Assembly (NCBI RefSeq): GCF_026344005.1
Contig: NZ_JAPKNH010000006.1
Span: forward strand, 124,001-188,000
DNA from: Kaistia terrae
GTDB lineage: Bacteria; Pseudomonadota; Alphaproteobacteria; Rhizobiales; Kaistiaceae
Direction of reading: 5' to 3'
DNA: 64,000 bases
Below, piece after piece: positions 1 to 64,000 of the stretch. Each line of letters opens with the position of its first letter. Position 1 is the stretch's first letter. The notes beneath the pieces are model-generated. The model was not told the origin of the DNA, made no database searches, and saw nothing but the letters and a program-made list of their open reading frames with translations. Both the position numbers and the translations under genes were made by a program.

Positions 1-2
1 AG

Positions 3-833
3 GGAAGTGTCCTGGCGTTCATCGCGCTTGGTTTGACGGTGGTGTTGATCGCCGGCGGCTTCGACATGTCGGCGGGCGCGGCGAGCCAGTTCGCCGCCAA
101 CATCGCCGCCGGCACTTTGCTCAGCGGATTTGGATCCGTCGCGGCGATTGCCCTGGGCGGTGCGTTCGGGTTCGTCATCGGCGCCATCAATGCCGGCCTG
201 GTGCTGGTCCTGCGCATCCCGGCCTTCGTGGCGACGCTGGGCATGATGTTCGTCATCATGGGCGCGACCTTGCTGTTCAACGGTGGCCAGGCGCTGACGC
301 TCAGCAACATGCCGGGCTTCTTCTTCCTGGGCCAAGGCTATGTCGGGCCCGTGCCGTTCGTGTTCATCCTTCTCGTCGCGTTCACCCTTGGGCTGCATGT
401 GGTGCTCAAGAAAACCCGGCTCGGACTTCGCATGTACGCCGTTGGGCAGAATGCGGCGGCAGCGGCGCTGCGCGGTGTCGGCCAGAGCCGCTATGCCTTT
501 GCCTCTTTCGCGCTCGGCGGGCTCGTTCTGGGACTGGCCGGTGTCGTTCTGGCTGCCTACAGCTACGGTGCCTCGGCGATGGCGACAGGCATCGATTTTC
601 TGATCAGCGCGCTGGCGGCGACCTTCCTCGGTAGCACCATTTCCCGCGCCGGCGAACTCGACGTCATCGGCACGGTCATCGCGGCGATCTTCCTGGCATC
701 GCTTTCCAACGGCCTGATCCTGATGGGCGTCTCCAATCAGGCGCTGCCCGGAATACAGGGCATCGTGCTCGTGTTGTCGATTCTGCTCGGTCTGTCGCGC
801 AAGCGCGGCATCGGGCAGGTCCTGATTTTCTGA
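3..833 (+). CDS. Ribose-type ABC importer permease, 5'-truncated by window edge
   Basis: Inner-membrane permease subunit of a simple-sugar ABC importer (BPD_transp_2 / RbsC family). The frame is already open at base 3 with no start, so the N-terminus lies upstream of the window. The visible ~276 residues are almost entirely hydrophobic segments separated by short loops and include the loop 'GLRMYAVGQNAAAAALRGV', matching the family's G-x-N-x-x-AA-x-x-x-G region. The next permease gene starts 10 bp downstream in the same orientation, so the two probably form a heterodimeric channel. The ATPase and binding protein would be expected upstream. The substrate cannot be read from the sequence. Confidence 0.9.
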   Translation, partial: GSVLAFIALGLTVVLIAGGFDMSAGAASQFAANIAAGTLLSGFGSVAAIALGGAFGFVIGAINAGLVLVLRIPAFVATLGMMFVIMGATLLFNGGQALTLSNMPGFFFLGQGYVGPVPFVFILLVAFTLGLHVVLKKTRLGLRMYAVGQNAAAAALRGVGQSRYAFASFALGGLVLGLAGVVLAAYSYGASAMATGIDFLISALAATFLGSTISRAGELDVIGTVIAAIFLASLSNGLILMGVSNQALPGIQGIVLVLSILLGLSRKRGIGQVLIF

Positions 834-843
834 GGGGACGCCC

Positions 844-1830
844 ATGCAATCCGCAACCACGGTGAGACGCGCCAGCGAACCGTTCCTGCTCGATCAGCTC
901 CGGGCCTACGGGCCGATCCTCGGCATGATCCTGATCCTGGTCGTCTTCGCAATCCTGAAGCCGGCATTCTTGTCCGTTGCCAATATCGGCAACGTCCTGC
1001 ACCAGAGTTCCATTCTGATCATCATGTCGTTCGGGCTCGCCGTCGTCATGGCGATGCGCGGCGTCGATCTGTCCATTGCCCAGATCGCCGACGCCGCCGG
1101 GCTTCTTGCCGCGGTTCTTCTTCTGCATGGTCAGCCGCTCTGGATTGTCTTTACCCTGCCGATCGCCTTCGGGCTGTTCGCCGGCTTGGTAAATGGCCTG
1201 CTGGTTGCCTATGCAGGCGTTCCCGCGATCATCGGAACGCTGGGAATGATGTTCGTCATCCGCTCCGGCGAGTTGTTGATGACCAACGGCGCCGAGCCGC
1301 AGATCCTGTTCACGCTGCCTCGTGGATTGACGCGCAACTTCTTCTTTGTCGGGCAGGGGTCGATCGGCCCCTTCTCCGCGCTCGTCCTGCTCGGCGTGGT
1401 GGTGTTTATCGCCATGATGGTGGTCACCCGCCTCACGACATTCGCCCGCCGCGCCCGGGCGGTTGGCGGCAATGCGCGTGCCGCCTATCTCGCGGGCATC
1501 AACATCCGAGCGGTATTCGCCGGCGGATTCGTACTGGCAGGCCTGCTCGCGAGCATCGCGGGCGTGGCGCTGGTCTCGCGCACCAGCATCGCGGTGCCGC
1601 GCGGGGCCGAGCCCTATCTGCTCGATGCCTTTGCCGCCGTCTATCTCGGCACGCTGCTGTCCAGGCGAGGCGACATCACGATCTGGGGTACGCTGCTCGG
1701 CGGCCTGTTCATCACCTTCCTCAGCAACGGACTGACGCTGCTGGGGCTTGGCGCTCCCTACCGTTTTGCCCTCAACGGCGGGTTCATCCTGCTCGCCATG
1801 GCCATCGGCGCCCTGAAACGAAACCACTAG
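844..1830 (+). CDS. Ribose-type ABC importer permease
   Basis: Second permease of the same importer, 328 residues, the usual length for the RbsC family. A hydrophilic N-terminus of about 25 residues precedes the first hydrophobic segment (around 'ILGMILILVVFAIL'). The conserved loop 'ARAVGGNARAAYLAGI' is visible near residue 210. ATG at 844 follows the purine-rich stretch 'gaggggacgccc'. The gene sits between the first permease (10-bp gap) and an amidohydrolase gene (12-bp gap), so all three are probably one transcript. Two non-identical permeases in a row suggest a heterodimer. Confidence 0.92.
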   Translation: MQSATTVRRASEPFLLDQLRAYGPILGMILILVVFAILKPAFLSVANIGNVLHQSSILIIMSFGLAVVMAMRGVDLSIAQIADAAGLLAAVLLLHGQPLWIVFTLPIAFGLFAGLVNGLLVAYAGVPAIIGTLGMMFVIRSGELLMTNGAEPQILFTLPRGLTRNFFFVGQGSIGPFSALVLLGVVVFIAMMVVTRLTTFARRARAVGGNARAAYLAGINIRAVFAGGFVLAGLLASIAGVALVSRTSIAVPRGAEPYLLDAFAAVYLGTLLSRRGDITIWGTLLGGLFITFLSNGLTLLGLGAPYRFALNGGFILLAMAIGALKRNH

Positions 1831-1842
1831 GAGGAGACACAA

Positions 1843-2562
1843 ATGAGCCTCATCATTGACGCCCACAACCATCTCGGCGATCGCCCCGGAGCTCGACAGA
1901 CTGGCGCGGAACTCGTCGCGAAACTTGATGCCGCCGGTGTCGACAAAGCCGTCGTTTTCCCGTTTGTCGAAGGCAATTTCACCAATGATTTCGTCAAGAA
2001 CGCCTTTGATGAGTTCCCGGAACGGCTCATCCCGTTCTGCGCGGTCAACCCTTGGGAAACCAACGCCGCCGACATCGTCAGACACTGCATCAGCGATTGG
2101 GGCTTCAAGGGACTGAAGCTTCATCCGACCATCAACGGCTATCACCTCGCCGATCCGGATCTGGTCGATCCGCTCTTCAAAGTCGCTGACGAACTGGGCT
2201 TTCCGATCATCGTTCACGGCGCGAGCGATCTTTTCAACAGCCCGCCCGAATTCGCCCTGATGGCCGCCCGCTTTCCGCGCGTGCCGCTCCTGATGGCCCA
2301 TATGGGCTTCTTCTGGGCCGTGGAGCAGGCCATCGATTTTGCCAGCCAGTTCGAGAATCTGTATCTGGAGACGTCGCGAGCTCCGATCTTCGAGATCCAG
2401 ACGGCGGTGAAGCGACTAGGCCCCGAGAAAGTCATATGGGGCACCGACTCGCCGTTCGTGGACTATGAGTTCGAATTCCAGAAGATGGAGCGGTCTACAC
2501 CGGATCTCGGTGGCTATGGCTCGATCGTCGGTGGCAATATAGCTCGTCTTTTGAAACTCTGA
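1843..2562 (+). CDS. Amidohydrolase-family (amidohydrolase_2) metal-dependent hydrolase
   Basis: Cytosolic TIM-barrel hydrolase or decarboxylase of the amidohydrolase_2 type, 239 residues. Candidate metal and catalytic residues are in the expected order: 'DAHNH' at residues 6-10, 'KLHPT' near 92-96, 'IVHGASD' near 126, 'LMAHMG' near 152 and 'GTDSPF' near 207. A good ribosome binding site ('aggagga') precedes the ATG. It lies 12 bp after the ABC permease and 44 bp before the SorC regulator, which suggests that it processes the imported compound, perhaps a lactone or acid from a sugar. The actual substrate is unknown. Confidence 0.85.
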   Translation: MSLIIDAHNHLGDRPGARQTGAELVAKLDAAGVDKAVVFPFVEGNFTNDFVKNAFDEFPERLIPFCAVNPWETNAADIVRHCISDWGFKGLKLHPTINGYHLADPDLVDPLFKVADELGFPIIVHGASDLFNSPPEFALMAARFPRVPLLMAHMGFFWAVEQAIDFASQFENLYLETSRAPIFEIQTAVKRLGPEKVIWGTDSPFVDYEFEFQKMERSTPDLGGYGSIVGGNIARLLKL

Positions 2563-2606
2563 CGCCAGACATCGATCCGGCATCCGCACAAGCTGAAGGG
2601 TTTCTC

Positions 2607-3578
2607 GTGACGACGTCGATGGAACGGCCGGATCCGGCTGGAGAGCGAAGGTTGGACCTCGCCGCACGCGCGGCCTGGCTCTACTATTTCAAGAGCCGGA
2701 CGCAGGAACAGATCGCAACCGAGCTCAATGTTTCTCGCCAAATCGTCCAGCGCCTGATCGCGCTGGCGAACTCCGAGCGATTGATCCGTTTTCAACTCGT
2801 GCACCCGCTGGCGGAGACAATCGAACTGGCCGAACGTCTGCGGGATCGATTTGAGCTGGTCTATTGCGACGTGTGCCTGAACGAAGGCGGCAGCACCGAG
2901 GACATCCCCTCTGTTGCTTCCCAGGCCACCTTCTACCTGGAGAACATTATCCAGCAAAAGGCTCCGCTGACCATTGGCATCGGTAGCGGCGGGGCGATGC
3001 GCGAACTCGCCCGCCGGCTACCGCCCATGGATCGTCCGCAGCATCGCTGCGTTTCACTGATGGGCAACCTGACACGGGATGGACGAGCAACCCACTATGA
3101 TGTCGTTACGCGATTGGCCGAGCGGCTCAACGCTCAGTGCTATCCGCTCCCCATGCCTGTCGTTACCAATACGATTGAAGAGCGGGCTGTGCTGAAGGCG
3201 CAGTCTGGCTATGGCGTTTTGCGTTCTCTCGTGGAGGAGGCGACGTTGTTGATCATGGGGATAGGCTATTGGGGAGCGGACGCTACTTTGTATCGCGACG
3301 GCTTCATCACAGCAGCCGAGACGGCTCAGGCGATGGAAGCAGGTGGCGTCGGAGAATTGCTCGGCTGCGCCATCTCGGCGGAAGGTAAAATCGTCGATGC
3401 GGATTACCACGACCGGCTGACCTCCTTCATCCGGACGCAGCCCGCCGATCGACCCACGACGATCGTCGCTTCCGGCGTTTTTCGCGCGCCGGCAATACGC
3501 GCCGCCCTCAAGGGAAAGCTAGCAAATTCTCTGATCACGGACGAGAATACTGCAAGACTTATCCTATCTTCTGGCTGA
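2607..3578 (+). CDS. SorC/DeoR-type sugar-binding transcriptional regulator
   Basis: Cytosolic transcription factor, 323 residues, typical for the SorC family. An N-terminal winged helix-turn-helix is visible at about residues 30-50 ('QEQIATELNVSRQIVQRL'). The C-terminal effector domain resembles sugar-phosphate isomerases, with the loop 'IGIGSGGAMREL' near residue 122 that binds phosphosugars in this family. The GTG at 2607 is preferred because 'gaaggg' sits about 7 nt upstream; an ATG at 2619 is the alternative. As last gene of the transport/amidohydrolase run it is probably the local regulator, with a phosphorylated catabolite as inducer (inference). Confidence 0.9.
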   Translation: MTTSMERPDPAGERRLDLAARAAWLYYFKSRTQEQIATELNVSRQIVQRLIALANSERLIRFQLVHPLAETIELAERLRDRFELVYCDVCLNEGGSTEDIPSVASQATFYLENIIQQKAPLTIGIGSGGAMRELARRLPPMDRPQHRCVSLMGNLTRDGRATHYDVVTRLAERLNAQCYPLPMPVVTNTIEERAVLKAQSGYGVLRSLVEEATLLIMGIGYWGADATLYRDGFITAAETAQAMEAGGVGELLGCAISAEGKIVDADYHDRLTSFIRTQPADRPTTIVASGVFRAPAIRAALKGKLANSLITDENTARLILSSG

Positions 3579-3623
3579 GGTTAAGTTCCCTTTTCTAGAT
3601 CAGCTGAGCCATCGCTGCGACCA

Positions 3624-3890
3624 CTAGGGAAACGAGGAAACAGGGCTCCAGTTGGCCGCTTGCAGTCTAAAAAGCAATAGCTGCGCCGGCTGTCGCAACG
3701 GGCACGTTGACCTCCCAGTCTTGCTGTCGCCGAGTTGCAGCCAAAAGCCCGCGAAGTCGATTTCGGACCACTGAAGTTTGACAGCCTCCTCGCGCCGTAA
3801 ACCAGTCAAGGTGATCAATTGCGTCGCCTGCACCGCATAGCTAAGGTTCCATTCCTTGAGGGAATACTGGGATGGATCGCTTTTCGACAT
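3624..3890 (-). pseudogene. Remnant of a tyrosine recombinase (phage/island integrase)
   Basis: Fragment of 88 codons. The stretch 'LITLTGLRREEAVKLQWSEI' followed by a short gap and 'DSKTGRS' matches the catalytic-domain segment around the first active-site arginine of tyrosine recombinases. The N-terminal core-binding domain and the downstream H-x-x-R and tyrosine motifs are missing. The fragment fills the 293-bp space between the SorC and LysR genes and overlaps the LysR start by 19 bp. It probably marks an old integration event or island edge. No attachment site or tRNA is visible beside it. Confidence 0.7.
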
Positions 3891-4777
3891 GGCAGATGTT
3901 TGTGCGGGTTGTCGAACTGGGCAGCTTCACGCGCGCGGCCAAGGAGCTTGGGCTCGGTCAGCCCGCGGTCAGCAAGCAGATTGCCGCGTTGGAGGCGGAC
4001 CTGGGAACGCAGTTGCTCAGCCGAACCTCGCGCGGATTTCATCCGACGGCAGCCGGGCTCGACCTCTATAATTCCGCCGTGCGTCTGCTCGGCGACGTGC
4101 AGGAAACGGAGAGCCGTGTCCGGGGCGCGAGCCGCGGCCCGGCAGGGCTGGTCCGCGTGGCAATGCCACCGGCCCTCGGCCGCCTGTATATCATCCCCCG
4201 GCTCCCCTCCTTCTTTGCGCAATTTCCCGAGGTCACGGTCGAGTTTTCGGTCTCGCAGCGGCGTGTCGACCTCATCCAGGATGGCGTGGACGTTGCCTTG
4301 CGTGTCGGGGCTCTCAGCGCTTCGAGCCTGACGGCGCGTCGCATTGGCAGCATGCAGATGATCACCGTGGCGACGCCCGCCTATCTCGCCGCGCACGGCA
4401 CGCCGACGACCCCTGGCGAGCTCGTTCGTCACAATCTGATCACCGGCCAGACAGACGGCGCGGCCCTGGCGTGGCAGTTCAAGAGCGAAGATGGGCCGGC
4501 CACGATTGTTCCCTCGGGAACGATCCGATCGAATGACGGCGAGGACCTGCGCGCGGCGGTTCTGGCCGGGCTCGGCATCCTGCACGGCCCGAGCGCCTTG
4601 TTTCACGCCGATATTCAGGCTGGCACCCTCGTCCAGATCCTCGGGACTTTCGCTCCCGATGCAGTTCCCATCCAGGCGGTCAGCGCAAGCGGTCGCAAGA
4701 TGGTGCACCGCGTCCGCGTCTTCGTTGATTTTCTCGCAGCCACGTTCAGCGCCGAGCCCGGCCTGCGGAGTAACTGA
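3872..4777 (+). CDS. LysR family transcriptional regulator
   Basis: DNA-binding regulator of 301 residues. The LysR winged helix-turn-helix occupies about residues 1-60 ('ELGSFTRAAKELGLGQPAVS'), followed by the periplasmic-binding-protein-like effector domain from about residue 88 ('GLVRVAMPPALGRLYIIPRL'). ATG at 3872. LysR proteins usually control a divergent neighbour, but here the upstream side holds only the integrase fragment. The nearest candidate target is the NTF2-like gene 120 bp downstream on the same strand. The effector is unknown. Confidence 0.93.
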   Translation: MDRFSTWQMFVRVVELGSFTRAAKELGLGQPAVSKQIAALEADLGTQLLSRTSRGFHPTAAGLDLYNSAVRLLGDVQETESRVRGASRGPAGLVRVAMPPALGRLYIIPRLPSFFAQFPEVTVEFSVSQRRVDLIQDGVDVALRVGALSASSLTARRIGSMQMITVATPAYLAAHGTPTTPGELVRHNLITGQTDGAALAWQFKSEDGPATIVPSGTIRSNDGEDLRAAVLAGLGILHGPSALFHADIQAGTLVQILGTFAPDAVPIQAVSASGRKMVHRVRVFVDFLAATFSAEPGLRSN

Positions 4778-4897
4778 CGAAGCCCATTCCCCGATGGAAT
4801 GACAGCTAGTCCTGGCAATCGCCTACATCTCCCCGGCAACGCTGCCCAGATACAGACCGCCTCTCGAAAGGCGATCTGTAAGGTGATTGGAGCGATC

Positions 4898-5374
4898 ATG
4901 TTGAATAATCAGGGCAATGTGCGTTTTGCAGACGATGCGGACCAGCTCGCCGTCGTTGAAGCCCTTTATCGGTTTGCTGCCGGGATAGACCTGCGGGACA
5001 AGGACCTTCTTGCGTCCGCCCTTGCCGATGATGCGGTATCCGATTTCAGGCCGGCAGCGGCAAAGGCCGGGTTCGACTATCCGGTCGTGGAAGGTCGGCA
5101 GTCGATTGTCGAGGCCCTCTCGAAGTCGCTGAGCCCGTTCGACACGACCCATTCCGTAAGCAATCCGCGCGTCACCATCGATGGCGACAAGGCGCATCTG
5201 GAGGCGCTGGTCGAGGCGCAGCATGTCCCGCGAAACGACCCCGCGCGCCATTACCTCATGAAGAACCGCTACAACGTCGAACTGGTGCGGGAGGGAGATG
5301 TCTGGCTCATTGCACGCAACACCGTCGACAACGTCTGGCGCTCGGGCGATCCAGCCGTCCTCGCGGGCGTCTAG
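4898..5374 (+). CDS. NTF2-like (SnoaL-type) protein
   Basis: Small alpha+beta-barrel protein, 158 residues from the ATG at 4898. The frame stays open upstream to 4799, but 'ggagcg' just before 4898 and the family fold starting at 'QLAVVEALYRFAAGIDLRD' favour the internal start. The pattern 'LYRFAAGIDLRDKDLLASAL' followed by a central 'VEGRQSIVEALSKSL' and a C-terminal 'NRYNVELVREGDVWLIA' is that of SnoaL_4 proteins, which include dehydratases, isomerases and binding proteins without a uniform activity. It follows the LysR gene. A specific function cannot be assigned. Confidence 0.8.
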   Translation: MLNNQGNVRFADDADQLAVVEALYRFAAGIDLRDKDLLASALADDAVSDFRPAAAKAGFDYPVVEGRQSIVEALSKSLSPFDTTHSVSNPRVTIDGDKAHLEALVEAQHVPRNDPARHYLMKNRYNVELVREGDVWLIARNTVDNVWRSGDPAVLAGV

Positions 5375-5618
5375 GACCATGCCGAATAGAGAGGAGCCAA
5401 ACCATAGGTGCTTGGTCGTCCCTCTGACCCATTGTTGCGGAACACAGCGGGCGACCACTTGAATGTTTGGCTTTGTGCTCTTGGCGTCGGAATCGTCCTG
5501 TCCGGTTCCGACCCTTTATAACGCAAATTTTGCCTGACGGCATTGCGCCCCATGTTGGTCGTTGTGATGGTTACGGCAGGTCCCCCAAAGCGGATACTCA
5601 TCCTGCGCGCTCTGCGGC

Positions 5619-6512
5619 CTAGGTCAAAGCTGGCTGGATGGCCCGCACAATCTCGCGTGTGTCCTTCGAGGGAGGAAGGCCGAAGAAGCGGGAATACTCG
5701 CGGCTGAACTGGGTCGGGCTTTCGTAACCCACGCCGAACGCGACCGAGGTCGTGTTGCCTTCCCCCGCGATCAGCATCGACCGAGCATGCAGCAACCTTA
5801 TCCGCTTCTGATACTGCAACGGACTGAGCGCGGTCACTGCCTTGAAGTGGCGATGGAAGGCGGAAATGCTCAGCGCCGCCATCGATGCCAGCGCCTCGAC
5901 CTTGAGCGGGGTGGTGAAGTTTTCCCGGATCCAGCGGATCGTCACGCCGATGCGCGACAGCGCCGTGCCGGGAGCCGCTATATCGCGCAGCATCCAGCCA
6001 TGCGGTCCCTGCAGGACGCGGTAAAGCAACTCGCGCTCATAGGCCGGCGCCAGCGCGGGGATGTCGTCAGGACGGTCCATCAGGCGAAGCATGCGGACCC
6101 ATGCATCCAGCAGCTCATCCGTAACGGGAGCGACGGAGAAACCGGAACTGTATAACTCGCCGCCGGCAGGTTTGGGCAGGTCGGCAAGCAGATTTGCGAC
6201 GATCGACGGCTCAAGCGTCAGGCTGACCGCGAGGTATGGCTCGCCGGCTTCCGATGGATGCACGGATCCCACCGCCGGAAGATCCACGGACATCACGAAG
6301 TAGGTCGCCGGATCGTACCGAAAGGTGCGGTCGCCGACCGTCATGGTCTTCGACCCGGTCAGAATGAGGTTGATCATTGGACTGTAGATGGCGGCGAGCT
6401 TGTGTTGCGGAATCTCGCCCTGGACCATGGCGACGCGAGGGATGCCGGTCGGCGTGGCTCGGTTCTGGGCGCGGGCGGCAAGCCGCCGCAACTCGTCGAG
6501 GCTGGTGTTCAT
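5619..6512 (-). CDS. AraC family transcriptional regulator
   Basis: Regulator of about 297 residues from the ATG at 6512, which has 'aaggg' just upstream; the frame remains open to 6620 but the extension looks non-coding. The N-terminal half is an AraC_N-type cupin/dimerisation domain ('GEIPQHKLAAIYSPMINLIL' near residues 30-50). The C-terminal third carries two helix-turn-helix units, the first at 'VEALASMAALSISAFHRHFK' and the second at 'TTSVAFGVGYESPTQFSREY'. It is divergent from the saccharopine-dehydrogenase-like gene across 178 bp, which makes that gene the likeliest target (inference). Confidence 0.92.
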   Translation of the reverse strand: MNTSLDELRRLAARAQNRATPTGIPRVAMVQGEIPQHKLAAIYSPMINLILTGSKTMTVGDRTFRYDPATYFVMSVDLPAVGSVHPSEAGEPYLAVSLTLEPSIVANLLADLPKPAGGELYSSGFSVAPVTDELLDAWVRMLRLMDRPDDIPALAPAYERELLYRVLQGPHGWMLRDIAAPGTALSRIGVTIRWIRENFTTPLKVEALASMAALSISAFHRHFKAVTALSPLQYQKRIRLLHARSMLIAGEGNTTSVAFGVGYESPTQFSREYSRFFGLPPSKDTREIVRAIQPALT

Positions 6513-6690
6513 GAACCCTTGCTTATCCCACTGGCGCGCAGGGACCAACCGGAAAGCAGGATCAGGCAGGTTTTGAAGAGGATCGGGTGGGTGCGCGATC
6601 GGGCGCCCGCCTATCTGCAATGCAGGCCGTGGCGACCGACAATATCGGATGTGGCGGCGGGTTCCCTTTGCGGAAATTGGAGTTGCTGAC

Positions 6691-7680
6691 GTGACAAAAT
6701 TGATGGTCTACGGCGCTGCCGGATATACAGGCCGGATGGCGGCAACCAACGCCCGGAATGCCGGCGTGGAGTTGGTGCTTGCAGGTCGGGTGCAAGATGA
6801 GGCGAAGTTCATCGCTCTGGCCTCGGAACTCGGCGTGGAATACCGCCTGTTCGCCGTCGACGATCTCGTAGCTGCCCAAGCTGCCTTAAGCGACATTGGC
6901 GTTCTGCTGAACTGCGCCGGGCCGTACATGCGCACGGCCGAGCCTTTGATGCGGGCGTGTATCGCCGCCGGCGTCCATTATCTCGACATCGCAGCGGAGC
7001 TGGACAGCTACCAGCTTGCCGAGAAACTGGACCAAGCCGCGACTGTGGCGGGCGTGATGCTCTTGCCGGGAAGCGGCGGCAGCGTTGCCATGCTGGGTTC
7101 TCTTGCAGCGCATGCCGCAAAGCGCGTGACGAACCCGCGCAGCATCAGCATTGCGATGCATGTAGCCGGTGGATTTTCGCGCGGCTCGGCGGTCTCGGCC
7201 AGCGAGAATCTCAACACCCAGCTTCTGCACCGTGTCGATGGCGAACTTGTCGTCCGTGGTCCCAACGGCGTTCGGGATTTCGATTTTGGGAACGGGCCTG
7301 CCACCTCGTTCCCCGTGACGTTGCCTGACCTCATCACCATCTGGCGGACGACGGATATCCCGAATATCGAGACCTACGTCTATCTGACGGACGGCGCCTT
7401 TCCGGAAGGCGATCTCGCCGCCATGCCCGATGGCCCGACGCCTGATCAGCGCGAAGCCAACCGCTATCATGCGGCCGTTGAGGTGACGGGCGAAGACGGC
7501 ACCGTCGTCCGTTCGGTTCTCGAGACGGTCAATGGCTATACGTTCACGACGATCGCGGCTGCGGAAGCGGCGCGACGTGTTCTGAACGGGGAGGTTCGTC
7601 CGGGCTTCCAGACTCCGACAGGCCTTTTCGGTGCCGGCTTCGCCGAGACGATCGCCGACACCACCATCGTCGATCACTAG
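6691..7680 (+). CDS. Saccharopine-dehydrogenase-like NAD(P)-binding protein
   Basis: Soluble oxidoreductase of 329 residues. A Rossmann motif sits at the very N-terminus ('MVYGAAGYTGRMAA', G-x-x-G-x-x-G), followed by 'LLNCAGPYM' typical of the Sacchrp_dh_NADP / trans-acting enoyl reductase group. I choose GTG 6691 because 'ttggag' lies 8 nt upstream; the open frame reaches back to 6649 without a ribosome binding site. It stands alone and divergent from the AraC regulator. The substrate is unknown; relatives reduce polyketide or lipid double bonds, while true saccharopine dehydrogenases act on lysine intermediates. Confidence 0.83.
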   Translation: MTKLMVYGAAGYTGRMAATNARNAGVELVLAGRVQDEAKFIALASELGVEYRLFAVDDLVAAQAALSDIGVLLNCAGPYMRTAEPLMRACIAAGVHYLDIAAELDSYQLAEKLDQAATVAGVMLLPGSGGSVAMLGSLAAHAAKRVTNPRSISIAMHVAGGFSRGSAVSASENLNTQLLHRVDGELVVRGPNGVRDFDFGNGPATSFPVTLPDLITIWRTTDIPNIETYVYLTDGAFPEGDLAAMPDGPTPDQREANRYHAAVEVTGEDGTVVRSVLETVNGYTFTTIAAAEAARRVLNGEVRPGFQTPTGLFGAGFAETIADTTIVDH

Positions 7681-7767
7681 CCGATCGGGATCGTTCGGCG
7701 TCGGGCCCTGAAGCATTGCTTTGGGCCCGGCGCTGCGGCCTCGGCGTTGCTCCTGAGCTACCTCATG

Positions 7768-8163
7768 TCAGTGCTGCCAGGGCTTGTAGGTGAATTCCAA
7801 GCTGTAGCCGTCGGGATCCCTGACCTGAGCCGCGTAGTAGCGGGGGTCGTAATGATGCTGCGGCCCGGGCGGGTGGATTTCCGTCGCCCCGGCCGCCATG
7901 GCGGCGACGTAGGCCGCTTCGACCTCTTGCTGGCTCTTCGCGACGAACCCGACATGGGCGGCGCGGCCCTCGACGACGCCTTCGCGAAGCCAGAAGAACA
8001 CCCGGCCGTTCGCCCCAAAGCCCTTGAGGTCAGGATGGCCGGGAGGGCCATCCTTGCCGTCATAATCGACCGCGTGAACGATGCCGAGCGGCGCCAGCGC
8101 CTTCTCGTAGAAGGCGATCGAGCGGGCGATATCCCTTACCGAAATGAAGACGTGATCCAGCAT
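7768..8163 (-). CDS. VOC family (glyoxalase/dioxygenase-like) protein
   Basis: 131-residue single-domain vicinal-oxygen-chelate protein. It begins 'MLDHVFISVRDIARSIAFYE', the beta-alpha opening with a metal-ligand histidine at residue 4, and ends with 'RDPDGYSLEFTYKP', supplying the C-terminal glutamate ligand. Family members include glyoxalase I, ring-cleaving dioxygenases and resistance proteins; the exact reaction cannot be assigned. It starts 14 bp after the stop of the SDR gene, so the two are probably co-transcribed. Confidence 0.9.
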   Translation of the reverse strand: MLDHVFISVRDIARSIAFYEKALAPLGIVHAVDYDGKDGPPGHPDLKGFGANGRVFFWLREGVVEGRAAHVGFVAKSQQEVEAAYVAAMAAGATEIHPPGPQHHYDPRYYAAQVRDPDGYSLEFTYKPWQH

Positions 8164-8177
8164 GACAAAATCCTTCG

Positions 8178-8921
8178 TCAGATGACGTAGCCGCCTGTGA
8201 CTTCAATATTCTGGGCGTTGATCCAGCGGCTCTCTTCCGAAAGCAGGCTGGCGATGACGCCGCCGATTTCTTCCGGCTCGCCGACGCGACCCAGCGCCGT
8301 CTGCCCTGCCAGAATGGCTTCGAACTCGTCGGTCAGTCCGCCGCCGAGATCGGTGCGGATAGCACCCGGCGCGATGGAGTTTGCCCGGATCCCGCGTTCG
8401 CCGAATTCCTTGGCCATGTAGCGGGTGAGAACCTCCAGGCCGCCTTTGAACGAGGCGTAGGGTGCGACGCCGGCTGTCGCCACACGGCTGGTGGCGCTCG
8501 TCATGTTGATGATGTGGCCGCCGTGTTCCATGAGCGGAAGCAAGGTCTGGGTCAGGAAAAACGGCCCCTTCAAATGGACATTGAACAATCCGTCAAACTG
8601 CTCCTCTGTCACAGTCTCAATCGGATTATAGAGACCGTAGCCGGCGTTGTTGACGAGGAAATCGAAGGTCTGGCGACCCCAGATCGACCGCAGTTGCGCG
8701 CTGACAGCCTCGCGAAATTCGGGAAACGAGCGGCTGTTGCCGACGTCGAGCTTCAGCGCCACGGCCTTGCCGCCCTTGGCGGTGATCGCGCTGACGACAG
8801 CATCGGCCGATTGCGGATTGCTGTTATAGGTGACGATGACGCCCATGCCGCGCTCGGCACAATGGATGGCGGTGCTGGCTCCAAGGCCACGGCTGCCGCC
8901 GGTCACGATGACGATCTTCAT
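8178..8921 (-). CDS. SDR family oxidoreductase
   Basis: Classical short-chain dehydrogenase/reductase of 247 residues. Visible motifs are the cofactor loop 'TGGSRGLGAS' at about residues 7-16, 'NNAGYG' near 92, the catalytic serine in 'NMTSATS' near 141 and Y-x-x-x-K in 'YASFK' near 154-158. The sequence ends 'INAQNIEVTGGYVI', like SDRs that use a C-terminal 'DGG' segment. ATG at 8921 follows a purine-rich 'gaaggagtgagac'. It leads a two-gene unit with the VOC protein; the substrate is unknown. The next 295 bp up to the acyltransferase gene hold nothing recognisable. Confidence 0.93.
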   Translation of the reverse strand: MKIVIVTGGSRGLGASTAIHCAERGMGVIVTYNSNPQSADAVVSAITAKGGKAVALKLDVGNSRSFPEFREAVSAQLRSIWGRQTFDFLVNNAGYGLYNPIETVTEEQFDGLFNVHLKGPFFLTQTLLPLMEHGGHIINMTSATSRVATAGVAPYASFKGGLEVLTRYMAKEFGERGIRANSIAPGAIRTDLGGGLTDEFEAILAGQTALGRVGEPEEIGGVIASLLSEESRWINAQNIEVTGGYVI

Positions 8922-9216
8922 GTCTCACTCCTTCGTGTTTGGTGTGAGACGAACCTATTCCCCTCGATTACTGCCCACTCACCCGATCCTCCTCCAAACT
9001 TGCCTGTTTCTGCTTCCTGCTTGTCGGCGCCTGTCGATGTGTCGAAAGGGGAGGTCCTGTTATGATGGGGGCGCTGCTCCGCCCACGAATGCGGCGGGTA
9101 GGCCAGAACCGGCCGGGGACGGCGGCAAAAGCATAGATCGAGGTCATCGCAGTGATGCCCAGCGTCCCCGGCTATTTGACGTCGGGCTCATACAATCGGT
9201 CAGGCACAGGTCCCGG

Positions 9217-9855
9217 CTACGATGTCAGCGTCTCGCTTGCGGAACGGTATTTTTCCAGAAAAGCCTCGACTGGCATGGCGCGGAAATCCGGCAGCACCTC
9301 ACGCAACTTGTTGTGGCTCCAGTCCCACCAGCAAAGCGCCAGCAATCGATCGATCACATCGGGTGCGAAACGATATCGGATCAAGGATGCGCTGACGCCG
9401 CCCACTACGGCGAATGGGGCAACGTCCTTGGTCACGACCGCACCCGCCGCGACGATAGCCCCCGCACCGATGGTCACGTCCGGCTTGATGATTGCTCCGT
9501 GCCCGATCCAGCAGTCCGGCCCAAGCACGGTCCGGCGGGCGGCGCGGGCGGCAAAGAAATCGGCATCGTTCTCAACGTCCTCCCAATAGCTGGCGGAGCG
9601 GTAGAGGAAATGATGCTGGGCTGCATGCGTGAACGGATGGTCCGTCGGGCCGATCCGCGTCATCGCGGCGATGTTGGCGAATTTCCCGACGGTGGTATTG
9701 GCGATGTCGGCGTACTGGTCGCAATAGGCGTAGTCGCCGAACTCCGAGTTGAGGATGCGCGAGCCCTGTCCGATCTCGCAATAGGCGCCAAAGGTCGAGT
9801 TGTGCGAGGTCGCGCCGGGATGGAGCGTCGGCTCGGTGGCGGAAAGAAGAGGCAT
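9217..9855 (-). CDS. Left-handed beta-helix acyltransferase, phosphonate-associated (phn_thr-fam) type
   Basis: 212-residue hexapeptide-repeat transferase. The hexapeptide coil spans about residues 15-150 ('IKPDVTIGAGAIVAAGAVVT'), with the insertion 'TDHPFTHAAQHHFLYRSASY' near 72-91 and a C-terminal 'LLALCWWDWSHNKLREVLPD'. That combination is what I recall for the transferase family found in phosphonate (phn) operons. The active-site histidine is likely in 'GHGAIIKP'. It is the last gene of a six-gene unit with a PHP hydrolase and an ABC importer, 45 bp after the PHP gene. The acceptor, perhaps an aminoalkylphosphonate, is inference. Confidence 0.82.
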   Translation of the reverse strand: MPLLSATEPTLHPGATSHNSTFGAYCEIGQGSRILNSEFGDYAYCDQYADIANTTVGKFANIAAMTRIGPTDHPFTHAAQHHFLYRSASYWEDVENDADFFAARAARRTVLGPDCWIGHGAIIKPDVTIGAGAIVAAGAVVTKDVAPFAVVGGVSASLIRYRFAPDVIDRLLALCWWDWSHNKLREVLPDFRAMPVEAFLEKYRSASETLTS

Positions 9856-9900
9856 TGCGGAAGGTCCGGTCTGGAGGGGCGCGAGAGAAGAGTGCTGCGG

Positions 9901-10797
9901 TCAGAGATACAGCGGGTTGCTCCAGGCACGGCGCCCAGCGTGGTCCTGTATGATGAGGCGTGCCCATCGGCCGGCGAATTTTTCGAGTGGCAGCCGGGCG
10001 CGCGTAAAGTTTTCGCTCATCACGGCGGTGGAGCGTGCAGCATGGCCCACCAGCCAGGCACGGTGGATCGCGCTGGTTTCGATGTTGAGGTGGCCGGCGT
10101 CGATCTCCATGTGATGAATGGACGGGCCCTGGCTGGCGTAGTAGGCGCCGGACTTGAGCGCCGCGAGGATGGCCTCCGGCGTGTTTTCCGTCGCCTTGAC
10201 CATCACCCAGCCCCGGCAGACCTCATCGCGGTAGCGATGGGCATCGTCGGTGGCGATGACGCCGGTGTGGTGACCGCGATCGAGCATCTGGTCGATCAGA
10301 TAGTTGCCGTCGCCACGACCCGTCTCCCAGTCGCAGATGGAGTTGAACGCCTCGACGGCGTGAACGGTGGGCATCGCCAGCGCATCGTTCAGCGTCAGAC
10401 CGTACCAGCCCGGATGCGCGATCGAGACGAAGGCGCCCGCGTCGAGCGCGCGCTGCGCAAGCTGTGCGGCAGTTTCACCCGGCGCGAGCGGGGCGAAGTC
10501 GAGCGGCAGGCCGTTGGCGACCATGTGCCAGATCTCGCCATTCTCCAGGCCATCGGCGTGCAGTTCGGCGCCGATCAGAGTCGTGAAATCGTCCGTGCGG
10601 AACGGGGTCGTGTCGACGACGGGAAAGCCGAAGCGCTCCATGAAATGGTCCGTCAGGCTGACGAAGTCGTAGCCGGCCTCGCGATAGAAGGCGCAGACCC
10701 GCGCGGGCGTCGGATCGCCGTCCGAACGCGAGGAATGGCAGTGGAGGTTGCCGCGATAAAAGCGGCCTGGCGCGGTGAACGCGGTGAGCATGGGCAA
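9901..10797 (-). CDS. PHP-domain metal-dependent phosphoesterase (CehA/McbA-like)
   Basis: 298-residue PHP-fold hydrolase. Metal-ligand motifs are visible: 'NLHCHSSRSDGDP' at about residues 15-27 (H-x-H), 'SLTDHF' near 48, 'IGAELHADG' near 75, 'SIAHPGWYG' near 125 and 'ATDDAHRYR' near 190. PHP enzymes hydrolyse phosphate esters, and a PHP cyclic phosphodiesterase (PhnPP) works in some phosphonate operons. Here it lies between the ABC ATPase and the hexapeptide transferase. The product may process the imported phosphorus compound (inference). ATG 10797 or 10791 could be the start. Confidence 0.85.
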   Translation of the reverse strand: MPMLTAFTAPGRFYRGNLHCHSSRSDGDPTPARVCAFYREAGYDFVSLTDHFMERFGFPVVDTTPFRTDDFTTLIGAELHADGLENGEIWHMVANGLPLDFAPLAPGETAAQLAQRALDAGAFVSIAHPGWYGLTLNDALAMPTVHAVEAFNSICDWETGRGDGNYLIDQMLDRGHHTGVIATDDAHRYRDEVCRGWVMVKATENTPEAILAALKSGAYYASQGPSIHHMEIDAGHLNIETSAIHRAWLVGHAARSTAVMSENFTRARLPLEKFAGRWARLIIQDHAGRRAWSNPLYL

Positions 10798-10866
10798 TGC
10801 CTTCTTGGCTGAGATGATGGGGCGGATCGCCGGTGAACGCTGCCGGTGGGCGCCGGTGTCTTGGGA

Positions 10867-11934
10867 TCAGGCAGCGACGGAAGACTGCGCGCTGCCAGGC
10901 TGCGGCATGAAGCAGAGCTTGCCGTCGCGGTAGATCGCAAAATTGTGCGCACTGAGCTCGGCGCGCATGCCGGTGGACCAGCCTGTGCCGGGTTGCGCCA
11001 TGATCTTGAGCCTGTGTTCGCATCGGGTTTTGACTTCGATCGAAAGATGCGTGCCGAAATCGGTGACGCGCGTCACCTCCGCGCCACGGTCACCGCTACG
11101 TCTTTCGAGGGCGATGTCCTCCGGGCGGAGCGCCAGCGTTGCCAGGCCGTCTGCGAGCGTGACCGGAAGGTCGATCCCGGCGGCGGTCATCACGTTCGAG
11201 CGGACCGCGCCGCGCAACAGGTTCATCTGGCCGACGAAACCGGCGACGAATTCGGTCTGCGGCTGCCGGTAGAGTCTGTCCGGCCGGCTCAATTGCTCCA
11301 GTCTGCCGTCGCGCATCACGGCGATCCGGTCGGCGATGGCGAGCGCCTCGTCCTGCCCATGCGTGACGAAGACCATGGTGATCCCGACCCGACGCTGGAT
11401 TTCGCGTACTTCCTCGCGCAGTCGTTCGCGCAGATGCTGGTCGAGGCTCGCAAACGGCTCGTCCAGCAGCAGGATTTTCGGTTCGAGAACCAGTGAGCGC
11501 GCCAGCGCCACGCGTTGCTGCTGCCCGCCCGAAAGCTGGGTCGTCTTCCTTGCGCCGAACCCTTCCAGGCCGACCGTCGCGAGAGACGCGTTCACGCGCT
11601 GGTGGATTTCGTCCTTCGGAAGGCGGCGCAGCTTCAGCCCGAAGGCGACGTTGGCGAAGACGTCCATATGCGCCCACAGCGCATGGCTCTGAAACACCAT
11701 GCCTGTCGGCCGCCGCTCGGGCGGCACGCGCGTCACGTCCTGCCCGTCGATCAGGATCGACCCGGCAGTCGGCTCCTCGAAGCCGCCGATCATGCGCAGC
11801 ACCGTCGATTTGCCGGATCCCGACGGTCCCAGCAGGCAGACGAGTTCGCCATCGCCGATCGTCAGGGACAGGTCGTCCACCGCGCGGGTGTCGCCGAATA
11901 GCCGGCTTAGCTTCTTGATTTCCAGTGTCGCCAT
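10867..11934 (-). CDS. ABC importer ATP-binding protein (PotA/FbpC/PhnT-like)
   Basis: 355-residue nucleotide-binding subunit. Walker A 'GPSGSGKST' at about residues 36-44, signature 'LSGGQQQRVALARSL' near 134, Walker B 'ILLLDEPFASLD' near 154 and the H-loop histidine 'VFVTHGQDEA' near 188. The C-terminal ~110 residues form the regulatory TOBE domain of the spermidine/iron/phosphonate importer group ('LALRPEDIAL'). It lies 18 bp downstream of the second permease. Two permeases, a family-1 binding protein and a TOBE ATPase have the same layout as the 2-aminoethylphosphonate importer PhnSTUV, but do not prove the substrate. Confidence 0.93.
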   Translation of the reverse strand: MATLEIKKLSRLFGDTRAVDDLSLTIGDGELVCLLGPSGSGKSTVLRMIGGFEEPTAGSILIDGQDVTRVPPERRPTGMVFQSHALWAHMDVFANVAFGLKLRRLPKDEIHQRVNASLATVGLEGFGARKTTQLSGGQQQRVALARSLVLEPKILLLDEPFASLDQHLRERLREEVREIQRRVGITMVFVTHGQDEALAIADRIAVMRDGRLEQLSRPDRLYRQPQTEFVAGFVGQMNLLRGAVRSNVMTAAGIDLPVTLADGLATLALRPEDIALERRSGDRGAEVTRVTDFGTHLSIEVKTRCEHRLKIMAQPGTGWSTGMRAELSAHNFAIYRDGKLCFMPQPGSAQSSVAA

Positions 11935-11952
11935 TTGCAGGCTCCTCGTATC

Positions 11953-12807
11953 TTAGGCTCCGAGCGCGCGGCCGAGCGCCTGCGCTCCCAGAAAGCGGCG
12001 GACCAGCATGAGCAGGATGAAGGACGGGACCCACAGCAGCAGCGACAACACCGCGCCGTACTGAACCACCAGTTCGGAGTTGATGAAGCGGACCATCAGC
12101 AGCGGCACGGTGCGCACTTCGGGCGCGCCGATCAGCCAGGCGACCTCGGTCTCGTAAAAGGTGTTGACGAAGGTGAGCAGCACGGCCGCGGAGATGGCGG
12201 GAAGGACCTGGGGCAGGGTGATCGACCAGAACACGCGCAGTTGCGATGCCCCGACATCGCGCGCGGCCTCTTCCTGCCGCCGGTCAACGTTCTGGAACGC
12301 GGAAACAGGTATCCACACCATGAACATCAGTGTCGAGACGAGCTGGATGAGCACCACGCCCCAGAAATTGCCGATGAGGCCGAGACCCAGGAAGATCGTC
12401 GCGATGGTGATGTAGAGGCCGAACTTCGGAAAGGCGTAGACGGTCAGGAACGACATGAAGAACAGGTTGCGACCGGGAAAGTTCAGGCGCGCGAAAGCGT
12501 AGGACGCGGGCAGGCAGATCAGAGCCGACAATGCCGTCACGATCGCGGCCAGGGACAGCGACGTCGTCATCGCCAGGTGCACATCACCGCGCGACAGGAC
12601 ATCGGCCCAGAAGCGGAAGCCGAACTTCTGCGGGATCACCGCCGGGTAGCGCCATACTTCGGTGAAGGCCCAGATCGCGACGTTGACGAGCGGCGTCAGG
12701 ATGAAGAGCGAGAGCAGGGCGGCAATGGCGATCCCGGCCCAGTTGGCGCGGATGCGGGAAGAGCCAATGCCGGCCAGACCCGCTTGGCGGAGTTCGCGAA
12801 CGCTCAT
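11953..12807 (-). CDS. ABC importer permease (BPD_transp_1)
   Basis: 284-residue inner-membrane permease with about six hydrophobic segments. The EAA loop that docks the ATPase is visible as 'EEAARDVGASQLRVFWSITL' near residues 182-201. The start overlaps the stop of the preceding permease gene by 4 bp (ATGA), indicating translational coupling. It forms the second half of the heterodimeric channel of the importer at 10.9-14.8 kb. Confidence 0.92.
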   Translation of the reverse strand: MSVRELRQAGLAGIGSSRIRANWAGIAIAALLSLFILTPLVNVAIWAFTEVWRYPAVIPQKFGFRFWADVLSRGDVHLAMTTSLSLAAIVTALSALICLPASYAFARLNFPGRNLFFMSFLTVYAFPKFGLYITIATIFLGLGLIGNFWGVVLIQLVSTLMFMVWIPVSAFQNVDRRQEEAARDVGASQLRVFWSITLPQVLPAISAAVLLTFVNTFYETEVAWLIGAPEVRTVPLLMVRFINSELVVQYGAVLSLLLWVPSFILLMLVRRFLGAQALGRALGA

Positions 12808-13679
12808 GACGATTGCTCCCGGCGGGTTCGTGCAATCGAGCGCACATAAAAGTAGGCGAAGGCTGCGCAGATCATGAAGCTGACGACGGCCTGCGTGCGC
12901 GCCTGCAACGGGTCGTCGACATCGATGATCGTGCGGCGCATGAACGGTCCCATCATCTCCGGAACCGCCGGACCCAGCAGGTAGGGCAGCGTGAACGCGG
13001 AAAAGAGGCCAAGAACGACGAAGGACGCGGCGACCAGCAGCGTGCTGCGGATGCGCGGCAGGATGATGTAGCGGAGCACCTGCGCCCTGTTGGCGCCGAC
13101 GTCACGAGCGGCGTCGATCGAGGCGCTCGATACGTTGCCGAGGCCGGCAAGCACGATCAGAAGCGTCAGGGGAAGATTGTCCCATACCAGTCCGATGATC
13201 GGCCCCCAGATCGTCAGATAGGGAGATGCCAGCTTCGGCAGGCCGACGGCGTTGAGCAGGATGTCCACGGTTCCGTTCGGGCCGAGCGTGCGGATCAGCG
13301 CGTAGGCGAGCAGGATCGAAGGAACGAACAGCGGAAACAGCGCCAGCGCCTGAATGTATCCGGTGAGCCGGGACGTGGAAAAGCGCAGGTAGAGGGCGAT
13401 GGTGAGGCTGATGATGAGCAGCAGCACGGTGCAGATCGCGGCCACCTGGATGGTCATCCACAGGTTGCGCAGGCTGAAGCCATCGGAAAAGAAAAAGCGA
13501 TACGCGTCGAGGCTCAGCGCGACGCCCGAAGGCGTTTCGACGGTGAGCGTATCGAAGACCGACAGCGCTACGGGCCAGATGATCAGCAACAATACCAGAG
13601 ATACGGGCGCGGCGATGAGGAGGAGGCCGAATAGCCTCCCCCCCTTCGCGTCCTGTCTTGTGGCTTCAGCGCGTGACAT
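12804..13679 (-). CDS. ABC importer permease (BPD_transp_1)
   Basis: 291-residue inner-membrane permease. An N-terminal segment 'LLLIAAPVSLVLLLIIWPVA' is followed by five further hydrophobic stretches and the EAA loop 'DAARDVGANRAQVLRYIILP' near residue 190. It overlaps the end of the binding-protein gene by 14 bp and the start of the next permease by 4 bp, so the operon is tightly packed. Function as in its partner permease. Confidence 0.92.
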   Translation of the reverse strand: MSRAEATRQDAKGGRLFGLLLIAAPVSLVLLLIIWPVALSVFDTLTVETPSGVALSLDAYRFFFSDGFSLRNLWMTIQVAAICTVLLLIISLTIALYLRFSTSRLTGYIQALALFPLFVPSILLAYALIRTLGPNGTVDILLNAVGLPKLASPYLTIWGPIIGLVWDNLPLTLLIVLAGLGNVSSASIDAARDVGANRAQVLRYIILPRIRSTLLVAASFVVLGLFSAFTLPYLLGPAVPEMMGPFMRRTIIDVDDPLQARTQAVVSFMICAAFAYFYVRSIARTRREQSS

Positions 13680-14802
13680 GGGGCGCTACGGTGCGGAACC
13701 AGCCGTCGCTGATCGCCGAAACCCACGGACCGCCGGGGAAGGTCGGGATCGAGGCAGGCTGCATCGCAGCGTATTTCGCGGCCAGGTCTTGCGGGAGATA
13801 TTCCCACGAAATCGCCGGGAACGCGCCGATCTCGGTGACGACCTTGGTCTGGATTTCAGGCGACAGCACGATGTCGGCGAGCTTCATCGTCGCTTCGAGG
13901 TCGCCCGCATTGGTCGGGACGGTCATGTCGGCGAAGCCGCCGGCCAGGGCGAGGTCGGTCAGCTGCGTGAAGCCGGTGGTCTCGGGCAGGACGCCCTTGT
14001 TGACGGCGTCCAGCGCCATGTCGGACCAGACCGGCACCATGGTGACCACGCCCTGCGCGAGCAGCTGGATCGACTGCATGTTGTCGCCAGTGTAGGAGCC
14101 GGGTCCGTAGGTGTAGGGCGCGATCTCCTTCAGGAGCTCAAAGCCCTTGGCAAGCAGCTTGTCGCTGTCGCCGGCGACGTAGTTGTCGATCCGGAAGAGC
14201 GACGGGTCGCGGCCGTTGGCCTCGTGGATCGCGCGGCGGACGAAATTGCCGCCCGAACCGCCCGTGTCGGGACGGTTGTGGGTGAATTGGCCCGGATTTG
14301 CCTTCATCCATGCGACCAGTTCGGCCCAGGTCTTCGGCGCGTCTTCCGGCTTCAGCTTGGTGGTGTCGTAGGCGAGCACGACCTGCGTGCCGCGATAGGG
14401 CAGGCCGTATTTGGTCTCGATCGTGACCGGGTTGAGCTTGTCGTAGTTGGCGATGCCGGCCTTGGTAAAATCGACCCAGAGGCCCTTCTCGATAGCGCCC
14501 TTCGGCAAGTTCGGATCATTCTCGTCGAAGAGGTCGACCTGGGGGTCGACATTGCTGCCGAGCGCGGCAAGGGCACGATCGACGATCGGCGCTATGTTGT
14601 TGCGCGCGCTGACCACGTTGAGCGTGTATTGCGGATTGGCCTTCTCGTAGGCCGGCTTGATGATGTTGTTCCAGAAATTGATGATGTTGGAATCGCCGGT
14701 GATGTAGACGTCGATCCGTTTGGTGTCCGCCATGGCGGCGGCCGGCATGGCCAGCAGCGCCGCTGCGGCGATGGTGGAGCGGAAAAGATTTCTGCGATTC
14801 AT
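13666..14802 (-). CDS. Periplasmic substrate-binding protein (family 1, YnjB/PhnS-like)
   Basis: 378-residue extracellular solute-binding protein. From ATG 14802 it has a signal peptide with 'NRRNLFRSTIAAAALLA' and a cleavage site around 'PAAAMADT'. An ATG at 14808 is also in frame, but 'ggag' directly abuts it, so 14802 has the better spacing. The mature protein opens 'KRIDVYITGDSNIINFWNNI', as in family-1 binding proteins for spermidine, iron, thiamine or phosphonate. It is the first gene of the importer operon, divergent from the GntR/UTRA regulator. The ligand is not defined by sequence. Confidence 0.88.
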   Translation of the reverse strand: MNRRNLFRSTIAAAALLAMPAAAMADTKRIDVYITGDSNIINFWNNIIKPAYEKANPQYTLNVVSARNNIAPIVDRALAALGSNVDPQVDLFDENDPNLPKGAIEKGLWVDFTKAGIANYDKLNPVTIETKYGLPYRGTQVVLAYDTTKLKPEDAPKTWAELVAWMKANPGQFTHNRPDTGGSGGNFVRRAIHEANGRDPSLFRIDNYVAGDSDKLLAKGFELLKEIAPYTYGPGSYTGDNMQSIQLLAQGVVTMVPVWSDMALDAVNKGVLPETTGFTQLTDLALAGGFADMTVPTNAGDLEATMKLADIVLSPEIQTKVVTEIGAFPAISWEYLPQDLAAKYAAMQPASIPTFPGGPWVSAISDGWFRTVAPHVTR

Positions 14803-15029
14803 GGTCATCTCCGGTTCGGGGCGGCAGCCGTCGCTCACCGGCCGCGAAAGGCCGGTTGCGATCCATTGCCTGAATTTGTGATGCGGGTTCGCGGAGCGGT
14901 TCGCCCGGCGAATGCGTGATTGCTACAGAATCGTCATTCGGATGCCGTTGTTGTCGATACCGTGCGGAGCGCGATCCGCTTCGGCCGTTGCCCGTTCTGA
15001 ATAGGGGCTGATTGTGAAATACGCATGAC

Positions 15030-15045
15030 AGCTGTAGGTACAGCT
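15030..15045. promoter_or_regulatory. Perfect 7-bp palindrome, likely GntR/UTRA operator
   Basis: The sequence agctgta-gg-tacagct is an exact inverted repeat with a 2-bp centre, inside the 305-bp space between the divergent importer operon (ATG 14802) and the GntR gene (ATG 15108). Its core gtaggtac fits the short G-T...A-C palindromes bound by HutC/PhnF-type GntR proteins. It lies 62 bp before the regulator start and could control both directions. The rest of the intergenic region shows no gene. Confidence 0.6.
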
Positions 15046-15107
15046 ATCGACATATTTGATCGACGGATCTATTGCTTCGAGCCGGTCGGCAACTGGCAGG
15101 GAAACGC

Positions 15108-15809
15108 ATGAAGTCGCAGTGGGAGGCGCTCTACGTCGAGCTGAGAGACGGCATTCGCAACCGCAAATATGCGCCGGGACAACGCCTGCCGACAGAACAT
15201 GAGCTTTCGGCCAGTCATGGCGTCAGCCGCAACACGGTGCGGCGAGCGTATCTTGCCCTGTCGCAGGACGGCCTTATCCGCATCGTCAACGGACGCGGCA
15301 GCTATGTCATGGAGAACGGCATCGTCTACGAGATCGATGCCGTGTCGCGGTTCCGCGACGTGCTCGACCGTCTCGGCGTGGACAGCACCTCTCGGGTGAT
15401 CCAGAGCGCCGTCGAGGCCGCCGTTGGAGAGGTTGCGGAAAGGCTGGAACTGGTGGAAGGCAATCTCGTGCTTCGCCACACGACAGTGATCCTCGGCGGC
15501 GACGTGCCGTTCATCCTCACCACGCGCTATTTTCCGTTCGACCTCATTCCCGACTTCGAAAACCGTCTTGCGCGCATGGGGGCGTTTACACCGCTGCTGC
15601 GCGAAGAAGGGTTGGGGGATCTCCACCGCGTCTCGACTACGGTCGGCGCGCGCATGCCACGGGATGACGAGGCTGCACTACTTGCGTGCCCTCACAATGC
15701 GCCGCTGCTCGACGTTTCCGCGCTGGGTCGTCTATCCGACGGCAGAGCTGTTGAATGGCAGCAGGCCGTGATGAACAGCCAGCTGATCCGGCTGTCGTTC
15801 TCGGCATGA
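15108..15809 (+). CDS. GntR family regulator with UTRA domain (PhnF-like)
   Basis: 233-residue HutC-subfamily regulator. An N-terminal winged helix-turn-helix spans about residues 5-70 ('GQRLPTEHELSASHGVSRNT', ending in 'NGRGSYV'), followed by a UTRA effector domain from about residue 90 (including 'LRHTTVILGGDVPFILTTRY'). ATG 15108 is chosen because 'caggga' is 5 nt upstream; the frame is open back to 15072. It is divergent from the importer/PHP/transferase operon, as PhnF-type regulators often are to phosphonate genes. Repression relieved by the imported ligand is inference. Confidence 0.92.
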   Translation: MKSQWEALYVELRDGIRNRKYAPGQRLPTEHELSASHGVSRNTVRRAYLALSQDGLIRIVNGRGSYVMENGIVYEIDAVSRFRDVLDRLGVDSTSRVIQSAVEAAVGEVAERLELVEGNLVLRHTTVILGGDVPFILTTRYFPFDLIPDFENRLARMGAFTPLLREEGLGDLHRVSTTVGARMPRDDEAALLACPHNAPLLDVSALGRLSDGRAVEWQQAVMNSQLIRLSFSA

Positions 15810-15812
15810 TGA

Positions 15813-18644
<2,832 letters not shown>

Positions 18645-18757
18645 CTGTGCCGTTCCTTCCAGATCAATCTGATTTGCCCAGCCTTCGACTTCCCGCCGGT
18701 TGTCAGGAAGTCGAGCCTGGCGCCATGAACCCCAACATAGGGCCTGTGGAAGTCTGC

Positions 18758-18801
18758 GATTAGCGGCTATAATTTGGACGAGGCATTAAGGAGCGCTAAT
18801 C
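18758..18801. promoter_or_regulatory. 8-bp inverted repeat in the LysR/AKR divergent promoter
   Basis: The arms gattagcg (18758-18765) and cgctaatc (18794-18801) are exact reverse complements separated by 28 bp. The left arm is followed by tataat (18768-18773), a possible -10 element for the LysR gene. The position between the divergent LysR and aldo/keto reductase genes is where LysR proteins bind. Whether both arms are used as operator halves is inference. Confidence 0.45.
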
Positions 18802-18808
18802 AATCCCG

Positions 18809-19699
18809 ATGGAGAACTTCAACGATCTCGCGGTTTTCGCCGCCGTGGCCCGCGAGCGCAGCTTCACCCGCGCCGCGGCCAAGCTCGGCGTATCGCCATC
18901 GGCGCTGAGCCAGACGATCCGCAATCTCGAGGAGCGGTTGGGGATCCGGCTTCTGACCCGGACGACGCGCAGCGTCGCCTCGACGGAGGCCGGTGAACGG
19001 CTGCTTCGCACCCTCGCGCCGCGCCTGGAGGAGATCGAAGCCGAGCTCGCGGCCTTGAGCGAATTGCGGGAGAAGCCGGCCGGCACCGTCCGGATCACGG
19101 CGGGCGAACACCCGGCGATTTCCATCTTGCAACCGGCGCTCAAGCGCTTTCTCCCGGACCATCCGGATATTCAGGTCGAGATCATCATCGATTCCGGCCT
19201 GACCGATATCGTTTCGGGCGGCTACGACGCCGGCGTGCGGATGGGCGAGCAGGTGGCGAAGGACATGGTCGCGGTCCGGATCGGCCCGCAGATGCGGATG
19301 GCCATCGTCGCATCGCCTGCCTATTTCGAGCAGCGCCCGCTACCGAAGACGCCGCAGGATCTGATGGACCACAGGATCATCAACACGCGTTTTCCGACGC
19401 TTGGTGGCCTGTTCGCCTGGGGCCTGGAAAAGGACGGTCGAGAGGTCAAGGTGCGGGGCGAAGGTCAGCTCGTCTTCAACAGCCTGCGCATGCGCCTGCA
19501 ATCCGCCCTGGACGGGCTGGGCGTGGCCTACATCCCCGAAGACCAGGTGCTTTCGCACATTGCCGAGGGGAGCCTGGTGCGGGTGCTGGAGGACTGGTGT
19601 CCCTCCTTTCCCGGCTACCAGCTTTATTATCCGAGCCGGCGTCATCCCTCGCCGGCCATGGCCCTACTGGTGGACGTTCTCCGCTATCGCGGTGCCTGA
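18809..19699 (+). CDS. LysR family transcriptional regulator
   Basis: 296-residue LysR protein. The helix-turn-helix covers about residues 1-60 ('RSFTRAAAKLGVSPSALSQT'), and the effector domain begins near residue 90 ('AGTVRITAGEHPAISILQPA'). A purine-rich 'aaggag' sits 15 nt before ATG 18809, rather far. It is divergent from the aldo/keto reductase/flavodoxin operon, its likely target, and its last 36 bp overlap convergently with the DUF4405 gene. Similar LysR-AKR pairs respond to reactive carbonyl or oxidative stress in other bacteria. Confidence 0.93.
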   Translation: MENFNDLAVFAAVARERSFTRAAAKLGVSPSALSQTIRNLEERLGIRLLTRTTRSVASTEAGERLLRTLAPRLEEIEAELAALSELREKPAGTVRITAGEHPAISILQPALKRFLPDHPDIQVEIIIDSGLTDIVSGGYDAGVRMGEQVAKDMVAVRIGPQMRMAIVASPAYFEQRPLPKTPQDLMDHRIINTRFPTLGGLFAWGLEKDGREVKVRGEGQLVFNSLRMRLQSALDGLGVAYIPEDQVLSHIAEGSLVRVLEDWCPSFPGYQLYYPSRRHPSPAMALLVDVLRYRGA

Positions 19700-20365
19700 C
19701 CTCGCCCTTCGCGACCAGCCCATGGCGTAGTAGGTGGCACAGATATAGAGGCTCGCAATCGCCACGCAGTGAACGAAAAAGCCGGCTACCGATTCCTCGA
19801 AATTCCACCAGTCGAGCGTCATCCGCATCGAAAGCTTCGTTCCGATCCCCAGCTCGAACGAGCTCCAGACGCCATGGATCGCCATGCCGATCGCGATGGC
19901 CCGCAGCATCAGCGTCCGCCCAAAATTCGGCTTGGTGATCCCGCCAAGCTTGCGCGCCACGCCCATGATCATCGGCCAGCGCAGGCCAAGATGAATCGAT
20001 ACGATGACGAGAACCCAATAGGCGGCCAGCGTATGGATCTGGCGCACGGTGAAGCCGCCATAGGCCGAGAGAAGGCCGGACAGCGCATGAGAGATCAGCA
20101 CGCTGGTTCCGAGCAGCGCCAGCATGGCGAGCAACAAGGCAGCGGTGATCGCAACGTTGAAAAGGCCGCGCGCGTGTTTTGGGGTGTTGGCAACCGCGCC
20201 ATACCAACGGCGGTTGCAGAAATTGTGCACGATGACCAGCAGGAACAGAAGCGTTCCTGCCAGTTCGTGTGCCGTGTTGCCGAGCCACCAATAGGATAGC
20301 CCGAACAGAAGCAGCCCGGCCGCAAACAGATCCAGCACCAGCCGCAGGATGAATGCCTTTTTCAA
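19664..20365 (-). CDS. DUF4405 membrane protein (cytochrome-b-like)
   Basis: 233-residue integral membrane protein with about five hydrophobic helices. Histidines sit in helices in the manner of heme-b ligands: 'HELAGTLLFLLVIVHNFCNR' near residues 32-51 and 'RQIHTLAAYWVLVIVSIHLG' near 110-129. The open frame runs back to 20614, but that part is compositionally unlike a protein and overlaps the P460 gene. The TTG at 20365 gives 'MKKAFILRLVLDLFAAGLLL', the usual DUF4405 beginning, 16 nt after the P460 stop. It probably passes electrons between quinone and the exported redox proteins (inference). Confidence 0.78.
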   Translation of the reverse strand: MKKAFILRLVLDLFAAGLLLFGLSYWWLGNTAHELAGTLLFLLVIVHNFCNRRWYGAVANTPKHARGLFNVAITAALLLAMLALLGTSVLISHALSGLLSAYGGFTVRQIHTLAAYWVLVIVSIHLGLRWPMIMGVARKLGGITKPNFGRTLMLRAIAIGMAIHGVWSSFELGIGTKLSMRMTLDWWNFEESVAGFFVHCVAIASLYICATYYAMGWSRRARSGTAIAENVHQ

Positions 20366-20381
20366 CGATCCGCTTTCCGCA

Positions 20382-20864
20382 TCATTCGACCGGGGTGCCG
20401 TCGAAGCGGGGGATGCGATAGCCGGTGAAGAGATAGTCGCTGCTCGCCTGGCTGCTGTGACAGGACTGGCACCGGGCGGTATTCTCATCGACACTGATCG
20501 ATCGATCGGGCCAGAACCATTGGAACTGCCAGTCGCCCGTACGGCGGCCTTCCTCGTAGTCGTCGCCCCAGCCCGCGCCCCGCTCCATGACGAAGTACCG
20601 ATAGAGCTCGCCATCCCGGTGGTCGACGAGCACGAAATGCGTGCCCGGCGGGATGGGATTGCCTTGCTTCACCGCCTCGATCGCGGCGGGCGTCGTCATG
20701 ATGTGCTCTGTCACGTTACCGCGCCGGACGGTGGTGTAGTGGACGAGTTCGTCGAGGTTCGGAAACTGAACCCGATTGGGCTCGGCATGCACCTGCCATC
20801 CAACGGCAAGGACCGCCGCTCCGCTCAGCATGGCCAGGCAGAATGTATAGGCAATTCGTTTCAC
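20382..20864 (-). CDS. Cytochrome P460 family protein
   Basis: 160-residue exported c-type cytochrome. From GTG 20864 it starts 'VKRIAYTFCLAMLSGAAVLA', a signal peptide cleaved near 'VHAEPN'. The heme-attachment motif C-x-x-C-H ('CQSCHS') is near the C-terminus, as in P460 proteins. 'VERGAGWGDDYEEGRRTG'-type sequence precedes it (seen as 'MERGAGWGDDYEEGRRTGDW'). Upstream codons to 21002 are open but antisense-like. P460 cytochromes oxidise hydroxylamine or NO in nitrifiers and methanotrophs; many relatives have no known role. Confidence 0.85.
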   Translation of the reverse strand: MKRIAYTFCLAMLSGAAVLAVGWQVHAEPNRVQFPNLDELVHYTTVRRGNVTEHIMTTPAAIEAVKQGNPIPPGTHFVLVDHRDGELYRYFVMERGAGWGDDYEEGRRTGDWQFQWFWPDRSISVDENTARCQSCHSSQASSDYLFTGYRIPRFDGTPVE

Positions 20865-20946
20865 GTATGGCCCCGCGGGATAGTGGAATGGATTGGCATG
20901 GGCGTCGCTGGACTGTCGCGAGCCCATGCCTGGATAGGGTCGGTGC

Positions 20947-21408
20947 TCAGTTCGAATATTGTTCGTCGGAGACGTGCTCCATCCAGTCGACGGTTTTGCC
21001 ATCCAGCGCTTCGGAGAACGCGATATGGCTCATGCCGTTGGTCGGTGTCGCGCCGTGCCAGTGCTTGACGCCGGGCGGAATCCAGACGGCGTCGCCGGGC
21101 CGGATCTGCTGCGCCGGACCACCCCAATGCTGGACCAGACCGACGCCGGCCGTCACGATCAACGTTTGTCCGAGCGGGTGCGTATGCCAGGTGGTGCGGG
21201 CGCCGGGCGTGAAGGTCACGGTTGCGCCGCCGATGCGTGACGGCTCGGTCCCCCGGAACCTGTCATCCACGCGTACCGCGCCGGTGAAGTTTTCAGGCGC
21301 CCCGGCGCTCGAAGGTTGTGAGCCGGCGCTGGTAACGACGACCTCGCCGCTGGCAAGCGCGGGGGCCGCACCGCCGAGAAGGGCGGCAGCCAATAGAATT
21401 TTCTTCAT
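20947..21408 (-). CDS. Exported cupin-domain protein
   Basis: 153-residue protein with a signal peptide ('[20 protein letters not shown]') and a single cupin domain. The metal-binding motif is seen as '[20 protein letters not shown]' (two histidines plus the downstream Q/E position) and '[11 protein letters not shown]' for the second half. Small RmlC-like cupins of this type often act on or protect against quinones and reactive carbonyls. It shares an orientation with the P460, CMD-like and hydrolase genes around it, so co-expression is likely. Confidence 0.88.
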
Positions 21409-21466
21409 GATCGCCTCTGCGTCTGTCCGTACGGGGATTGGCTGTGCGAGCCGGGTTTGCGTCGCA

Positions 21467-21892
21467 TCAGTCCTCGAAGACTTCCTTGGCGATCGCGACA
21501 GCCGACACGGCGCTCGGCCAGCCGGAGTAGAACGCCATGTGGGTGATCGTCTCCACCAGCTCTTCCTTGGTGACGCCGTTCTGGCGCGCGAGCTTGAGAT
21601 GGGAGCGAAGCTGGTCAGGGCGATTGAGGGCGATCAACGCGGTGACGGTCACCAGGCTGCGGTCTCGTTTCGACAGGTCTGTGCGCTCCCAGATGTCGGC
21701 ATAGAGAACGTCATCCGTCAGTTCGGCGAGCTTCGGGGCGGTGGCGCCCATCAATTGCTGCGCGCGCGACGGTTGCGCGGCAGGAGCCGCGTCGGACGCG
21801 GCCGGAGTTTGGCCTTGTGCCATAGCCATGGTGGTACCTCCGCAGAGAAGCAGGCTCGCTGTGACGAACAGAATTCGGGTTGATGTCTTCAA
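21467..21892 (-). CDS. Exported carboxymuconolactone decarboxylase family protein
   Basis: 141 residues. An N-terminal signal peptide ('[20 protein letters not shown]', ending near 'MAQGQ') precedes an AhpD/CMD-like helical domain ('[20 protein letters not shown]' and '[20 protein letters not shown]'). The C-x-x-C pair of peroxidatic AhpD proteins is absent, so a classical peroxidase role is unlikely. Such CMD proteins are frequently encoded beside small cupins, as here. Function unknown. Confidence 0.88.
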
Positions 21893-21939
21893 TGTTTAGC
21901 TCCTGGGTATTGGCGAACCGGACGAGGTTCGGGCACTGG

Positions 21940-23046
21940 CTATGAGCGGCCAGACACAAGGGTGCGGGCGAAGAACGGCGTCAGCCTGCCCATCGCGGCG
22001 TCGACATATTCGGGAACCCAGTAGGTTTCGATGTGGGTAGCGCCGTCGATCTTGAAGAGTTCCTTGTCCGTCGTGCCGGTGGACTTGGCGAAGGCAGCCT
22101 CGCTCATGTACAGGCTGTCGGCCTTGCTTCCGGCGATCATCAGCAGCGGCTTGTCGATCAGCTCGATCTGATCGGTGGCATCCCAGCGCATCAAATCCAG
22201 CAAGCTGCTCGTGGTGTATCGACCATTCGAGTTGGGATGGACGTGGGTTCTGCCGTAGTAGACGAGCCCCTGGCGATAGAGTTCGAACGGCAAGGCAGCG
22301 ATCTGCTCGTCGGTCAGCTGTACGTCGCCGACATAGGTAACCGCACCGCCAGCCGCCTCCTGGGCGCGGGCGTGCGATGCCTGCAGCAGGCGGTCTTGGA
22401 TCGTCGCCAACTGCGAATCCATATAGCCGTTGCGACGGACCCGGCCGGAGTTGAACATGCTCAGGGTCGCAATGGACTTGAAGCGCTTGTCGGTCTTTCC
22501 GGCAGCCAACGAATAGCCACCGCCACCGCAGATGCCCAACAAGCCAAGGCGATCGGCATCCGCACCCGGATAGCGGGTGATGAAATCCGCCATGCCGTGG
22601 ATGTCCTCGATGCGATAGGCGGGCTTGTCCATTTGGCGCGGCTGGCCGCCGCTGCCACCCTGGTAGGCGGCATCCGCAGCGATGGCGATGTAGCCCTGTT
22701 GGGCGAGATGCTGAGCATACAGGCCGGCGACCTGTTCTTTCACGCCACCATTGGGGTGCGCCACGACGATCGCCGGATATTTCTGGCTCGGATCGTAGTT
22801 TGCTGGCGTGTAGACATTGGCAACGATAGGCAGGTCATTCAGCTTGTAGTTGACCGGATGAATATTGACCTTGCCCGGCTCGTTCTTGGTGATGGCGCCT
22901 TCATAGACCAGCGTAAACGGATTCTGCTTGTAGTCGGCCGCGACTGCATGGGTCATGGACGTAATTCCCAAGGCTGCACCGGAGATAATCAGCGCGGAGG
23001 CGCCAAGGAATTCCCGCCTTTTCGTATTGATGACTTCGTCGTGCAT
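21940..23046 (-). CDS. Alpha/beta hydrolase with Tat-like signal (dienelactone-hydrolase-like)
   Basis: 368 residues from ATG 23046, placing 'NTKRREFLGASALIISGAAL' as a twin-arginine leader; an ATG at 23127 would add 27 residues before it. The fold is alpha/beta hydrolase: the nucleophile elbow is probably 'GICGGGGYSLA', with Cys in the serine position as in dienelactone hydrolases, and the acid and histidine lie in the C-terminal third ('GATHIETYWVPEY'). It is the first gene of the 23.0-19.7 kb minus-strand group, and export fits its neighbours. The substrate is unknown. Confidence 0.85.
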   Translation of the reverse strand: MHDEVINTKRREFLGASALIISGAALGITSMTHAVAADYKQNPFTLVYEGAITKNEPGKVNIHPVNYKLNDLPIVANVYTPANYDPSQKYPAIVVAHPNGGVKEQVAGLYAQHLAQQGYIAIAADAAYQGGSGGQPRQMDKPAYRIEDIHGMADFITRYPGADADRLGLLGICGGGGYSLAAGKTDKRFKSIATLSMFNSGRVRRNGYMDSQLATIQDRLLQASHARAQEAAGGAVTYVGDVQLTDEQIAALPFELYRQGLVYYGRTHVHPNSNGRYTTSSLLDLMRWDATDQIELIDKPLLMIAGSKADSLYMSEAAFAKSTGTTDKELFKIDGATHIETYWVPEYVDAAMGRLTPFFARTLVSGRS

Positions 23047-23848
23047 TGTTGAAATCCAGTCTTTGTTCGGAGGAAGCGAGAGGTGCGCGGCATTGGCCAT
23101 CCGCGCTGGCGGCCGATTCAGCTTCATCTCGGCATGGATCGGGAGACCTCATGCGGTCTCGAGACGGTTCAGGAAGTAGGTGTTGCCCGGCAGCCGATCG
23201 TCGTTCGGAGCACTAGCTTGGCGTCGCCGCATCGTTCCCATGAGGAGCGGCGTTGAGCGGATAGGTGCCGCCGGCGGCGAGACTGCTCCGCTCGTGGACT
23301 GTCAGAAGCCTGGGTTCCCCCCATGGCTCGACCATCACTTCGGTTGAGGCGAACTTGATCACCGATGGGAAAAAGGCAGCAGTGGGCCGTCGCCGAAAGT
23401 GCAAATTACCTATCCTTCTCAGTCTCTTGGCTTACCGAGGAAGATAGTTGAGAGGGTATCCGGTGATTAGATGTAAATGCCGGCATGGGTCTTGAAGCCT
23501 GGCTTCACAATTCCCGGCCATAGCTGTGTTCAGCCAGGGACGCAGGATTGAATGTGATCCATTTCTGGGATCGGTCACATAGTCTGTTTCCGGCACACTG
23601 CCGGCCCGGCGAATACCAATGGTGTCAGCTTTTGGGAGTGAGCCAACCACATCCAACGACCGACATGCGGCGCATCGCTGACACCAACGGTGCGGAAGTC
23701 GCAGCCGAAGCGCCCGACCTCCTTGCGCCGGTCTCCCCGAGCGATTTGAAAAAAAACTCCGGACGATTTGTCGAATTCCAGTTCGTCTCTCCGTCAATAT
23801 GGCGAAGGCGGGCACAAGCCCGTCCGGAAACCGTCACAGGAGGAACCC
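23047..23848. other. 800-bp stretch without a recognisable gene
   Basis: Between the exported hydrolase and the YCII gene. Open frames up to 127 codons exist on the minus strand (23432-23815), but none shows a recognisable domain, a good ribosome binding site or neighbour-like codon use. A short inverted repeat gagacc...ggtctc lies at about 23141-23158, upstream of the hydrolase, and may be regulatory. Confidence 0.5.
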
Positions 23849-24190
23849 ATGGCGCAGTATCTGGTCGCGATCCACCACCCTGACGATTACGATCCGTTTG
23901 TGGCCGAGGACGAGGCTATGGCCAGCGATATCGATGCCCTCAATGAAGAGATGATGGCTGCCGGTGTCAGGGTTTTCGTTGGCGGCTTGCAACCGGCGGG
24001 CCGCGCGAAGTCGCTTCGGGTGAAGCCCGATGGTCATGTGCACATCACGGACGGGCCGTATCTGGAGGCGAAGGAGCACATAGGCGGCTTGTGGGTTTTG
24101 GAAGTCGCGAGCCTGGACGAAGCGCTGGCGTGGGGGCGCAAGGCAGCCATCGCCTGTCGCGCGCCGGTCGAGGTGCGCCAGTTTCACTGA
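23849..24190 (+). CDS. YCII-related (DGPF-type) protein
   Basis: 113-residue small protein of the YCII/DGPF family. It starts 'MAQYLVAIHHPDDYDPF' behind a strong ribosome binding site (aggagg, 6 nt before ATG 23849). The diagnostic 'ITDGPYLEAKEHIGGLWVLE' matches the family's D-G-P-F/Y-x-E-x-K-E block. These ferredoxin-like proteins often sit beside ECF sigma factors, but none is adjacent here. Function is unknown; a role in small-molecule turnover is only a guess. Confidence 0.9.
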   Translation: MAQYLVAIHHPDDYDPFVAEDEAMASDIDALNEEMMAAGVRVFVGGLQPAGRAKSLRVKPDGHVHITDGPYLEAKEHIGGLWVLEVASLDEALAWGRKAAIACRAPVEVRQFH

Positions 24191-24334
24191 CAGAACCGAT
24201 GCCGGGGAGTCGCCCATTCCGCTGCGCTTGTTGGCCAAGCCGAATACGTCCGCGAAGGCCGACCTCACTTTGGCTGCGGTCAGGAATGCCGATGTCCTTG
24301 TCGTAAGGCCCGGGGATGCGTATATCTGGATCTC

Positions 24335-24380
24335 GAGGAACGACCTCCCCCTATCGGGAACAATGTCCGGGACGGCCCGG
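24335..24380 (+). promoter_or_regulatory. Guanidine-II riboswitch (mini-ykkC)
   Basis: Two hairpins with the class's ACGR loops precede the exporter gene. The second is exact: stem ccggg/cccgg (24367-24371, 24376-24380) closing the loop acgg. The first has stem gagg/cctc (24335-24338, 24344-24347) around aacga, one extra A compared with the ideal loop. They are separated by 19 nt, and the second ends 10 nt before the ribosome binding site ggaggg. Free guanidine bound by both loops would expose the binding site and turn on export. Confidence 0.82.
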
Positions 24381-24399
24381 CCCTTTTATGGAGGGCCTG

Positions 24400-24717
24400 A
24401 TGGCCTGGGTTTATCTTCTCCTCGCGGGTGTGTTCGAAGTCATCTGGGCTTCGACGATGAAGCACTCGGACGGCTTCACCAAGCTCACACCGACGATCAT
24501 CACGATCATCACTATGATCATCAGCTTCGGCCTGCTTTCCGTGGCGATGAAATCGCTGCCGCTCGGGACCGCCTATGCGATCTGGACCGGCATCGGCGCT
24601 GTCGGGGCTTTCTGCGTCGGCATTTTCATCCTCGGTGAAGCCGCGACGCTGTTTCGCATCGCCAGTGTCGCCCTGATCATCCTCGGGCTCGTCGGCCTCA
24701 AGGTGTCGACGCCTTAG
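24400..24717 (+). CDS. gdx: SMR-family guanidinium exporter Gdx (SugE)
   Basis: 105-residue four-helix small multidrug resistance protein. It starts 'MAWVYLLLAGVFEVIWASTM', including the membrane glutamate (E13) essential for proton/substrate exchange. It has the Gdx signature 'SLPLGTAYAIWTGIGAVGAF' near residues 53-72 that separates guanidinium exporters from polyaromatic-cation exporters such as EmrE. ATG 24400 is preferred over 24388 because ggaggg lies 5 nt upstream. The guanidine-II riboswitch just upstream independently supports the substrate. Product: proton-coupled export of guanidinium from the cytoplasm. Confidence 0.93.
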   Translation: MAWVYLLLAGVFEVIWASTMKHSDGFTKLTPTIITIITMIISFGLLSVAMKSLPLGTAYAIWTGIGAVGAFCVGIFILGEAATLFRIASVALIILGLVGLKVSTP

Positions 24718-24766
24718 GCTGTCGAAGGGGAGGTGCGGCCCGGCCTCGGGTTCCATCCAGCGAGGT

Positions 24767-25486
24767 TCAGTACTCGCCCCGGCCCAGGCAAACGACGGGA
24801 ATCGTCTTCGCGAGAATCGACAGATCCTGCATGGGGCTCATCTGCCTCACATAAAGCGCGTCGAGGCGGCCTCGAGCATGATAGTCCGTCTCGGAGCGTC
24901 CGGAGACCTGCCACAGGCCGGTCATGCCGGGGCGGCAGAGATAATACGCCTCGAAGCGGCGCGTATTGTATCTGCCGGCCTCTTCGATCTCGCGGAGCAG
25001 GCGCGGCCGCGGCCCGATCAGGCTCATGTCGCCCCTGAAAACGTTGATCAACTGGGGCAGTTCATCAAGATTGAACTTGCGCAGCAGGCCGCCGAGGCGC
25101 GTGACACGCGGGTCCACCTTGAGCTTGTATCGCTTGGCGTAGTCGAGTCTGGCTTGGGGATCGGCCGCCAAATGAGCTTCCAGCCGGCGATCGGCGTCGG
25201 GCACCATTGTGCAAAACTTGTACATCTGGAACGGGCGACGGCTCATCCCCATGCGTGGCGAGCGAAAGAAAATGGGGCCGCCGCTCATCCCGATCAATCC
25301 GGCAACGACGATTCCAACCGGCAAGAGCAGAAGGAAGAACAGCGTCGCGGCGACCAGATCGAAGCCGCGCTTGGCCCGGTAGTCGCGGGTGGCTTGCCGG
25401 GCGCGACGTCCTTCGCGGGCAGGTGAAGCAAAGCCGTTTTCGAGGCTCTGTTGGCGCGCCGTCCCATTCAGGTTCCGATCCATCAC
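24767..25486 (-). CDS. Exopolysaccharide sugar transferase (WcaJ/ExoY type)
   Basis: 239-residue polyprenyl-phosphate sugar-1-phosphate transferase that starts lipid-linked repeat-unit assembly at the inner membrane. One hydrophobic hairpin ('LVAATLFFLLLLPVGIVVAG' near residues 45-64) precedes the catalytic domain. Family motifs are 'RKFNLDELPQLINVFRGDMS', 'LIGPRPRL' and 'CRPGMTGLWQVSGRS'. The length matches ExoY-like short forms. Its start overlaps the galE stop by 4 bp, so both are one operon. The sugar moved (galactose or glucose phosphate) is not readable, although galE next door favours galactose. Confidence 0.92.
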   Translation of the reverse strand: MMDRNLNGTARQQSLENGFASPAREGRRARQATRDYRAKRGFDLVAATLFFLLLLPVGIVVAGLIGMSGGPIFFRSPRMGMSRRPFQMYKFCTMVPDADRRLEAHLAADPQARLDYAKRYKLKVDPRVTRLGGLLRKFNLDELPQLINVFRGDMSLIGPRPRLLREIEEAGRYNTRRFEAYYLCRPGMTGLWQVSGRSETDYHARGRLDALYVRQMSPMQDLSILAKTIPVVCLGRGEY

Positions 25487-26565
25487 TCACCTGCAACGTT
25501 GTGTTCAAAGACGGCCCTATCCCGGGATTTTCGGGGTGGAATGAAATGCCTTGTCGTCGGGTGTTCCCTTCGGCCGGCTGGCCGACCAGGCGAGGCGAGC
25601 GTCGCCGCAGCCGTTGCGAGAATGGTGTCGATGTCTGAAAACCTGGCCGAGAAGCCGAGGGTGCGTCGCGCCAGCGTGGGATCGGCATAGAGGATCGGTG
25701 GGTCGCCCTCGCGCCGCGGTCGCGCCACGATCGGAACCAATCTGCCGGTTCTGCGCGAGACGGCATTCACAAGCGCCAGGACCGAGATCCCCTGGCCCGA
25801 ACCAATGTTCACGGCAAAGCTTTCGCCGCCGCGTCCAAGATGGTCGACGGCCAGAAGGTGAGCCTGTGCCAGGTCGGTGACATGGACATAATCCCGGACG
25901 CAGGTTCCATCCGGCGTCGCATAGTCGTTGCCGAAGATTTCGACACAGGGCAGGACGCTGTTGGCCGCCATCAGGATGCGCGGAACGAGATGGGTTTCCG
26001 GTGCGTGCCACTCGCCGAGCTCGCCATCGGGGTCGGCCCCGCAGGCGTTGAAATAGCGAAGGATCCCATAGCGAACGCCGTAGGCGCGGGAATAGTCCCG
26101 GATGATCTGCTCGCAGATCAGCTTGGTGCGGCCATAGGGGCTGACGGGAATCTGGGGCGCGGTTTCCGTGACCGGCAAAGTGTCTGGCACGCCATAGGTG
26201 GCGCAGCTGCTGGAGAAGACGAGCTGGTCAATGCCGGCCCTTCGGGCGGCGTCCAGCACCGCGAGCGTTCCGGCGACATTGTTCGAATAATACGCCGCAG
26301 GGTCCGTTACCGACTCGCCGACATAGGCGAGGGCGGCGAAGTGGATGATTGCGCGGGGGCGATGGTTGAGGATTGCGCTATCGAGCGCTGCGGAATCGCG
26401 AATGTCGCCCACGACCAGCGGTCCCCAGCGAACGGCTCGACCGTGGCCGCGCGAGAGATTGTCGAAGACTATGGGGAGGTGGCCGTGGGCTGCCAGTTGC
26501 TTGCAGGTGTGGCTGCCGATGAAGCCGGCGCCGCCCGTCACCAGGATTGGCTGCGGCGTCGTCAT
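25483..26565 (-). CDS. galE: UDP-glucose 4-epimerase
   Basis: 360-residue extended SDR that interconverts UDP-glucose and UDP-galactose. Rossmann motif 'LVTGGAGFIGSHTC' at residues 8-21, catalytic Ser in 'SSSCATYG' near 122 and Y-x-x-x-K in 'YGRTK' near 147. 'PDGTCVRDYVHVTDLAQAHL' is the GalE substrate-binding block. It has about 30 extra C-terminal residues beyond the usual ~330. It leads the two-gene operon with the sugar transferase and supplies UDP-galactose for a surface polysaccharide (inference). Confidence 0.93.
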   Translation of the reverse strand: MTTPQPILVTGGAGFIGSHTCKQLAAHGHLPIVFDNLSRGHGRAVRWGPLVVGDIRDSAALDSAILNHRPRAIIHFAALAYVGESVTDPAAYYSNNVAGTLAVLDAARRAGIDQLVFSSSCATYGVPDTLPVTETAPQIPVSPYGRTKLICEQIIRDYSRAYGVRYGILRYFNACGADPDGELGEWHAPETHLVPRILMAANSVLPCVEIFGNDYATPDGTCVRDYVHVTDLAQAHLLAVDHLGRGGESFAVNIGSGQGISVLALVNAVSRRTGRLVPIVARPRREGDPPILYADPTLARRTLGFSARFSDIDTILATAAATLASPGRPAGRREHPTTRHFIPPRKSRDRAVFEHNVAGE

Positions 26566-27106
26566 GCCACGACGCCGGGTTCAGGGCGTGCTTCTGCCGC
26601 GCGAACGGATTGTCTGAAGATCTGCAATGGAGCCCCCCGAGGCGTTCTCACTGGATCCGGTACATGCGTTCTGGTCGGTTCGTCCTTTTGGTTGTCAGTC
26701 CCTATGCAAATGGCGTAGCGCCAATTGGTCGTTTAAAATTCAGGACAATTTCAAGCTAATCTTTCGAGGTGGAGAGTCAAGGCCATCTCGATTCTCTCTC
26801 TAAGTCTGCCGTAGTTGTGTTAGCTAGGCGATGACGCCGTATCAAATGGATAGACATACGATTTAGGAATTTCTATTTGAAATGCTGTATATTTTGCCAT
26901 GATGCCGTTGAGGAATGTCACTCGTCGACGGCATGGAAATCTGCCTTTCCGTCATGGTTTCGGGGACAGGTCTGGTCGAAATCGAATGTGCCGATCCCGA
27001 CGCGGAGTCCGGCAAAGCAGCGATTTTGGGGCTCGCTGTCCATCTCGTTTGCCGGCAAGGCCCGGCGCGCGGGCGCGCCGAGCCGGTTCGTTGATGACTT
27101 TGCCAG
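26566..27106. other. AT-richer intergenic region upstream of galE
   Basis: About 540 bp with no supported gene. The part from about 26,700 to 26,900 is clearly lower in GC than its surroundings (roughly 43 % by eye) and includes the palindrome ggcg-tag-cgcc near 26,712. It contains the galE promoter on the minus strand. AT-rich leaders in front of exopolysaccharide genes are typical MucR targets in this order, which is inference here. Confidence 0.45.
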
Positions 27107-28000
27107 CTACCAGTCGACGCGGGTGTTGATGGCCTGGGCCTGCTGCGCGGCGTGCATCTGCGCCTGCGTGAACTCCATCGCGTGGCGACAAAGATCGGTC
27201 GAATCCGTCCAGAGGTTGCGCCAGATGCCGAGGATGCCGGTCAGCGGCTCGCCGGCGACGGCCGAGGAGAAGGATTCGAAGCAGATCGGACCCTGATAGT
27301 TCGCCTTCACCAGACCGCGAAAAATCTTGGTGAAGTCGATCGAGCCGGTGCCGAGATAGCCGCGATGCGACTCGCCGGTGTGGAAATAACCGAGATAATC
27401 GCCGGTATCGATGATCGCTCGCTCGGCGTCGGCTTCCTCGATGTTCATGTGGTAGCAGTCGAGGTGAACCTTGACGTTAGCCATGCCGACGCGCTTGCAG
27501 AGCTCGACGCCCTGCGCGGCGGTGTTGATGACGTTGGTTTCGTAGCGGTTTACCACTTCGAGGCCGAGGGTGATGTTGCTCTTGGCGGCTTCTTCCGCGA
27601 CGCGCTGAAGCACTTCGACAGCGCCGGCGACGCCTTCCGGTGTGGCGGCGGTGAAATATTTCTGGAAGCCGGAATAGAGAATGCCGGTGATATGCGTGCC
27701 GCCGAGATCGCGCGTGGTCTTCACCACCTGCATCAGATGCGCCTCGCCGCGGGCTTTCTTGCCGGCGTCGCCCGACGAGATATCGCAGCTGTCGTCGAGG
27801 CCAAGCGAGGTCGTGATGCCGAGCCCGCTCTTCTCCAGTTCCCTGCGGGTGAAGTCGATGTCGATCAGCGACGGATCGAGCGCGGGCGCTTCAATGTAGT
27901 CGTAGCCGATCGCGGCCGTGCTGGCGATCGCGCGCGCCGCTTCCTCATGGCTCCAGCCGCCGACCCAGACCTGCGCGTGAACGCCGAGCTTGTTCTTCAT
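27107..28000 (-). CDS. Sugar phosphate isomerase/epimerase (TIM barrel, AP-endonuclease_2 type)
   Basis: 297-residue TIM-barrel enzyme resembling D-tagatose/D-psicose 3-epimerases and IolE/IolI. Candidate metal ligands are Glu in 'LGLEVVNRYETNVINTAAQG' near residue 148, Asp/His in 'VKVHLDCYHMNIEEAD' near 181, His in 'YFHTGESHRGYLGTGSIDF' near 207 and Glu in 'ICFESF' near 243. This is the order seen in that family. ATG 28000 follows ggaag. It lies 28 bp downstream of the LacI gene on the same strand, so they form a transcript, and it presumably handles a sugar imported by the neighbouring ABC system. Confidence 0.88.
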   Translation of the reverse strand: MKNKLGVHAQVWVGGWSHEEAARAIASTAAIGYDYIEAPALDPSLIDIDFTRRELEKSGLGITTSLGLDDSCDISSGDAGKKARGEAHLMQVVKTTRDLGGTHITGILYSGFQKYFTAATPEGVAGAVEVLQRVAEEAAKSNITLGLEVVNRYETNVINTAAQGVELCKRVGMANVKVHLDCYHMNIEEADAERAIIDTGDYLGYFHTGESHRGYLGTGSIDFTKIFRGLVKANYQGPICFESFSSAVAGEPLTGILGIWRNLWTDSTDLCRHAMEFTQAQMHAAQQAQAINTRVDW

Positions 28001-28028
28001 GGTTCTTCCTCCCTCGTATGGATGGGGC

Positions 28029-29063
28029 TCAAACGGCCCCGGTTGAAAACGAGTCCGTTGGTGAAAGGCTGGCCGTCGAGGCGCGGACCTTCAGCGTGCA
28101 TTTGAGCTGGATATGCGCGGGCGGGGACGTATCGCCCTCGATCCGCGCCTTCAGCCTCGCCCAGATCGCCTCGCCGATTTCCTGCACGGGCTGGCTGATC
28201 GCGGTCAGCGGCGTGGCGCGCGCCCGCATCCAGGCATAATCGTCGAAGCCGATCAGCGAGATCGATTGCGGAATGGCGATCTGTCGTTCGGCCAGCGCCG
28301 CGAGCACGCCCAGCGTGGTGAAATTGGTCAGGGCGAGGATGGCGGTCGGCGGCGTGTTGTCGTCGAGCCAGCGCGAAAGCCGGGCGGATGCCGTCTCGAA
28401 ATCGCCGCCTGTCTCGATGCGGCTGGCGGCGAGCCCCTGTTGCGCCAGGACGGCGGCGACCCCTTCACAGCGCTCGCGAATATTGCCGAGATCGAGCACC
28501 GAGGCGGCGACGAGGATGTTGCGGTGGCCGTTCTCGATCAGGTGGCGCGCGCCGATCGCGCCGGCGTCCTCATTGTCGACGGATACCGTGTCGGCCGTCG
28601 GGGCGCGGGTGATGCGGTCGGCGATGACATAGGGAATTTTCGCCTGCTCGATCCGTGATCGAGCCGGAAAGTCGTCGGAGCAGGGGAGGACGACAAAGCC
28701 GGCCGGGCGCCAGGCGAGCATGGCCGAAAGGCGGGATAGCTCGGTTGCCTCGCTGCCGTTCGAGCTGGCGACGATGATTTCGTAGCCCTGGTCGCGCAGG
28801 CTCGTTTCGATGGCGGAGACGACCGAGGTGAAGAAGGGATTGTCGAGGTCGGGGACGAGCACGGCGATGATGCGCGCCTTGCCCGTGCGCAGAAGCGACG
28901 CGGCCCGGTCGGCCTCGTAGCCGAGCGAGCGCGCCGCCTCGCGAACCCGCTCGGCAAGCGCCGCGTTAACCGGCTTGCGCCCGCCAAGGACGTTGGAGAC
29001 AGTGGCGGGAGAAACGCCTGCACGCTCGGCCACGTCTCGAATGGAGGCTGGCTTGGTTGTCAC
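28029..29063 (-). CDS. LacI family transcriptional regulator
   Basis: 344-residue repressor-type regulator. The N-terminal helix-turn-helix and hinge are clear: 'SIRDVAERAGVSPATVSNVL' at residues 7-26, then 'LGYEADRAASLLRTG'. A periplasmic-binding-protein-like sugar domain follows ('IIAVLVPDLDNPFFTSVVSA' from about 68). GTG 29063 has ggag 8 nt upstream. A 10-bp perfect palindrome lies 33 bp before the start, consistent with autoregulation. The likely regulon is the epimerase gene behind it and possibly the sugar importer at 30.3 kb. Confidence 0.94.
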   Translation of the reverse strand: MTTKPASIRDVAERAGVSPATVSNVLGGRKPVNAALAERVREAARSLGYEADRAASLLRTGKARIIAVLVPDLDNPFFTSVVSAIETSLRDQGYEIIVASSNGSEATELSRLSAMLAWRPAGFVVLPCSDDFPARSRIEQAKIPYVIADRITRAPTADTVSVDNEDAGAIGARHLIENGHRNILVAASVLDLGNIRERCEGVAAVLAQQGLAASRIETGGDFETASARLSRWLDDNTPPTAILALTNFTTLGVLAALAERQIAIPQSISLIGFDDYAWMRARATPLTAISQPVQEIGEAIWARLKARIEGDTSPPAHIQLKCTLKVRASTASLSPTDSFSTGAV

Positions 29064-29095
29064 GCGGCGGCTCCGGTTCGCTCGTTACGACCAAA

Positions 29096-29120
29096 AAAAC
29101 GATTTACGGAAAATCGTTTT
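29096..29120. promoter_or_regulatory. Perfect 10-bp palindrome, likely LacI operator
   Basis: The arms aaaacgattt (29096-29105) and aaatcgtttt (29111-29120) are exact reverse complements around a 5-bp centre acgga containing a CpG, the form of LacI-family operators. The site is 33 bp upstream of the LacI start and within 145 bp of the IclR stop, so it most likely controls lacI-epimerase transcription. Confidence 0.7.
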
Positions 29121-29241
29121 ACAGCGGTGGCCGCGAGAGAGCAACGGGTGCCAGCGAGCTCTCTCCGAATACGTGCCCGGCGTCCAGAGTGAAGCGCTGG
29201 CCTGGAGAGTAGGCGGCAGGAAGGGAACCGCCGTGAGACGG

Positions 29242-30042
29242 CTAGTTGCCGACGAGATCGAGGCTGGCGGCGCGCTCGCGCAAGAGCGCCAGCAACTCGA
29301 TGCGACGAGCTTCCGGCGTATCGACCGGCAGCACGAAGCAGAGCGTCAGCGTCATCGCTCCGCGCCCGTCTAGGATCGGCGCCGCCAGGCACCAGGTGAA
29401 GCGGTCGGCCAGCGCCGCGCTTTCGCTGTAGCCCTGCTGGCGCGCGAGTGCGATGGCGGCAAGGAATTCGTCCTGCGGGAGCATCCGGCCGTCCGGCAGC
29501 CGGTAATCCTCCGGCGGGATAAAGGCGCGAACGGCGTCATCGTCCATATGGCTTAGCAGCAGCCTTCCCGATGCGGTCCACGGGATCGGCACTTCGACGC
29601 CGACCTGGCTGGATATGCGGAATGGGCCGGCGGAATCGCGGCAATCGAGCACGACATATTTGTTGCCGCGCAGGCTGCAGAGCTGGACGGTTTCTCCGGA
29701 TTCGGCGGCGAGGCGATCGAGCGTCTCGATGATGCGCGGATAATGCGCGTTGTGGTGGCTGTAGGCCCAGCCGAACAGGTGCATGGCGCGGCCGAAATAG
29801 ACGTGGCCGTCGGTGCCGACGGTCTCCAGCATGTCCGCTTCGAGCAGGCGATTGACGATCTCGTAGGTGGTCGAGCGCGGCGCGCCGATCAGCCGGGCGA
29901 TGTCGCCGACGCGCATCGGCGCGCGCTGCCGGAACAACGCCTCCAGAAGAATGATGACACGATCGATGCCGCGCTTTCGTTCGCGGACGGCTGCCGTAGC
30001 TGTCCCCGGCAGAATTCTTTCCAGAGTCGCAGATTCCGTCAT
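29242..30042 (-). CDS. IclR family transcriptional regulator
   Basis: 266 residues from ATG 30042 (a TTG at 30081 would add 13). The winged helix-turn-helix is at about residues 23-80 ('MRVGDIARLIGAPRSTTYEI'), followed by the GAF-like effector domain ('LDRLAAESGETVQLCSLRGN' and 'SGRLLLSHM'). It is divergent from the sugar-binding protein gene across 238 bp that contain a 13-bp perfect inverted repeat. It is therefore the likeliest regulator of the ABC operon; whether it represses or activates is unknown. Confidence 0.92.
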   Translation of the reverse strand: MTESATLERILPGTATAAVRERKRGIDRVIILLEALFRQRAPMRVGDIARLIGAPRSTTYEIVNRLLEADMLETVGTDGHVYFGRAMHLFGWAYSHHNAHYPRIIETLDRLAAESGETVQLCSLRGNKYVVLDCRDSAGPFRISSQVGVEVPIPWTASGRLLLSHMDDDAVRAFIPPEDYRLPDGRMLPQDEFLAAIALARQQGYSESAALADRFTWCLAAPILDGRGAMTLTLCFVLPVDTPEARRIELLALLRERAASLDLVGN

Positions 30043-30120
30043 GAGATGCCCGATTGTTCGGATTGGATCGGCCCCTCGCAAGACCCTTGCAAGATTTCGT
30101 GGCTCAGACTAGCCTTCATC

Positions 30121-30160
30121 TTGTCCGATATACAGGCGACGTGTCTAGTATATCGGACAA
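30121..30160. promoter_or_regulatory. 13-bp perfect inverted repeat, likely IclR operator
   Basis: The arms ttgtccgatatac (30121-30133) and gtatatcggacaa (30148-30160) are exact reverse complements with a 14-bp spacer, inside the divergent region between the IclR gene (start 30042) and the binding-protein gene (start 30281). The length and symmetry make chance unlikely. Binding by the IclR product is inference. The core tgtccga recurs in the repeat at 34859-34887 at the other end of the operon. Confidence 0.75.
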
Positions 30161-30280
30161 ATAATGGGAGCCCGGGCGGAGCGTTCACGGCGATTGGCAG
30201 AAAGGCCGCGTCCTGGCGACGGCGGTGTACTGCCTTGTCGTTTCCCTGCGCGTCGAGGCAAAACCTTCCAGGGGAACAAC

Positions 30281-31333
30281 ATGAAGAAGTCTTCGCTTTT
30301 TGCATCCGCAAGCGTCCTCGGCCTCGGTATCCTTGTGAACGTTCTTGGTGCCTCGCAAGCAGACGCCGCCGCCAACTGCATCAAGGGTGACCGCAAGGCG
30401 CCCTATACGCTGGGCTGGGCCAACATCTACTCGGTGCCGACCTGGATGAAGCAGACCCAGGGCACGATCGAAGCCGAGGTCGAGCAGCTGAAGAAGGAAG
30501 GTCTGGTCGACAAGCTCGTCGTCACCGACGCGCAGGGCGACGCCAACGTCCAGATCCAGCAGATCCAGTCGATGATCGACGCCGATGTCGACGGCATCAT
30601 CCTGATTGCTGGTTCCTCGACGGCTCCGGCCCGCGTCCTGGCCGACGCCTGCGCCAAGGGCATCGCCATCATCAATTTCGACAGCCTGGTCGACACCAAT
30701 GACGTGACCGCCAAGGTCAATACCGACTCGCACCAATGGGGCGAGCAGGCGACCAAGTTCATGATCGACGCGCTCGGCGGCAAGGGCAAGATCCTGATCC
30801 TGAACGGCCCGGCCGGCGTCTCCGTCAGCGACGATCGTCGCGCCGGCGGCAACGACCTGCTCAAGGCCAATCCGGACATCCAGATCCTGGCCGAGACCAA
30901 CACCGCCTATAATGTCGCGCCGGCGCAGGAGGCCGTCACCAGCCTGCTGTTCGCCAATCCCGAGATCGACGGCATCCTTTCCTTCGGCGGTGCGCTTTCG
31001 GCCGGCGCGGTGCTGGCGCTCGACAAGCAGGGCCGCGAGCAGGTTCCGATTACCGGCGAGAACGCCCGCCAGTTCCTGGAACTCTGGAAGGAGAAGGGCC
31101 TGAAGAGCTGGGCGACGATGCAGCCGAACTGGCTGGGTGCGTTTGCCGCCTACACCGCCGTGCAGGCGCTGGAAGGCAAGGATGTTCCGGCGTTCGTCAA
31201 GATCCCGCTGCCGGTCATCGACAATTCCAACATCGACGAGTACCTGGCCCGCGCCAAGGATTTCCCGGCCGACGGCTACATCTTCTCGCCGTATGACCGC
31301 GATCTCTTCGCCAAGCTCCTGGCCCAGAAGTAA
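30281..31333 (+). CDS. Sugar ABC importer periplasmic binding protein (type I)
   Basis: 350-residue periplasmic binding protein. The signal peptide is 'MKKSSLFASASVLGLGILVN' ending near 'ASQADAAA', and the mature protein has the type-I fold pattern ('DADVDGIILIAGSS', 'KGIAIINFDSLV', 'DGILSFGGALSAGAVLAL'). ATG 30281 follows aggggaa. The frame is open back to 30164, but the prefix lies across the promoter. It is followed 11 bp later by the ATPase. The ligand is a sugar or polyol by family; identity unknown. Confidence 0.92.
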   Translation: MKKSSLFASASVLGLGILVNVLGASQADAAANCIKGDRKAPYTLGWANIYSVPTWMKQTQGTIEAEVEQLKKEGLVDKLVVTDAQGDANVQIQQIQSMIDADVDGIILIAGSSTAPARVLADACAKGIAIINFDSLVDTNDVTAKVNTDSHQWGEQATKFMIDALGGKGKILILNGPAGVSVSDDRRAGGNDLLKANPDIQILAETNTAYNVAPAQEAVTSLLFANPEIDGILSFGGALSAGAVLALDKQGREQVPITGENARQFLELWKEKGLKSWATMQPNWLGAFAAYTAVQALEGKDVPAFVKIPLPVIDNSNIDEYLARAKDFPADGYIFSPYDRDLFAKLLAQK

Positions 31334-31344
31334 GGCTAGTCGTC

Positions 31345-32853
31345 GTGGTGTCGTCCGCGCCCATCCTCGCCGCGCGCGGGGTGTCGAAGGCCTTCTTCGG
31401 CAATCCCGTCCTGCGCTCGGTGTCGATCTCTCTCGAGCCGGGCCGCATCCATGCGTTGCTCGGCGAGAATGGCGCGGGCAAGTCCACGCTGATCAATCTG
31501 CTGTCCGGCGCCCTGCGTCCGGACAGCGGAACCATCGAGATCGACGGCAGGGCGGTCAGCCGCCACAGCCCGCCGGAAGCACGCCGCGCCGGTATCGCCG
31601 TCGTGCAGCAGGAACTGAGCCTGACCAACTCGCTGTCGATCGCGGAGAATATCGGCCTCGGCGCCTATCCACGCCGCTTCGGGCTGGTCGACTATGCGGC
31701 GCTGGCGGCCCGGGCGAAGGCGGCCTGCGACCTCGTCGGCCTGCATGAGCCGCTCGCGACGCCGGTCGGCGAACTGTCGCTTGGCCGCCGCCAGATGGTC
31801 GAGATCGCCAAGGCGCTCTATCGCAAGCCGCGCGTGCTGATCCTCGACGAGCCGACCTCGTCGCTCTCGGCCACCGAGACGCGTATCCTGACCGCATTGC
31901 TGGAAAAGCTGCGCGGCGAGGGCATCGCCATTCTCTATATTTCGCACCGCCTCGACGAGGTGATGCAGCTTTGCCAGCACGTCACGGTGCTGAAGGACGG
32001 CACCTGTACCGCCGATCGCCCGCTCGAAGGCGTCACCGCGGCCGGGCTTGTGCGGCTGATGGTCGGACGCGATCCCGGCGACCTGTTTCCGCGCTGGGAC
32101 AGCACCCGGACCGAGCGCATTGCGGTATCGGTGGGAAAATTCTCAGCCGGGCTCATGCAGGATGTCGATCTCGAGGTCCGCGCCGGCGAGGTGGTCGGCA
32201 TTGGCGGCCTGGTCGGGCAGGGACAGGAAGACCTGCTGCTTGGCCTCTATGGCGCGATCCCCGCAAGGGCCGCGTCGGCGGTGATCAACGATGCGTCGGG
32301 GCTTCCCTCCAATGTACCCCAGGCCAATTCGCGCGGGCTCGCCTATGTGCCGGCCGACCGCAAGCGCGAGGGGCTGCACCTGATCCATCCGATCGTCACC
32401 AACCTGATGCTGCCCTCCTTTGCCCGCATGCCCGCGCTGAAATTGCGCAGCCGCGCGAAGGAGCGCGAGACGGCGATGGGGCTGGCGCTGCAATTCGCCA
32501 TCAAGGGCGATCTCGGTCGTGCTGCCCAGGCGCTGTCCGGTGGCAACCAGCAGAAGGTCGCCTTGGCGAAATGGATGCCGCTCGACCCTTCCGTGCTGCT
32601 TTTGAACGATCCGACGCGCGGCGTCGATGTCGAGACTAAGCGGGAGATCTACGCGATGCTTCGCGCCTTCGCGGCTTCCGGCAAGGCGGTCGTGCTTTTG
32701 AGCTCCGATACGCCGGAGCTCGTCCATCTCTGCGACCGCGTCGCCGTCGTGCGCGACGGGCGGATCGTCAGCCTGCTGGAGCGCGGTGATCTGAGCGAGG
32801 AGGCGATCGTCGCCGCCGCGATGGGCGCCGAACGCGAGAGGCAGGCGGCATGA
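31345..32853 (+). CDS. Sugar ABC importer ATPase with two ABC domains (RbsA-like)
   Basis: 502-residue fused nucleotide-binding protein. Domain 1 has Walker A 'GENGAGKST' near residue 36, signature 'LSLGRRQMVEIAKAL' near 139 and Walker B 'VLILDEPTSSLS' near 161. Domain 2 (from about 260) has the degenerate Walker A 'GLVGQGQEDLLLG' and the signature 'LSGGNQQKVALAKW', as usual for RbsA/MglA. GTG 31345 or 31348 starts it. It overlaps the first permease gene by 4 bp. It powers import of the unknown sugar. Confidence 0.94.
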   Translation: MVSSAPILAARGVSKAFFGNPVLRSVSISLEPGRIHALLGENGAGKSTLINLLSGALRPDSGTIEIDGRAVSRHSPPEARRAGIAVVQQELSLTNSLSIAENIGLGAYPRRFGLVDYAALAARAKAACDLVGLHEPLATPVGELSLGRRQMVEIAKALYRKPRVLILDEPTSSLSATETRILTALLEKLRGEGIAILYISHRLDEVMQLCQHVTVLKDGTCTADRPLEGVTAAGLVRLMVGRDPGDLFPRWDSTRTERIAVSVGKFSAGLMQDVDLEVRAGEVVGIGGLVGQGQEDLLLGLYGAIPARAASAVINDASGLPSNVPQANSRGLAYVPADRKREGLHLIHPIVTNLMLPSFARMPALKLRSRAKERETAMGLALQFAIKGDLGRAAQALSGGNQQKVALAKWMPLDPSVLLLNDPTRGVDVETKREIYAMLRAFAASGKAVVLLSSDTPELVHLCDRVAVVRDGRIVSLLERGDLSEEAIVAAAMGAERERQAA

Positions 32854-33821
32854 GCCACGCATCGGTTTCCTCCACGGCCAGGTTCGGCTCGCTCTATTGG
32901 GCGATCCAGGCCAAGCGCAATATCGGCGTGCGCGGTCTGTTCGTCGTCGTGCTGGCCTTCATGGTCGCCTATGGCTTCCTGTTCCATGGCCTGTTCACCG
33001 GTTCCGGCTTCGCCAAGTTCACCCAGAGCTGGTTCCCGCTCGCGCTGGTTGCCATGGCGCAGGCGATCTTGATGCTGACGGGCGGCATCAGCCTCGCCAT
33101 CGGCGCGCTAGTCAGCCTCGGCGCGGTGCTGGCCGCCACCACCATGACCGGGCCGCTCGGCGTTGCCGGCGGCGCGGCGCTGGTCTCGCTCGTCGGGCTC
33201 GGTATCGGCGCGGTGACGGGCGTCATCGTCGTAAAACTGCGCCTGCCGGCGATCGTCGTGACGCTGGCCGGCTCGTTCATCATCGCTGGCGCGGCGCTGC
33301 TGGTTCTGCCGCGACCGGGCGGTGCGATCCCGCCCTGGCTTTCGGACCTGCTCGCGGGCAACACGCCCGCCGCCTTTGGCGTGCTGGTCGTCGTCGTGCT
33401 GCTCTGGAAACTCTATCTGGCAACGCCGCTCGGCCTCAGCCTCTACGCGGCCGGTGAGAACCCGGTCGGCGCCTATCGCTCCGGCGTGCCGGTCGATGCC
33501 GCGCGGATCGCAGCCTACGCGATCAGCGGCCTGCTCTGCACCGGCGCAGGCCTGTTCGTGGCGGCGCAGACCGGCTCGGGCGATCCGATCATCGGCAATT
33601 CGTTCACGCTGAACTCGATCGCCGCGGCAGTTCTCGGCGGCATCGGTTTCCTCGGCGGCCAGGGCACCATGCGCGGCGCGCTCGCCGGCAGCCTGCTGCT
33701 CAGCCTGATGATCTCGGTGATGTTCTTCCTCGGCTTCACGCCGGTCGCGCAATATGTGGCGCAGGGCCTGATCATCATCGGCGCGGTCGCGATTCCCCAA
33801 TTCCGCATGAGGGCCCGATGA
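32850..33821 (+). CDS. Sugar ABC importer permease
   Basis: 323-residue BPD_transp_2 permease with about nine hydrophobic segments. The conserved loop 'GLSLYAAGENPVGAYRSGVP' near residues 195-214 and 'LGGIGFLGGQGTMRGALAGS' near 263 identify the family. ATGA overlaps couple it to the ATPase upstream and the second permease downstream. Confidence 0.93.
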   Translation: MSHASVSSTARFGSLYWAIQAKRNIGVRGLFVVVLAFMVAYGFLFHGLFTGSGFAKFTQSWFPLALVAMAQAILMLTGGISLAIGALVSLGAVLAATTMTGPLGVAGGAALVSLVGLGIGAVTGVIVVKLRLPAIVVTLAGSFIIAGAALLVLPRPGGAIPPWLSDLLAGNTPAAFGVLVVVVLLWKLYLATPLGLSLYAAGENPVGAYRSGVPVDAARIAAYAISGLLCTGAGLFVAAQTGSGDPIIGNSFTLNSIAAAVLGGIGFLGGQGTMRGALAGSLLLSLMISVMFFLGFTPVAQYVAQGLIIIGAVAIPQFRMRAR

Positions 33822-34792
33822 GCATTCGCGACGCCGCTTTCCTGTCCCGATCCCGCCTCCTGGCCATTGTCACCAGCCGGCCGTTCCTGACCTTTGCCAT
33901 CGTCGCTCTGGTCTGGATCGTCGCCAGTTTTGTCACGCGCGGCTTCGGAGCCTACGGGCACCTGCGCTATCTGGTCGAGCTTGCCGCCGTCATCGGCATC
34001 GTCGCGGCCGGGCAGACTTTTGTGGTCATCGCCGGAGGTATCGATCTCTCCGTCGCGGCGATCGTCACGGTGGCCGCCGTGGGCCTGCCATTGTTCGCGA
34101 TCGACGCCGACCCGACCGGCCTGACGCCGATCCTCGCCGTGCTCGCCATGACGACGGCGATCGGCCTCGTCAACGGCCTTGGCGTGGCGCTGCTGCGCGT
34201 GCATCCGATGATTATGACGCTGGCGATGGCGACTTTCCTGCAGGGGCTGCTGATCATCATCGCCGGCGGCAGCGCCGTTACCGCCGCCAACCCGCTGGTC
34301 AGCTGGGTCGGCAATGCGCGGCCGTTCGGAATTCCGGCCGGCATCCTCGTCTGGGTAGTCGTTTCGATCGTGGTGCTGGTCGTCATGCATGCGACGCCGT
34401 TCGGCGCGCGATTGTTCGCCATGGGCGCCGGGCCGCTGGCGGCCAAGCTCTCCGGCGTGCCGATCGCCAGCACCACCATGGCCGTCTACGGCATCAGCGG
34501 CTTCATGTCGGGGCTCGCCGGTATCATCGTGCTCGGCATGAACGGGCAGGGCTATGTCGGCATCGGCGATCCCTACCTGCTCGCCTCGATCGCCGCCGTC
34601 GTGTTGGGCGGAACCTCGATCCTCGGCGGGCTCGGCACCTATGCCGGCTCGATCCCCGGCGCGATCCTGCTGGTGACGATCACGGCGCTGATCACGGTGG
34701 TCAACGCCTCGCCCGGCTGGCGCAGCATCCTGTTCGGCACGCTGATCCTGGCCCTGCTGCTGCTCTCGGGCCGCGAGGCGGCGCGCCGGTAA
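33818..34792 (+). CDS. Sugar ABC importer permease
   Basis: 324-residue BPD_transp_2 permease, second subunit of the channel. It shows 'VVIAGGIDLSVAAIVTVAAV' near residue 68, 'GARLFAMGAGPLAAKLSGVP' near 193 and 'LGGTSILGGLGTYAGSIPGA' near 261, all standard family blocks. It is the last gene of the importer operon. The following 358 bp up to the small exported protein hold one strong inverted repeat (34859-34887) and no gene. Confidence 0.93.
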   Translation: MSIRDAAFLSRSRLLAIVTSRPFLTFAIVALVWIVASFVTRGFGAYGHLRYLVELAAVIGIVAAGQTFVVIAGGIDLSVAAIVTVAAVGLPLFAIDADPTGLTPILAVLAMTTAIGLVNGLGVALLRVHPMIMTLAMATFLQGLLIIIAGGSAVTAANPLVSWVGNARPFGIPAGILVWVVVSIVVLVVMHATPFGARLFAMGAGPLAAKLSGVPIASTTMAVYGISGFMSGLAGIIVLGMNGQGYVGIGDPYLLASIAAVVLGGTSILGGLGTYAGSIPGAILLVTITALITVVNASPGWRSILFGTLILALLLLSGREAARR

Positions 34793-34858
34793 TTTGGCTG
34801 AGCGGCCCGTCTGGGGCAACGCGTCTCCCTTAAGCGCATAAAAGTGGTCGCTGATGAA

Positions 34859-34887
34859 GATGTCCGAAATTTAACCCTTCGGACATC
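34859..34887. repeat. 10-bp perfect inverted repeat after the sugar ABC operon
   Basis: The arms gatgtccgaa (34859-34868) and ttcggacatc (34878-34887) are exact reverse complements with a 9-bp spacer, 66 bp past the last permease stop. No T-run follows, so it does not look like an intrinsic terminator. It shares the core tgtccga...tcggaca with the putative IclR operator at the operon's front. Confidence 0.65.
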
Positions 34888-35150
34888 CGAGGCTTCTGGC
34901 AGTAATTGCGCCGCGGCGATGGGCGGTCCAGTGCCTGGTAACGCTCTGAAACGCCTGACTTTTCCCGAACTGCGCCAGACTGGCTCGGTTACCGGGGAGA
35001 TCGAGCTTCGCCAATCCCGGTCGGCCCATGCGCCTCCGTCCGGCGAGCGGAAGTTGCCTTCCCGTGACTGTGCGCCAGTTCCTCCACCAGGCCGGCGACG
35101 CTTCACGCCTGAAGCGTGCGGCGCGGGTCCGGCAGAATTGGAGGAAGATC

Positions 35151-35420
35151 ATGAACCGGAAATTTGCTCTCGCGGCCGCCTCGGCGATGGCTCTCTTCGC
35201 TCTCACCGCTGCCGCTCCTATGGCATCGGCCGCTTCGGGCCACGGCCTGAGCTGCAAGTCCGGCTCGGAGCCGATGCGGGTCATGGAGAAGGGGAGGCAT
35301 GTGTGGCGGTGCGAACCGATGGGTCATCACACCTCGATGAAGTCTCATGGAGCTATGACGCCGCAAGGTGGCGCGATGACACCGCAGGGCTCCGGCGCGA
35401 CCGGTGGGACCAGCTACTAG
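35151..35420 (+). CDS. Small exported protein with one Cys pair, unknown
   Basis: 89 residues from ATG 35151 behind ttggaggaa. A clear signal peptide ('MNRKFALAAASAMALFALTA', cleavage near 'ASAASG') leaves a mature peptide of about 60 residues with two cysteines about 20 apart ('LSCKSG' and 'WRCEPM'). It then has a Met/Gly/His tail with a tandem 'GAMTPQG' repeat. No family recognised. The cysteines may form one periplasmic disulfide. The frame upstream to 35028 is open but has no leader-like sequence. Confidence 0.65.
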   Translation: MNRKFALAAASAMALFALTAAAPMASAASGHGLSCKSGSEPMRVMEKGRHVWRCEPMGHHTSMKSHGAMTPQGGAMTPQGSGATGGTSY

Positions 35421-35480
35421 CGGCCTCTGGCGTCGGAGCGCTGTCGCATTCGACGCTTCGGGCTCGGCCAACAGGCTTTC

Positions 35481-35508
35481 GGGACGGCGCGGGATGCCCC
35501 GCCGTCCC
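35481..35508. terminator. GC-rich hairpin between convergent genes
   Basis: The stem gggacggcg (35481-35489) pairs with cgccgtccc (35500-35508), with an inner ggg/ccc. It sits between the convergent small exported protein gene and dadA. No good T-run follows on either strand, so a role in terminating either transcript is uncertain. Confidence 0.4.
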
Positions 35509-35535
35509 ATCTCTTGATGCCGCACGATGCGCGCT

Positions 35536-36804
35536 TCAAGCGGCCCGGCGGCCTTCATATCTCGCAAGGCCGAGATCGTTCGACTGGATATCCGGCTTCT
35601 TGCCGTCGATCAGATCGGCCAGTAACTGTCCCGATCCGCAGGCCATGGTCCAGCCTAGCGTGCCGTGGCCGGTGTTGAGGTAGAGATTGCTGAACTCGGT
35701 CCGGCCGATCACCGGCGTGCCGTCCGGCGTCATCGGGCGCAGGCCGGTCCAGTAGCTCGCCTGCGACTGGTCGCCGGCGCCGCCGAACAGATCCTCCACA
35801 GAGTAAACCAGTGTCGCCTTGCGGGACGGCGGCAGGTCGCGATTGAAGCCGGCGATCTCTGCCATGCCACCGACACGGATCCTGTCGCCGAGGCGGGTGA
35901 TCGCGATCTTGTACGTCTCGTCCATGACGGTCGAGACGGGGGCGCGGCTCTCGTCGACGATCGGCACCGTGATCGAGTAACCCTTGACCGGATAGACTGG
36001 CACGCGCAGCCCGAGCGGCTTCACCAGTTTCGGCGTATAACTGCCCATCGCCGCGACAAACGCATCCGAAGAGATTTCGCCCGCACTCGTCCTGACGGCG
36101 ACTATGCGCTTGCCCTCGGTGCGGACGTCGAGGATATCGACGCCATAGCGGAAGACGACGCCGAGCGCTTCGGCTCGCTTGGCCAGTTCGTTGGTGAACT
36201 TGAAGCAGTCGCCCGTCTCGTCATGCGGCAATTGCAGCCCGCCGATGATCTTCTCCCGCACATGCGCGAGACCCGGCTCCGCCGCGATGCAGCCTGCCGC
36301 GTCGAGCACCGAGAACGGCACGCCATCGCTCTTCAACACGGCGATGTCCTTGCCGATGCCGTCGAGCTGCTTTTGCGTGCGGAAGAGTTGCAGCGTCCCA
36401 CGGGCGCGGCCGTCATATTCGATGCCGGTTTCCTCGCGCAGCGCGATCAGGCACTCGCGCGAGTATTCGGCCACCCGCACCATTCGGCTCTTGTTGATGG
36501 CGTAGCGGGCGGAGGTGCAATTGCCGAGCATGGCAATTACCCAGCGCCATGTATCGGCGTCGAGCATCGGCTGGATGATCAAGGGGGCGTATTTCATGAA
36601 CACCCACTTCATCGCCTTTTGCGGGATGCCGGGGGCGGCCCAGGGCGAGGAATAGCCGGGCGAGATTTCGCCGGCATTGGCGAAGCTGGTTTCCAGCGCC
36701 GGGCCGGGCTGGCGGTCGATGACCGTCACCTCATGCCCCGCCTTGGCGAGATAATAGGCGGACGTCACGCCGATGACGCCGGCGCCGAGAATGGTGATCT
36801 TCAT
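35536..36804 (-). CDS. dadA: D-amino acid dehydrogenase small subunit
   Basis: 422-residue FAD-dependent dehydrogenase that oxidises D-alanine and other D-amino acids, feeding electrons to the respiratory chain. The Rossmann motif opens the protein ('[20 protein letters not shown]'). '[20 protein letters not shown]' near residues 45-64 and '[20 protein letters not shown]' near the C-terminus are DadA signatures. The frame is open far upstream, but ATG 36804 matches the family start and overlaps the alr stop by 4 bp. It functions with the racemase in alanine catabolism. Confidence 0.94.
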
Positions 36805-37967
36805 GACTGCCCCTGTCCGCTCGCGCGGCTTGCCGGATATGCGTAATGCCGATGGTAGCGCTGACCCAGACGGGTCAGGATCTCGTAGGAAATGGTCCCC
36901 GCGTCGGCAGCGATCGCCTCCAGCGTCTGGTGCGGGCCGATCAGCTCGACCAGCGCGCCGGGCGGAAGCGCGCCGTCGGGGAGCGCCGTGATGTCCACCA
37001 TCAGGCTGTCCATCGATACGCGGCCGAGGATTGGCAGCCGTTTGCCGTCGAACCAGGCGGCGCCCGAATTGCTGAGAGAGCGTGGCAGGCCGTCGGCATA
37101 GCCGGCGGCGAGCGTGGCGATCCGTGTCTCGCGCGTCGTCACATGCGCGCCGCCATAGCCGACCGCCGTACCGGCCGGCACCGTTCGGGTCTGGATGACG
37201 CGGATGTCGAGTCGGACGACCGGCTGCATCGGATTGGCCGCGCCGGAGGACGGCGCCGCGCCATAGAGCGCCACGCCGGGACGTGCGAGATCGCCACGAA
37301 AGTCCGGCCCGAGAAAGACACCGCCGGAATTGGCGAGGGAGATCGGCACACCGGGGAAACGCTCGCACGCCCCGCGCATGGCGGCCAACTGGCGGGGGCT
37401 CGCAGCGTTGTCCGGTTCGTCGGCGCAGGCGAGGTGGCTCATAATCAAGACGAGTTGGATACCGGCGAGGCCGGATAGGTCGGAGGCCAGCGTCTCCAGT
37501 TCGGAAGCCGAGAGGCCCAGCCGTGACATGCCGGTGTCGACCTGCAGCGCGGCCTCCAGGGTGACGCTCCGCGAGACGGCGAGCGCCGACCAGGCGCGCA
37601 CCTGCTCCAGCGAGTTCAGGACGGGAATAACGCCGAGCGCGGCGCAGGCGGCTTCACCGCCGGGCAGCAATCCGTTCAGGACGAACAGCCGGGCCCCGGG
37701 AGCCAGAAGCGGCCGCAACCGGACCGCCTCGATCAAATTGGCCACGAAAAAGTCCCGGCAACCCTCTGCATGCAGGACGCGAGCGACCTTGGCCGCGCCC
37801 AGACCATAGGCGTCGGCCTTGACCACGGCGGCGACGCGTTCCGGAGCCGCCATCCGGCAGAGATGCCGATAGTTCCCAGCCAGAGCGGCGAGATCGATGG
37901 TCAGCATGCCGCCAGCGGCCGCCTCGTCCGCTTCAATCCCGAAACGCAGTGCCAACGCCTGGTTCAT
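36801..37967 (-). CDS. alr: Alanine racemase (catabolic type)
   Basis: 388-residue PLP enzyme interconverting L- and D-alanine. The PLP lysine is in '[19 protein letters not shown]' near residue 48, and the fold continues with '[11 protein letters not shown]' near 153. The catalytic C-terminal segment contains '[14 protein letters not shown]' near 308, and the conserved 'GYGGAHVT' near 260 holds the tyrosine. Co-transcription with dadA (4-bp overlap) and a divergent Lrp/AsnC gene suggest the catabolic racemase DadX. No other alr is visible in this window, so a biosynthetic role cannot be excluded. Confidence 0.93.
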
Positions 37968-37998
37968 CCGCCCGCTCGCCCGCTGTTCCGATCGATTG

Positions 37999-38057
37999 AG
38001 TCTATTGCGTCATCGTGCGAACTTTCGAGCGAAGAGTGCGGGATCGTGCAATAGACT
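37999..38057. promoter_or_regulatory. 10-bp inverted repeat in the alr/Lrp divergent promoter
   Basis: agtctattgc (37999-38008) and gcaatagact (38048-38057) are exact reverse complements 39 bp apart, and atcgtgc occurs twice between and beside them (38012-38018, 38043-38049). The spacing of about five helical turns between arm centres suits a multimeric Lrp-type protein that wraps DNA. Binding by the neighbouring Lrp/AsnC protein is inference. Confidence 0.6.
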
Positions 38058-38099
38058 TTTCTGGATTGGTCGTTCCTGCGAAAAATTGAAAGAAAATGC

Positions 38100-38558
38100 A
38101 TGTCGGGTCTGGACGCCATCGACCGCAACATCATCCGCCTGCTCCGCCTGAATGCGCGCACCAGCAACGCCAAGCTGGCCGAGGCGGTTGGATTGTCCGC
38201 ATCGGCCTGTTTGCGGCGCGTCAATATATTGGAGCAGACCGGGGTGATCCGGGGTTACACGGCGCTGGTCAGCACCGGGGCGGCGGAGGAGGGGATCGCG
38301 GTGATCGTGCAGATCACGCTCGATCGGCAGACCGAGGAGTACCTCAACCGCTTCGAGGCGGCGGTGCGGAAATATCCCGAAATCCGCGAGTGTTTTCTGA
38401 TGACCGGCGGCTCGGACTATTTTCTCCGGGTCGAAGTGGATGGCGCGGCCAATTTCGAGCGCGTGCATAAGGAGATATTGTCGGCGTTGCCGGGCGTCGC
38501 GCGCATCCATTCGAGTTTTGCGATCCGCAACGTGCTGTCGTCTCGCCGGCCGGGCTGA
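38100..38558 (+). CDS. Lrp/AsnC family transcriptional regulator
   Basis: 152-residue feast/famine regulator. The helix-turn-helix lies at about residues 5-60 ('DAIDRNIIRLLRLNARTSNA' then 'VGLSASACLRRVNILEQTGV'). An RAM effector domain follows ('EYLNRFEAAVRKYPEIRECF'). It is divergent from alr-dadA, the arrangement of DadR/Lrp controlling D-/L-alanine catabolism in other proteobacteria, so alanine is the likely inducer. ATG 38100. Confidence 0.93.
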   Translation: MSGLDAIDRNIIRLLRLNARTSNAKLAEAVGLSASACLRRVNILEQTGVIRGYTALVSTGAAEEGIAVIVQITLDRQTEEYLNRFEAAVRKYPEIRECFLMTGGSDYFLRVEVDGAANFERVHKEILSALPGVARIHSSFAIRNVLSSRRPG

Positions 38559-38644
38559 TCTCGGTGGCTTTCGAGCCCGAATCGGCGACCTCGCTGCCAT
38601 CGCACCAACGCCGCCGTGACCCTCCTGGCTTCCGTCTTGCGGAC

Positions 38645-38676
38645 AAAAAAGGACCCGCCCTTTGCTGGGCGGGTCC
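38645..38676 (-). terminator. Intrinsic terminator of the KGG stress protein
   Basis: A 10-bp stem, ggacccgccc (38651-38660) with gggcgggtcc (38667-38676), around tttgct, followed on the minus strand by six T (38645-38650). A strong intrinsic terminator downstream of the KGG gene stop at 38699. Confidence 0.88.
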
Positions 38677-38698
38677 ATCGGTTCATTCATGCGATGGG

Positions 38699-38890
38699 CT
38701 AGCGCTGGCCGCCCTTGTGCGAGGGGTCACGATCCTTGTTCTGGGATCCGTGCGAACCTTGCTGTGTCGTCCTGTCGGACGCCTGGCTCTGCTGCTTGGC
38801 CTGTTCGCCGCCCTTCTTGCCCATTTCGGAAGCTCGTTTCGGATCGTTTGCAAAATTGCCGGATCCGCCGCGTTGGTCTTTGTTGGGCAT
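38699..38890 (-). CDS. KGG-motif stress-induced protein
   Basis: 63 residues, highly hydrophilic and probably disordered. It starts 'MPNKDQRGGSGNFANDPKRA' and contains 'ASEMGKKGGEQAKQQSQASD'. This is the KGG motif found once here (repeated in GsiB/con-10 proteins), linked to stress and desiccation. ATG 38890 has 'ggagtg' 9 nt upstream, whereas the open frame to 39016 does not look coding. Monocistronic, with its own terminator. Confidence 0.88.
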   Translation of the reverse strand: MPNKDQRGGSGNFANDPKRASEMGKKGGEQAKQQSQASDRTTQQGSHGSQNKDRDPSHKGGQR

Positions 38891-39110
38891 TTCACTCACT
38901 CCGCTGAACCCCGTCCGGGTAAGAAACCTCTCAGCCCGGCAATCGTTCCGAACTTTGCCGCATAACGTTACGTCGCAGGGCGCAATCACCGGATTCTGGC
39001 CGCTTCGTGTTGACAAGGCAGGTCACCGCTGACTATGGTCCGGCCGAAATTTCGAGCGGGTGCCTTGGCGCTCGTGTCGTTCCCAGAACCCTTTCACGAG
39101 CGTTGCCGCC

Positions 39111-39236
39111 ATGAAGATCAAGAATTCGCTCAGGTCCCTTCTCGGGCGTCACCGCGCCAACCGGCTCGTGCGCCGGAAGGGCCGTGTATTCATCATCAAT
39201 AAGGTGAATCCGCGCTACAAGGCCCGTCAGGGCTAA
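39111..39236 (+). CDS. rpmJ: 50S ribosomal protein bL36 (YkgO-type)
   Basis: 41-residue ribosomal protein. It reads '[20 protein letters not shown]' and then '[20 protein letters not shown]', the alphaproteobacterial L36 without the zinc-binding cysteines of the classical type. A 7-bp GC hairpin with a UUCG loop (39243-39260) follows the stop. This gene is a core-genome anchor at the end of the accessory part of the window. Confidence 0.95.
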
Positions 39237-39242
39237 TTGGCG

Positions 39243-39260
39243 GGCGCGCTTCGGCGCGCC
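39243..39260 (+). terminator. UUCG hairpin downstream of rpmJ
   Basis: Stem ggcgcgc/gcgcgcc with a ttcg tetraloop immediately after the rpmJ stop (39236). Only a short, interrupted T-rich stretch (gatttt) follows 11 nt later, so its strength as a terminator is uncertain. Confidence 0.5.
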
Positions 39261-39280
39261 GTCCGGATATGATTTTGACG

Positions 39281-39319
39281 ATGCCCGCATGACGGCTTAA
39301 ACTGCCATCATGCGGGCAT
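39281..39319 (+). promoter_or_regulatory. 12-bp perfect hairpin covering the start codon of the TPR gene
   Basis: atgcccgcatga (39281-39292) and tcatgcgggcat (39308-39319) are exact reverse complements with a 15-nt loop. The start codon ATG 39310 of the TPR gene is inside the right arm, and no Shine-Dalgarno is visible before it. It may limit translation or serve as the rpmJ terminator. Confidence 0.6.
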
Positions 39320-39900
39320 TTGTCATTTCTCTCTTTGCGTTGGCCGCTCTCTCGTCGGTGTCGCTCGCAGCGACCCCTGATTCTGCCGATTCCTCCGGGA
39401 AGGACGGCGGGTTGACGAGCCAGAGCATGGACCAATTGTTCTCGACTCTCGCCAAACCAGGCGACGACGCGACAGGCAAGGCCGTCGAGTCGGAGCTGGA
39501 GCGACGCTGGCGCGACTCGGGCAGCGATACGATCGAACTGCTGATGCAGTGGGCGACCGAAGCGATCGCCACCAAGAATTTTCCCCGCGCCTTGGATTAT
39601 CTCGACGCCGTTACCACGATGAAGCCCGATTATGTCGAGGGCTGGAATCGGCGCGCGACGCTGTTCTTCCTGCAGGACGAATATGGCAAGGCGCTTTCCG
39701 ACCTGGAGAAGGTGCTGGCGCTGGAGCCGCGCCACTATGGCGCCTTGGCCGGGCTCGGCATGATTCTGAACGAGATCGACCGCAAGAAGGAAGCCCTTCT
39801 GGCGCTGAAGAAGGCAATCGCCATCGATCCTTATCTCGACGATCAGGTTCGCGATGCCATCAAGACGCTCGAGCCGGAACTCGACGGCCGCGAGATCTAG
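39310..39900 (+). CDS. Exported TPR-repeat protein
   Basis: 196 residues with a signal peptide 'MRAFVISLFALAALSSVSLA' (cleavage near 'LAATP'). At least three tetratricopeptide-like repeats run from about residue 75 to 190 ('NFPRALDYLDAVTTMKPDYV', 'YGKALSDLEKVLALEPRHYG', 'KKEALLALKKAIAIDPYLDD'). It is probably a periplasmic scaffold; partner unknown. The start codon lies in a 12-bp hairpin (39281-39319), but the signal peptide begins exactly there, which supports it. Confidence 0.88.
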   Translation: MRAFVISLFALAALSSVSLAATPDSADSSGKDGGLTSQSMDQLFSTLAKPGDDATGKAVESELERRWRDSGSDTIELLMQWATEAIATKNFPRALDYLDAVTTMKPDYVEGWNRRATLFFLQDEYGKALSDLEKVLALEPRHYGALAGLGMILNEIDRKKEALLALKKAIAIDPYLDDQVRDAIKTLEPELDGREI

Positions 39901-39957
39901 CTGTCGCTACCCACGTCACTCGAAACCCCTCGGGCAGCCGCTCCCTGACAGAAGCGC

Positions 39958-39994
39958 AAAAAAAACACCGGCTCTCCGCGAGGAGGCCGGTGTT
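39958..39994 (-). terminator. Intrinsic terminator of pyk
   Basis: A 9-bp stem aacaccggc (39964-39972) with gccggtgtt (39986-39994), extended by ctcc/ggag and closed by a GCGA tetraloop. On the minus strand it is followed by an eight-T run (39958-39965). Located 81 bp past the pyk stop. Confidence 0.9.
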
Positions 39995-40074
39995 GTCATT
40001 TGTCATTGGCGAGGCGCGCCACCCTCCAGGGGAAAGGGCGGTCTCGGATGGCCCTGGAAGGACCGGGGAGCCGC

Positions 40075-41514
40075 CTAGCGGCGCCCCTCTTCAGCGCCGG
40101 TGCCGACATAGGCAATGCGCAGCATGTTGGTCGCGCCCGGCGTGCGCAGCGGAACGCCGGCCGTGATGATGATCCGGTCGCCGGGCTTCGCGAAACCTTC
40201 GCGATTGGCGATGAAGCAGGCGCGGTTCACCATGTCGTCGAGGTTGTAGGCGTCGTCGCTGACGACGCAGTGCAGACCCCATACGACCGAAAGGCGACGT
40301 GCCGTCGAGACGATCGGCGACAAGGCGATGATCGGCGTCTGCGGGCGTTCGCGGGCGGCGCGAAGGCCGGTCGAACCCGAGGCGGTGTAGCAGCAGATGG
40401 CGGCGAGGTTCAGCGTCTCGGCAATCTGGCGGGCGGCGGCCGAGATCGCGTCGGCGCCGGTCGCCTCCGGCTCGGTGCGCTGGGCGTGCATGATGTTCTT
40501 GTGGTTCGAATCGAGTTCCACCTGGGTGGCGATCCGGTCCATCGTCTCGACGGCGTCGATCGGGAATGCACCCGCGGCCGACTCGGCCGAAAGCATGATG
40601 GCGTCGGCGCCTTCGTAAACTGCGGTGGCGACGTCGGAGACTTCGGCGCGGGTGGGAACCGGCGCTGTAATCATCGACTCCAGCATCTGCGTCGCGACGA
40701 CGACCGGCTTGCCGGCACGACGGCAGGCGCGGGTGATCTGCTTCTGGATGCCCGGAACCTGCTCCAGCGGCATCTCGACGCCTAGATCGCCGCGCGCCAC
40801 CATCAGCGCGTCGGAGATCTCGATGATCTCGGCCAGGCGCTGGACTGCCTGCGGCTTCTCGATCTTCGACATGATGCCGGCGCGGCCGGCGACGATGTCG
40901 CGAACCTCGGCGACGTCTTCGGGGCGCTGGACGAAGGAGAGGGCGATCCAGTCGACATTGGCCTGAAGGGCAGCCGTGAGATCGGCGCGGTCCTTGTCGG
41001 TCAGCGCGCCGGTCTTGATCGTCGAATCCGGAACGCTGACGCCCTTGCGATCCGAAAGCTTGAGGCCGACTTCAACCGTGGTCAGCGCGCTCTTGCCATC
41101 CGTCGAGATGACGCGCAGGCGGACCTTGCCGTCGTCGATCAGCAGGCGATGACCGGGCTCGAGAACTTCGAGGATTTCGGGATGCGGCAGGAAGACGCGG
41201 CCCTCGGTGCCGGGCGTCGGGTCGCTGTCGAGCGTGAAATTCTGGCCGACGATGATATCGACGGACTTGTTGGCAAAAGCGCCCAGGCGCAGCTTCGGAC
41301 CCTGGAGGTCGGCAAGAATTCCGATGGGACGGCCGACATCGGCTTCCACGTTGCGGATGATGCCCACGAGTTCGTTCAGCTTCTCGTGCGTCGTGTGGCT
41401 CATGTTGATGCGGAACACATCGGCGCCGGCCCGGAACAGGGCCTCGATCATCTTCTTGTCGGAAGACGCCGGACCCAGGGTCGCGAGAATCTTGACCTTA
41501 CGCGACCGTCTCAT
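40075..41514 (-). CDS. pyk: Pyruvate kinase
   Basis: 479-residue glycolytic enzyme converting phosphoenolpyruvate and ADP to pyruvate and ATP. It begins 'MRRSRKVKILATLGPASSDK'. It carries the active-site blocks 'MVARGDLGVEMPLEQVPG' near residue 237 and 'KPVVVATQMLESMI' near 265, and a C-terminal regulatory domain ending 'ATNMLRIAYVG'. The start overlaps the stop of the DUF1036 gene by 4 bp, so translation is coupled. A strong terminator lies downstream. Confidence 0.96.
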   Translation of the reverse strand: MRRSRKVKILATLGPASSDKKMIEALFRAGADVFRINMSHTTHEKLNELVGIIRNVEADVGRPIGILADLQGPKLRLGAFANKSVDIIVGQNFTLDSDPTPGTEGRVFLPHPEILEVLEPGHRLLIDDGKVRLRVISTDGKSALTTVEVGLKLSDRKGVSVPDSTIKTGALTDKDRADLTAALQANVDWIALSFVQRPEDVAEVRDIVAGRAGIMSKIEKPQAVQRLAEIIEISDALMVARGDLGVEMPLEQVPGIQKQITRACRRAGKPVVVATQMLESMITAPVPTRAEVSDVATAVYEGADAIMLSAESAAGAFPIDAVETMDRIATQVELDSNHKNIMHAQRTEPEATGADAISAAARQIAETLNLAAICCYTASGSTGLRAARERPQTPIIALSPIVSTARRLSVVWGLHCVVSDDAYNLDDMVNRACFIANREGFAKPGDRIIITAGVPLRTPGATNMLRIAYVGTGAEEGRR

Positions 41515-41972
41515 TTGCGTTGCGCTCCTTGCTGTGCAGGTTCGTTGAGCTGGATGGTCCAGCTGGTTTGTTCGCCGGTATCGACTTCGAAGAAGCCGGA
41601 ACGATTAAATCCACGCGGCACGCAATCTTCGGTGCCTTCAATGGTAAACATTTTGTCTTTCGTGCACATCACGTATTTGCCACTCCACTCGCCACCGTGG
41701 TCGTAGTCGACCGCATAGACGTAATAGTATCGTGACACGAGGGTGCCGCTGACGAGCGTCTCGCAGCTATTGACCGGGACGTTCCACCAGCCTTCGGTCG
41801 TCCAGACTTTCTTGTCCTTGTAGCCAATGGCGACGCCGACGCGACTGGGCGTCTTGTTGCAGAGGCGCAGATCGGCGGATGCCGGCGCAGACTGCAGGAA
41901 GAACGCCGCCAGCGCGACAACGCAAAGCAGTAGGGCCGAACGCGGCCAATGTCGAAGCTCATATGATCGCAT
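41511..41972 (-). CDS. Exported DUF1036 protein
   Basis: 153 residues from ATG 41972. The N-terminal segment 'LLLCVVALAAFFLQSAPASA' is a signal peptide. The mature part opens 'DLRLCNKTPSRVGVAIGYKD', the DUF1036 signature, with further cysteines near 80, 100 and 120 ('SCET', 'MCTK', 'DCVP') that probably form periplasmic disulfides. Codons upstream to 42134 are open but not protein-like. It is the first gene of a two-gene unit with pyk, an arrangement I know from other Hyphomicrobiales. Function unknown. Confidence 0.88.
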   Translation of the reverse strand: MRSYELRHWPRSALLLCVVALAAFFLQSAPASADLRLCNKTPSRVGVAIGYKDKKVWTTEGWWNVPVNSCETLVSGTLVSRYYYVYAVDYDHGGEWSGKYVMCTKDKMFTIEGTEDCVPRGFNRSGFFEVDTGEQTSWTIQLNEPAQQGAQRK

Positions 41973-42170
41973 CGATGAGGTCGCGAACCGGTTGAGGCAG
42001 GAGGCAGCTTTATGACGCTGCGGCTTTCCAGCTGTCAACCTTGGCGTGAGGGGAGCGGGCGAGGAAAATGCCCGCTTTCGGTGCGGGTTGGCCGCCAATG
42101 TCAGTCCGTTGGATTGCATTATTGTGATGTTCAAAATAAACGCGGCGGCATGATGGCTGAAACCCTTTCG

Positions 42171-43079
42171 TCAGCCGCCCCGTTGGGGGCGGGCGATGAA
42201 GATACCGGCAAGAATGAGCGCGCCGCCGATGGCCTGCGGCAGCGACACGGCCTCGCCGAGAAACAGCCAGCCGGCTAAACCCGCCGCGACCGCTTCCAGG
42301 AAGATCACCAACGCTGAGAAAGCGGCAGGCAGATGGCCGAGCGCGAAGGCAAGCATACCTTGCCCACCGGCATGGCTGATGAAAGCGAGTCCGGCCAGCG
42401 AAGCGGCACTCTCGATCGTGTCGGGCAGAATGCGCGGCTCCGTCGCAAGCGCGACGGCGAGAAGCACTCCAGCGGTGATCACCGTTGACAGGAAAGTGAT
42501 TTTTCCGGCCGAGGAGCGGCGGCGTGCCACGCGCACGGCGAGGAAATAGCCTCCGAAGAAGAAGGAGGTCGCGATGCCGTAGAGGTCGCCGTCGAGATGG
42601 TCCGGTCGCACGCGCCAGCTCATGCCGACCAGGAAGGCAGCCCCCAGCAGGCAAAGCCCAAGGCCCGCCAGAACGCCGCGCCCGACTTTCTCGCCGATCA
42701 GGAGACCGGAGCCTAGCACCACCCATACCGGCGCCATGGTGGCGAGGAACGTAGCGTTGGCGACGCTCGTCTTCAGGATCGCCAGGTGCCAGAAGAGCAG
42801 GTCGGCAGAGAACAGGGCGCCGGCCGCCAGTATGGCGCCATCGATTTTCCAGATGGAGGCGGCCGAGGCTCCCGACCGGCGCGCCTCGACCAGCGCCCAG
42901 GCGAACAGTAGCGGCAGCGCGCCGCCGACGCGCCAGAATGCGCTGGCGAACGGGCCGACATCCGTCCATCGCACAAAGATCGGCGATATGCCCATCGCCA
43001 TCGCGCCCAGGATAAGGGCCGGAATGGCGAAGGCGGCGACGGATGAGGGTGGCGATGGGGCGGGCGATGCGGGCGGCAA
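42171..43079 (-). CDS. DMT-superfamily transporter (two EamA domains)
   Basis: 302-residue inner-membrane transporter with about ten hydrophobic helices in two EamA halves ('FAIPALILGAMAMGISPIFV' in the first, 'LVIFLEAVAAGLAGWLFLGE' in the second). The TTG at 43079 is the likely start, since the next Met is already inside helix 1. It is divergent from the N-formylglutamate amidohydrolase gene. Substrates of such carriers are amino acids or metabolites; not assignable here. Confidence 0.9.
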   Translation of the reverse strand: MPPASPAPSPPSSVAAFAIPALILGAMAMGISPIFVRWTDVGPFASAFWRVGGALPLLFAWALVEARRSGASAASIWKIDGAILAAGALFSADLLFWHLAILKTSVANATFLATMAPVWVVLGSGLLIGEKVGRGVLAGLGLCLLGAAFLVGMSWRVRPDHLDGDLYGIATSFFFGGYFLAVRVARRRSSAGKITFLSTVITAGVLLAVALATEPRILPDTIESAASLAGLAFISHAGGQGMLAFALGHLPAAFSALVIFLEAVAAGLAGWLFLGEAVSLPQAIGGALILAGIFIARPQRGG

Positions 43080-43147
43080 GGCAATCTCTACGGAAGAGGA
43101 AGCACATTCCTATGGCAGCCGTTCGGCCGGGTCACTATCATTTAGCC

Positions 43148-43987
43148 ATGCATGACGCTCCAAATCCAAGCTTGGCACTAAATCCGGGTCCCGCACGCGA
43201 CAACGGGGCCGAGGCCGTCTTCGAAATGATTCCAGGCGACGATCGCGCCGGGCTGATCCTGCTCTGCGATCATGCTTCCAGCCACGTGCCGGAGGAATAC
43301 GGATCGCTTGGCCTGCCGCCATCCGAGTTCGAGCGCCACATCGCCTATGACATCGGCGCAGAGGTTTTGACGCGCGCGCTGGCCGATCGCTTTGGCGTTC
43401 CGGCGGTGCTGTCGCATTTTTCACGGCTGCTGATCGATCCCAACCGTGGTCTCGACGATCCCACGCTGATCATGCGGCTCTCGGACGGGGCGGTGATCCC
43501 GCGCAACGCGAAAATCGACAGGGACGAGCGCGAAAACCGGATTGCCCGCTTCTACCAGCCCTATGACGATGCGGTGAACCGGACCATCGAGGCCGGCATG
43601 GCGAGCGGCCGGATCCCGATGATCCTGTCGATCCATAGCTTCACGCCGCTCTGGAAGGGTACGCCGCGGCCCTGGCACGCGGGTATTCTCTGGGATGCCG
43701 ATCCGCGGCTTGCCTTGCCGCTGATCGATGGGCTGGCGCTCGATCCGGCCATCGTCGTGGGCGACAACGAGCCCTATCACGGCGCGCTCAAGGGCGACAC
43801 GCTCTACCGCCATGCGACGAAGCGCGGCCTCGCCCATGCTCTGGTCGAGATCCGCCAGGATCTGGTCGCCGATCCGGCGGGCGTCGCCGAATGGGCGGAT
43901 CGCCTCGGCAAGGTTCTTGTCGATCTCAAGGTCGGCGAAGCGCCGCACAAGGTTGAATTCTTTGGCTCGCTCGCTGATTCCAGATAG
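43148..43987 (+). CDS. N-formylglutamate amidohydrolase family protein
   Basis: 279 residues from ATG 43148; an ATG at 43112 with 'gagga' 11 nt upstream would add 12. Family features are 'LILLCDHASSHVPEEYGSLG' near residues 36-55, 'AYDIGAE' near 74, 'HFSRLLIDPNRG' near 96 and 'ILSIHSFTPLW' near 160. The enzymes deformylate N-formylglutamate in histidine degradation, but this COG3931-like subgroup is found away from hut genes. It is divergent from the DMT transporter. Exact substrate uncertain. Confidence 0.88.
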   Translation: MHDAPNPSLALNPGPARDNGAEAVFEMIPGDDRAGLILLCDHASSHVPEEYGSLGLPPSEFERHIAYDIGAEVLTRALADRFGVPAVLSHFSRLLIDPNRGLDDPTLIMRLSDGAVIPRNAKIDRDERENRIARFYQPYDDAVNRTIEAGMASGRIPMILSIHSFTPLWKGTPRPWHAGILWDADPRLALPLIDGLALDPAIVVGDNEPYHGALKGDTLYRHATKRGLAHALVEIRQDLVADPAGVAEWADRLGKVLVDLKVGEAPHKVEFFGSLADSR

Positions 43988-44082
43988 CGGTTGCCGAGTA
44001 GCGGCTCACGGTAGCGGCGCCGGCCGCAGAGGCGCTGAAACGGACCTTCGGGTCGATCCTCCATCTTCGAAGGCAGGCTGTC

Positions 44083-44391
44083 ATGACCACCGAACTGGAC
44101 CCACAGACGACGATCGAGCTTGAGGCGGCGGCGTTTCGCAGCCTGGTCGAGCATCTGCGCGCGCGCAGCGACGTGCAGAACATCGATTTGATGAACCTTG
44201 CCGGCTTCTGCCGCAACTGCCTGTCGAACTGGTATCGCGAGGCTGCCGAGGCAAAGGGAATAGAGCTCTCCAAGGAGGCTTCGCGAGAGATCGTTTACGG
44301 CATGCCCTACGCAGAGTGGCAGCAGCTCAACCAACGCGAGGCGACGGAGGAACAAAAGGTGGCCTTCTCAACCCGCCAACCCGGCCATTGA
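44083..44391 (+). CDS. DUF1244 family protein
   Basis: 102-residue small cytosolic protein. The core 'FRSLVEHLRARSDVQNIDLM' and 'NLAGFCRNCLSNWYREAAEA' is the DUF1244 signature with a C-x-x-C pair that could bind a metal or form a disulfide. Found in alpha- and gammaproteobacteria with unknown role. It lies 95 bp after the amidohydrolase gene and 89 bp before gapR. Confidence 0.93.
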   Translation: MTTELDPQTTIELEAAAFRSLVEHLRARSDVQNIDLMNLAGFCRNCLSNWYREAAEAKGIELSKEASREIVYGMPYAEWQQLNQREATEEQKVAFSTRQPGH

Positions 44392-44480
44392 CGCACCGAC
44401 ACATCCTTTGTGGACTTGACCCCTTCGCCTAAGTCGGGCACTCACGCTCGCCTGTCGCCAATCTTTTGAGGTTCCCCAAC

Positions 44481-44732
44481 ATGGCTGAAGATGAAGTCCA
44501 GGGTGTCGCCGCCGCCCAGCTCAGGTCCATTGTCGAGCGGATCGAGCGACTCGAAGAAGAGAAGAAGGCCATCGCGGACGACATCAAGGATGTCTACGGC
44601 GAAGCGAAAGCCAATGGCTATGACACCAAGGCTCTCCGCAAGATCGTGGCGCTGCGCAAGCAGGACGCCAACGAGCGCGAAGAGCAAGAGGCTATCCTCG
44701 AACTCTACAAGAACGCGCTCGGGATGGTCTGA
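44481..44732 (+). CDS. gapR: Nucleoid-associated protein GapR (DUF2312/UPF0335)
   Basis: 83-residue coiled-coil DNA-binding protein. The family core is visible as '[20 protein letters not shown]' followed by '[20 protein letters not shown]' and '[17 protein letters not shown]'. In Caulobacter, GapR clamps overtwisted DNA and assists replication and transcription ahead of polymerases. ATG 44481 gives the usual start 'MAEDEVQG'; an upstream in-frame start at 44466 is less likely. A 10-bp hairpin lies 24 bp past the stop. Confidence 0.9.
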
Positions 44733-44755
44733 TCAGACTGTCTTTCTGACGGGGT

Positions 44756-44778
44756 CGATCGGAGCGCTGCTCCGATCG
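44756..44778 (+). terminator. Hairpin downstream of gapR
   Basis: cgatcggagc (44756-44765) and gctccgatcg (44769-44778) form a perfect 10-bp stem with a 3-nt loop, 24 bp after the gapR stop. No T-run follows, so it may stabilise the mRNA end rather than terminate on its own. Confidence 0.45.
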
Positions 44779-44898
44779 CACGCCGCAGACTGGCTGGCCG
44801 ACGGCCGACCAGAGTCGTTCATCGTTTCAGGGAAACTCTGAACGGCGTTATCTTCACGCGAACCGGTATCCACTTCGCTCAAAAACGCTGCGGACGGG

Positions 44899-45072
44899 CT
44901 ACTTGCCCTTGTTCTCGGCCGGAAGATGCTGGCCGTAAGTGCGGTCGCGTTCGTCCCGCGTCCGCACCAGATCCTCATAAGCCTGACGGGCTTCCGCCGA
45001 CAGCGACACCCGTTTTCCCGGCGACGCCTGCTTGCGCGGGGCTTTCTTGAAGCGGTCGTTCGTTTCGGTCAT
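44899..45072 (-). CDS. 57-residue basic hypothetical protein
   Basis: Small open frame starting 'MTETNDRFKKAPRKQASPGK' and ending 'RTYGQHLPAENKGK'. It is charged throughout, with the central part 'VSLSAEARQAYEDLVRTRDE' predicted helical. A purine-rich agagga sits about 11 nt before ATG 45072. It lies alone on the minus strand between gapR and the DUF882 gene. No domain is recognised, but composition and a plausible ribosome binding site support a real gene. Confidence 0.6.
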   Translation of the reverse strand: MTETNDRFKKAPRKQASPGKRVSLSAEARQAYEDLVRTRDERDRTYGQHLPAENKGK

Positions 45073-45317
45073 GGCGCATGCATCCTCTCGGCTGATACTG
45101 CAAGCTATAACAGCCTAAGGCCCGCGCCGACAGCGCCCAGCGCAGTTTTGCGTCCGGTGGCCGGTCGCTCGGCAATCTCCCGCCAGCGCTTTCCGCTTCC
45201 TTTCCCTGCCCTGAATCGAGCCGCTGTCGCTTGTCATGCCGTTGCGCGTTCCTTGCTTTCGCGCAAGTTGAAACAGGAAGCGAGAAGGCCGGTGTTCTTC
45301 GCCGGCAACCGCGCAAC

Positions 45318-45352
45318 AAAAAAGCGCCGTGGCAGGTCGCCACGGCGCTTTT
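45318..45352 (-). terminator. Intrinsic terminator (bidirectional) after the DUF882 gene
   Basis: A 14-bp stem aaaagcgccgtggc (45320-45333) with gccacggcgctttt (45339-45352) around aggtc. It ends in A/T runs on both sides, so it can act in both directions. It lies 22 bp past the stop of the minus-strand DUF882 gene. Confidence 0.88.
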
Positions 45353-45373
45353 GAATGCTTGAAACTGGATAGG

Positions 45374-47125
45374 TCAGCGCTTCAGGAAGGCTGTCCGTCC
45401 GATTGTCTGAACCGGTGCAAACTCTGCCGTGCCAAGCTGGTGAACCAGCGGGCCGGCGAAGCGGTCGGTGCGCAGACCCTCATACGCGATGCGGCCGAAA
45501 CCGAGGCGGATGGAGCGTTCCGGCGCCGTGAACAGTTCCGGCATCGAGAAGGGCTGCGGCATCTGCAGGTTGGCGTAGGTCTTCTGACGCGTCGAGCCGC
45601 TGCGGGTGACGAGTTCGATTGTCGCCGCTTCATAGGCAACCGGCGTCAACCGGGCCAGCGGGTCGTTCGATACCACCGGCACCGCGGCTTGCAGCCCTGG
45701 GGTGGTCCCCAGCGAAGCGAGCTTCGTGCTGCCGTTCGAAGCCTTGGCGACCGGCTTTGCGGAATGACCGGCGACAAGGGCGCCCGAGGCTGCATCAATC
45801 TGCGGCGCGGTGGCTTCGTCGAAAGTCAGCGGTGCGGCATAGGCCATCATCGCGTCGCTGGAGGACGTGTCCTTGCCCAAAGCTTCGGCGATGGCGTCTG
45901 CGGCCGTGCCGGTCTTGCGCAGGCTCGCCACCTGAGCGTTGGCCTTGGCCGACGCGGTGGCATCAAGCGCTGCCAACGTGTCGGTGATGCCTTCGCCATA
46001 GGCCGGAGCCGCCTGGATCGGCGATGCCTGCGGGATCGGTGCGACGCTGGCTAGCGCCATGACCGGTCGGACGACCGGCGAGCGGCGCGGGGCCGGCGGG
46101 AAAGCGGTGTCGATCTCGGCAGCGGCCACAACGACGGCTTCCGGTTCGCGGTTCGGGGCAGGGCGCGGCAGCGGAGCGGACGCCGTAGCGAACGGAACGG
46201 CCTCAGCCTCGGGAGCCGTCGTCTCTGCGACAGCGGCGACCTGAACGGCATCGACTTCGGCTTCGACCGCCGGGGCCTGGCTCGGCTTCGCAGCCGGTGC
46301 GGCGGGCGCCGGGATATCGTCCTCGTCGACGGAATCATTGCCGGTCAGGCGGCTGAACCAGGACTTGCCCTTGGCGGGCGAAGCGCTGGCCATCATGACG
46401 GCGCCGCCAGCCTTGCGGGACTTGTAGGCGGCGAGGGCCTGCTCATAGCCGGGCAGTGGCCGGCCGTCAGAAGGCACATGCAGCGTCTTGCCGTCCGGGA
46501 AGATGCGGACGAGCTGGTCGCGCGTCATCTTCGGCCAGTGGCGAACGCTGCCCGTATCCATATGGACGAAGGGCGAACCGGAGGTCGGATAGAAGCCGAC
46601 GCCACCTACCTGCATCTTCAGGCCAATGGCCCGGAGCTTGGCGAGTTGCACGTCCGGCAGATAGAAATCCATCGCCTTGCCGAGCATATGCTGGCTCTTC
46701 TTGGCGACGCCGCGCGAACGGGACCGGAGTGCGCCGTTGGTGGCGGGCGAACGATAGCCGCTGACAACATGGATCGGTTGCCGCGAGCCGCTCTGCTGGT
46801 AAACGCTCCAGATCAGGTCGAAAAGCTGCGGATCCATCTTCGTCGGCTCGTTCCGGCGCCAGTCGCGCAGGAAATTGTTGAGCTTCTTGACGCCGCCCGC
46901 ATCAAAGCGGTTGCCGCGCTTGAAGACGATCGTCGCGCTTTCCTTGGTATGCATGTTGTAAAGCGTCAGCGCGCGGTCACCCGCTGCGGCATCAGCCTTG
47001 TTCACGGGCGCCGTCACGACCATCGAGCCGGAAACAACGGCGGTGGCGAGGAGCGTGCGGAGAGCAATGCCACAACGACGCAGCAGGCCCTGGTCTCGCT
47101 GATACTGATCGATGTGCTTAATCAA
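45374..47125 (-). CDS. DUF882 (MepK/YcbK-like) murein peptidase with long low-complexity tail
   Basis: 583-residue exported protein. An N-terminal signal region ('IALRTLLATAVVSGSMVVTA', ending near 'NKADAAAG') precedes a DUF882/peptidase M15 domain. Zinc-site motifs are 'VVSGYRSPATNGALR' near residue 121, 'KSQHMLGKAMDFYL' near 143 and 'FVHMDTGSVRHW' near 188. This class cleaves peptidoglycan cross-links, with MepK specific for the 3-3 bonds made by L,D-transpeptidases, and one is encoded next door. Residues from about 230 to 480 are Ala/Pro/Val-rich with no recognised fold. The C-terminal ~100 residues are again ordered-looking. Confidence 0.88.
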   Translation of the reverse strand: MIKHIDQYQRDQGLLRRCGIALRTLLATAVVSGSMVVTAPVNKADAAAGDRALTLYNMHTKESATIVFKRGNRFDAGGVKKLNNFLRDWRRNEPTKMDPQLFDLIWSVYQQSGSRQPIHVVSGYRSPATNGALRSRSRGVAKKSQHMLGKAMDFYLPDVQLAKLRAIGLKMQVGGVGFYPTSGSPFVHMDTGSVRHWPKMTRDQLVRIFPDGKTLHVPSDGRPLPGYEQALAAYKSRKAGGAVMMASASPAKGKSWFSRLTGNDSVDEDDIPAPAAPAAKPSQAPAVEAEVDAVQVAAVAETTAPEAEAVPFATASAPLPRPAPNREPEAVVVAAAEIDTAFPPAPRRSPVVRPVMALASVAPIPQASPIQAAPAYGEGITDTLAALDATASAKANAQVASLRKTGTAADAIAEALGKDTSSSDAMMAYAAPLTFDEATAPQIDAASGALVAGHSAKPVAKASNGSTKLASLGTTPGLQAAVPVVSNDPLARLTPVAYEAATIELVTRSGSTRQKTYANLQMPQPFSMPELFTAPERSIRLGFGRIAYEGLRTDRFAGPLVHQLGTAEFAPVQTIGRTAFLKR

Positions 47126-47185
47126 TGTGCTTCTGCGTCCCTGCCCGAAATGGGCCCCCGTAAAGGGCAGAATGCTTCATGAGTG

Positions 47186-47200
47186 TTAATGAGCATTTAC
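47186..47200 (-). promoter_or_regulatory. CtrA-like box upstream of the DUF882 gene
   Basis: ttaa-tgagcat-ttac matches the CtrA consensus TTAA-N7-TTAA in seven of eight fixed bases, 61 bp upstream of the DUF882 start. It is the only such site in the 294-bp gap. Cell-cycle control is inference. Confidence 0.4.
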
Positions 47201-47300
47201 CGTAATCGACCTTTTTTGCACCTCACCGAGGGGCATCACTTGCCGATCACGGCAATGTCATTCCGCAAAATTACGACGGAGATCGTGGCAATAGAAGGGC

Positions 47301-47338
47301 AAAAAGGAAACCGCGCCGGAAATCGTCCAGCGCGGTTT
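47301..47338 (-). terminator. Intrinsic terminator of the L,D-transpeptidase gene
   Basis: aaaccgcgc (47308-47316) pairs with gcgcggttt (47330-47338) around a 13-nt loop, and a T-rich tract (aaaaa on the plus strand, 47301-47305) follows on the minus strand. It lies 82 bp past the gene stop. Confidence 0.7.
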
Positions 47339-47419
47339 GGCATGTACCGACGGTTCTGTCGACCCTGCCTCACCAGGCAGGCCGAGCGGTGACGCTGAAG
47401 AAATGGCGGATTTCCGCGG

Positions 47420-49099
47420 CTAAAGGCCGAGCGCCTTCTCCACGCGAGCGTTGTAGCCGTAGACATCGGGGCGGGTCTGAACCACACCGTCATCGTCGAC
47501 GAAGGCAGTGAAATAAGTCAGGTGGATCGGGATCCGATTCGGCAAATTGATCCATTTTTCCTTGCCGCCGATCATTTTCCGCAGCCGCTGCGACGACCAG
47601 CCGCCCTGATGCGACAGCAGCACATCGGCAAATTCCAGTGGGTCCTGGACGCGGACGCAGCCATGGCTGAGGGCGCGAAGGTCCCGCTTGAAGAAGCTCT
47701 TGGATGGGGTGTCGTGCAGATAGACGGCGTGCTCGTTCGGGAACAGGAACTTGACGCTGCCAAGCGCATTATCGTCGCCCGGCGGCTGGCGGATCATGAT
47801 CTGGCGCGGGTTCACAGTGCTCCAGTCGACCATCTGGGGATCCACGGGACGGAACTTGCCACCGACATTGGCGAGCACCTGATAGCCCTTGCGGGTCATG
47901 TAGTTCGGGTCGCGGCGAACGGCCGGCAGCATTTCCTTCATCGTGATCGAGGCAGGAACGTTCCAGCTCGGATTAACGACGATCGATTCCATCGCATCGG
48001 AGAAAATTGGGGTCTGGTTCGTGATCTTGCCGACGACGGAACGCGTCGAGTGGACGACCTTGCCGTTGTCGACGACCCGAACCATGAATTCCGGCACATT
48101 GGCGATGACATGAAAGCTGCCGAGATCGCGCGGCATCCAGCGCCAGCGCTCCATATTGGCGAGGATCTCGGCGGTGTTCGACTTGCCCGTGCCATTGATG
48201 AAGGCGACCGTCGCACTGCCGACGATGCCGTCCGCCTTCAGGCCCTTGTCGGCCTGGAAGCTTTTCACGGCCTGGGCCAGCGTTTCGTCGTAGACTTCAG
48301 GCGCTTCGCTCGGCGCCGGCAGTTCGAAACGCGCCCTCAGAAGCGGCACGCGGGCGTCCGTGAAGCCGAGCTTGATCGACTTGCCCTCGGGCACCGACGC
48401 GTGAACCGCGGGGGCCTCGCTGGCGCGCGCCTTGGCCAGGGCCTGCTTGAGGCGAAGATAGCCCTCATGCTGCGGGTCGTAGCCGGCGAGCGCCTGGGCG
48501 CCGTCTGGCGCGGTAGAGACGGTGGTGAGAACCTCGATCGGATCGGGCAGGAGCGGCTTCATGGTGATCAGCTTGCTGATCGACGATGGGTCGAGGCGAC
48601 CGGCATAGGCCTGTCGCGCATAGGTCAGCACGGCCTTGCTGAGCAGGGCATCGACGGAGGCGGCAATGTCGGGGCCTGCCGGCGTGCGGGAGCCGAGCGC
48701 TGCGGGCGGCAGCTTGTAGGCGGCGGGATCGAGCCCATCCTCGGCGGCGGCCGCGATCCGATCCATGACTTTGCGGGCCTGGACCGTGTAGACGCCATCG
48801 ACCATCCAGACCGGCTGATAATCGCGCTCGGCATAGAATTCGACCATCGCGGCGTGGTCGCGCTTGTCGTTGAACGAGGCCTTGGCAATCGGGGTTGCAA
48901 GCAGCGCTTTCAGGGCGCGGGCCGCCGGATCGCTGGCGACATCGGCCATGGCGAGGCTGGCGGCACTGCCGGCGCGCTCGCGGAACGTCTTGCCTTCCGG
49001 CAGATACGCATGGGCCGAGCCGACCGTGAGCCCGATCAGTGCCACGCCAGCCAGGAGGGCCTTCGTCGCCTTCACCATCATCTCGCTCGAACCCTTCAT
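47420..49099 (-). CDS. L,D-transpeptidase (YcbB/LdtD-like)
   Basis: 559-residue exported peptidoglycan cross-linking enzyme. Signal peptide 'MMVKATKALLAGVALIGLTV', cleaved near 'SAHAYL'. A long N-terminal domain precedes a peptidoglycan-binding segment ('AVKSFQADKGLKADGIVGSA' near 283) and the catalytic YkuD domain with 'RALSHGCVRVQDPLEFAD' near residue 480, whose Cys is the nucleophile. It makes 3-3 cross-links, the main type in many Hyphomicrobiales. The DUF882 peptidase gene downstream probably opens them, so the pair may balance the wall. Confidence 0.92.
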   Translation of the reverse strand: MKGSSEMMVKATKALLAGVALIGLTVGSAHAYLPEGKTFRERAGSAASLAMADVASDPAARALKALLATPIAKASFNDKRDHAAMVEFYAERDYQPVWMVDGVYTVQARKVMDRIAAAAEDGLDPAAYKLPPAALGSRTPAGPDIAASVDALLSKAVLTYARQAYAGRLDPSSISKLITMKPLLPDPIEVLTTVSTAPDGAQALAGYDPQHEGYLRLKQALAKARASEAPAVHASVPEGKSIKLGFTDARVPLLRARFELPAPSEAPEVYDETLAQAVKSFQADKGLKADGIVGSATVAFINGTGKSNTAEILANMERWRWMPRDLGSFHVIANVPEFMVRVVDNGKVVHSTRSVVGKITNQTPIFSDAMESIVVNPSWNVPASITMKEMLPAVRRDPNYMTRKGYQVLANVGGKFRPVDPQMVDWSTVNPRQIMIRQPPGDDNALGSVKFLFPNEHAVYLHDTPSKSFFKRDLRALSHGCVRVQDPLEFADVLLSHQGGWSSQRLRKMIGGKEKWINLPNRIPIHLTYFTAFVDDDGVVQTRPDVYGYNARVEKALGL

Positions 49100-49196
49100 G
49101 ACTTCCGAACCTTTCGAGCCGTACCGGAGCGATCCGTCACGGTTGGCGCCTTGGCACCCATAGACATCAATTCAGCCGATAGCGCTGCGATCCACG

Positions 49197-50699
49197 TCAC
49201 TCAGCAGCAATTTTTCCGGCAACCGTTTTCTCGCCCATCTCGGCAATGCCGAGTTCTTTGAGTTTGCGATAGAGAGTCGAGCGTCCGATTCCGAGTTTCC
49301 GCGCTACCGTTGCCATGCGGCCACGGTAGCGATCGAGCGCCAGTTGGATGAGCTCCGCCTCGATCTCGGCCAGCGGCCGCACGTCGCCGCCGGCATCGAG
49401 GGCGCGGAGGTTGCCGGGGTGTTGTGGGGTCTCCAGAGCCGGAGCAGGCGTCGCCGCGACCGGCTTGGCGAAATGGAGCGCCGTCGACGTTGCAATACCG
49501 GCCGGAGATTTGGGAGTGCCCCCGCCCTGTGCCGCAATCTGCGGAAACTCGCCCGGAGTGAGCATCGGCCCATCGGCAAGGGCCACGGCGCGGAAAATGA
49601 CATTCTCGAGCTGGCGGACATTGCCGGGCCAGGCATGTGCCATCAGCAGGCGCAACGCCTCCGGCGCAATGGCGCGCAGGTCGCGCTTGCCTTCTTCGGC
49701 GACGAAACGGGCGGCGAATTTTTGGAGCAGTTCGGGAATGTCCTCGCTGCGATCTCGCAGCGGCGGCACGCGGATTGGAAAAATGTTGATCCGGTAAAAG
49801 AGATCCTCGCGAAAGCGCCCTTCCTTGACGAGGGCAATCAGGTCGCGGTCGGTCGCCGCGATCAGCCGAAAATCGACTCGCACCGGGCGGCGGGCGCCCA
49901 CTGGCTCGAACTCGCCCTCCTGCAGGGCGCGCAGCAACAACGCCTGAACGTCCGGCGACAAATCGCCGATCTCGTCGAGATACAGCGTGCCTCCCTGGGC
50001 CTGTTGCATCCGGCCGAGATACAAAGCGAGGGGGCTCGCGTCAGCCCTGAGCTGAGTCGGGCCGGCGGGAGGCTGGGGTGAAGATCCGCAGAAAACATGG
50101 ACAAACGGCTTCGATCTACGGTCGCTGGAGCCATGGATCGCACGGGCGATCTGCGTCTTGCCGACGCCGCTTTCCCCCTCAAGCAGGATCGGCATTGGCG
50201 AAACCGCGGCGCGCTGGCCAAGCTGGACCACTCTCGCCATCGCCGGACTCGCGGCGATCAGGTCGTCCAATGTCAGAGCGTCGGCCGCAAAACGTCGTGT
50301 CCGGACCAGTTCTTTTTCCAAGGCGCCGAGACGCAAAGCGTTCTGGATCGAGACTTCGATCCGTTCGGGGGATGCGGGTTTGACCAGAAAATCCGTGGCC
50401 CCTGCGCGAATGGCGCTCGATGCCTGATCGACGCCGCCTTGCGCCGCCTGGACGATCGTGGGCAATCGACGGCCGGTTCGCTTCAGGTTTTCCAGAACGC
50501 CCATGCCGTCCAGTTCCGGCATGACGAGATCGAGGATCATCAGGTCGAAACGTCCGCCATCGGGCGCGGCCAGCCGATCGAGCGCGGCGCGACCATCCGC
50601 CAGCGCGACTACATCGTGGCCGAGTCGGCCTGCCGCATCGGCCAGAAGCCGCCTCTGGGCGGGATCGTCGTCGACGATGAGGATCTGGGCGGGCATCAC
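49197..50699 (-). CDS. Sigma-54-type response regulator lacking the GAFTGA loop
   Basis: 500-residue regulator with REC, AAA+ and Fis-type domains. The receiver has 'ILIVDDD' at residues 5-11, the phosphoacceptor in 'LMILDLVMPELDG' near 56 and Lys in 'FLVKPA'. The AAA+ domain has Walker A 'GESGVGKTQIARAIHG' near 175, Walker B 'GTLYLDEIGDL' near 236 and arginine fingers in 'FREDLFYRINIFP'. The sigma-54-contacting GAFTGA motif is absent: the region between 'PFVHVFCGSS' and 'QQAQGG' holds 'ADASPLALYLGRM'. The DNA-binding helix is 'MATVARKLGIGRSTLYRKLK'. It probably acts on sigma-70 promoters, like GAFTGA-less NtrC or NtrX proteins. Confidence 0.9.
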   Translation of the reverse strand: MMPAQILIVDDDPAQRRLLADAAGRLGHDVVALADGRAALDRLAAPDGGRFDLMILDLVMPELDGMGVLENLKRTGRRLPTIVQAAQGGVDQASSAIRAGATDFLVKPASPERIEVSIQNALRLGALEKELVRTRRFAADALTLDDLIAASPAMARVVQLGQRAAVSPMPILLEGESGVGKTQIARAIHGSSDRRSKPFVHVFCGSSPQPPAGPTQLRADASPLALYLGRMQQAQGGTLYLDEIGDLSPDVQALLLRALQEGEFEPVGARRPVRVDFRLIAATDRDLIALVKEGRFREDLFYRINIFPIRVPPLRDRSEDIPELLQKFAARFVAEEGKRDLRAIAPEALRLLMAHAWPGNVRQLENVIFRAVALADGPMLTPGEFPQIAAQGGGTPKSPAGIATSTALHFAKPVAATPAPALETPQHPGNLRALDAGGDVRPLAEIEAELIQLALDRYRGRMATVARKLGIGRSTLYRKLKELGIAEMGEKTVAGKIAAE

Positions 50700-50775
50700 G
50701 GCAGTTGCGGTTCCGGCGGGGGCGGTGCCCGCGCGTTGCGGGCTCGGCCTGTGCGGGCATGATCGGGTTACCGCG

Positions 50776-50790
50776 TTAACGCCCTGTTAC
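50776..50790. promoter_or_regulatory. CtrA-like box in the regulator/pepF divergent promoter
   Basis: ttaa-cgccctg-ttac matches TTAA-N7-TTAA in seven of eight bases. It lies 77 bp before the regulator start and 120 bp before the pepF start. Same imperfect form as the box at 47186-47200. Confidence 0.35.
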
Positions 50791-50909
50791 CCGTGCGGTC
50801 GATGATCGCCTTCTGCCCACCGTTCCAGCTCGCGGTGATGTCGCGGGTTGATCCCCATGGGGGTCGCCCCCTAAGTATGGACCACCTTTCTCGCGCTATC
50901 GGATCATCC

Positions 50910-52742
50910 ATGCCCCTCATCAATGCGATCCCGAAGAGCTCTGCTCTCGCCACCCAGCCCGCCGACGCGGCGCTTGGCGCGCTGCCGGAGTGGAACCTTG
51001 CCGACCTCTATCCCGCGATGGATTCGCCGGCTCTTGTCGCCGACCTCGCCCGCGCGCTGACCGATTCGGTCGCTTTCGACGCTGCCTACAAAGGCAAGCT
51101 CGAGCGGCTTGCCCGCGACGGCGGTCTGGTCGAGGCGATCCTCGCTTATGAGGCGCTCGACGAATTGCTCGGCCGCATCATCTCCTATGCCGGCCTCGTC
51201 TATTCCGGCGACACCACCGATCCGGTCGGCGCCAAGTTCTATGGCGACGTGCAGCAGAAGATCACCGATGCCTCGACGCATCTGCTGTTCTTCACGCTGG
51301 AGCTGAACCGGGTCGAGGATGCGATCCTGGAAGCCGCGATGCAGGCCGATGCGAAGCTCGCGCATTACCGGCCGTGGATCGAGGACGTCCGCAAGGAGAA
51401 GCCCTACCAGCTCGAAGATCGCGTCGAGCAGCTCTTCCACGAGAAGTCGGTGACCGGCCGCGGCGCCTGGAACCGGCTGTTCGACGAGACGATGGCCTCG
51501 CTTCGCTTCGACGTGAACGGCGAGGAGCTGACGCTCGAGCCGACGCTGAACCTGATGCAGGACCCGGACGAGGCCAAGCGCAAGGCCGCGTCGGAAGCGC
51601 TGGCGGCGACCTTCAAGGACAACATCCGTCTCTTCACCCTGGTCACCAACACGCTGGCCAAGGACAAGGAAATCGCCGACCGCTGGCGCGGCTTTGAGGA
51701 CGTGGCGGCTTCCCGCCACCTCGCAAACCGGGTTGAGCCGGAAGTGGTCGATGCGCTGGTCGCCGCCGTGATCGAAGCCTATCCCCGCCTGTCGCACCGC
51801 TATTACAAGCTGAAGGCAAAATGGTTCGGCAAGGATGCGCTCGACCATTGGGACCGCAACGCGCCGCTGCCAAAAGTGCCGGGTCGCACGATCCCCTGGA
51901 CCGAGGCGCGCGACACCGTGCTCTCCGCCTATGGCCGCTTCTCGCCGGAGATGGCGTCGATCGCCAAGGACTTCTTCGACAAGAGCTGGATCGATGCGCC
52001 GGTGCGCCCCGGCAAGTCGCCGGGCGCCTTCGCCCATCCGACCGTGCCGTCGGCACATCCTTATGTTCTGCTCAATTATCAGGGCAAGACGCGGGACGTG
52101 ATGACGCTGGCGCATGAGCTCGGCCATGGCGTGCACCAGGTTCTGGCCGCCCCGCAGGGCGCGCTGATGGCGCCGACGCCGCTGACACTGGCTGAAACCG
52201 CCAGCGTGTTTGGCGAGATGCTGACCTTCCGCGCGCTGCTCGACGGCCAGACGGATCCGATCCAGCGCAAGGCGATGCTCGCCTCCAAGGTCGAGGACAT
52301 GATCAACACGGTCGTGCGCCAGATCGCCTTCTATTCGTTCGAGCGCAAGGTCCATATCGCCCGGCGCGAGGGCGAACTGACCTCCGATCAGCTCAACGCG
52401 ATCTGGATGGACGTCCAGGTCGAAAGCCTCGGCCCGGCGATCCGCCTCGGCACCGGCTACGAGACGTTCTGGACCTACATCCCGCACTTCATCCATTCGC
52501 CGTTCTACGTCTACGCCTATGCCTTCGGCGACTGCCTGGTGAACTCGCTCTATGCCGTCTACCGGCAGTCGGAGAGCGGCTTCCAGGAGAAGTATTTTGA
52601 CTTGCTGAAGGCGGGCGGCACCAAGCACCACTCGGAGCTGCTGGCACCCTTCGGCCTCGACGCCACCGACCCGTCCTTCTGGCAGAAGGGTCTTTCGGTG
52701 CTGGAAGGCTTCATCAGTGAGCTTGAGGCGATGGAGGCGTAG
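50910..52742 (+). CDS. pepF: M3-family oligoendopeptidase F
   Basis: 610 residues from ATG 50910; in-frame ATGs at 50877 and 50793 are alternatives without better ribosome binding sites. Cytosolic zinc metallopeptidase that cuts oligopeptides. The zinc motif is 'LAHELGHGVHQV' (H-E-x-x-H) near residue 400, and the third ligand Glu lies in 'LAETASVFGEML' about 25 residues on. The N-terminal 'LPEWNLADLYPAMD' is the PepF opening. It is monocistronic with a strong terminator downstream, and divergent from the sigma-54-type regulator. Confidence 0.94.
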   Translation: MPLINAIPKSSALATQPADAALGALPEWNLADLYPAMDSPALVADLARALTDSVAFDAAYKGKLERLARDGGLVEAILAYEALDELLGRIISYAGLVYSGDTTDPVGAKFYGDVQQKITDASTHLLFFTLELNRVEDAILEAAMQADAKLAHYRPWIEDVRKEKPYQLEDRVEQLFHEKSVTGRGAWNRLFDETMASLRFDVNGEELTLEPTLNLMQDPDEAKRKAASEALAATFKDNIRLFTLVTNTLAKDKEIADRWRGFEDVAASRHLANRVEPEVVDALVAAVIEAYPRLSHRYYKLKAKWFGKDALDHWDRNAPLPKVPGRTIPWTEARDTVLSAYGRFSPEMASIAKDFFDKSWIDAPVRPGKSPGAFAHPTVPSAHPYVLLNYQGKTRDVMTLAHELGHGVHQVLAAPQGALMAPTPLTLAETASVFGEMLTFRALLDGQTDPIQRKAMLASKVEDMINTVVRQIAFYSFERKVHIARREGELTSDQLNAIWMDVQVESLGPAIRLGTGYETFWTYIPHFIHSPFYVYAYAFGDCLVNSLYAVYRQSESGFQEKYFDLLKAGGTKHHSELLAPFGLDATDPSFWQKGLSVLEGFISELEAMEA

Positions 52743-52769
52743 GTCTCCGCGCCATTCGCGTTTCTCGAA

Positions 52770-52804
52770 CATGCCGCGCCCACCAGCGCGGCATGTTTTG
52801 TTTC
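52770..52804 (+). terminator. Intrinsic terminator of pepF
   Basis: catgccgcgc (52770-52779) and gcgcggcatg (52786-52795) form a 10-bp stem around ccacca, followed by a T-rich tail (ttttgttt). It lies 28 bp past the pepF stop. Confidence 0.88.
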
Positions 52805-52862
52805 ATGGCGCTTCGTTTGCTTAAGGTCTCGATTCGAACTGTCGCAGCATTCCCGGACACCG

Positions 52863-53004
52863 CCCTCATCCTGAGGTGCCCGGCAAAGCCGGGCCTCGAA
52901 GGAGGTTCCAGGGAACACCGGCGGATCAGGCGGCTTCGCCTGCAAGTCGAGCTCCGCTGGAGCCTCCTTCGAGGCTTCGCTCACGCGAAGCACCTCAGGA
53001 TGAT
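52863..53004. repeat. Nested long inverted repeat (Rhizobiales-type intergenic palindrome)
   Basis: An intergenic element of about 140 bp with nested arms: catcctgaggtgc (52867-52879) with gcacctcaggatg (52990-53002), and gcctcgaaggagg (52893-52905) with cctccttcgaggc (52963-52975), plus smaller hairpins inside. Elements beginning with CCTCATCCTGAGG are dispersed in many copies in Bradyrhizobium-type genomes. It lies between the pepF terminator and the end of the ABC exporter gene. Confidence 0.8.
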
Positions 53005-53025
53005 GGTGGAGCCAGTAAGGGCCTC

Positions 53026-54744
53026 CTACAGGCTCGCCTGTGCCCGGTAGAGCCTCGCATAGGTGCCGTCGGCCGCGATCAGCTCGTCATGGCTGCCTTC
53101 CTCGACGATACCGGCCTCGGTCAGCACAAGGATGCGGTCGGCGCGCCGCACCGTCGACAGGCGGTGGGCGATCACCAGTGTCGTGCGGGTTCGCGCCAAT
53201 GCCATCAGCGCCTGTTGCACGGCGCGTTCGCTTTCATTGTCGAGGGCGCTGGTCGCCTCGTCGAAGATCAGCACCGGCGCATCCTTCAGAATGGCGCGGG
53301 CGATGGTCAGGCGCTGCTTCTGGCCGCCTGAAAGCTTGACCCCGCGCTGGCCGATGTCGCTCGCATAGCCGGCTGGCAGCGCCACGATGAAATCATGCGC
53401 GTTTGCCGCCCGGGCTGCTGCCTCGACCTCGGCGTCGGTGGCATTGGGCCGGCCATAGCGCAGGTTCTCCATCACCGTGCCGGCGAACAGGTACACGTCC
53501 TGCTGGACGATGCCGATGTTGCGCCGGAGTGAGTCGAGCCGGATGTCACGAATGTCGCTTCCGTCGAGCCGGATGCATCCCTCCGTCACTTCATAGAAGC
53601 GCGGGATCAGCGAACAGAGCGAGCTCTTGCCGGCGCCCGAGGCGCCGACGAGCGCCACGAACTCGCCCGGTCGGATTGCAAGCGACAGGTTCCTGAGCAC
53701 ATGCGGGCCTTCCTCCTCGTAGCGAAAGCCGACGTTCTCAAACGTGAGCGCGCCGCGCGCCTGGCCGATGGAAAGGGCGCCGGGGCGGTCTTCGATCTCG
53801 GGCTGCGTTTCGAAAATCTCCATGACGCGCACGAAGCCGGTGAAGCCGCTCTGCCAGAGGCGGGCGAGATTGGCGAGGCGGTTGACCGGATCGACCAGCA
53901 CGGCCACGCAGAGCAGGAAGGTCATCAGCTCGGCGATGCCGAGCGCCCCTTGCGCGACCCGGACCGCGCCGGCGACGATCACCAGGACCGTGACCAACTG
54001 GGGGAGAACTGTGGTGCCCGCCCAGAGATAGGCCTCGCTGCGATAGCCGATCCGCCGCCCTTCGAGAAAGCGCCGATTGGCCATATCGAAACGCTGGTTC
54101 TCTAGCGCCTCGTTGGCGAAGGATTGCACCACGCGAATACCGGCGAGCGAATCCTCGACGCGTTCGCTGACACCGGCGACCCGCTCCTTGACCTGAAGCA
54201 TCGCCACATTGACGCGGTTGTTGAAATGGAGCGCGAAGAAGGACGCTGGCGGGATGATGGCGAGGATCATCAGCGCCAGCGGAACGTCGAGGACGAACAG
54301 AATCGCCGTCACACCGGCAAATTTGAGGATCGCGATGGCGAGATCCTCCGGTCCGTGATGATAGAGTTCGCCCACTTCGAACAGATCGTGGGTGATGCGG
54401 CTCATCAGCTGGCCGACGCGCTGGCGGTCGTAGAAGCCGAAAGAGAGCTTCTGACAGTGAGCGAACAGCTCTCGGCGTAGCGCTGCTTCCATCTTCGCCC
54501 CCATCATGTGACCCTGATAGTCGACGAAAAGCGTCGCCAGTGCCTGCATCACGAGCAGGGCCAGCATCAGTCCGCCCACAGCATAGATGGCGGGAAGCGT
54601 CGCCGACGGATCGTCGGTCGCGACGAGCAGGCGCGTCACATAATTGGCGCAGAGCGGCAAGAGCAGCGCCGTCACCGAGACCAGAACGGCGCAAGCGAGA
54701 TCAAGCAGCAATAGCGGCAGATAAGGCCGGTAATAGCTAAGCAA
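53026..54744 (-). CDS. ABC exporter, fused membrane and ATPase domains (MsbA-like); N-terminus uncertain
   Basis: 572 residues from the TTG at 54744. A six-helix membrane domain (from 'LSYYRPYLPLLLLDLACAVL') is followed by an ATPase with Walker A 'GASGAGKSSL', signature 'LSGGQKQRLTIARAIL', Walker B 'VLIFDEATSALD' and H-loop 'IAHRL'. The same frame stays open with protein-like sequence ('SEDPTESATPRLTRARLVKL') upstream of 54744 but without ATG, GTG or TTG. An ATG at 54925 in the adjacent frame joins it through a C7 tract (54858-54864). One C fewer would give a 632-residue protein. The exported substrate (lipid, glucan or drug) is unknown. Confidence 0.85.
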   Translation of the reverse strand: MLSYYRPYLPLLLLDLACAVLVSVTALLLPLCANYVTRLLVATDDPSATLPAIYAVGGLMLALLVMQALATLFVDYQGHMMGAKMEAALRRELFAHCQKLSFGFYDRQRVGQLMSRITHDLFEVGELYHHGPEDLAIAILKFAGVTAILFVLDVPLALMILAIIPPASFFALHFNNRVNVAMLQVKERVAGVSERVEDSLAGIRVVQSFANEALENQRFDMANRRFLEGRRIGYRSEAYLWAGTTVLPQLVTVLVIVAGAVRVAQGALGIAELMTFLLCVAVLVDPVNRLANLARLWQSGFTGFVRVMEIFETQPEIEDRPGALSIGQARGALTFENVGFRYEEEGPHVLRNLSLAIRPGEFVALVGASGAGKSSLCSLIPRFYEVTEGCIRLDGSDIRDIRLDSLRRNIGIVQQDVYLFAGTVMENLRYGRPNATDAEVEAAARAANAHDFIVALPAGYASDIGQRGVKLSGGQKQRLTIARAILKDAPVLIFDEATSALDNESERAVQQALMALARTRTTLVIAHRLSTVRRADRILVLTEAGIVEEGSHDELIAADGTYARLYRAQASL

Positions 54745-55118
54745 CTTGACGAGGCGTGCGCGCGTCAGCCGTGGTGTGGCGGACTCGGTCGGGTCTTCCG
54801 ACAGGGCGCCGACGAGCGGAATCGTGCGTTCGGCTTCCGCGGTAGATGGAGTTGGGAGGGGGGGAGAGTTCGCTTTCGCTAGAGGCGTCGTCTCGCGCTT
54901 GAAGTTCCGGGGAACGTATAAGCATAGAGTTTCATGTCCTGGTGGCTTTCAAAGGCTTCCTTCTGGTTGGACATGAGGGTTCTCATCGGATGCTCCCAAG
55001 GCTCTCGTTTCGAGGAGCCGGCACTATGGTCCCGTGCGCCGTGCTGGACAATGTCGTGCCAGCGGAAACCGGCCGGCCGTTGCTTTTCGGCACTGGCGAT
55101 GGCTTTCGGGCTAGCGAT

Positions 55119-55137
55119 GTTATACATTTTGTACAAC
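55119..55137. promoter_or_regulatory. Imperfect palindrome before the AbrB-Doc pair
   Basis: gttatacattttgtacaac pairs with itself in 7 of 8 positions around a ttt centre, 12 bp before the antitoxin start. It is AT-rich amid GC-rich DNA and in the position of an autoregulatory toxin-antitoxin operator. Confidence 0.6.
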
Positions 55138-55149
55138 GGAGTGCGCGCC

Positions 55150-55374
55150 ATGAAGCTTGAGATCAAGAAGATCGGTAATTCGATGGGTCTGATCCTGCCG
55201 AAGGAATTGCTCGCCAGACTTGCGCTGAAACAGGGTGAGTGGCTGCATGTCACGGAGAACGCGGACGGCTCGATCCGCCTTTCGCCCTTCGATCCGGACT
55301 TCGCCGAGGCCATGAGCGTCGTCGACGAGATCATGGTCGAGTATCGCGATACGCTGAAAGAACTGGCCAAGTGA
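55150..55374 (+). CDS. AbrB/MazE-family antitoxin
   Basis: 74-residue DNA-binding antitoxin with a swapped-hairpin AbrB fold: 'MKLEIKKIGNSMGLILPKEL' at residues 1-20, then 'LKQGEWLHVTENADGSIRL'. The acidic C-terminus ('FAEAMSVVDEIMVEYRDTLK') would bind the toxin. ATG 55150 has ggag about 9 nt upstream. It overlaps the toxin gene by 4 bp (GTGA), giving coupled translation, and probably represses its own promoter at 55119-55137. Confidence 0.9.
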   Translation: MKLEIKKIGNSMGLILPKELLARLALKQGEWLHVTENADGSIRLSPFDPDFAEAMSVVDEIMVEYRDTLKELAK

Positions 55375-55763
55375 CGGAGCCGCGTTGGCTCACTCTGGAA
55401 GAAATCCTTGTCGCGCATGAGCGGCAGCTTGCCCGATTTGGCGGTCCGGCCGGGCTTCGCGATCTTGGCGCGCTGGAATCTGCGCTCGACCGTCCACGTA
55501 ACAAGCTTGTCTATGGCGAGACGGAGTTGGCCAGTCTCGCGGCCGCCTACGCGTATGGGATTGCGCGCAATCATCCGTTCGTCGATGGCAACAAGCGTGC
55601 CGCCTTTATCGCGATGATGGTGTTTCTTCGCCTCAATGGCGTTCGGTTCGCGCCATCTCCAGCGGAGGCCACGAGTGCCATTCTCGGGCTCGCCGCCGGT
55701 GAAATTTTGGAGGAAGGCCTCACCCGCTGGATCCGCGCCAATCTTCCGCCAGCGACGGAGTAG
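55371..55763 (+). CDS. doc: Doc-type Fic toxin (death on curing)
   Basis: 130-residue toxin. The GTG at 55371 overlaps the antitoxin stop. The Fic core motif 'ARNHPFVDGNKRAAFIAMMV' has K-R in place of the G-x-G-R of AMPylators, as in Doc kinases that phosphorylate elongation factor Tu. 'LTLEEILVAHERQLARFGGP' at the N-terminus is also Doc-like. Partnered here with an AbrB-type rather than Phd-type antitoxin, an arrangement found in some genomes. Toxicity in the host is inference. Confidence 0.9.
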   Translation: MTEPRWLTLEEILVAHERQLARFGGPAGLRDLGALESALDRPRNKLVYGETELASLAAAYAYGIARNHPFVDGNKRAAFIAMMVFLRLNGVRFAPSPAEATSAILGLAAGEILEEGLTRWIRANLPPATE

Positions 55764-55864
55764 CGCGGGGTGATCTTTGGGTAATGGCTTGCGCATGGCG
55801 GCAGGCACCGCATCTTAGGGGCACGCTTCCGAATGCGCCTGTCCTCCCCCAGAGAGCTCGCCAA

Positions 55865-57220
55865 ATGTCCGATTCTGAACGCAACCGTCTTTCCGGCCGC
55901 CTGTCGCGCTATGCCCGCGTCGGCATGAATGTCGGCGGGGTCGCGGCCAAGGTGGCGAGCGCTCGGCTGTTCGGCAGTTCCCTCGACAAGGGCAAGAACG
56001 CGTCCGAGCTGGCGACAGCGCTCGGCGGCCTCAAGGGGCCATTGATGAAGGTCGGCCAGATCCTCTCGACCGTGCCGGACCTCGTGCCGCCGGAATATGC
56101 CGAGGAACTGTCGCAGTTGCAGTCGAACGCGCCGCCGATGGGCTGGCCCTTCGTCAAGCGGCGCATGCAGGCGGAACTCGGCCCAAGCTGGGAAAAGCGG
56201 TTTCAGCTTTTCGAACACGCACCCGCCGCCGCCGCCTCGCTCGGCCAAGTGCATCGCGCCATCGCGCGTGACGGCAAGGCGCTGGCGGTGAAGCTGCAAT
56301 ATCCCGACATGCAGTCGGCCGTCGAAGCCGATCTTGTGCAGTTGAAGGTGCTGCTCTCGATCTATCGCCGCATCGACAAGGCGATCGACACCAGCGAGAT
56401 CTTCGAGGAAATCGGCAATCGCATCCGCGAAGAGCTCGATTATGGCCGCGAGGCGCGCCACACGCTGCTCTACAAGATCATGCTCGACGGCGAGCCGCTG
56501 GTGCGCGTGCCGGAAGTCGAGCCGGCGCTGTCGACCAACCGGCTGCTCGCCATGCAATGGCTCGATGGCAACCGGCTGCTCGACTATCGCGACCGTTCGC
56601 TGGAAGAGCGCAACCGCATCGCCAAGGCGATGTTCAATGCCTGGTGGGCGCCGTTCGCCCGCTATGGCGTCATCCATGGCGACCCGCATCTCGGCAACTA
56701 CACCGTGTTTGAAAACGAGGCCGGTGAGGCGGCCGGGATCAACCTGCTCGACTATGGCTGTGTCCGCATCTTCCCGCCAAAATTCGTCGCCGGCGTCGTC
56801 GATCTGTTCCATGGCCTGCGCGAGAATGACCGCGACCGGATCGTCTCCGCCTATGAGATCTGGGGCTTTGCCGGCTTGTCGAACGAGTTGATCGAGGCAC
56901 TGAATATCTGGGCGCGTTTCATCTACGGCCCGCTGATCGACGACCGCGTCCGCACCATCGCCGATGGCGTCGCGCCTTCGGAATATGGTCGGCGCGAAGC
57001 CTTCCAGGTGCATCAGGTACTTCGCGAAAAAGGGCCGGTTACCGTACCGCGCGAGTTTGTCTTCATGGACCGCGCCGCCATCGGCCTTGGCTCGGTGTTT
57101 CTGCATCTGAAGGCCGAGATGAACTTTCACCAGCTGTTCGCCGAAACCATCGAGGGGTTCGATCGCGACATGCTCGGCTATCGTCAGAAGGCGGCGCTCG
57201 GCGGGGTTGGCCTGGCGTGA
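55865..57220 (+). CDS. AarF/ABC1/UbiB family kinase-like protein
   Basis: 451 residues from ATG 55865 (the upstream open codons to 55784 lack a ribosome binding site). The ABC1-family opening is 'KVGQILSTVPDLVPPEYAEE' (K-x-G-Q) near residue 62, then 'HAPAAAASLGQVHRAI' (A-rich loop) near 118, the VAIK-like 'ALAVKLQYPDM', the catalytic 'GVIHGDPHLGNYTVF' near 270 and 'LLDYGCVRIF' (metal-binding DxG-like). Relatives support ubiquinone synthesis or lipid handling as ATPases. It lies upstream of the oxidase subunit and transhydrogenase genes, but separated by 180 bp. Confidence 0.9.
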   Translation: MSDSERNRLSGRLSRYARVGMNVGGVAAKVASARLFGSSLDKGKNASELATALGGLKGPLMKVGQILSTVPDLVPPEYAEELSQLQSNAPPMGWPFVKRRMQAELGPSWEKRFQLFEHAPAAAASLGQVHRAIARDGKALAVKLQYPDMQSAVEADLVQLKVLLSIYRRIDKAIDTSEIFEEIGNRIREELDYGREARHTLLYKIMLDGEPLVRVPEVEPALSTNRLLAMQWLDGNRLLDYRDRSLEERNRIAKAMFNAWWAPFARYGVIHGDPHLGNYTVFENEAGEAAGINLLDYGCVRIFPPKFVAGVVDLFHGLRENDRDRIVSAYEIWGFAGLSNELIEALNIWARFIYGPLIDDRVRTIADGVAPSEYGRREAFQVHQVLREKGPVTVPREFVFMDRAAIGLGSVFLHLKAEMNFHQLFAETIEGFDRDMLGYRQKAALGGVGLA

Positions 57221-57402
57221 GGTTTTCGGGGCTTCAGGGCAGGGCAGGGCCGCCTGCGACATTGCGTCCATAACCGTTTTTCGCGGCAGTTGGACGCCAG
57301 CGCTGCGTTGGTTGGTTTGCCCTGCCGAAGGCGGATTGCCCGCCTTGCCCAAGTGTTGTAAACGCCGATCACGTTTGGTTTGCGCTGAAGGATGGATACA
57401 CC

Positions 57403-57528
57403 ATGGCCGAAAGCCCGATGGACTACGCTGAGCACGAGAGAACCTATGCGTTCTTCACCGGCCTGACGAAATACGGCACGATCGCCTGCGTGGTGATCCT
57501 GGTGCTGATGGCGATCTTCCTCGTCTGA
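57403..57528 (+). CDS. aa3-type cytochrome c oxidase subunit IV (bacterial small subunit)
   Basis: 41-residue single-helix membrane protein: a hydrophilic N-terminus 'MAESPMDYAEHERTYAFFTG' is followed by one helix 'IACVVILVLMAIFLV'. It matches the small subunit IV of alphaproteobacterial aa3 oxidases in length and in the 'Y-x-x-H-x-x-T-Y-x-x-F' pattern. ATG 57403 has 'aagga' about 10 nt upstream. Located between the UbiB-like gene and pntAA, a neighbourhood known in related genomes. Confidence 0.88.
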   Translation: MAESPMDYAEHERTYAFFTGLTKYGTIACVVILVLMAIFLV

Positions 57529-57630
57529 AAATCAGAATTGATCCGGTAGCGCGACTGCCGGATGTCGCGATACCCGACTACTTGACTGTGCGGGCGCATT
57601 GCGAGGCCCGCCACTCCATAGGGAAACGCC

Positions 57631-58818
57631 ATGAAGATTGGTGTGCCGGCGGAGGTGGACGGGCTGGAAAGCCGCGTCGCCGCGACGCCTGAGACGGTAA
57701 AGAAATTCATCGCGCTCGGCGCCGAGGTGTCGGTGCAATCCGGTGCCGGTGTTGCCTCGCGCGTTCCGGATGCCGAATACGCCGCCGCCGGCGCGTCGAT
57801 CGCGGCTTCCGCCGCAGACGCCGTTCGCGATGCGGATATCGTGCTCAAGGTACGCCGGCCGCTCGCCGATGAACTGCCGCTCTACAAGCGCGGCGCTCTC
57901 ATCGTCGCGACGATGGATCCCTATGGCCATGAGCCGGACGTCGCCGCCATGGCCGGCGCCGGCGTCACTGCCATCGCGATGGAGTTCATGCCGCGCATCA
58001 CCCGCGCCCAGGTCATGGACATCCTGTCGAGCCAGGCGAACCTCGCCGGCTATCAGGCCGTGATCGACGCGGCTGCCGAATATGACCGCGCGCTTCCGAT
58101 GATGATGACCGCTGCCGGCACCGTGCCGGCCGCCCGCGTCTTCGTCATGGGCGCCGGCGTTGCCGGGCTTCAGGCCATCGCCACCGCACGCCGTCTCGGC
58201 GCCGTGGTGACGGCGACCGACGTGCGTCCCGCCGCCAAGGAACAGGTCGAATCGCTCGGCGCCAAATTCGTCGCCGTCGAGGATGACGAGTTCAAGCAGG
58301 CCGAAACCGCCGCTGGTTACGCCAAGCCGATGTCGGCCGAATACCAGGCCAAGCAGGCAGCCCTCGTTTCCGAGCACATCAAGAAGCAGGACATCGTCAT
58401 CACGACGGCCCTGATCCCCGGCCGCGCCGCACCGCGTCTCGTTTCGGCCGCCATGGTCGCCTCGATGAAGCCCGGTTCGGTTCTGGTCGATCTCGCGGTC
58501 GAGCGCGGCGGCAATGTCGAGGGCGCCAAGCCCGGCGAAGTCGCTGTCGTCGATGGCAAGAAGATCGTCGGGCATCTGAATGTCGCCGGCCGCATCGCCG
58601 CGACTGCCTCGCAGCTCTACGCCAAGAACCTGTTCTCCTTCGTCGAGACGTTGATCGACAAGGCCGCGAAGACCGTCGCCGTCAATTGGGACGATGAGCT
58701 GGTCAAGGCGACGGTGCTGACGCGCGACGGTGCCATCGTGCACCCGGCGTTCAAGCCGAAAGAAGAGATCCAGGAAGAGCCGAAGCCGATTCTCGTTGCT
58801 GAGCAGGGGGCCAGCTGA
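57631..58818 (+). CDS. pntAA: NAD(P) transhydrogenase subunit alpha, part 1
   Basis: 395-residue NAD(H)-binding domain I of the proton-pumping transhydrogenase, split as in Rhodospirillum rubrum. It begins '[20 protein letters not shown]'. The cofactor fold is marked by '[20 protein letters not shown]' near residue 170, and '[14 protein letters not shown]' sits near the end. It heads the pntAA-pntAB-pntB operon (2-bp and 10-bp gaps). Product: cytosolic hydride donor site that helps form NADPH using the proton gradient. Confidence 0.95.
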
Positions 58819-58820
58819 TC

Positions 58821-59312
58821 ATGGCAAGTCTTACGCCCGAGCAGGCGGCCAGCGCCGCCAAGTCTGCCGCTGACGCAGCGACCTCCGCGGCAAGTGCTGC
58901 GCAGGAAGCGGCCGCCGCCGCCCAGATCTATGCCGAACAGGCCGCAGGCGGCCTCGGCGATGTCGCCGGCGCTGTCGCGCATGCCGTTTCCGGCGGCGCG
59001 ATCGACCCCTTCGTCTTCCGCCTCTCCGTCTTCGTGCTGGCGATCTTCGTTGGCTATTACGTCGTCTGGCAGGTGACGCCGGCGCTGCATACGCCTCTGA
59101 TGTCCGTCACCAACGCGATCTCCTCGGTCATCGTCGTCGGCGCGCTGCTCGCGGTCGGTGTCGATGCGGCGGTCGATGCGGCCGCTGCCTCCGGCCACGC
59201 CTGGGCGCAGGGCTTCGGCTTCGTCGCCCTTGTGCTCGCCAGCGTCAACATCTTCGGTGGCTTCCTCGTCACCAGTCGCATGCTCGCCATGTACAAGAAA
59301 AAGACGAAGTGA
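58821..59312 (+). CDS. pntAB: NAD(P) transhydrogenase subunit alpha, part 2
   Basis: 163 residues. An Ala-rich coiled-coil N-terminus ('[20 protein letters not shown]') is followed by the membrane part with about four helices ('[20 protein letters not shown]', '[15 protein letters not shown]', '[20 protein letters not shown]'). The length is somewhat above the usual ~140, due to that N-terminal extension. Between pntAA and pntB in the operon. Confidence 0.94.
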
Positions 59313-59322
59313 GGTCGCGCCG

Positions 59323-60729
<1,407 letters not shown>

Positions 60730-60754
60730 TCTTCAGCGGCTACGCAAGAAATCG

Positions 60755-60784
60755 AAAAGGCCGCCTCCGGGCGGCCTTTTTCTT
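60755..60784 (+). terminator. Intrinsic terminator of the pnt operon
   Basis: aaaaggccgcc (60755-60765) and ggcggcctttt (60770-60780) form an 11-bp stem with loop tccg, followed by a T-rich tail. It lies 26 bp past the pntB stop. Confidence 0.93.
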
Positions 60785-60834
60785 TGACGGGAGTCCCTGG
60801 TCGAAGGATGGTTCTCCTGTCGAGGGAGTGAGCC

Positions 60835-61368
60835 GTGTCAGAGACCGCATTCAGCATTCGCCAGCTTCGCGCTGAGGATTGGGTCGCCTTCCGGGCGTTG
60901 CGCCTGAAGGCGCTGGAGACCGTACCAACGGCGTTCGGCGCCAGCCAGGAGGAAGACGCGGCCCTGTCGCCGGAAGCGCTACGCGAGCGGCTGGAGCGCG
61001 CGCCCAGCGCCGTCTTTGGCGCGTTCGCCGGCGATAGCCTGATCGGCATGGCGGGCTTCCACGCCCAGCTGGGCGCAAAGCGACGTCATCGCGGCCTGCT
61101 CTGGGGCGTATTCGTCGAGGAAGCGTATCGGGGCAGGGGATGCGCGCGAAGACTGGTCGAGCGCGTCATCCTTCATGCGGGCGAGCATGTGGTGGTGCTG
61201 GAAGCCGGCGTGACGGCGGGCAATCGTAACGCCGCCGCGCTCTATGAGAGCCTTGGCTTCCGGATCTCCGGCTTGATCCAGAAGGCGCTCCGAATCGACG
61301 GCGCCTTCCATGACGAGATCCTGCTGGCGCTGGATCTGGAAGAGCGGGCTAGCCCGTCCCGGGGCTAG
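60835..61368 (+). CDS. GNAT family N-acetyltransferase
   Basis: 177 residues. The acetyl-CoA binding motif is seen in 'GVFVEEAYRGRGCARRLVER' near residues 92-111 (R/Q-x-x-G-x-G/A), and the C-terminal motif in 'VTAGNRNAAALYESLGFRIS' near 124. GTG 60835 follows 'gagggagtgagcc'. Substrate unknown (protein N-termini or small amines). Convergent with the TPR gene at 61.4 kb. Confidence 0.9.
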   Translation: MSETAFSIRQLRAEDWVAFRALRLKALETVPTAFGASQEEDAALSPEALRERLERAPSAVFGAFAGDSLIGMAGFHAQLGAKRRHRGLLWGVFVEEAYRGRGCARRLVERVILHAGEHVVVLEAGVTAGNRNAAALYESLGFRISGLIQKALRIDGAFHDEILLALDLEERASPSRG

Positions 61369-61381
61369 GCCCCGAGAGCGA

Positions 61382-62278
61382 TCAGGCGGCGGCCTTGGCG
61401 GTGCGACGCATGCCGTCGCGGGCAGGCGCGTAGCTCGGATTGAGCGTCTGGGCGCGGGCGAAGGCGTTGTGTGCCGCGTCGCGTTCGCCCAGCTTCTCGA
61501 GCGCCAAGCCCTGGTTGGTCCAGCCCTGGTAATTGTCCTTGTCGCGACGGACGACGATGTTGAAATCGTCGAGCGCTGCCTTGTAGTCGGCGGTGGCGAG
61601 ATAGGACAGGCCACGGCCCAGATGCGGGGCGGGGGCATTCGGCGCGTAGGTCATCGACGCGGTGAAGTCGGCGATGGCGTCGTCGTGGCGGCCCTGGCCC
61701 TGGTAGATCAGGGCGCGGTTGTTATAGGCCTTGGGGTCCGTCGGCTCGAGCTCGATGCCCCTGGAGAAATCGGCGAGCGCCAGGTCGATCTGGCCCTGCG
61801 AGCGATACAGGTTGCCGCGCCCGACATAGGCTTCGTTGTAGCTCGGATTGAGCTCGATCGAGCGATTGTAGTCGGCGAGCGCCTGGCCGTTCTGGTTCAG
61901 CTTGCGCTGCACCAGCGCGCGGTTCGAATAGGCTTGGTAGAAGCCGGGATTGATCTCGATCGCGCGGTTGAAATCGGCCAGCGCCTGATCGTAGCGCCCG
62001 GCGCGGCCCAGCGCCGTGCCGCGGACATTGTAGCCCGACGCATCGCTCGGATTCTGGTTCACGACCGAGCTGAGCGACGAGATGTTCGCCTCGGAGCCCA
62101 TGGCGCGGTCGACATTGTCGAAATCATGGGTGTTGGAAGCGGTCTGGCAGCCGGCAAGGGCCAGGGTGCCGAGCATTGCGGCCCAGAGCGGCGAGCGTCC
62201 CCGCGACAACAGCCTAGTCGCGACGCTGGTCGCGTTCGAGGTCGTGTCCGCGAGCGAAAGGCTGCCAAGCGCCATCAT
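61382..62278 (-). CDS. TPR-repeat lipoprotein-like protein
   Basis: 298 residues from ATG 62278 (ATG 62275 is also possible). A long N-terminus leads to a hydrophobic stretch with the lipobox 'MLGTLALAGCQTASN', the cysteine near residue 44. At least six TPR units follow in register ('AGRYDQALADFNRAIEINPG', 'NGQALADYNRSIELNPSYNE', 'QIDLALADFSRGIELEPTDP', 'RHDDAIADFTASMTYAPNAP'). The long pre-lipobox segment is unusual for a type-II signal. Probably an anchored scaffold on the outer or inner membrane, NlpI-like. Confidence 0.87.
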   Translation of the reverse strand: MMALGSLSLADTTSNATSVATRLLSRGRSPLWAAMLGTLALAGCQTASNTHDFDNVDRAMGSEANISSLSSVVNQNPSDASGYNVRGTALGRAGRYDQALADFNRAIEINPGFYQAYSNRALVQRKLNQNGQALADYNRSIELNPSYNEAYVGRGNLYRSQGQIDLALADFSRGIELEPTDPKAYNNRALIYQGQGRHDDAIADFTASMTYAPNAPAPHLGRGLSYLATADYKAALDDFNIVVRRDKDNYQGWTNQGLALEKLGERDAAHNAFARAQTLNPSYAPARDGMRRTAKAAA

Positions 62279-62328
62279 GGCGTTGCTCCAGAATAAGCGC
62301 CCATGACGATGAAGCGGGCGCAAAACCA

Positions 62329-62361
62329 CAAAAGGAAACGAGCCCGAAACAACGGGCTCGT
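62329..62361 (-). terminator. Intrinsic terminator of rpsU
   Basis: acgagcccg (62338-62346) and cgggctcgt (62353-62361) form a 9-bp stem around aaacaa. On the minus strand the tail (from caaaag and further A-rich bases on the plus strand) is T-rich. It lies 58 bp past the rpsU stop. Confidence 0.75.
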
Positions 62362-62418
62362 CACCTTGAACTTCAAAGCTAGAAAGCAGGCGAAAGCAGG
62401 GCGAGATGCCCTTGCTTA

Positions 62419-62649
62419 TCAGCGCTTCGGCTTGGGAGCCGCAACGATGCCGCCTTCGCGCTGAGCGCGCTTGCGCGCCAGCTTGCGGGCACGACGAACG
62501 GCTTCCGCCTTCTCGCGTGCCTTCTTCTCGGAAGGCTTCTCATAGAAGTTGCGAAGCTTCATCTCACGGAAGATGCCTTCACGCTGCATCTTCTTCTTGA
62601 GAGCCTTAAGCGCCTGATCGACGTTATTGTCGCGAACGAGTACCTGCAC
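62419..62649 (-). CDS. rpsU: 30S ribosomal protein bS21
   Basis: 76 residues from GTG 62649. It reads '[20 protein letters not shown]' after translation, then '[20 protein letters not shown]', the S21 core, and ends in a Lys/Arg-rich tail '[20 protein letters not shown]'. The frame is open upstream to 62754, but that part does not resemble the family. A ribosome binding site is not obvious. It binds the 30S subunit and helps initiation. Confidence 0.94.
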
Positions 62650-63102
62650 GCGGGAGCGTCCTATCTTGATCCGGTCCGGATGAAATCTCGGGGGAGACGA
62701 GGCAGGGCGACAGAAGCCGCTTATCAACACCGTCCCAATTGTGGTCGCTCTCATAGCAGAAGCGGAGCGCCGATGTCAAAGAGGACAGCCGCCAAAACAA
62801 GGTAAATTCTCGTTTTCGCCGGACCAGCGTGGCTTTTCGGCCCGTCCTTCGCGGTCACAAGGCCGGAATCACGAGGCGCTGAATGCGACGTCATCGAGAA
62901 TCTGAACAGAATCGGCCCGCCCACGCAACTCTATGCGACCGAGTCGCGGCACGGGATCACGACATGCGGAGCGGATGGCGGCGATGAGGTCTCGTCGGGC
63001 CGCTACGTTTGGCGCGTCGGAAGCGCCTGGGCGGCGCTGTGTGGAAGCGTTCCCTCGGCAAGACGGGGCCTCGCCACACCCTCTCCGGCGAGCGGGCCAA
63101 TG
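62650..63102. other. 450-bp region without a recognisable gene
   Basis: Upstream of rpsU and downstream of trcR. Open frames of 65-80 codons exist on both strands (for example 62869-63105 minus), but none is protein-like. It should contain the rpsU promoter; no clear -35/-10 pair stands out. Confidence 0.5.
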
Positions 63103-63137
63103 CAAAAAAAAGGCCCCGCCCGGTGGGGCGAGGCCTT
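63103..63137 (-). terminator. Intrinsic terminator of trcR
   Basis: aaggcc-c-cgccc (63110-63121) pairs with gggcg-a-ggcctt (63126-63137) around ggtg, with one mismatch. On the minus strand it is followed by a run of T (aaaaaaaa on the plus strand, 63104-63111). It lies 71 bp past the trcR stop. Confidence 0.85.
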
Positions 63138-63207
63138 GGATCCTCTGGCGCCAAAAAGCGCCTGCGGGCGGGCTGGGCGGCAGGAGCCTCCCGGCGCTGC
63201 CCGGGCT

Positions 63208-63930
63208 TCAGCCTTCGTCTTCGTCCTCGTCGACGGGGCCCTTGAGCGACTTGAGCTTGGCAAACACCGCGTCGGCGTCCAACTCTTCGTCCTTGGGCTC
63301 TTCATGGCGATACGAGCGCATCGCGGCCGAAGCGAGGGCATCGGCGGCCGTCGTCTCTTCCGTCGGCAGCAGAACCTCGCCCTCGGCGCCGATTTCACGC
63401 GGCGGCGCGTTCTTGGCGGCCTTCTCGACTTCGAAATCGAGATCGATCTGCGAGCACAGGCCGAGCATGACCGGGTCGGACGGCGTCAGGTTGGTGGAAT
63501 TCCAGTGGCTGCGGCCACGGATCGAATCGATCGTCGGCTTGGTCGTGCCGACCAGGCGCATGATCGCCGCATCCTTGAGCTCGGGATGATTGCGCAGCAG
63601 CCAGAGAATGGCGTTGGGGCGATCCTGACGACGCGAGACCGGCGTGTAGCGCGGGCCCTTGCGCTTCTGGACGGGAACGCGGACCCGCGTCTCGGCCATC
63701 TTCAGGCGATACTTCGAATCCTTCTGCGCGCGCTCGATTTCCTCGCGCGTCAGCTGGCCGGTCGTCACAGGATCGAGGCCCTTGATCGTCTGGGCGGCCT
63801 CTCCGTCGGCGATTGCCTTCACCTCAAGCGGGTGGAGCTTGCAGAAATCGGCGATCTGATCGAAGCCGAGAGAGGTATTCTCGACGAGCCATACGGCGGT
63901 TGCCTTTGGCATCAGCGGGATAGTCGACAT
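63208..63930 (-). CDS. trcR: Cell-cycle transcriptional regulator TrcR (DUF1013)
   Basis: 240-residue alphaproteobacterial protein, conserved and thought to associate with RNA polymerase in cell-cycle control. The DUF1013 core is visible: 'MPKATAVWLVENTSLGFDQI' near residue 7, 'QRK'-rich stretch 'VPVQKRKGPRYTPVSRRQDR' near 86, and 'LWLLRNHPELKDAAIMRLVG' near 109. The acidic C-terminus ('PKDEELDADAVFAKLKSLKG', then Asp/Glu-rich) is typical. ATG 63930 follows a strong 'aggagag'. With gapR it supports the alphaproteobacterial origin. Confidence 0.92.
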   Translation of the reverse strand: MSTIPLMPKATAVWLVENTSLGFDQIADFCKLHPLEVKAIADGEAAQTIKGLDPVTTGQLTREEIERAQKDSKYRLKMAETRVRVPVQKRKGPRYTPVSRRQDRPNAILWLLRNHPELKDAAIMRLVGTTKPTIDSIRGRSHWNSTNLTPSDPVMLGLCSQIDLDFEVEKAAKNAPPREIGAEGEVLLPTEETTAADALASAAMRSYRHEEPKDEELDADAVFAKLKSLKGPVDEDEDEG

Positions 63931-64000
63931 AATTCTCTCCTGGTCGCTCTCCCGGTGGTCGGCCGGAGGAGCAAAGCAATCGTCTGAATGACGGGAATGG

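Follow-up and report, generated by a model that had tools for sequence, protein, structure and literature searches.

A mobile importer operon with a PHP-type metallohydrolase in Kaistia terrae, a probable accessory of phosphonate use

The window analyzed here, 64,000 nucleotides of the Kaistia terrae contig NZ_JAPKNH010000006.1, contains a six-gene operon for an ABC importer with its solute-binding protein (SBP), a PHP-type metallohydrolase (PHP) and a hexapeptide acyltransferase (HEX); a GntR-type regulator gene is divergent from it (Table 1). All seven genes lie at the positions that an earlier note on this DNA had given, and profile searches assigned their families. The SBP and PHP genes probably start at ATG 14802 and ATG 10791, respectively, and comparison with orthologues makes ATG 15108 the probable start of the regulator. 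When 13 neighboring genes in the window were scanned with profiles, none matched a phosphonate family above its cut-off.

Table 1. Features of the K. terrae locus, in window coordinates
Feature	Position	Strand	Remarks
Whole operon	9217–14838	-	Order: binding protein, permease, permease, TOBE ATPase, PHP, hexapeptide transferase
SBP, periplasmic solute-binding protein (SBP_bac_8/SBP_bac_6)	13666–14838	-	PF13416, 92.7 bits; PF13343, 28.7 bits
ABC permease 1	12804–13679	-	PF00528 (BPD_transp_1), 43.3 bits; overlaps the end of the SBP gene
ABC permease 2	11953–12807	-	PF00528 (BPD_transp_1), 49.3 bits; 4-base overlap with permease 1
ABC ATPase, TOBE_2 domain	10867–11934	-	PF00005 (ABC_tran), 128.5 bits; PF08402, 26.0 bits
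PHP-fold metallohydrolase, CehA/McbA family	9901–10797	-	NF038032, 91.5 bits
HEX, left-handed beta-helix (hexapeptide) acyltransferase	9217–9855	-	TIGR03308, 295.1 bits
GntR/UTRA (HutC-type) regulator, PhnF-like	15072–15809	+	GntR, 65.2 bits; UTRA, 80.2 bits
Imperfect palindrome CTGTA-CC-TACAG, candidate operator	15032–15043		Reads CTGTAGGTACAG on the + strand
Pho-box-like element CTGTCATGCGTATTTCAC	15014–15031	-	Directly after the candidate operator

The regulator does not reach the cut-off of the PhnF family (TIGR02325; 149.8 bits vs. 156.8). In the window and at all seven of the other loci searched, its gene and the operon are divergently oriented; in Paracoccus, the match covers about 90 residues only. 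The 12-mer CTGTACCTACAG was found upstream of all nine operons, being identical in 8/8 loci and in Haematobacter, and this conservation makes the palindrome a probable operator of the GntR regulator. With up to two mismatches allowed, an 18-base pattern around it has a single site in its own genome. The idea of an operator common to the operon and to the K. terrae phn cluster was dropped, as a search of that cluster, also at up to two mismatches, found no such site. The element that follows the palindrome matches 11 of 14 positions of a Pho-box consensus. Taken alone, the element is weak evidence, the window holding three Pho-box-like sites where 3.06 are expected by chance; we retain it because nine of nine operons have such an element at the same place, immediately behind the operator (9–11 of 14 positions).

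Is this arrangement peculiar to one genome? The operon was also found in K. adipata, two Aquibium, Stappia stellulata, Paracoccus and Haematobacter; part of it occupies a 7.3-kb contig of Brucella tritici, and the K. granuli operon keeps the transporter, regulator and HEX and has no PHP. The gene order is kept in other genera, with identities to the window operon of 81–86% for the SBP, 76–88% for the permeases, 70–72% for the ATPase, 72–77% for PHP, 59–67% for the regulator and 40% for HEX, where present. Such conservation of order and sequence argues that this is not a chance cluster. PHP is the operon’s most constant enzyme, occurring in eight of nine operons (six of the seven others searched by tblastn, the window’s and that of Haematobacter). 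Gene calling in our locus surveys over-extends starts and misses genes at some loci, and its gene counts are therefore lower bounds.

Paracoccus and Haematobacter carry a near-identical Tn3-bearing island that adjoins a complete C-P lyase cluster, with 13.7 kb and 14.7 kb in common at 100% identity. On the Haematobacter plasmid pOT1-5, the operon is separated from a full phn cluster by a recombinase and a Tn3 transposase. Paracoccus shanxieyensis has the operon on a 65-kb contig together with two sets of C-P lyase genes, genes of the phnCDE type and another two TIGR03308 genes. Because the Paracoccus, Haematobacter and Brucella operons represent one recent island, we count them as one lineage. 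These observations establish the structure, conservation and mobility of the operon: it is a horizontally mobile and probably self-regulated gene cluster whose hosts are soil and marine bacteria. No relative was found in the viral contigs searched.

The earlier note described the locus as being without C-P lyase. That is true only locally, as another contig of this Kaistia genome bears a full phn cluster (phnCDEE-GHIJ-GNAT-KL-M-N), where PhnJ was matched with an E of 9.5e-149 (G000:C1:533498). PhnJ is present in all eight carrier genomes searched; in Haematobacter, phnJ and the operon are on the same plasmid. Since all nine carriers found are phnJ-positive, the operon looks like an accessory of C-P lyase and not a separate route. 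Physical linkage between the two was seen in one mobile island and is absent in the window, and co-occurrence alone is a weak argument because PhnJ is also frequent (17 of 21) in genomes with the cousin transporters described below. The note’s link to phosphorus, and to phosphonates especially, is supported by the complete C-P lyase genes beside the island operon, by the tendency of TIGR03308 to track phnJ, and by some PHP homologues that adjoin phosphonate genes. Nothing was found in favor of its suggestion that the enzymes detoxify an imported compound.

Judged by its sequence, HEX is a true member of TIGR03308 (cut-off, 201.65 bits). It resembles the CatB/Vat acetyltransferases, with one His aligned to a His of CatB. 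The family is defined by a site in a C-P lyase operon; the HEX gene of the window is not in one, phnJ being on another contig. PhnJ was detected in 124 of the 128 HEX genomes with listed places (9 of the 137 HEX genomes have none) vs. 161 of 297 genomes overall (11 of the 161 PhnJ genomes have no listed place), and in at least 99 of the 128, no more than 15 kb separates a family member from phnJ. The operon’s HEX is the sole copy over the cut-off in the three Kaistia carriers, and in a tree the Kaistia operon copies are sister to a Paracoccus copy that adjoins PhnJ (support 100). The tree hinted that HEX had been recruited into the operon twice, independently; an AU test did not reject a single origin (p 0.47), and we therefore do not claim repeated recruitment. 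A hexapeptide-family transferase has been recorded in marine C-P lyase clusters, its role being called undefined (PMC3840354). The review PMC10574752 mentions neither “PHP” nor “hexapeptide”. The acyl acceptor of HEX may be an amino- or hydroxy-phosphonate.

The predicted model of the SBP (pLDDT 85.5) has as its best Foldseek match 4r6y, Salmonella stm0429, with 17% identity over the structural alignment. This structure is PhnS of Salmonella (PMC10574752). According to VIA-align, binders of sugars, dinucleotides, glycerophosphocholine and sugar phosphates match the fold about as well as PhnS does; further matches of the model are AfuA and glycerophosphocholine-bound UgpB. A PDB sequence search with the SBP gave no match at an E of 0.01. 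The ATPase reaches neither the PhnT2 cut-off (342.4 of 457.7 bits) nor that of PhnT (277.2 of 499.15 bits). Presumably, the SBP ligand is a phosphonate derivative.

Cousin transporters of the Hyphomicrobiales have a homologous SBP-permease-permease-ATPase set, with SBP identities of about 44–60%. Of 40 such loci, 27 have GDPD-like genes and 28 have IMPase-like genes (one representative of each was checked in Pfam), which suggests phosphoester-like ligands. None of the 40 has the operon’s PHP or a core phosphonate gene; one (L133) has a PHP-like match of 27% identity. The two types share many invariant SBP columns, and 15 positions are invariant in the operon type (n = 7) and occupied by another residue in at least 90% of the GDPD/IMPase type (n = 24), T192 vs. 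K192 being an example.

PHP reaches the cut-off of the CehA/McbA metallohydrolase family (80 bits) and stays below that of Pfam PF02811 (20.2 vs. 26.4 bits). Its predicted structure has a clear PHP fold, the metal-type residue set is conserved, and the nearest solved folds to the model are annotated as phosphoesterases. A PDB search with the single sequence gave no match at an E of 0.1, and profiles gave weak matches only. Homologues with other transporters adjoin phnX and psrA in Agrobacterium and phnA, phnY and psrA in Ensifer. Further homologues neighbor phnX and HpnW (locus L082), a PhnF gene and a PEP-mutase cluster (R. leguminosarum), C-P lyase genes (L045, L050 and L053, all of one genus), or TIGR03308 and GntR genes (L056). 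Five of the 45 PHP loci sampled, vs. none of the 40 cousin loci, have a core phosphonate gene; the other 40 PHP loci have none, and three of seven plasmid neighborhoods (two Streptomyces, one Haladaptatus; 7 of 18 records covered) had no phosphonate gene. The comparison of homologue neighborhoods that the earlier note had advised thus gave a divided answer: the operon is phosphonate-linked in a single lineage with phn neighbors, the wider PHP family is mostly unlinked, and the cousin transporters go with GDPD and IMPase, not with phn genes. In the open-licence literature, we found no paper joining phosphonate, a PHP domain, an ABC transporter and a hexapeptide protein, and none on a PHP cyclic phosphate phosphodiesterase with phosphonate in Eggerthella.

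What, then, might the operon do? The reading we favor, with a probability of roughly 60%, is that of an accessory of phosphonate use, under local control and horizontally mobile, in which PHP trims a phosphonate derivative before C-P lyase acts. The SBP and ABC transporter would import the derivative, an unusual C-P nutrient. In the cytoplasm, the PHP metalloenzyme would trim it, most plausibly by hydrolyzing a P-O-C ester or a similar substituent; HEX, where present, would acylate an amino- or hydroxy-phosphonate; and the trimmed product would pass to the C-P lyase encoded elsewhere in the genome. The PhnF-like regulator, acting at the 12-mer, would repress the operon until the ligand arrives, perhaps jointly with PhoB.

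The cousin loci suggest another scheme, in which an ordinary phosphate ester (a glycerophosphodiester, sugar phosphodiester or sugar phosphate) is imported and PHP replaces the cousins’ GDPD as the phosphodiesterase. The GDPD and IMPase counts in loci that never carry this PHP, the SBP columns shared by both groups, the matches to UgpB and AfuA, and the phosphoesterase activity that is typical of PHP folds are all consistent with it. Evidence against it comes from the TIGR03308 and PhnF-like genes of the operon, from the Paracoccus/Haematobacter island, where the operon is physically linked to C-P lyase, from the phnX and phnA/phnY genes beside PHP homologues, and from the 15 SBP positions that split the two types; we consider it unlikely. 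The CehA/McbA assignment by NCBIfam raises the alternative that PHP strips an N-acyl, carbamoyl or similar amide group, not a P-O-C ester, off an aminophosphonate: CehA hydrolyzes a carbamate, and aminoethylphosphonate-type genes adjoin PHP homologues. This activity would be futile beside an acyltransferase if the same amine served both, and the solved folds nearest to PHP carry phosphoesterase annotation. We regard an amide hydrolase as distinctly improbable.

PHP could instead complete the C-P lyase pathway by opening the ribosyl cyclic phosphate that this pathway yields, as PhnP does, or PhnPP/cPDH, itself a PHP enzyme. Indeed, PhnP was over its cut-off in none of 16 genomes, all eight carriers searched included; five gave weak matches (45–53 bits; cut-off, 272). 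The eight non-carriers among them, however, likewise lack PhnP, all have PhnJ, and have no PHP of this kind at an E of 1e-20 in an order-wide search; PHP is thus not needed there, and the idea of a PhnP complement is weakened. Neither does it fit the K. granuli operon, which has no PHP, or the homologues beside phnX or phnA/phnY, pathways that are not known to produce this ribosyl cyclic phosphate. Another phosphoesterase, RcsF, has been proposed for phnP-less clusters (PMC3840354). We judge this role very unlikely. PHP resembles the phosphoesterases TM0559, BVU_3505 and RNase AM, as well as PsfC, in fold and conserved metal-type residues, although its sequence matches in the PDB are absent or weak, as given above; to the notion that it is no hydrolase but oxidizes a phosphonate, as a dinuclear iron oxygenase of the PsfC kind, we give scarcely any credence.

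With E. coli-type PhnCDE-PhnGHIJKLMN operons, the operon has in common ABC import, PhnF-type regulation, an acyltransferase for phosphonate breakdown and a Pho-box-like promoter element. It differs in its binding-protein and ABC families, in the presence of PHP, in the lack of C-P lyase genes within the window’s operon, and in an operator of its own that was not found in the phn cluster. HEX and the aminophosphonate N-acetyltransferase PhnO are alike as acyltransferases tied to C-P lyase; PhnO is a GNAT protein, whereas HEX is a left-handed beta-helix protein of TIGR03308. The role of PhnO in a C-P lyase setting is described in PMC3840354. The 2-aminoethylphosphonate transporters PhnSTUV, AepXVW and AepSTU share the operon’s broad binding-protein class, and PF13343, present in the SBP, is also carried by AepX (PMC8316502). 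In contrast to these systems, the operon’s ATPase is under the PhnT2/PhnT cut-offs, and no PhnWX or PhnWAY genes were among the neighbors scanned. The GDPD and IMPase operons have the homologous importer, but PHP and HEX here take the place of GDPD and IMPase, and a PhnF-like GntR protein that of LacI or no recognized regulator. Those operons resemble, in turn, the agrocinopine Acc operons (AccA/AccF), where an importer is coupled to a phosphodiesterase; AccG is an IMPase-type phosphatase, and AccA belongs to another SBP family. Recognition falls to AccA and cleavage to AccF (PMC7356202).

A broader proposal, which is tentative and on balance doubtful, is that PHP is a dedicated phosphonate-ester hydrolase. 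The operon would then belong, with the separate operons in which PHP homologues accompany oligopeptide-type or sugar-type ABC transporters next to phnX, phnA/phnY or C-P lyase, to a salvage module for esterified phosphonates that recurs in different settings. Deacylated phosphonolipid head groups and phosphonoglycan fragments would be candidate substrates. If true, the module would supply a missing step that frees phosphonates ahead of the known C-P bond-cleaving routes. Some of the phosphonate in the environment is esterified. Marine polysaccharides contain alkylphosphonate esters, which C-P lyase bacteria use with release of methane and ethylene; the available portion of that work regards ester degradation as possibly a key step and names no enzyme for it (PMC5649143). 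An importer and a PHP hydrolase that recur beside three different phosphonate routes are a concrete candidate for the ester step, and one such module is on a Tn3-bearing island common to two Rhodobacterales genera and a Brucella tritici assembly. The operon is also a context for probing the substrate of TIGR03308, a family whose role in C-P lyase clusters had been left undefined (PMC3840354).

All seven genes described in the earlier note were recovered at the locus. The solute-binding protein (SBP) gene overlaps that of permease 1, which in turn overlaps that of permease 2. By profile score, the hexapeptide transferase (HEX) clearly belongs to TIGR03308, and the PHP hydrolase passes the CehA/McbA model; the phosphonate cut-offs were not reached by the regulator (PhnF) or by the ATPase (PhnT2 and PhnT). 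Nearby, two adjacent aldo/keto reductase-type genes (window 16484-18644) match the same NCBIfam models and are likely a tandem duplication.

Genes of the operon and its divergent regulator (window coordinates)
Gene	Position	Strand	Evidence
GntR/UTRA regulator	15072-15809	+	gene calls, family profiles
SBP	13666-14838	-	gene calls, family profiles
Permease 1	12804-13679	-	gene calls, family profiles
Permease 2	11953-12807	-	gene calls, family profiles
TOBE ATPase	10867-11934	-	gene calls, family profiles
PHP	9901-10797	-	gene calls, family profiles
HEX	9217-9855	-	gene calls, family profiles

The locus had been described as lacking C-P lyase. This is true of the locus itself and not of the genome: the window maps to contig C34 of the genome (G000), and a C-P lyase cluster (L002) resides on contig C1, so the enzyme is missing only locally. 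The cluster reads phnC, D, E, E, GntR gene, G, H, I, J, GNAT gene, K, L, M, N. PhnJ exceeded its Pfam cut-off, and PhnG, H, K, L, M and D exceeded their NCBIfam cut-offs; phnC, E, I and N are presumed from sequence likeness and position in the cluster. The genome's only over-cut-off HEX is that of the operon, and it has a single PHP.

A scan of named genomes identified seven further loci with SBPs 81-95% identical to that of the window: Kaistia granuli, K. adipata, Aquibium sp. A9E412, Stappia stellulata, Brucella tritici (a 7.3-kb contig of an isolate assembly), Paracoccus shanxieyensis and Aquibium carbonis. Plasmid records added Haematobacter massiliensis pOT1-5. PHP is present in every carrier operon except that of K. 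granuli, where none was found within the 21-kb locus searched. The divergent GntR gene accompanies the window's operon and 7/7 other loci searched, the Paracoccus match spanning only ~90 residues. PhnJ was detected in the window's genome and in all seven other carrier genomes searched, and pOT1-5 bears phnJ on the operon-bearing plasmid itself. The background rate in the window's order is 161/297 genomes; because 17 of the 21 cousin-transporter genomes common to both samples also have PhnJ, its presence alone is a poor discriminator. PhnP was sought in 16 PhnJ-bearing genomes, none of which had an over-cut-off match; RcsF has been proposed to open C-P lyase's cyclic phosphate product in other clusters (PMC3840354).

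C-P lyase sets accompany the operon in Paracoccus and Haematobacter. Besides the operon, the 65-kb Paracoccus contig carries two such sets, one complete (phnFGHIJKL-HEX-MN) and one more divergent (phnF-like plus phnH to phnM recognized), together with phnC, a phnD split in two, two phnE genes, HEX, extra phnC/phnE-type genes and several transposase genes. On pOT1-5 the operon is followed by a recombinase gene and a Tn3 transposase gene, and these in turn by phnN, M, HEX, L, K, J, I, H, G and phnF. Haematobacter and Paracoccus have 13.7 kb and 14.7 kb (about 28 kb) in common at 100% identity, and Haematobacter and the Brucella contig 6.1 kb (the operon part) at 99.8%. These copies (L269 16010-34022, L247/L248 and L216) are one recent mobile island and are counted as one lineage. 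A 10-kb island query was mostly covered in 1 of 160 matching plasmid records, namely itself.

The operon includes HEX in the window, K. granuli, K. adipata, Brucella, Paracoccus and Haematobacter. HEX is absent from the operons of both Aquibium and of Stappia, genomes in which a copy adjoins PhnJ instead; Brucella and Paracoccus have it at both places, and K. granuli, K. adipata and the window's genome have only the operon copy over cut-off. Across the order, HEX occurs in 137/297 genomes. PhnJ is present in 124 of the 128 with listed places (four lack it), within 15 kb in at least 99; a further 25 have it on a different contig, more than 15 kb away or without a listed place, and one of these (G005) nonetheless has HEX inside a phn cluster. 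Among six other Kaistia genomes in the sample, HEX is within 15 kb of PhnJ in five. The exception, G244, pairs HEX with a PhnM homologue (43%) at a site away from its C-P lyase cluster, where a LacI regulator and an ABC transporter of the sugar type are also encoded (L192 8725-15077). The HEX link is known in part, as a hexapeptide-family transferase of undefined role is recorded in marine C-P lyase clusters (PMC3840354). In the HEX tree (66 rows), the Kaistia copies have as their sister L235, a Paracoccus copy adjacent to PhnJ (support 100), inside a clade mostly linked to C-P lyase, and the Brucella/Paracoccus operon copy is placed elsewhere; a single clade of operon copies was not rejected (AU test, p 0.47; 59 rows, seven long or near-duplicate rows dropped). 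HEX resembles CatB/Vat acetyltransferases, and its DHP histidine aligns with a histidine of CatB.

The 12-mer CTGTACCTACAG, a probable GntR operator, is identical in all nine operons; an 18-base pattern containing it has only this one site in the window's genome, and the element was not found in that genome's phn cluster. Directly after it lies a Pho-box-like element in 9/9 operons (9-11 of 14 positions of a Pho-box consensus; window, 11). Upstream of the genome's phnG, CTGTCATCAAATCGTCAC is likewise Pho-box-like (11 of 14), and in one carrier (L257) a site lying between phnG and its GntR gene matches at 14 of 14. Dual control, by the GntR regulator together with PhoB, is plausible.

Does the transporter have relatives with other partners? 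At E 1e-20 the SBP has matches in 41/397 genomes of the order, strong ones (E <1e-100) in 35 of these, three being window-type; a class-wide sample (289 genomes) gave four besides the window's, all weak. The 40 cousin loci (SBP identity ~44-60%) have GDPD-like (27/40) and IMPase-like (28/40) genes, or, in a second group, genes of the TIM-barrel, ROK and Gfo/Idh families. The operon's PHP and HEX occur in none of the 40; one (L133) has a PHP-like match, 27% identical. The GDPD-like/inositol-monophosphatase-like ABC operon (L121-L150), at times with LacI, recurs in Hyphomicrobiales and resembles the logic of agrocinopine Acc; among the papers listed by a literature search, none was clearly devoted to it. 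At fifteen SBP positions, including T192 versus K192, the operon type (n=7) shows no variation and the GDPD/IMPase type (n=24) has a different residue in at least 90% of its sequences. Many further positions do not vary in any of the 39 sequences. These patterns suggest that the two ligands are related and phosphoryl-bearing, yet different.

PHP homologues also occur in other settings. On the R. leguminosarum Vaf10 plasmid (L275 3706-18839), PHP accompanies an oligopeptide-type ABC transporter under PhnF control. Adjoining them is a cluster that encodes a PEP mutase, an aminotransferase, a cytidylyltransferase and a CDP-alcohol phosphatidyltransferase, so that genes for phosphonolipid synthesis may stand next to genes for salvage. 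An 8.9-Mb genome with five PhnJ matches (G087) has a PhnF-like GntR gene, a sugar-type ABC transporter, PHP and HEX within 8 kb (L056 3159-11021). In one group of seven loci (L059-L061, L066, L073, L076, L080), PHP homologues adjoin a presumed Kup-type potassium transporter gene with presumed SspB- and MepA-like neighbors, named by sequence likeness, and no phosphonate gene was found there.

Known phosphonate transporters taken for comparison were PhnCDE, PhnSTUV and AepXVW/AepP/AepSTU (PMC8316502, PMC10574752). PHP would hydrolyze an ester, given the GDPD-to-PHP swap, its phosphoesterase fold and its repeated occurrence beside three unrelated C-P cleaving routes; what these routes have in common is free phosphonates, and no later intermediate. 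The scheme that fits the gene contexts best is one in which the transporter would import the ligand, PHP would trim it, an optional acylation might follow, and the product would pass to C-P lyase.
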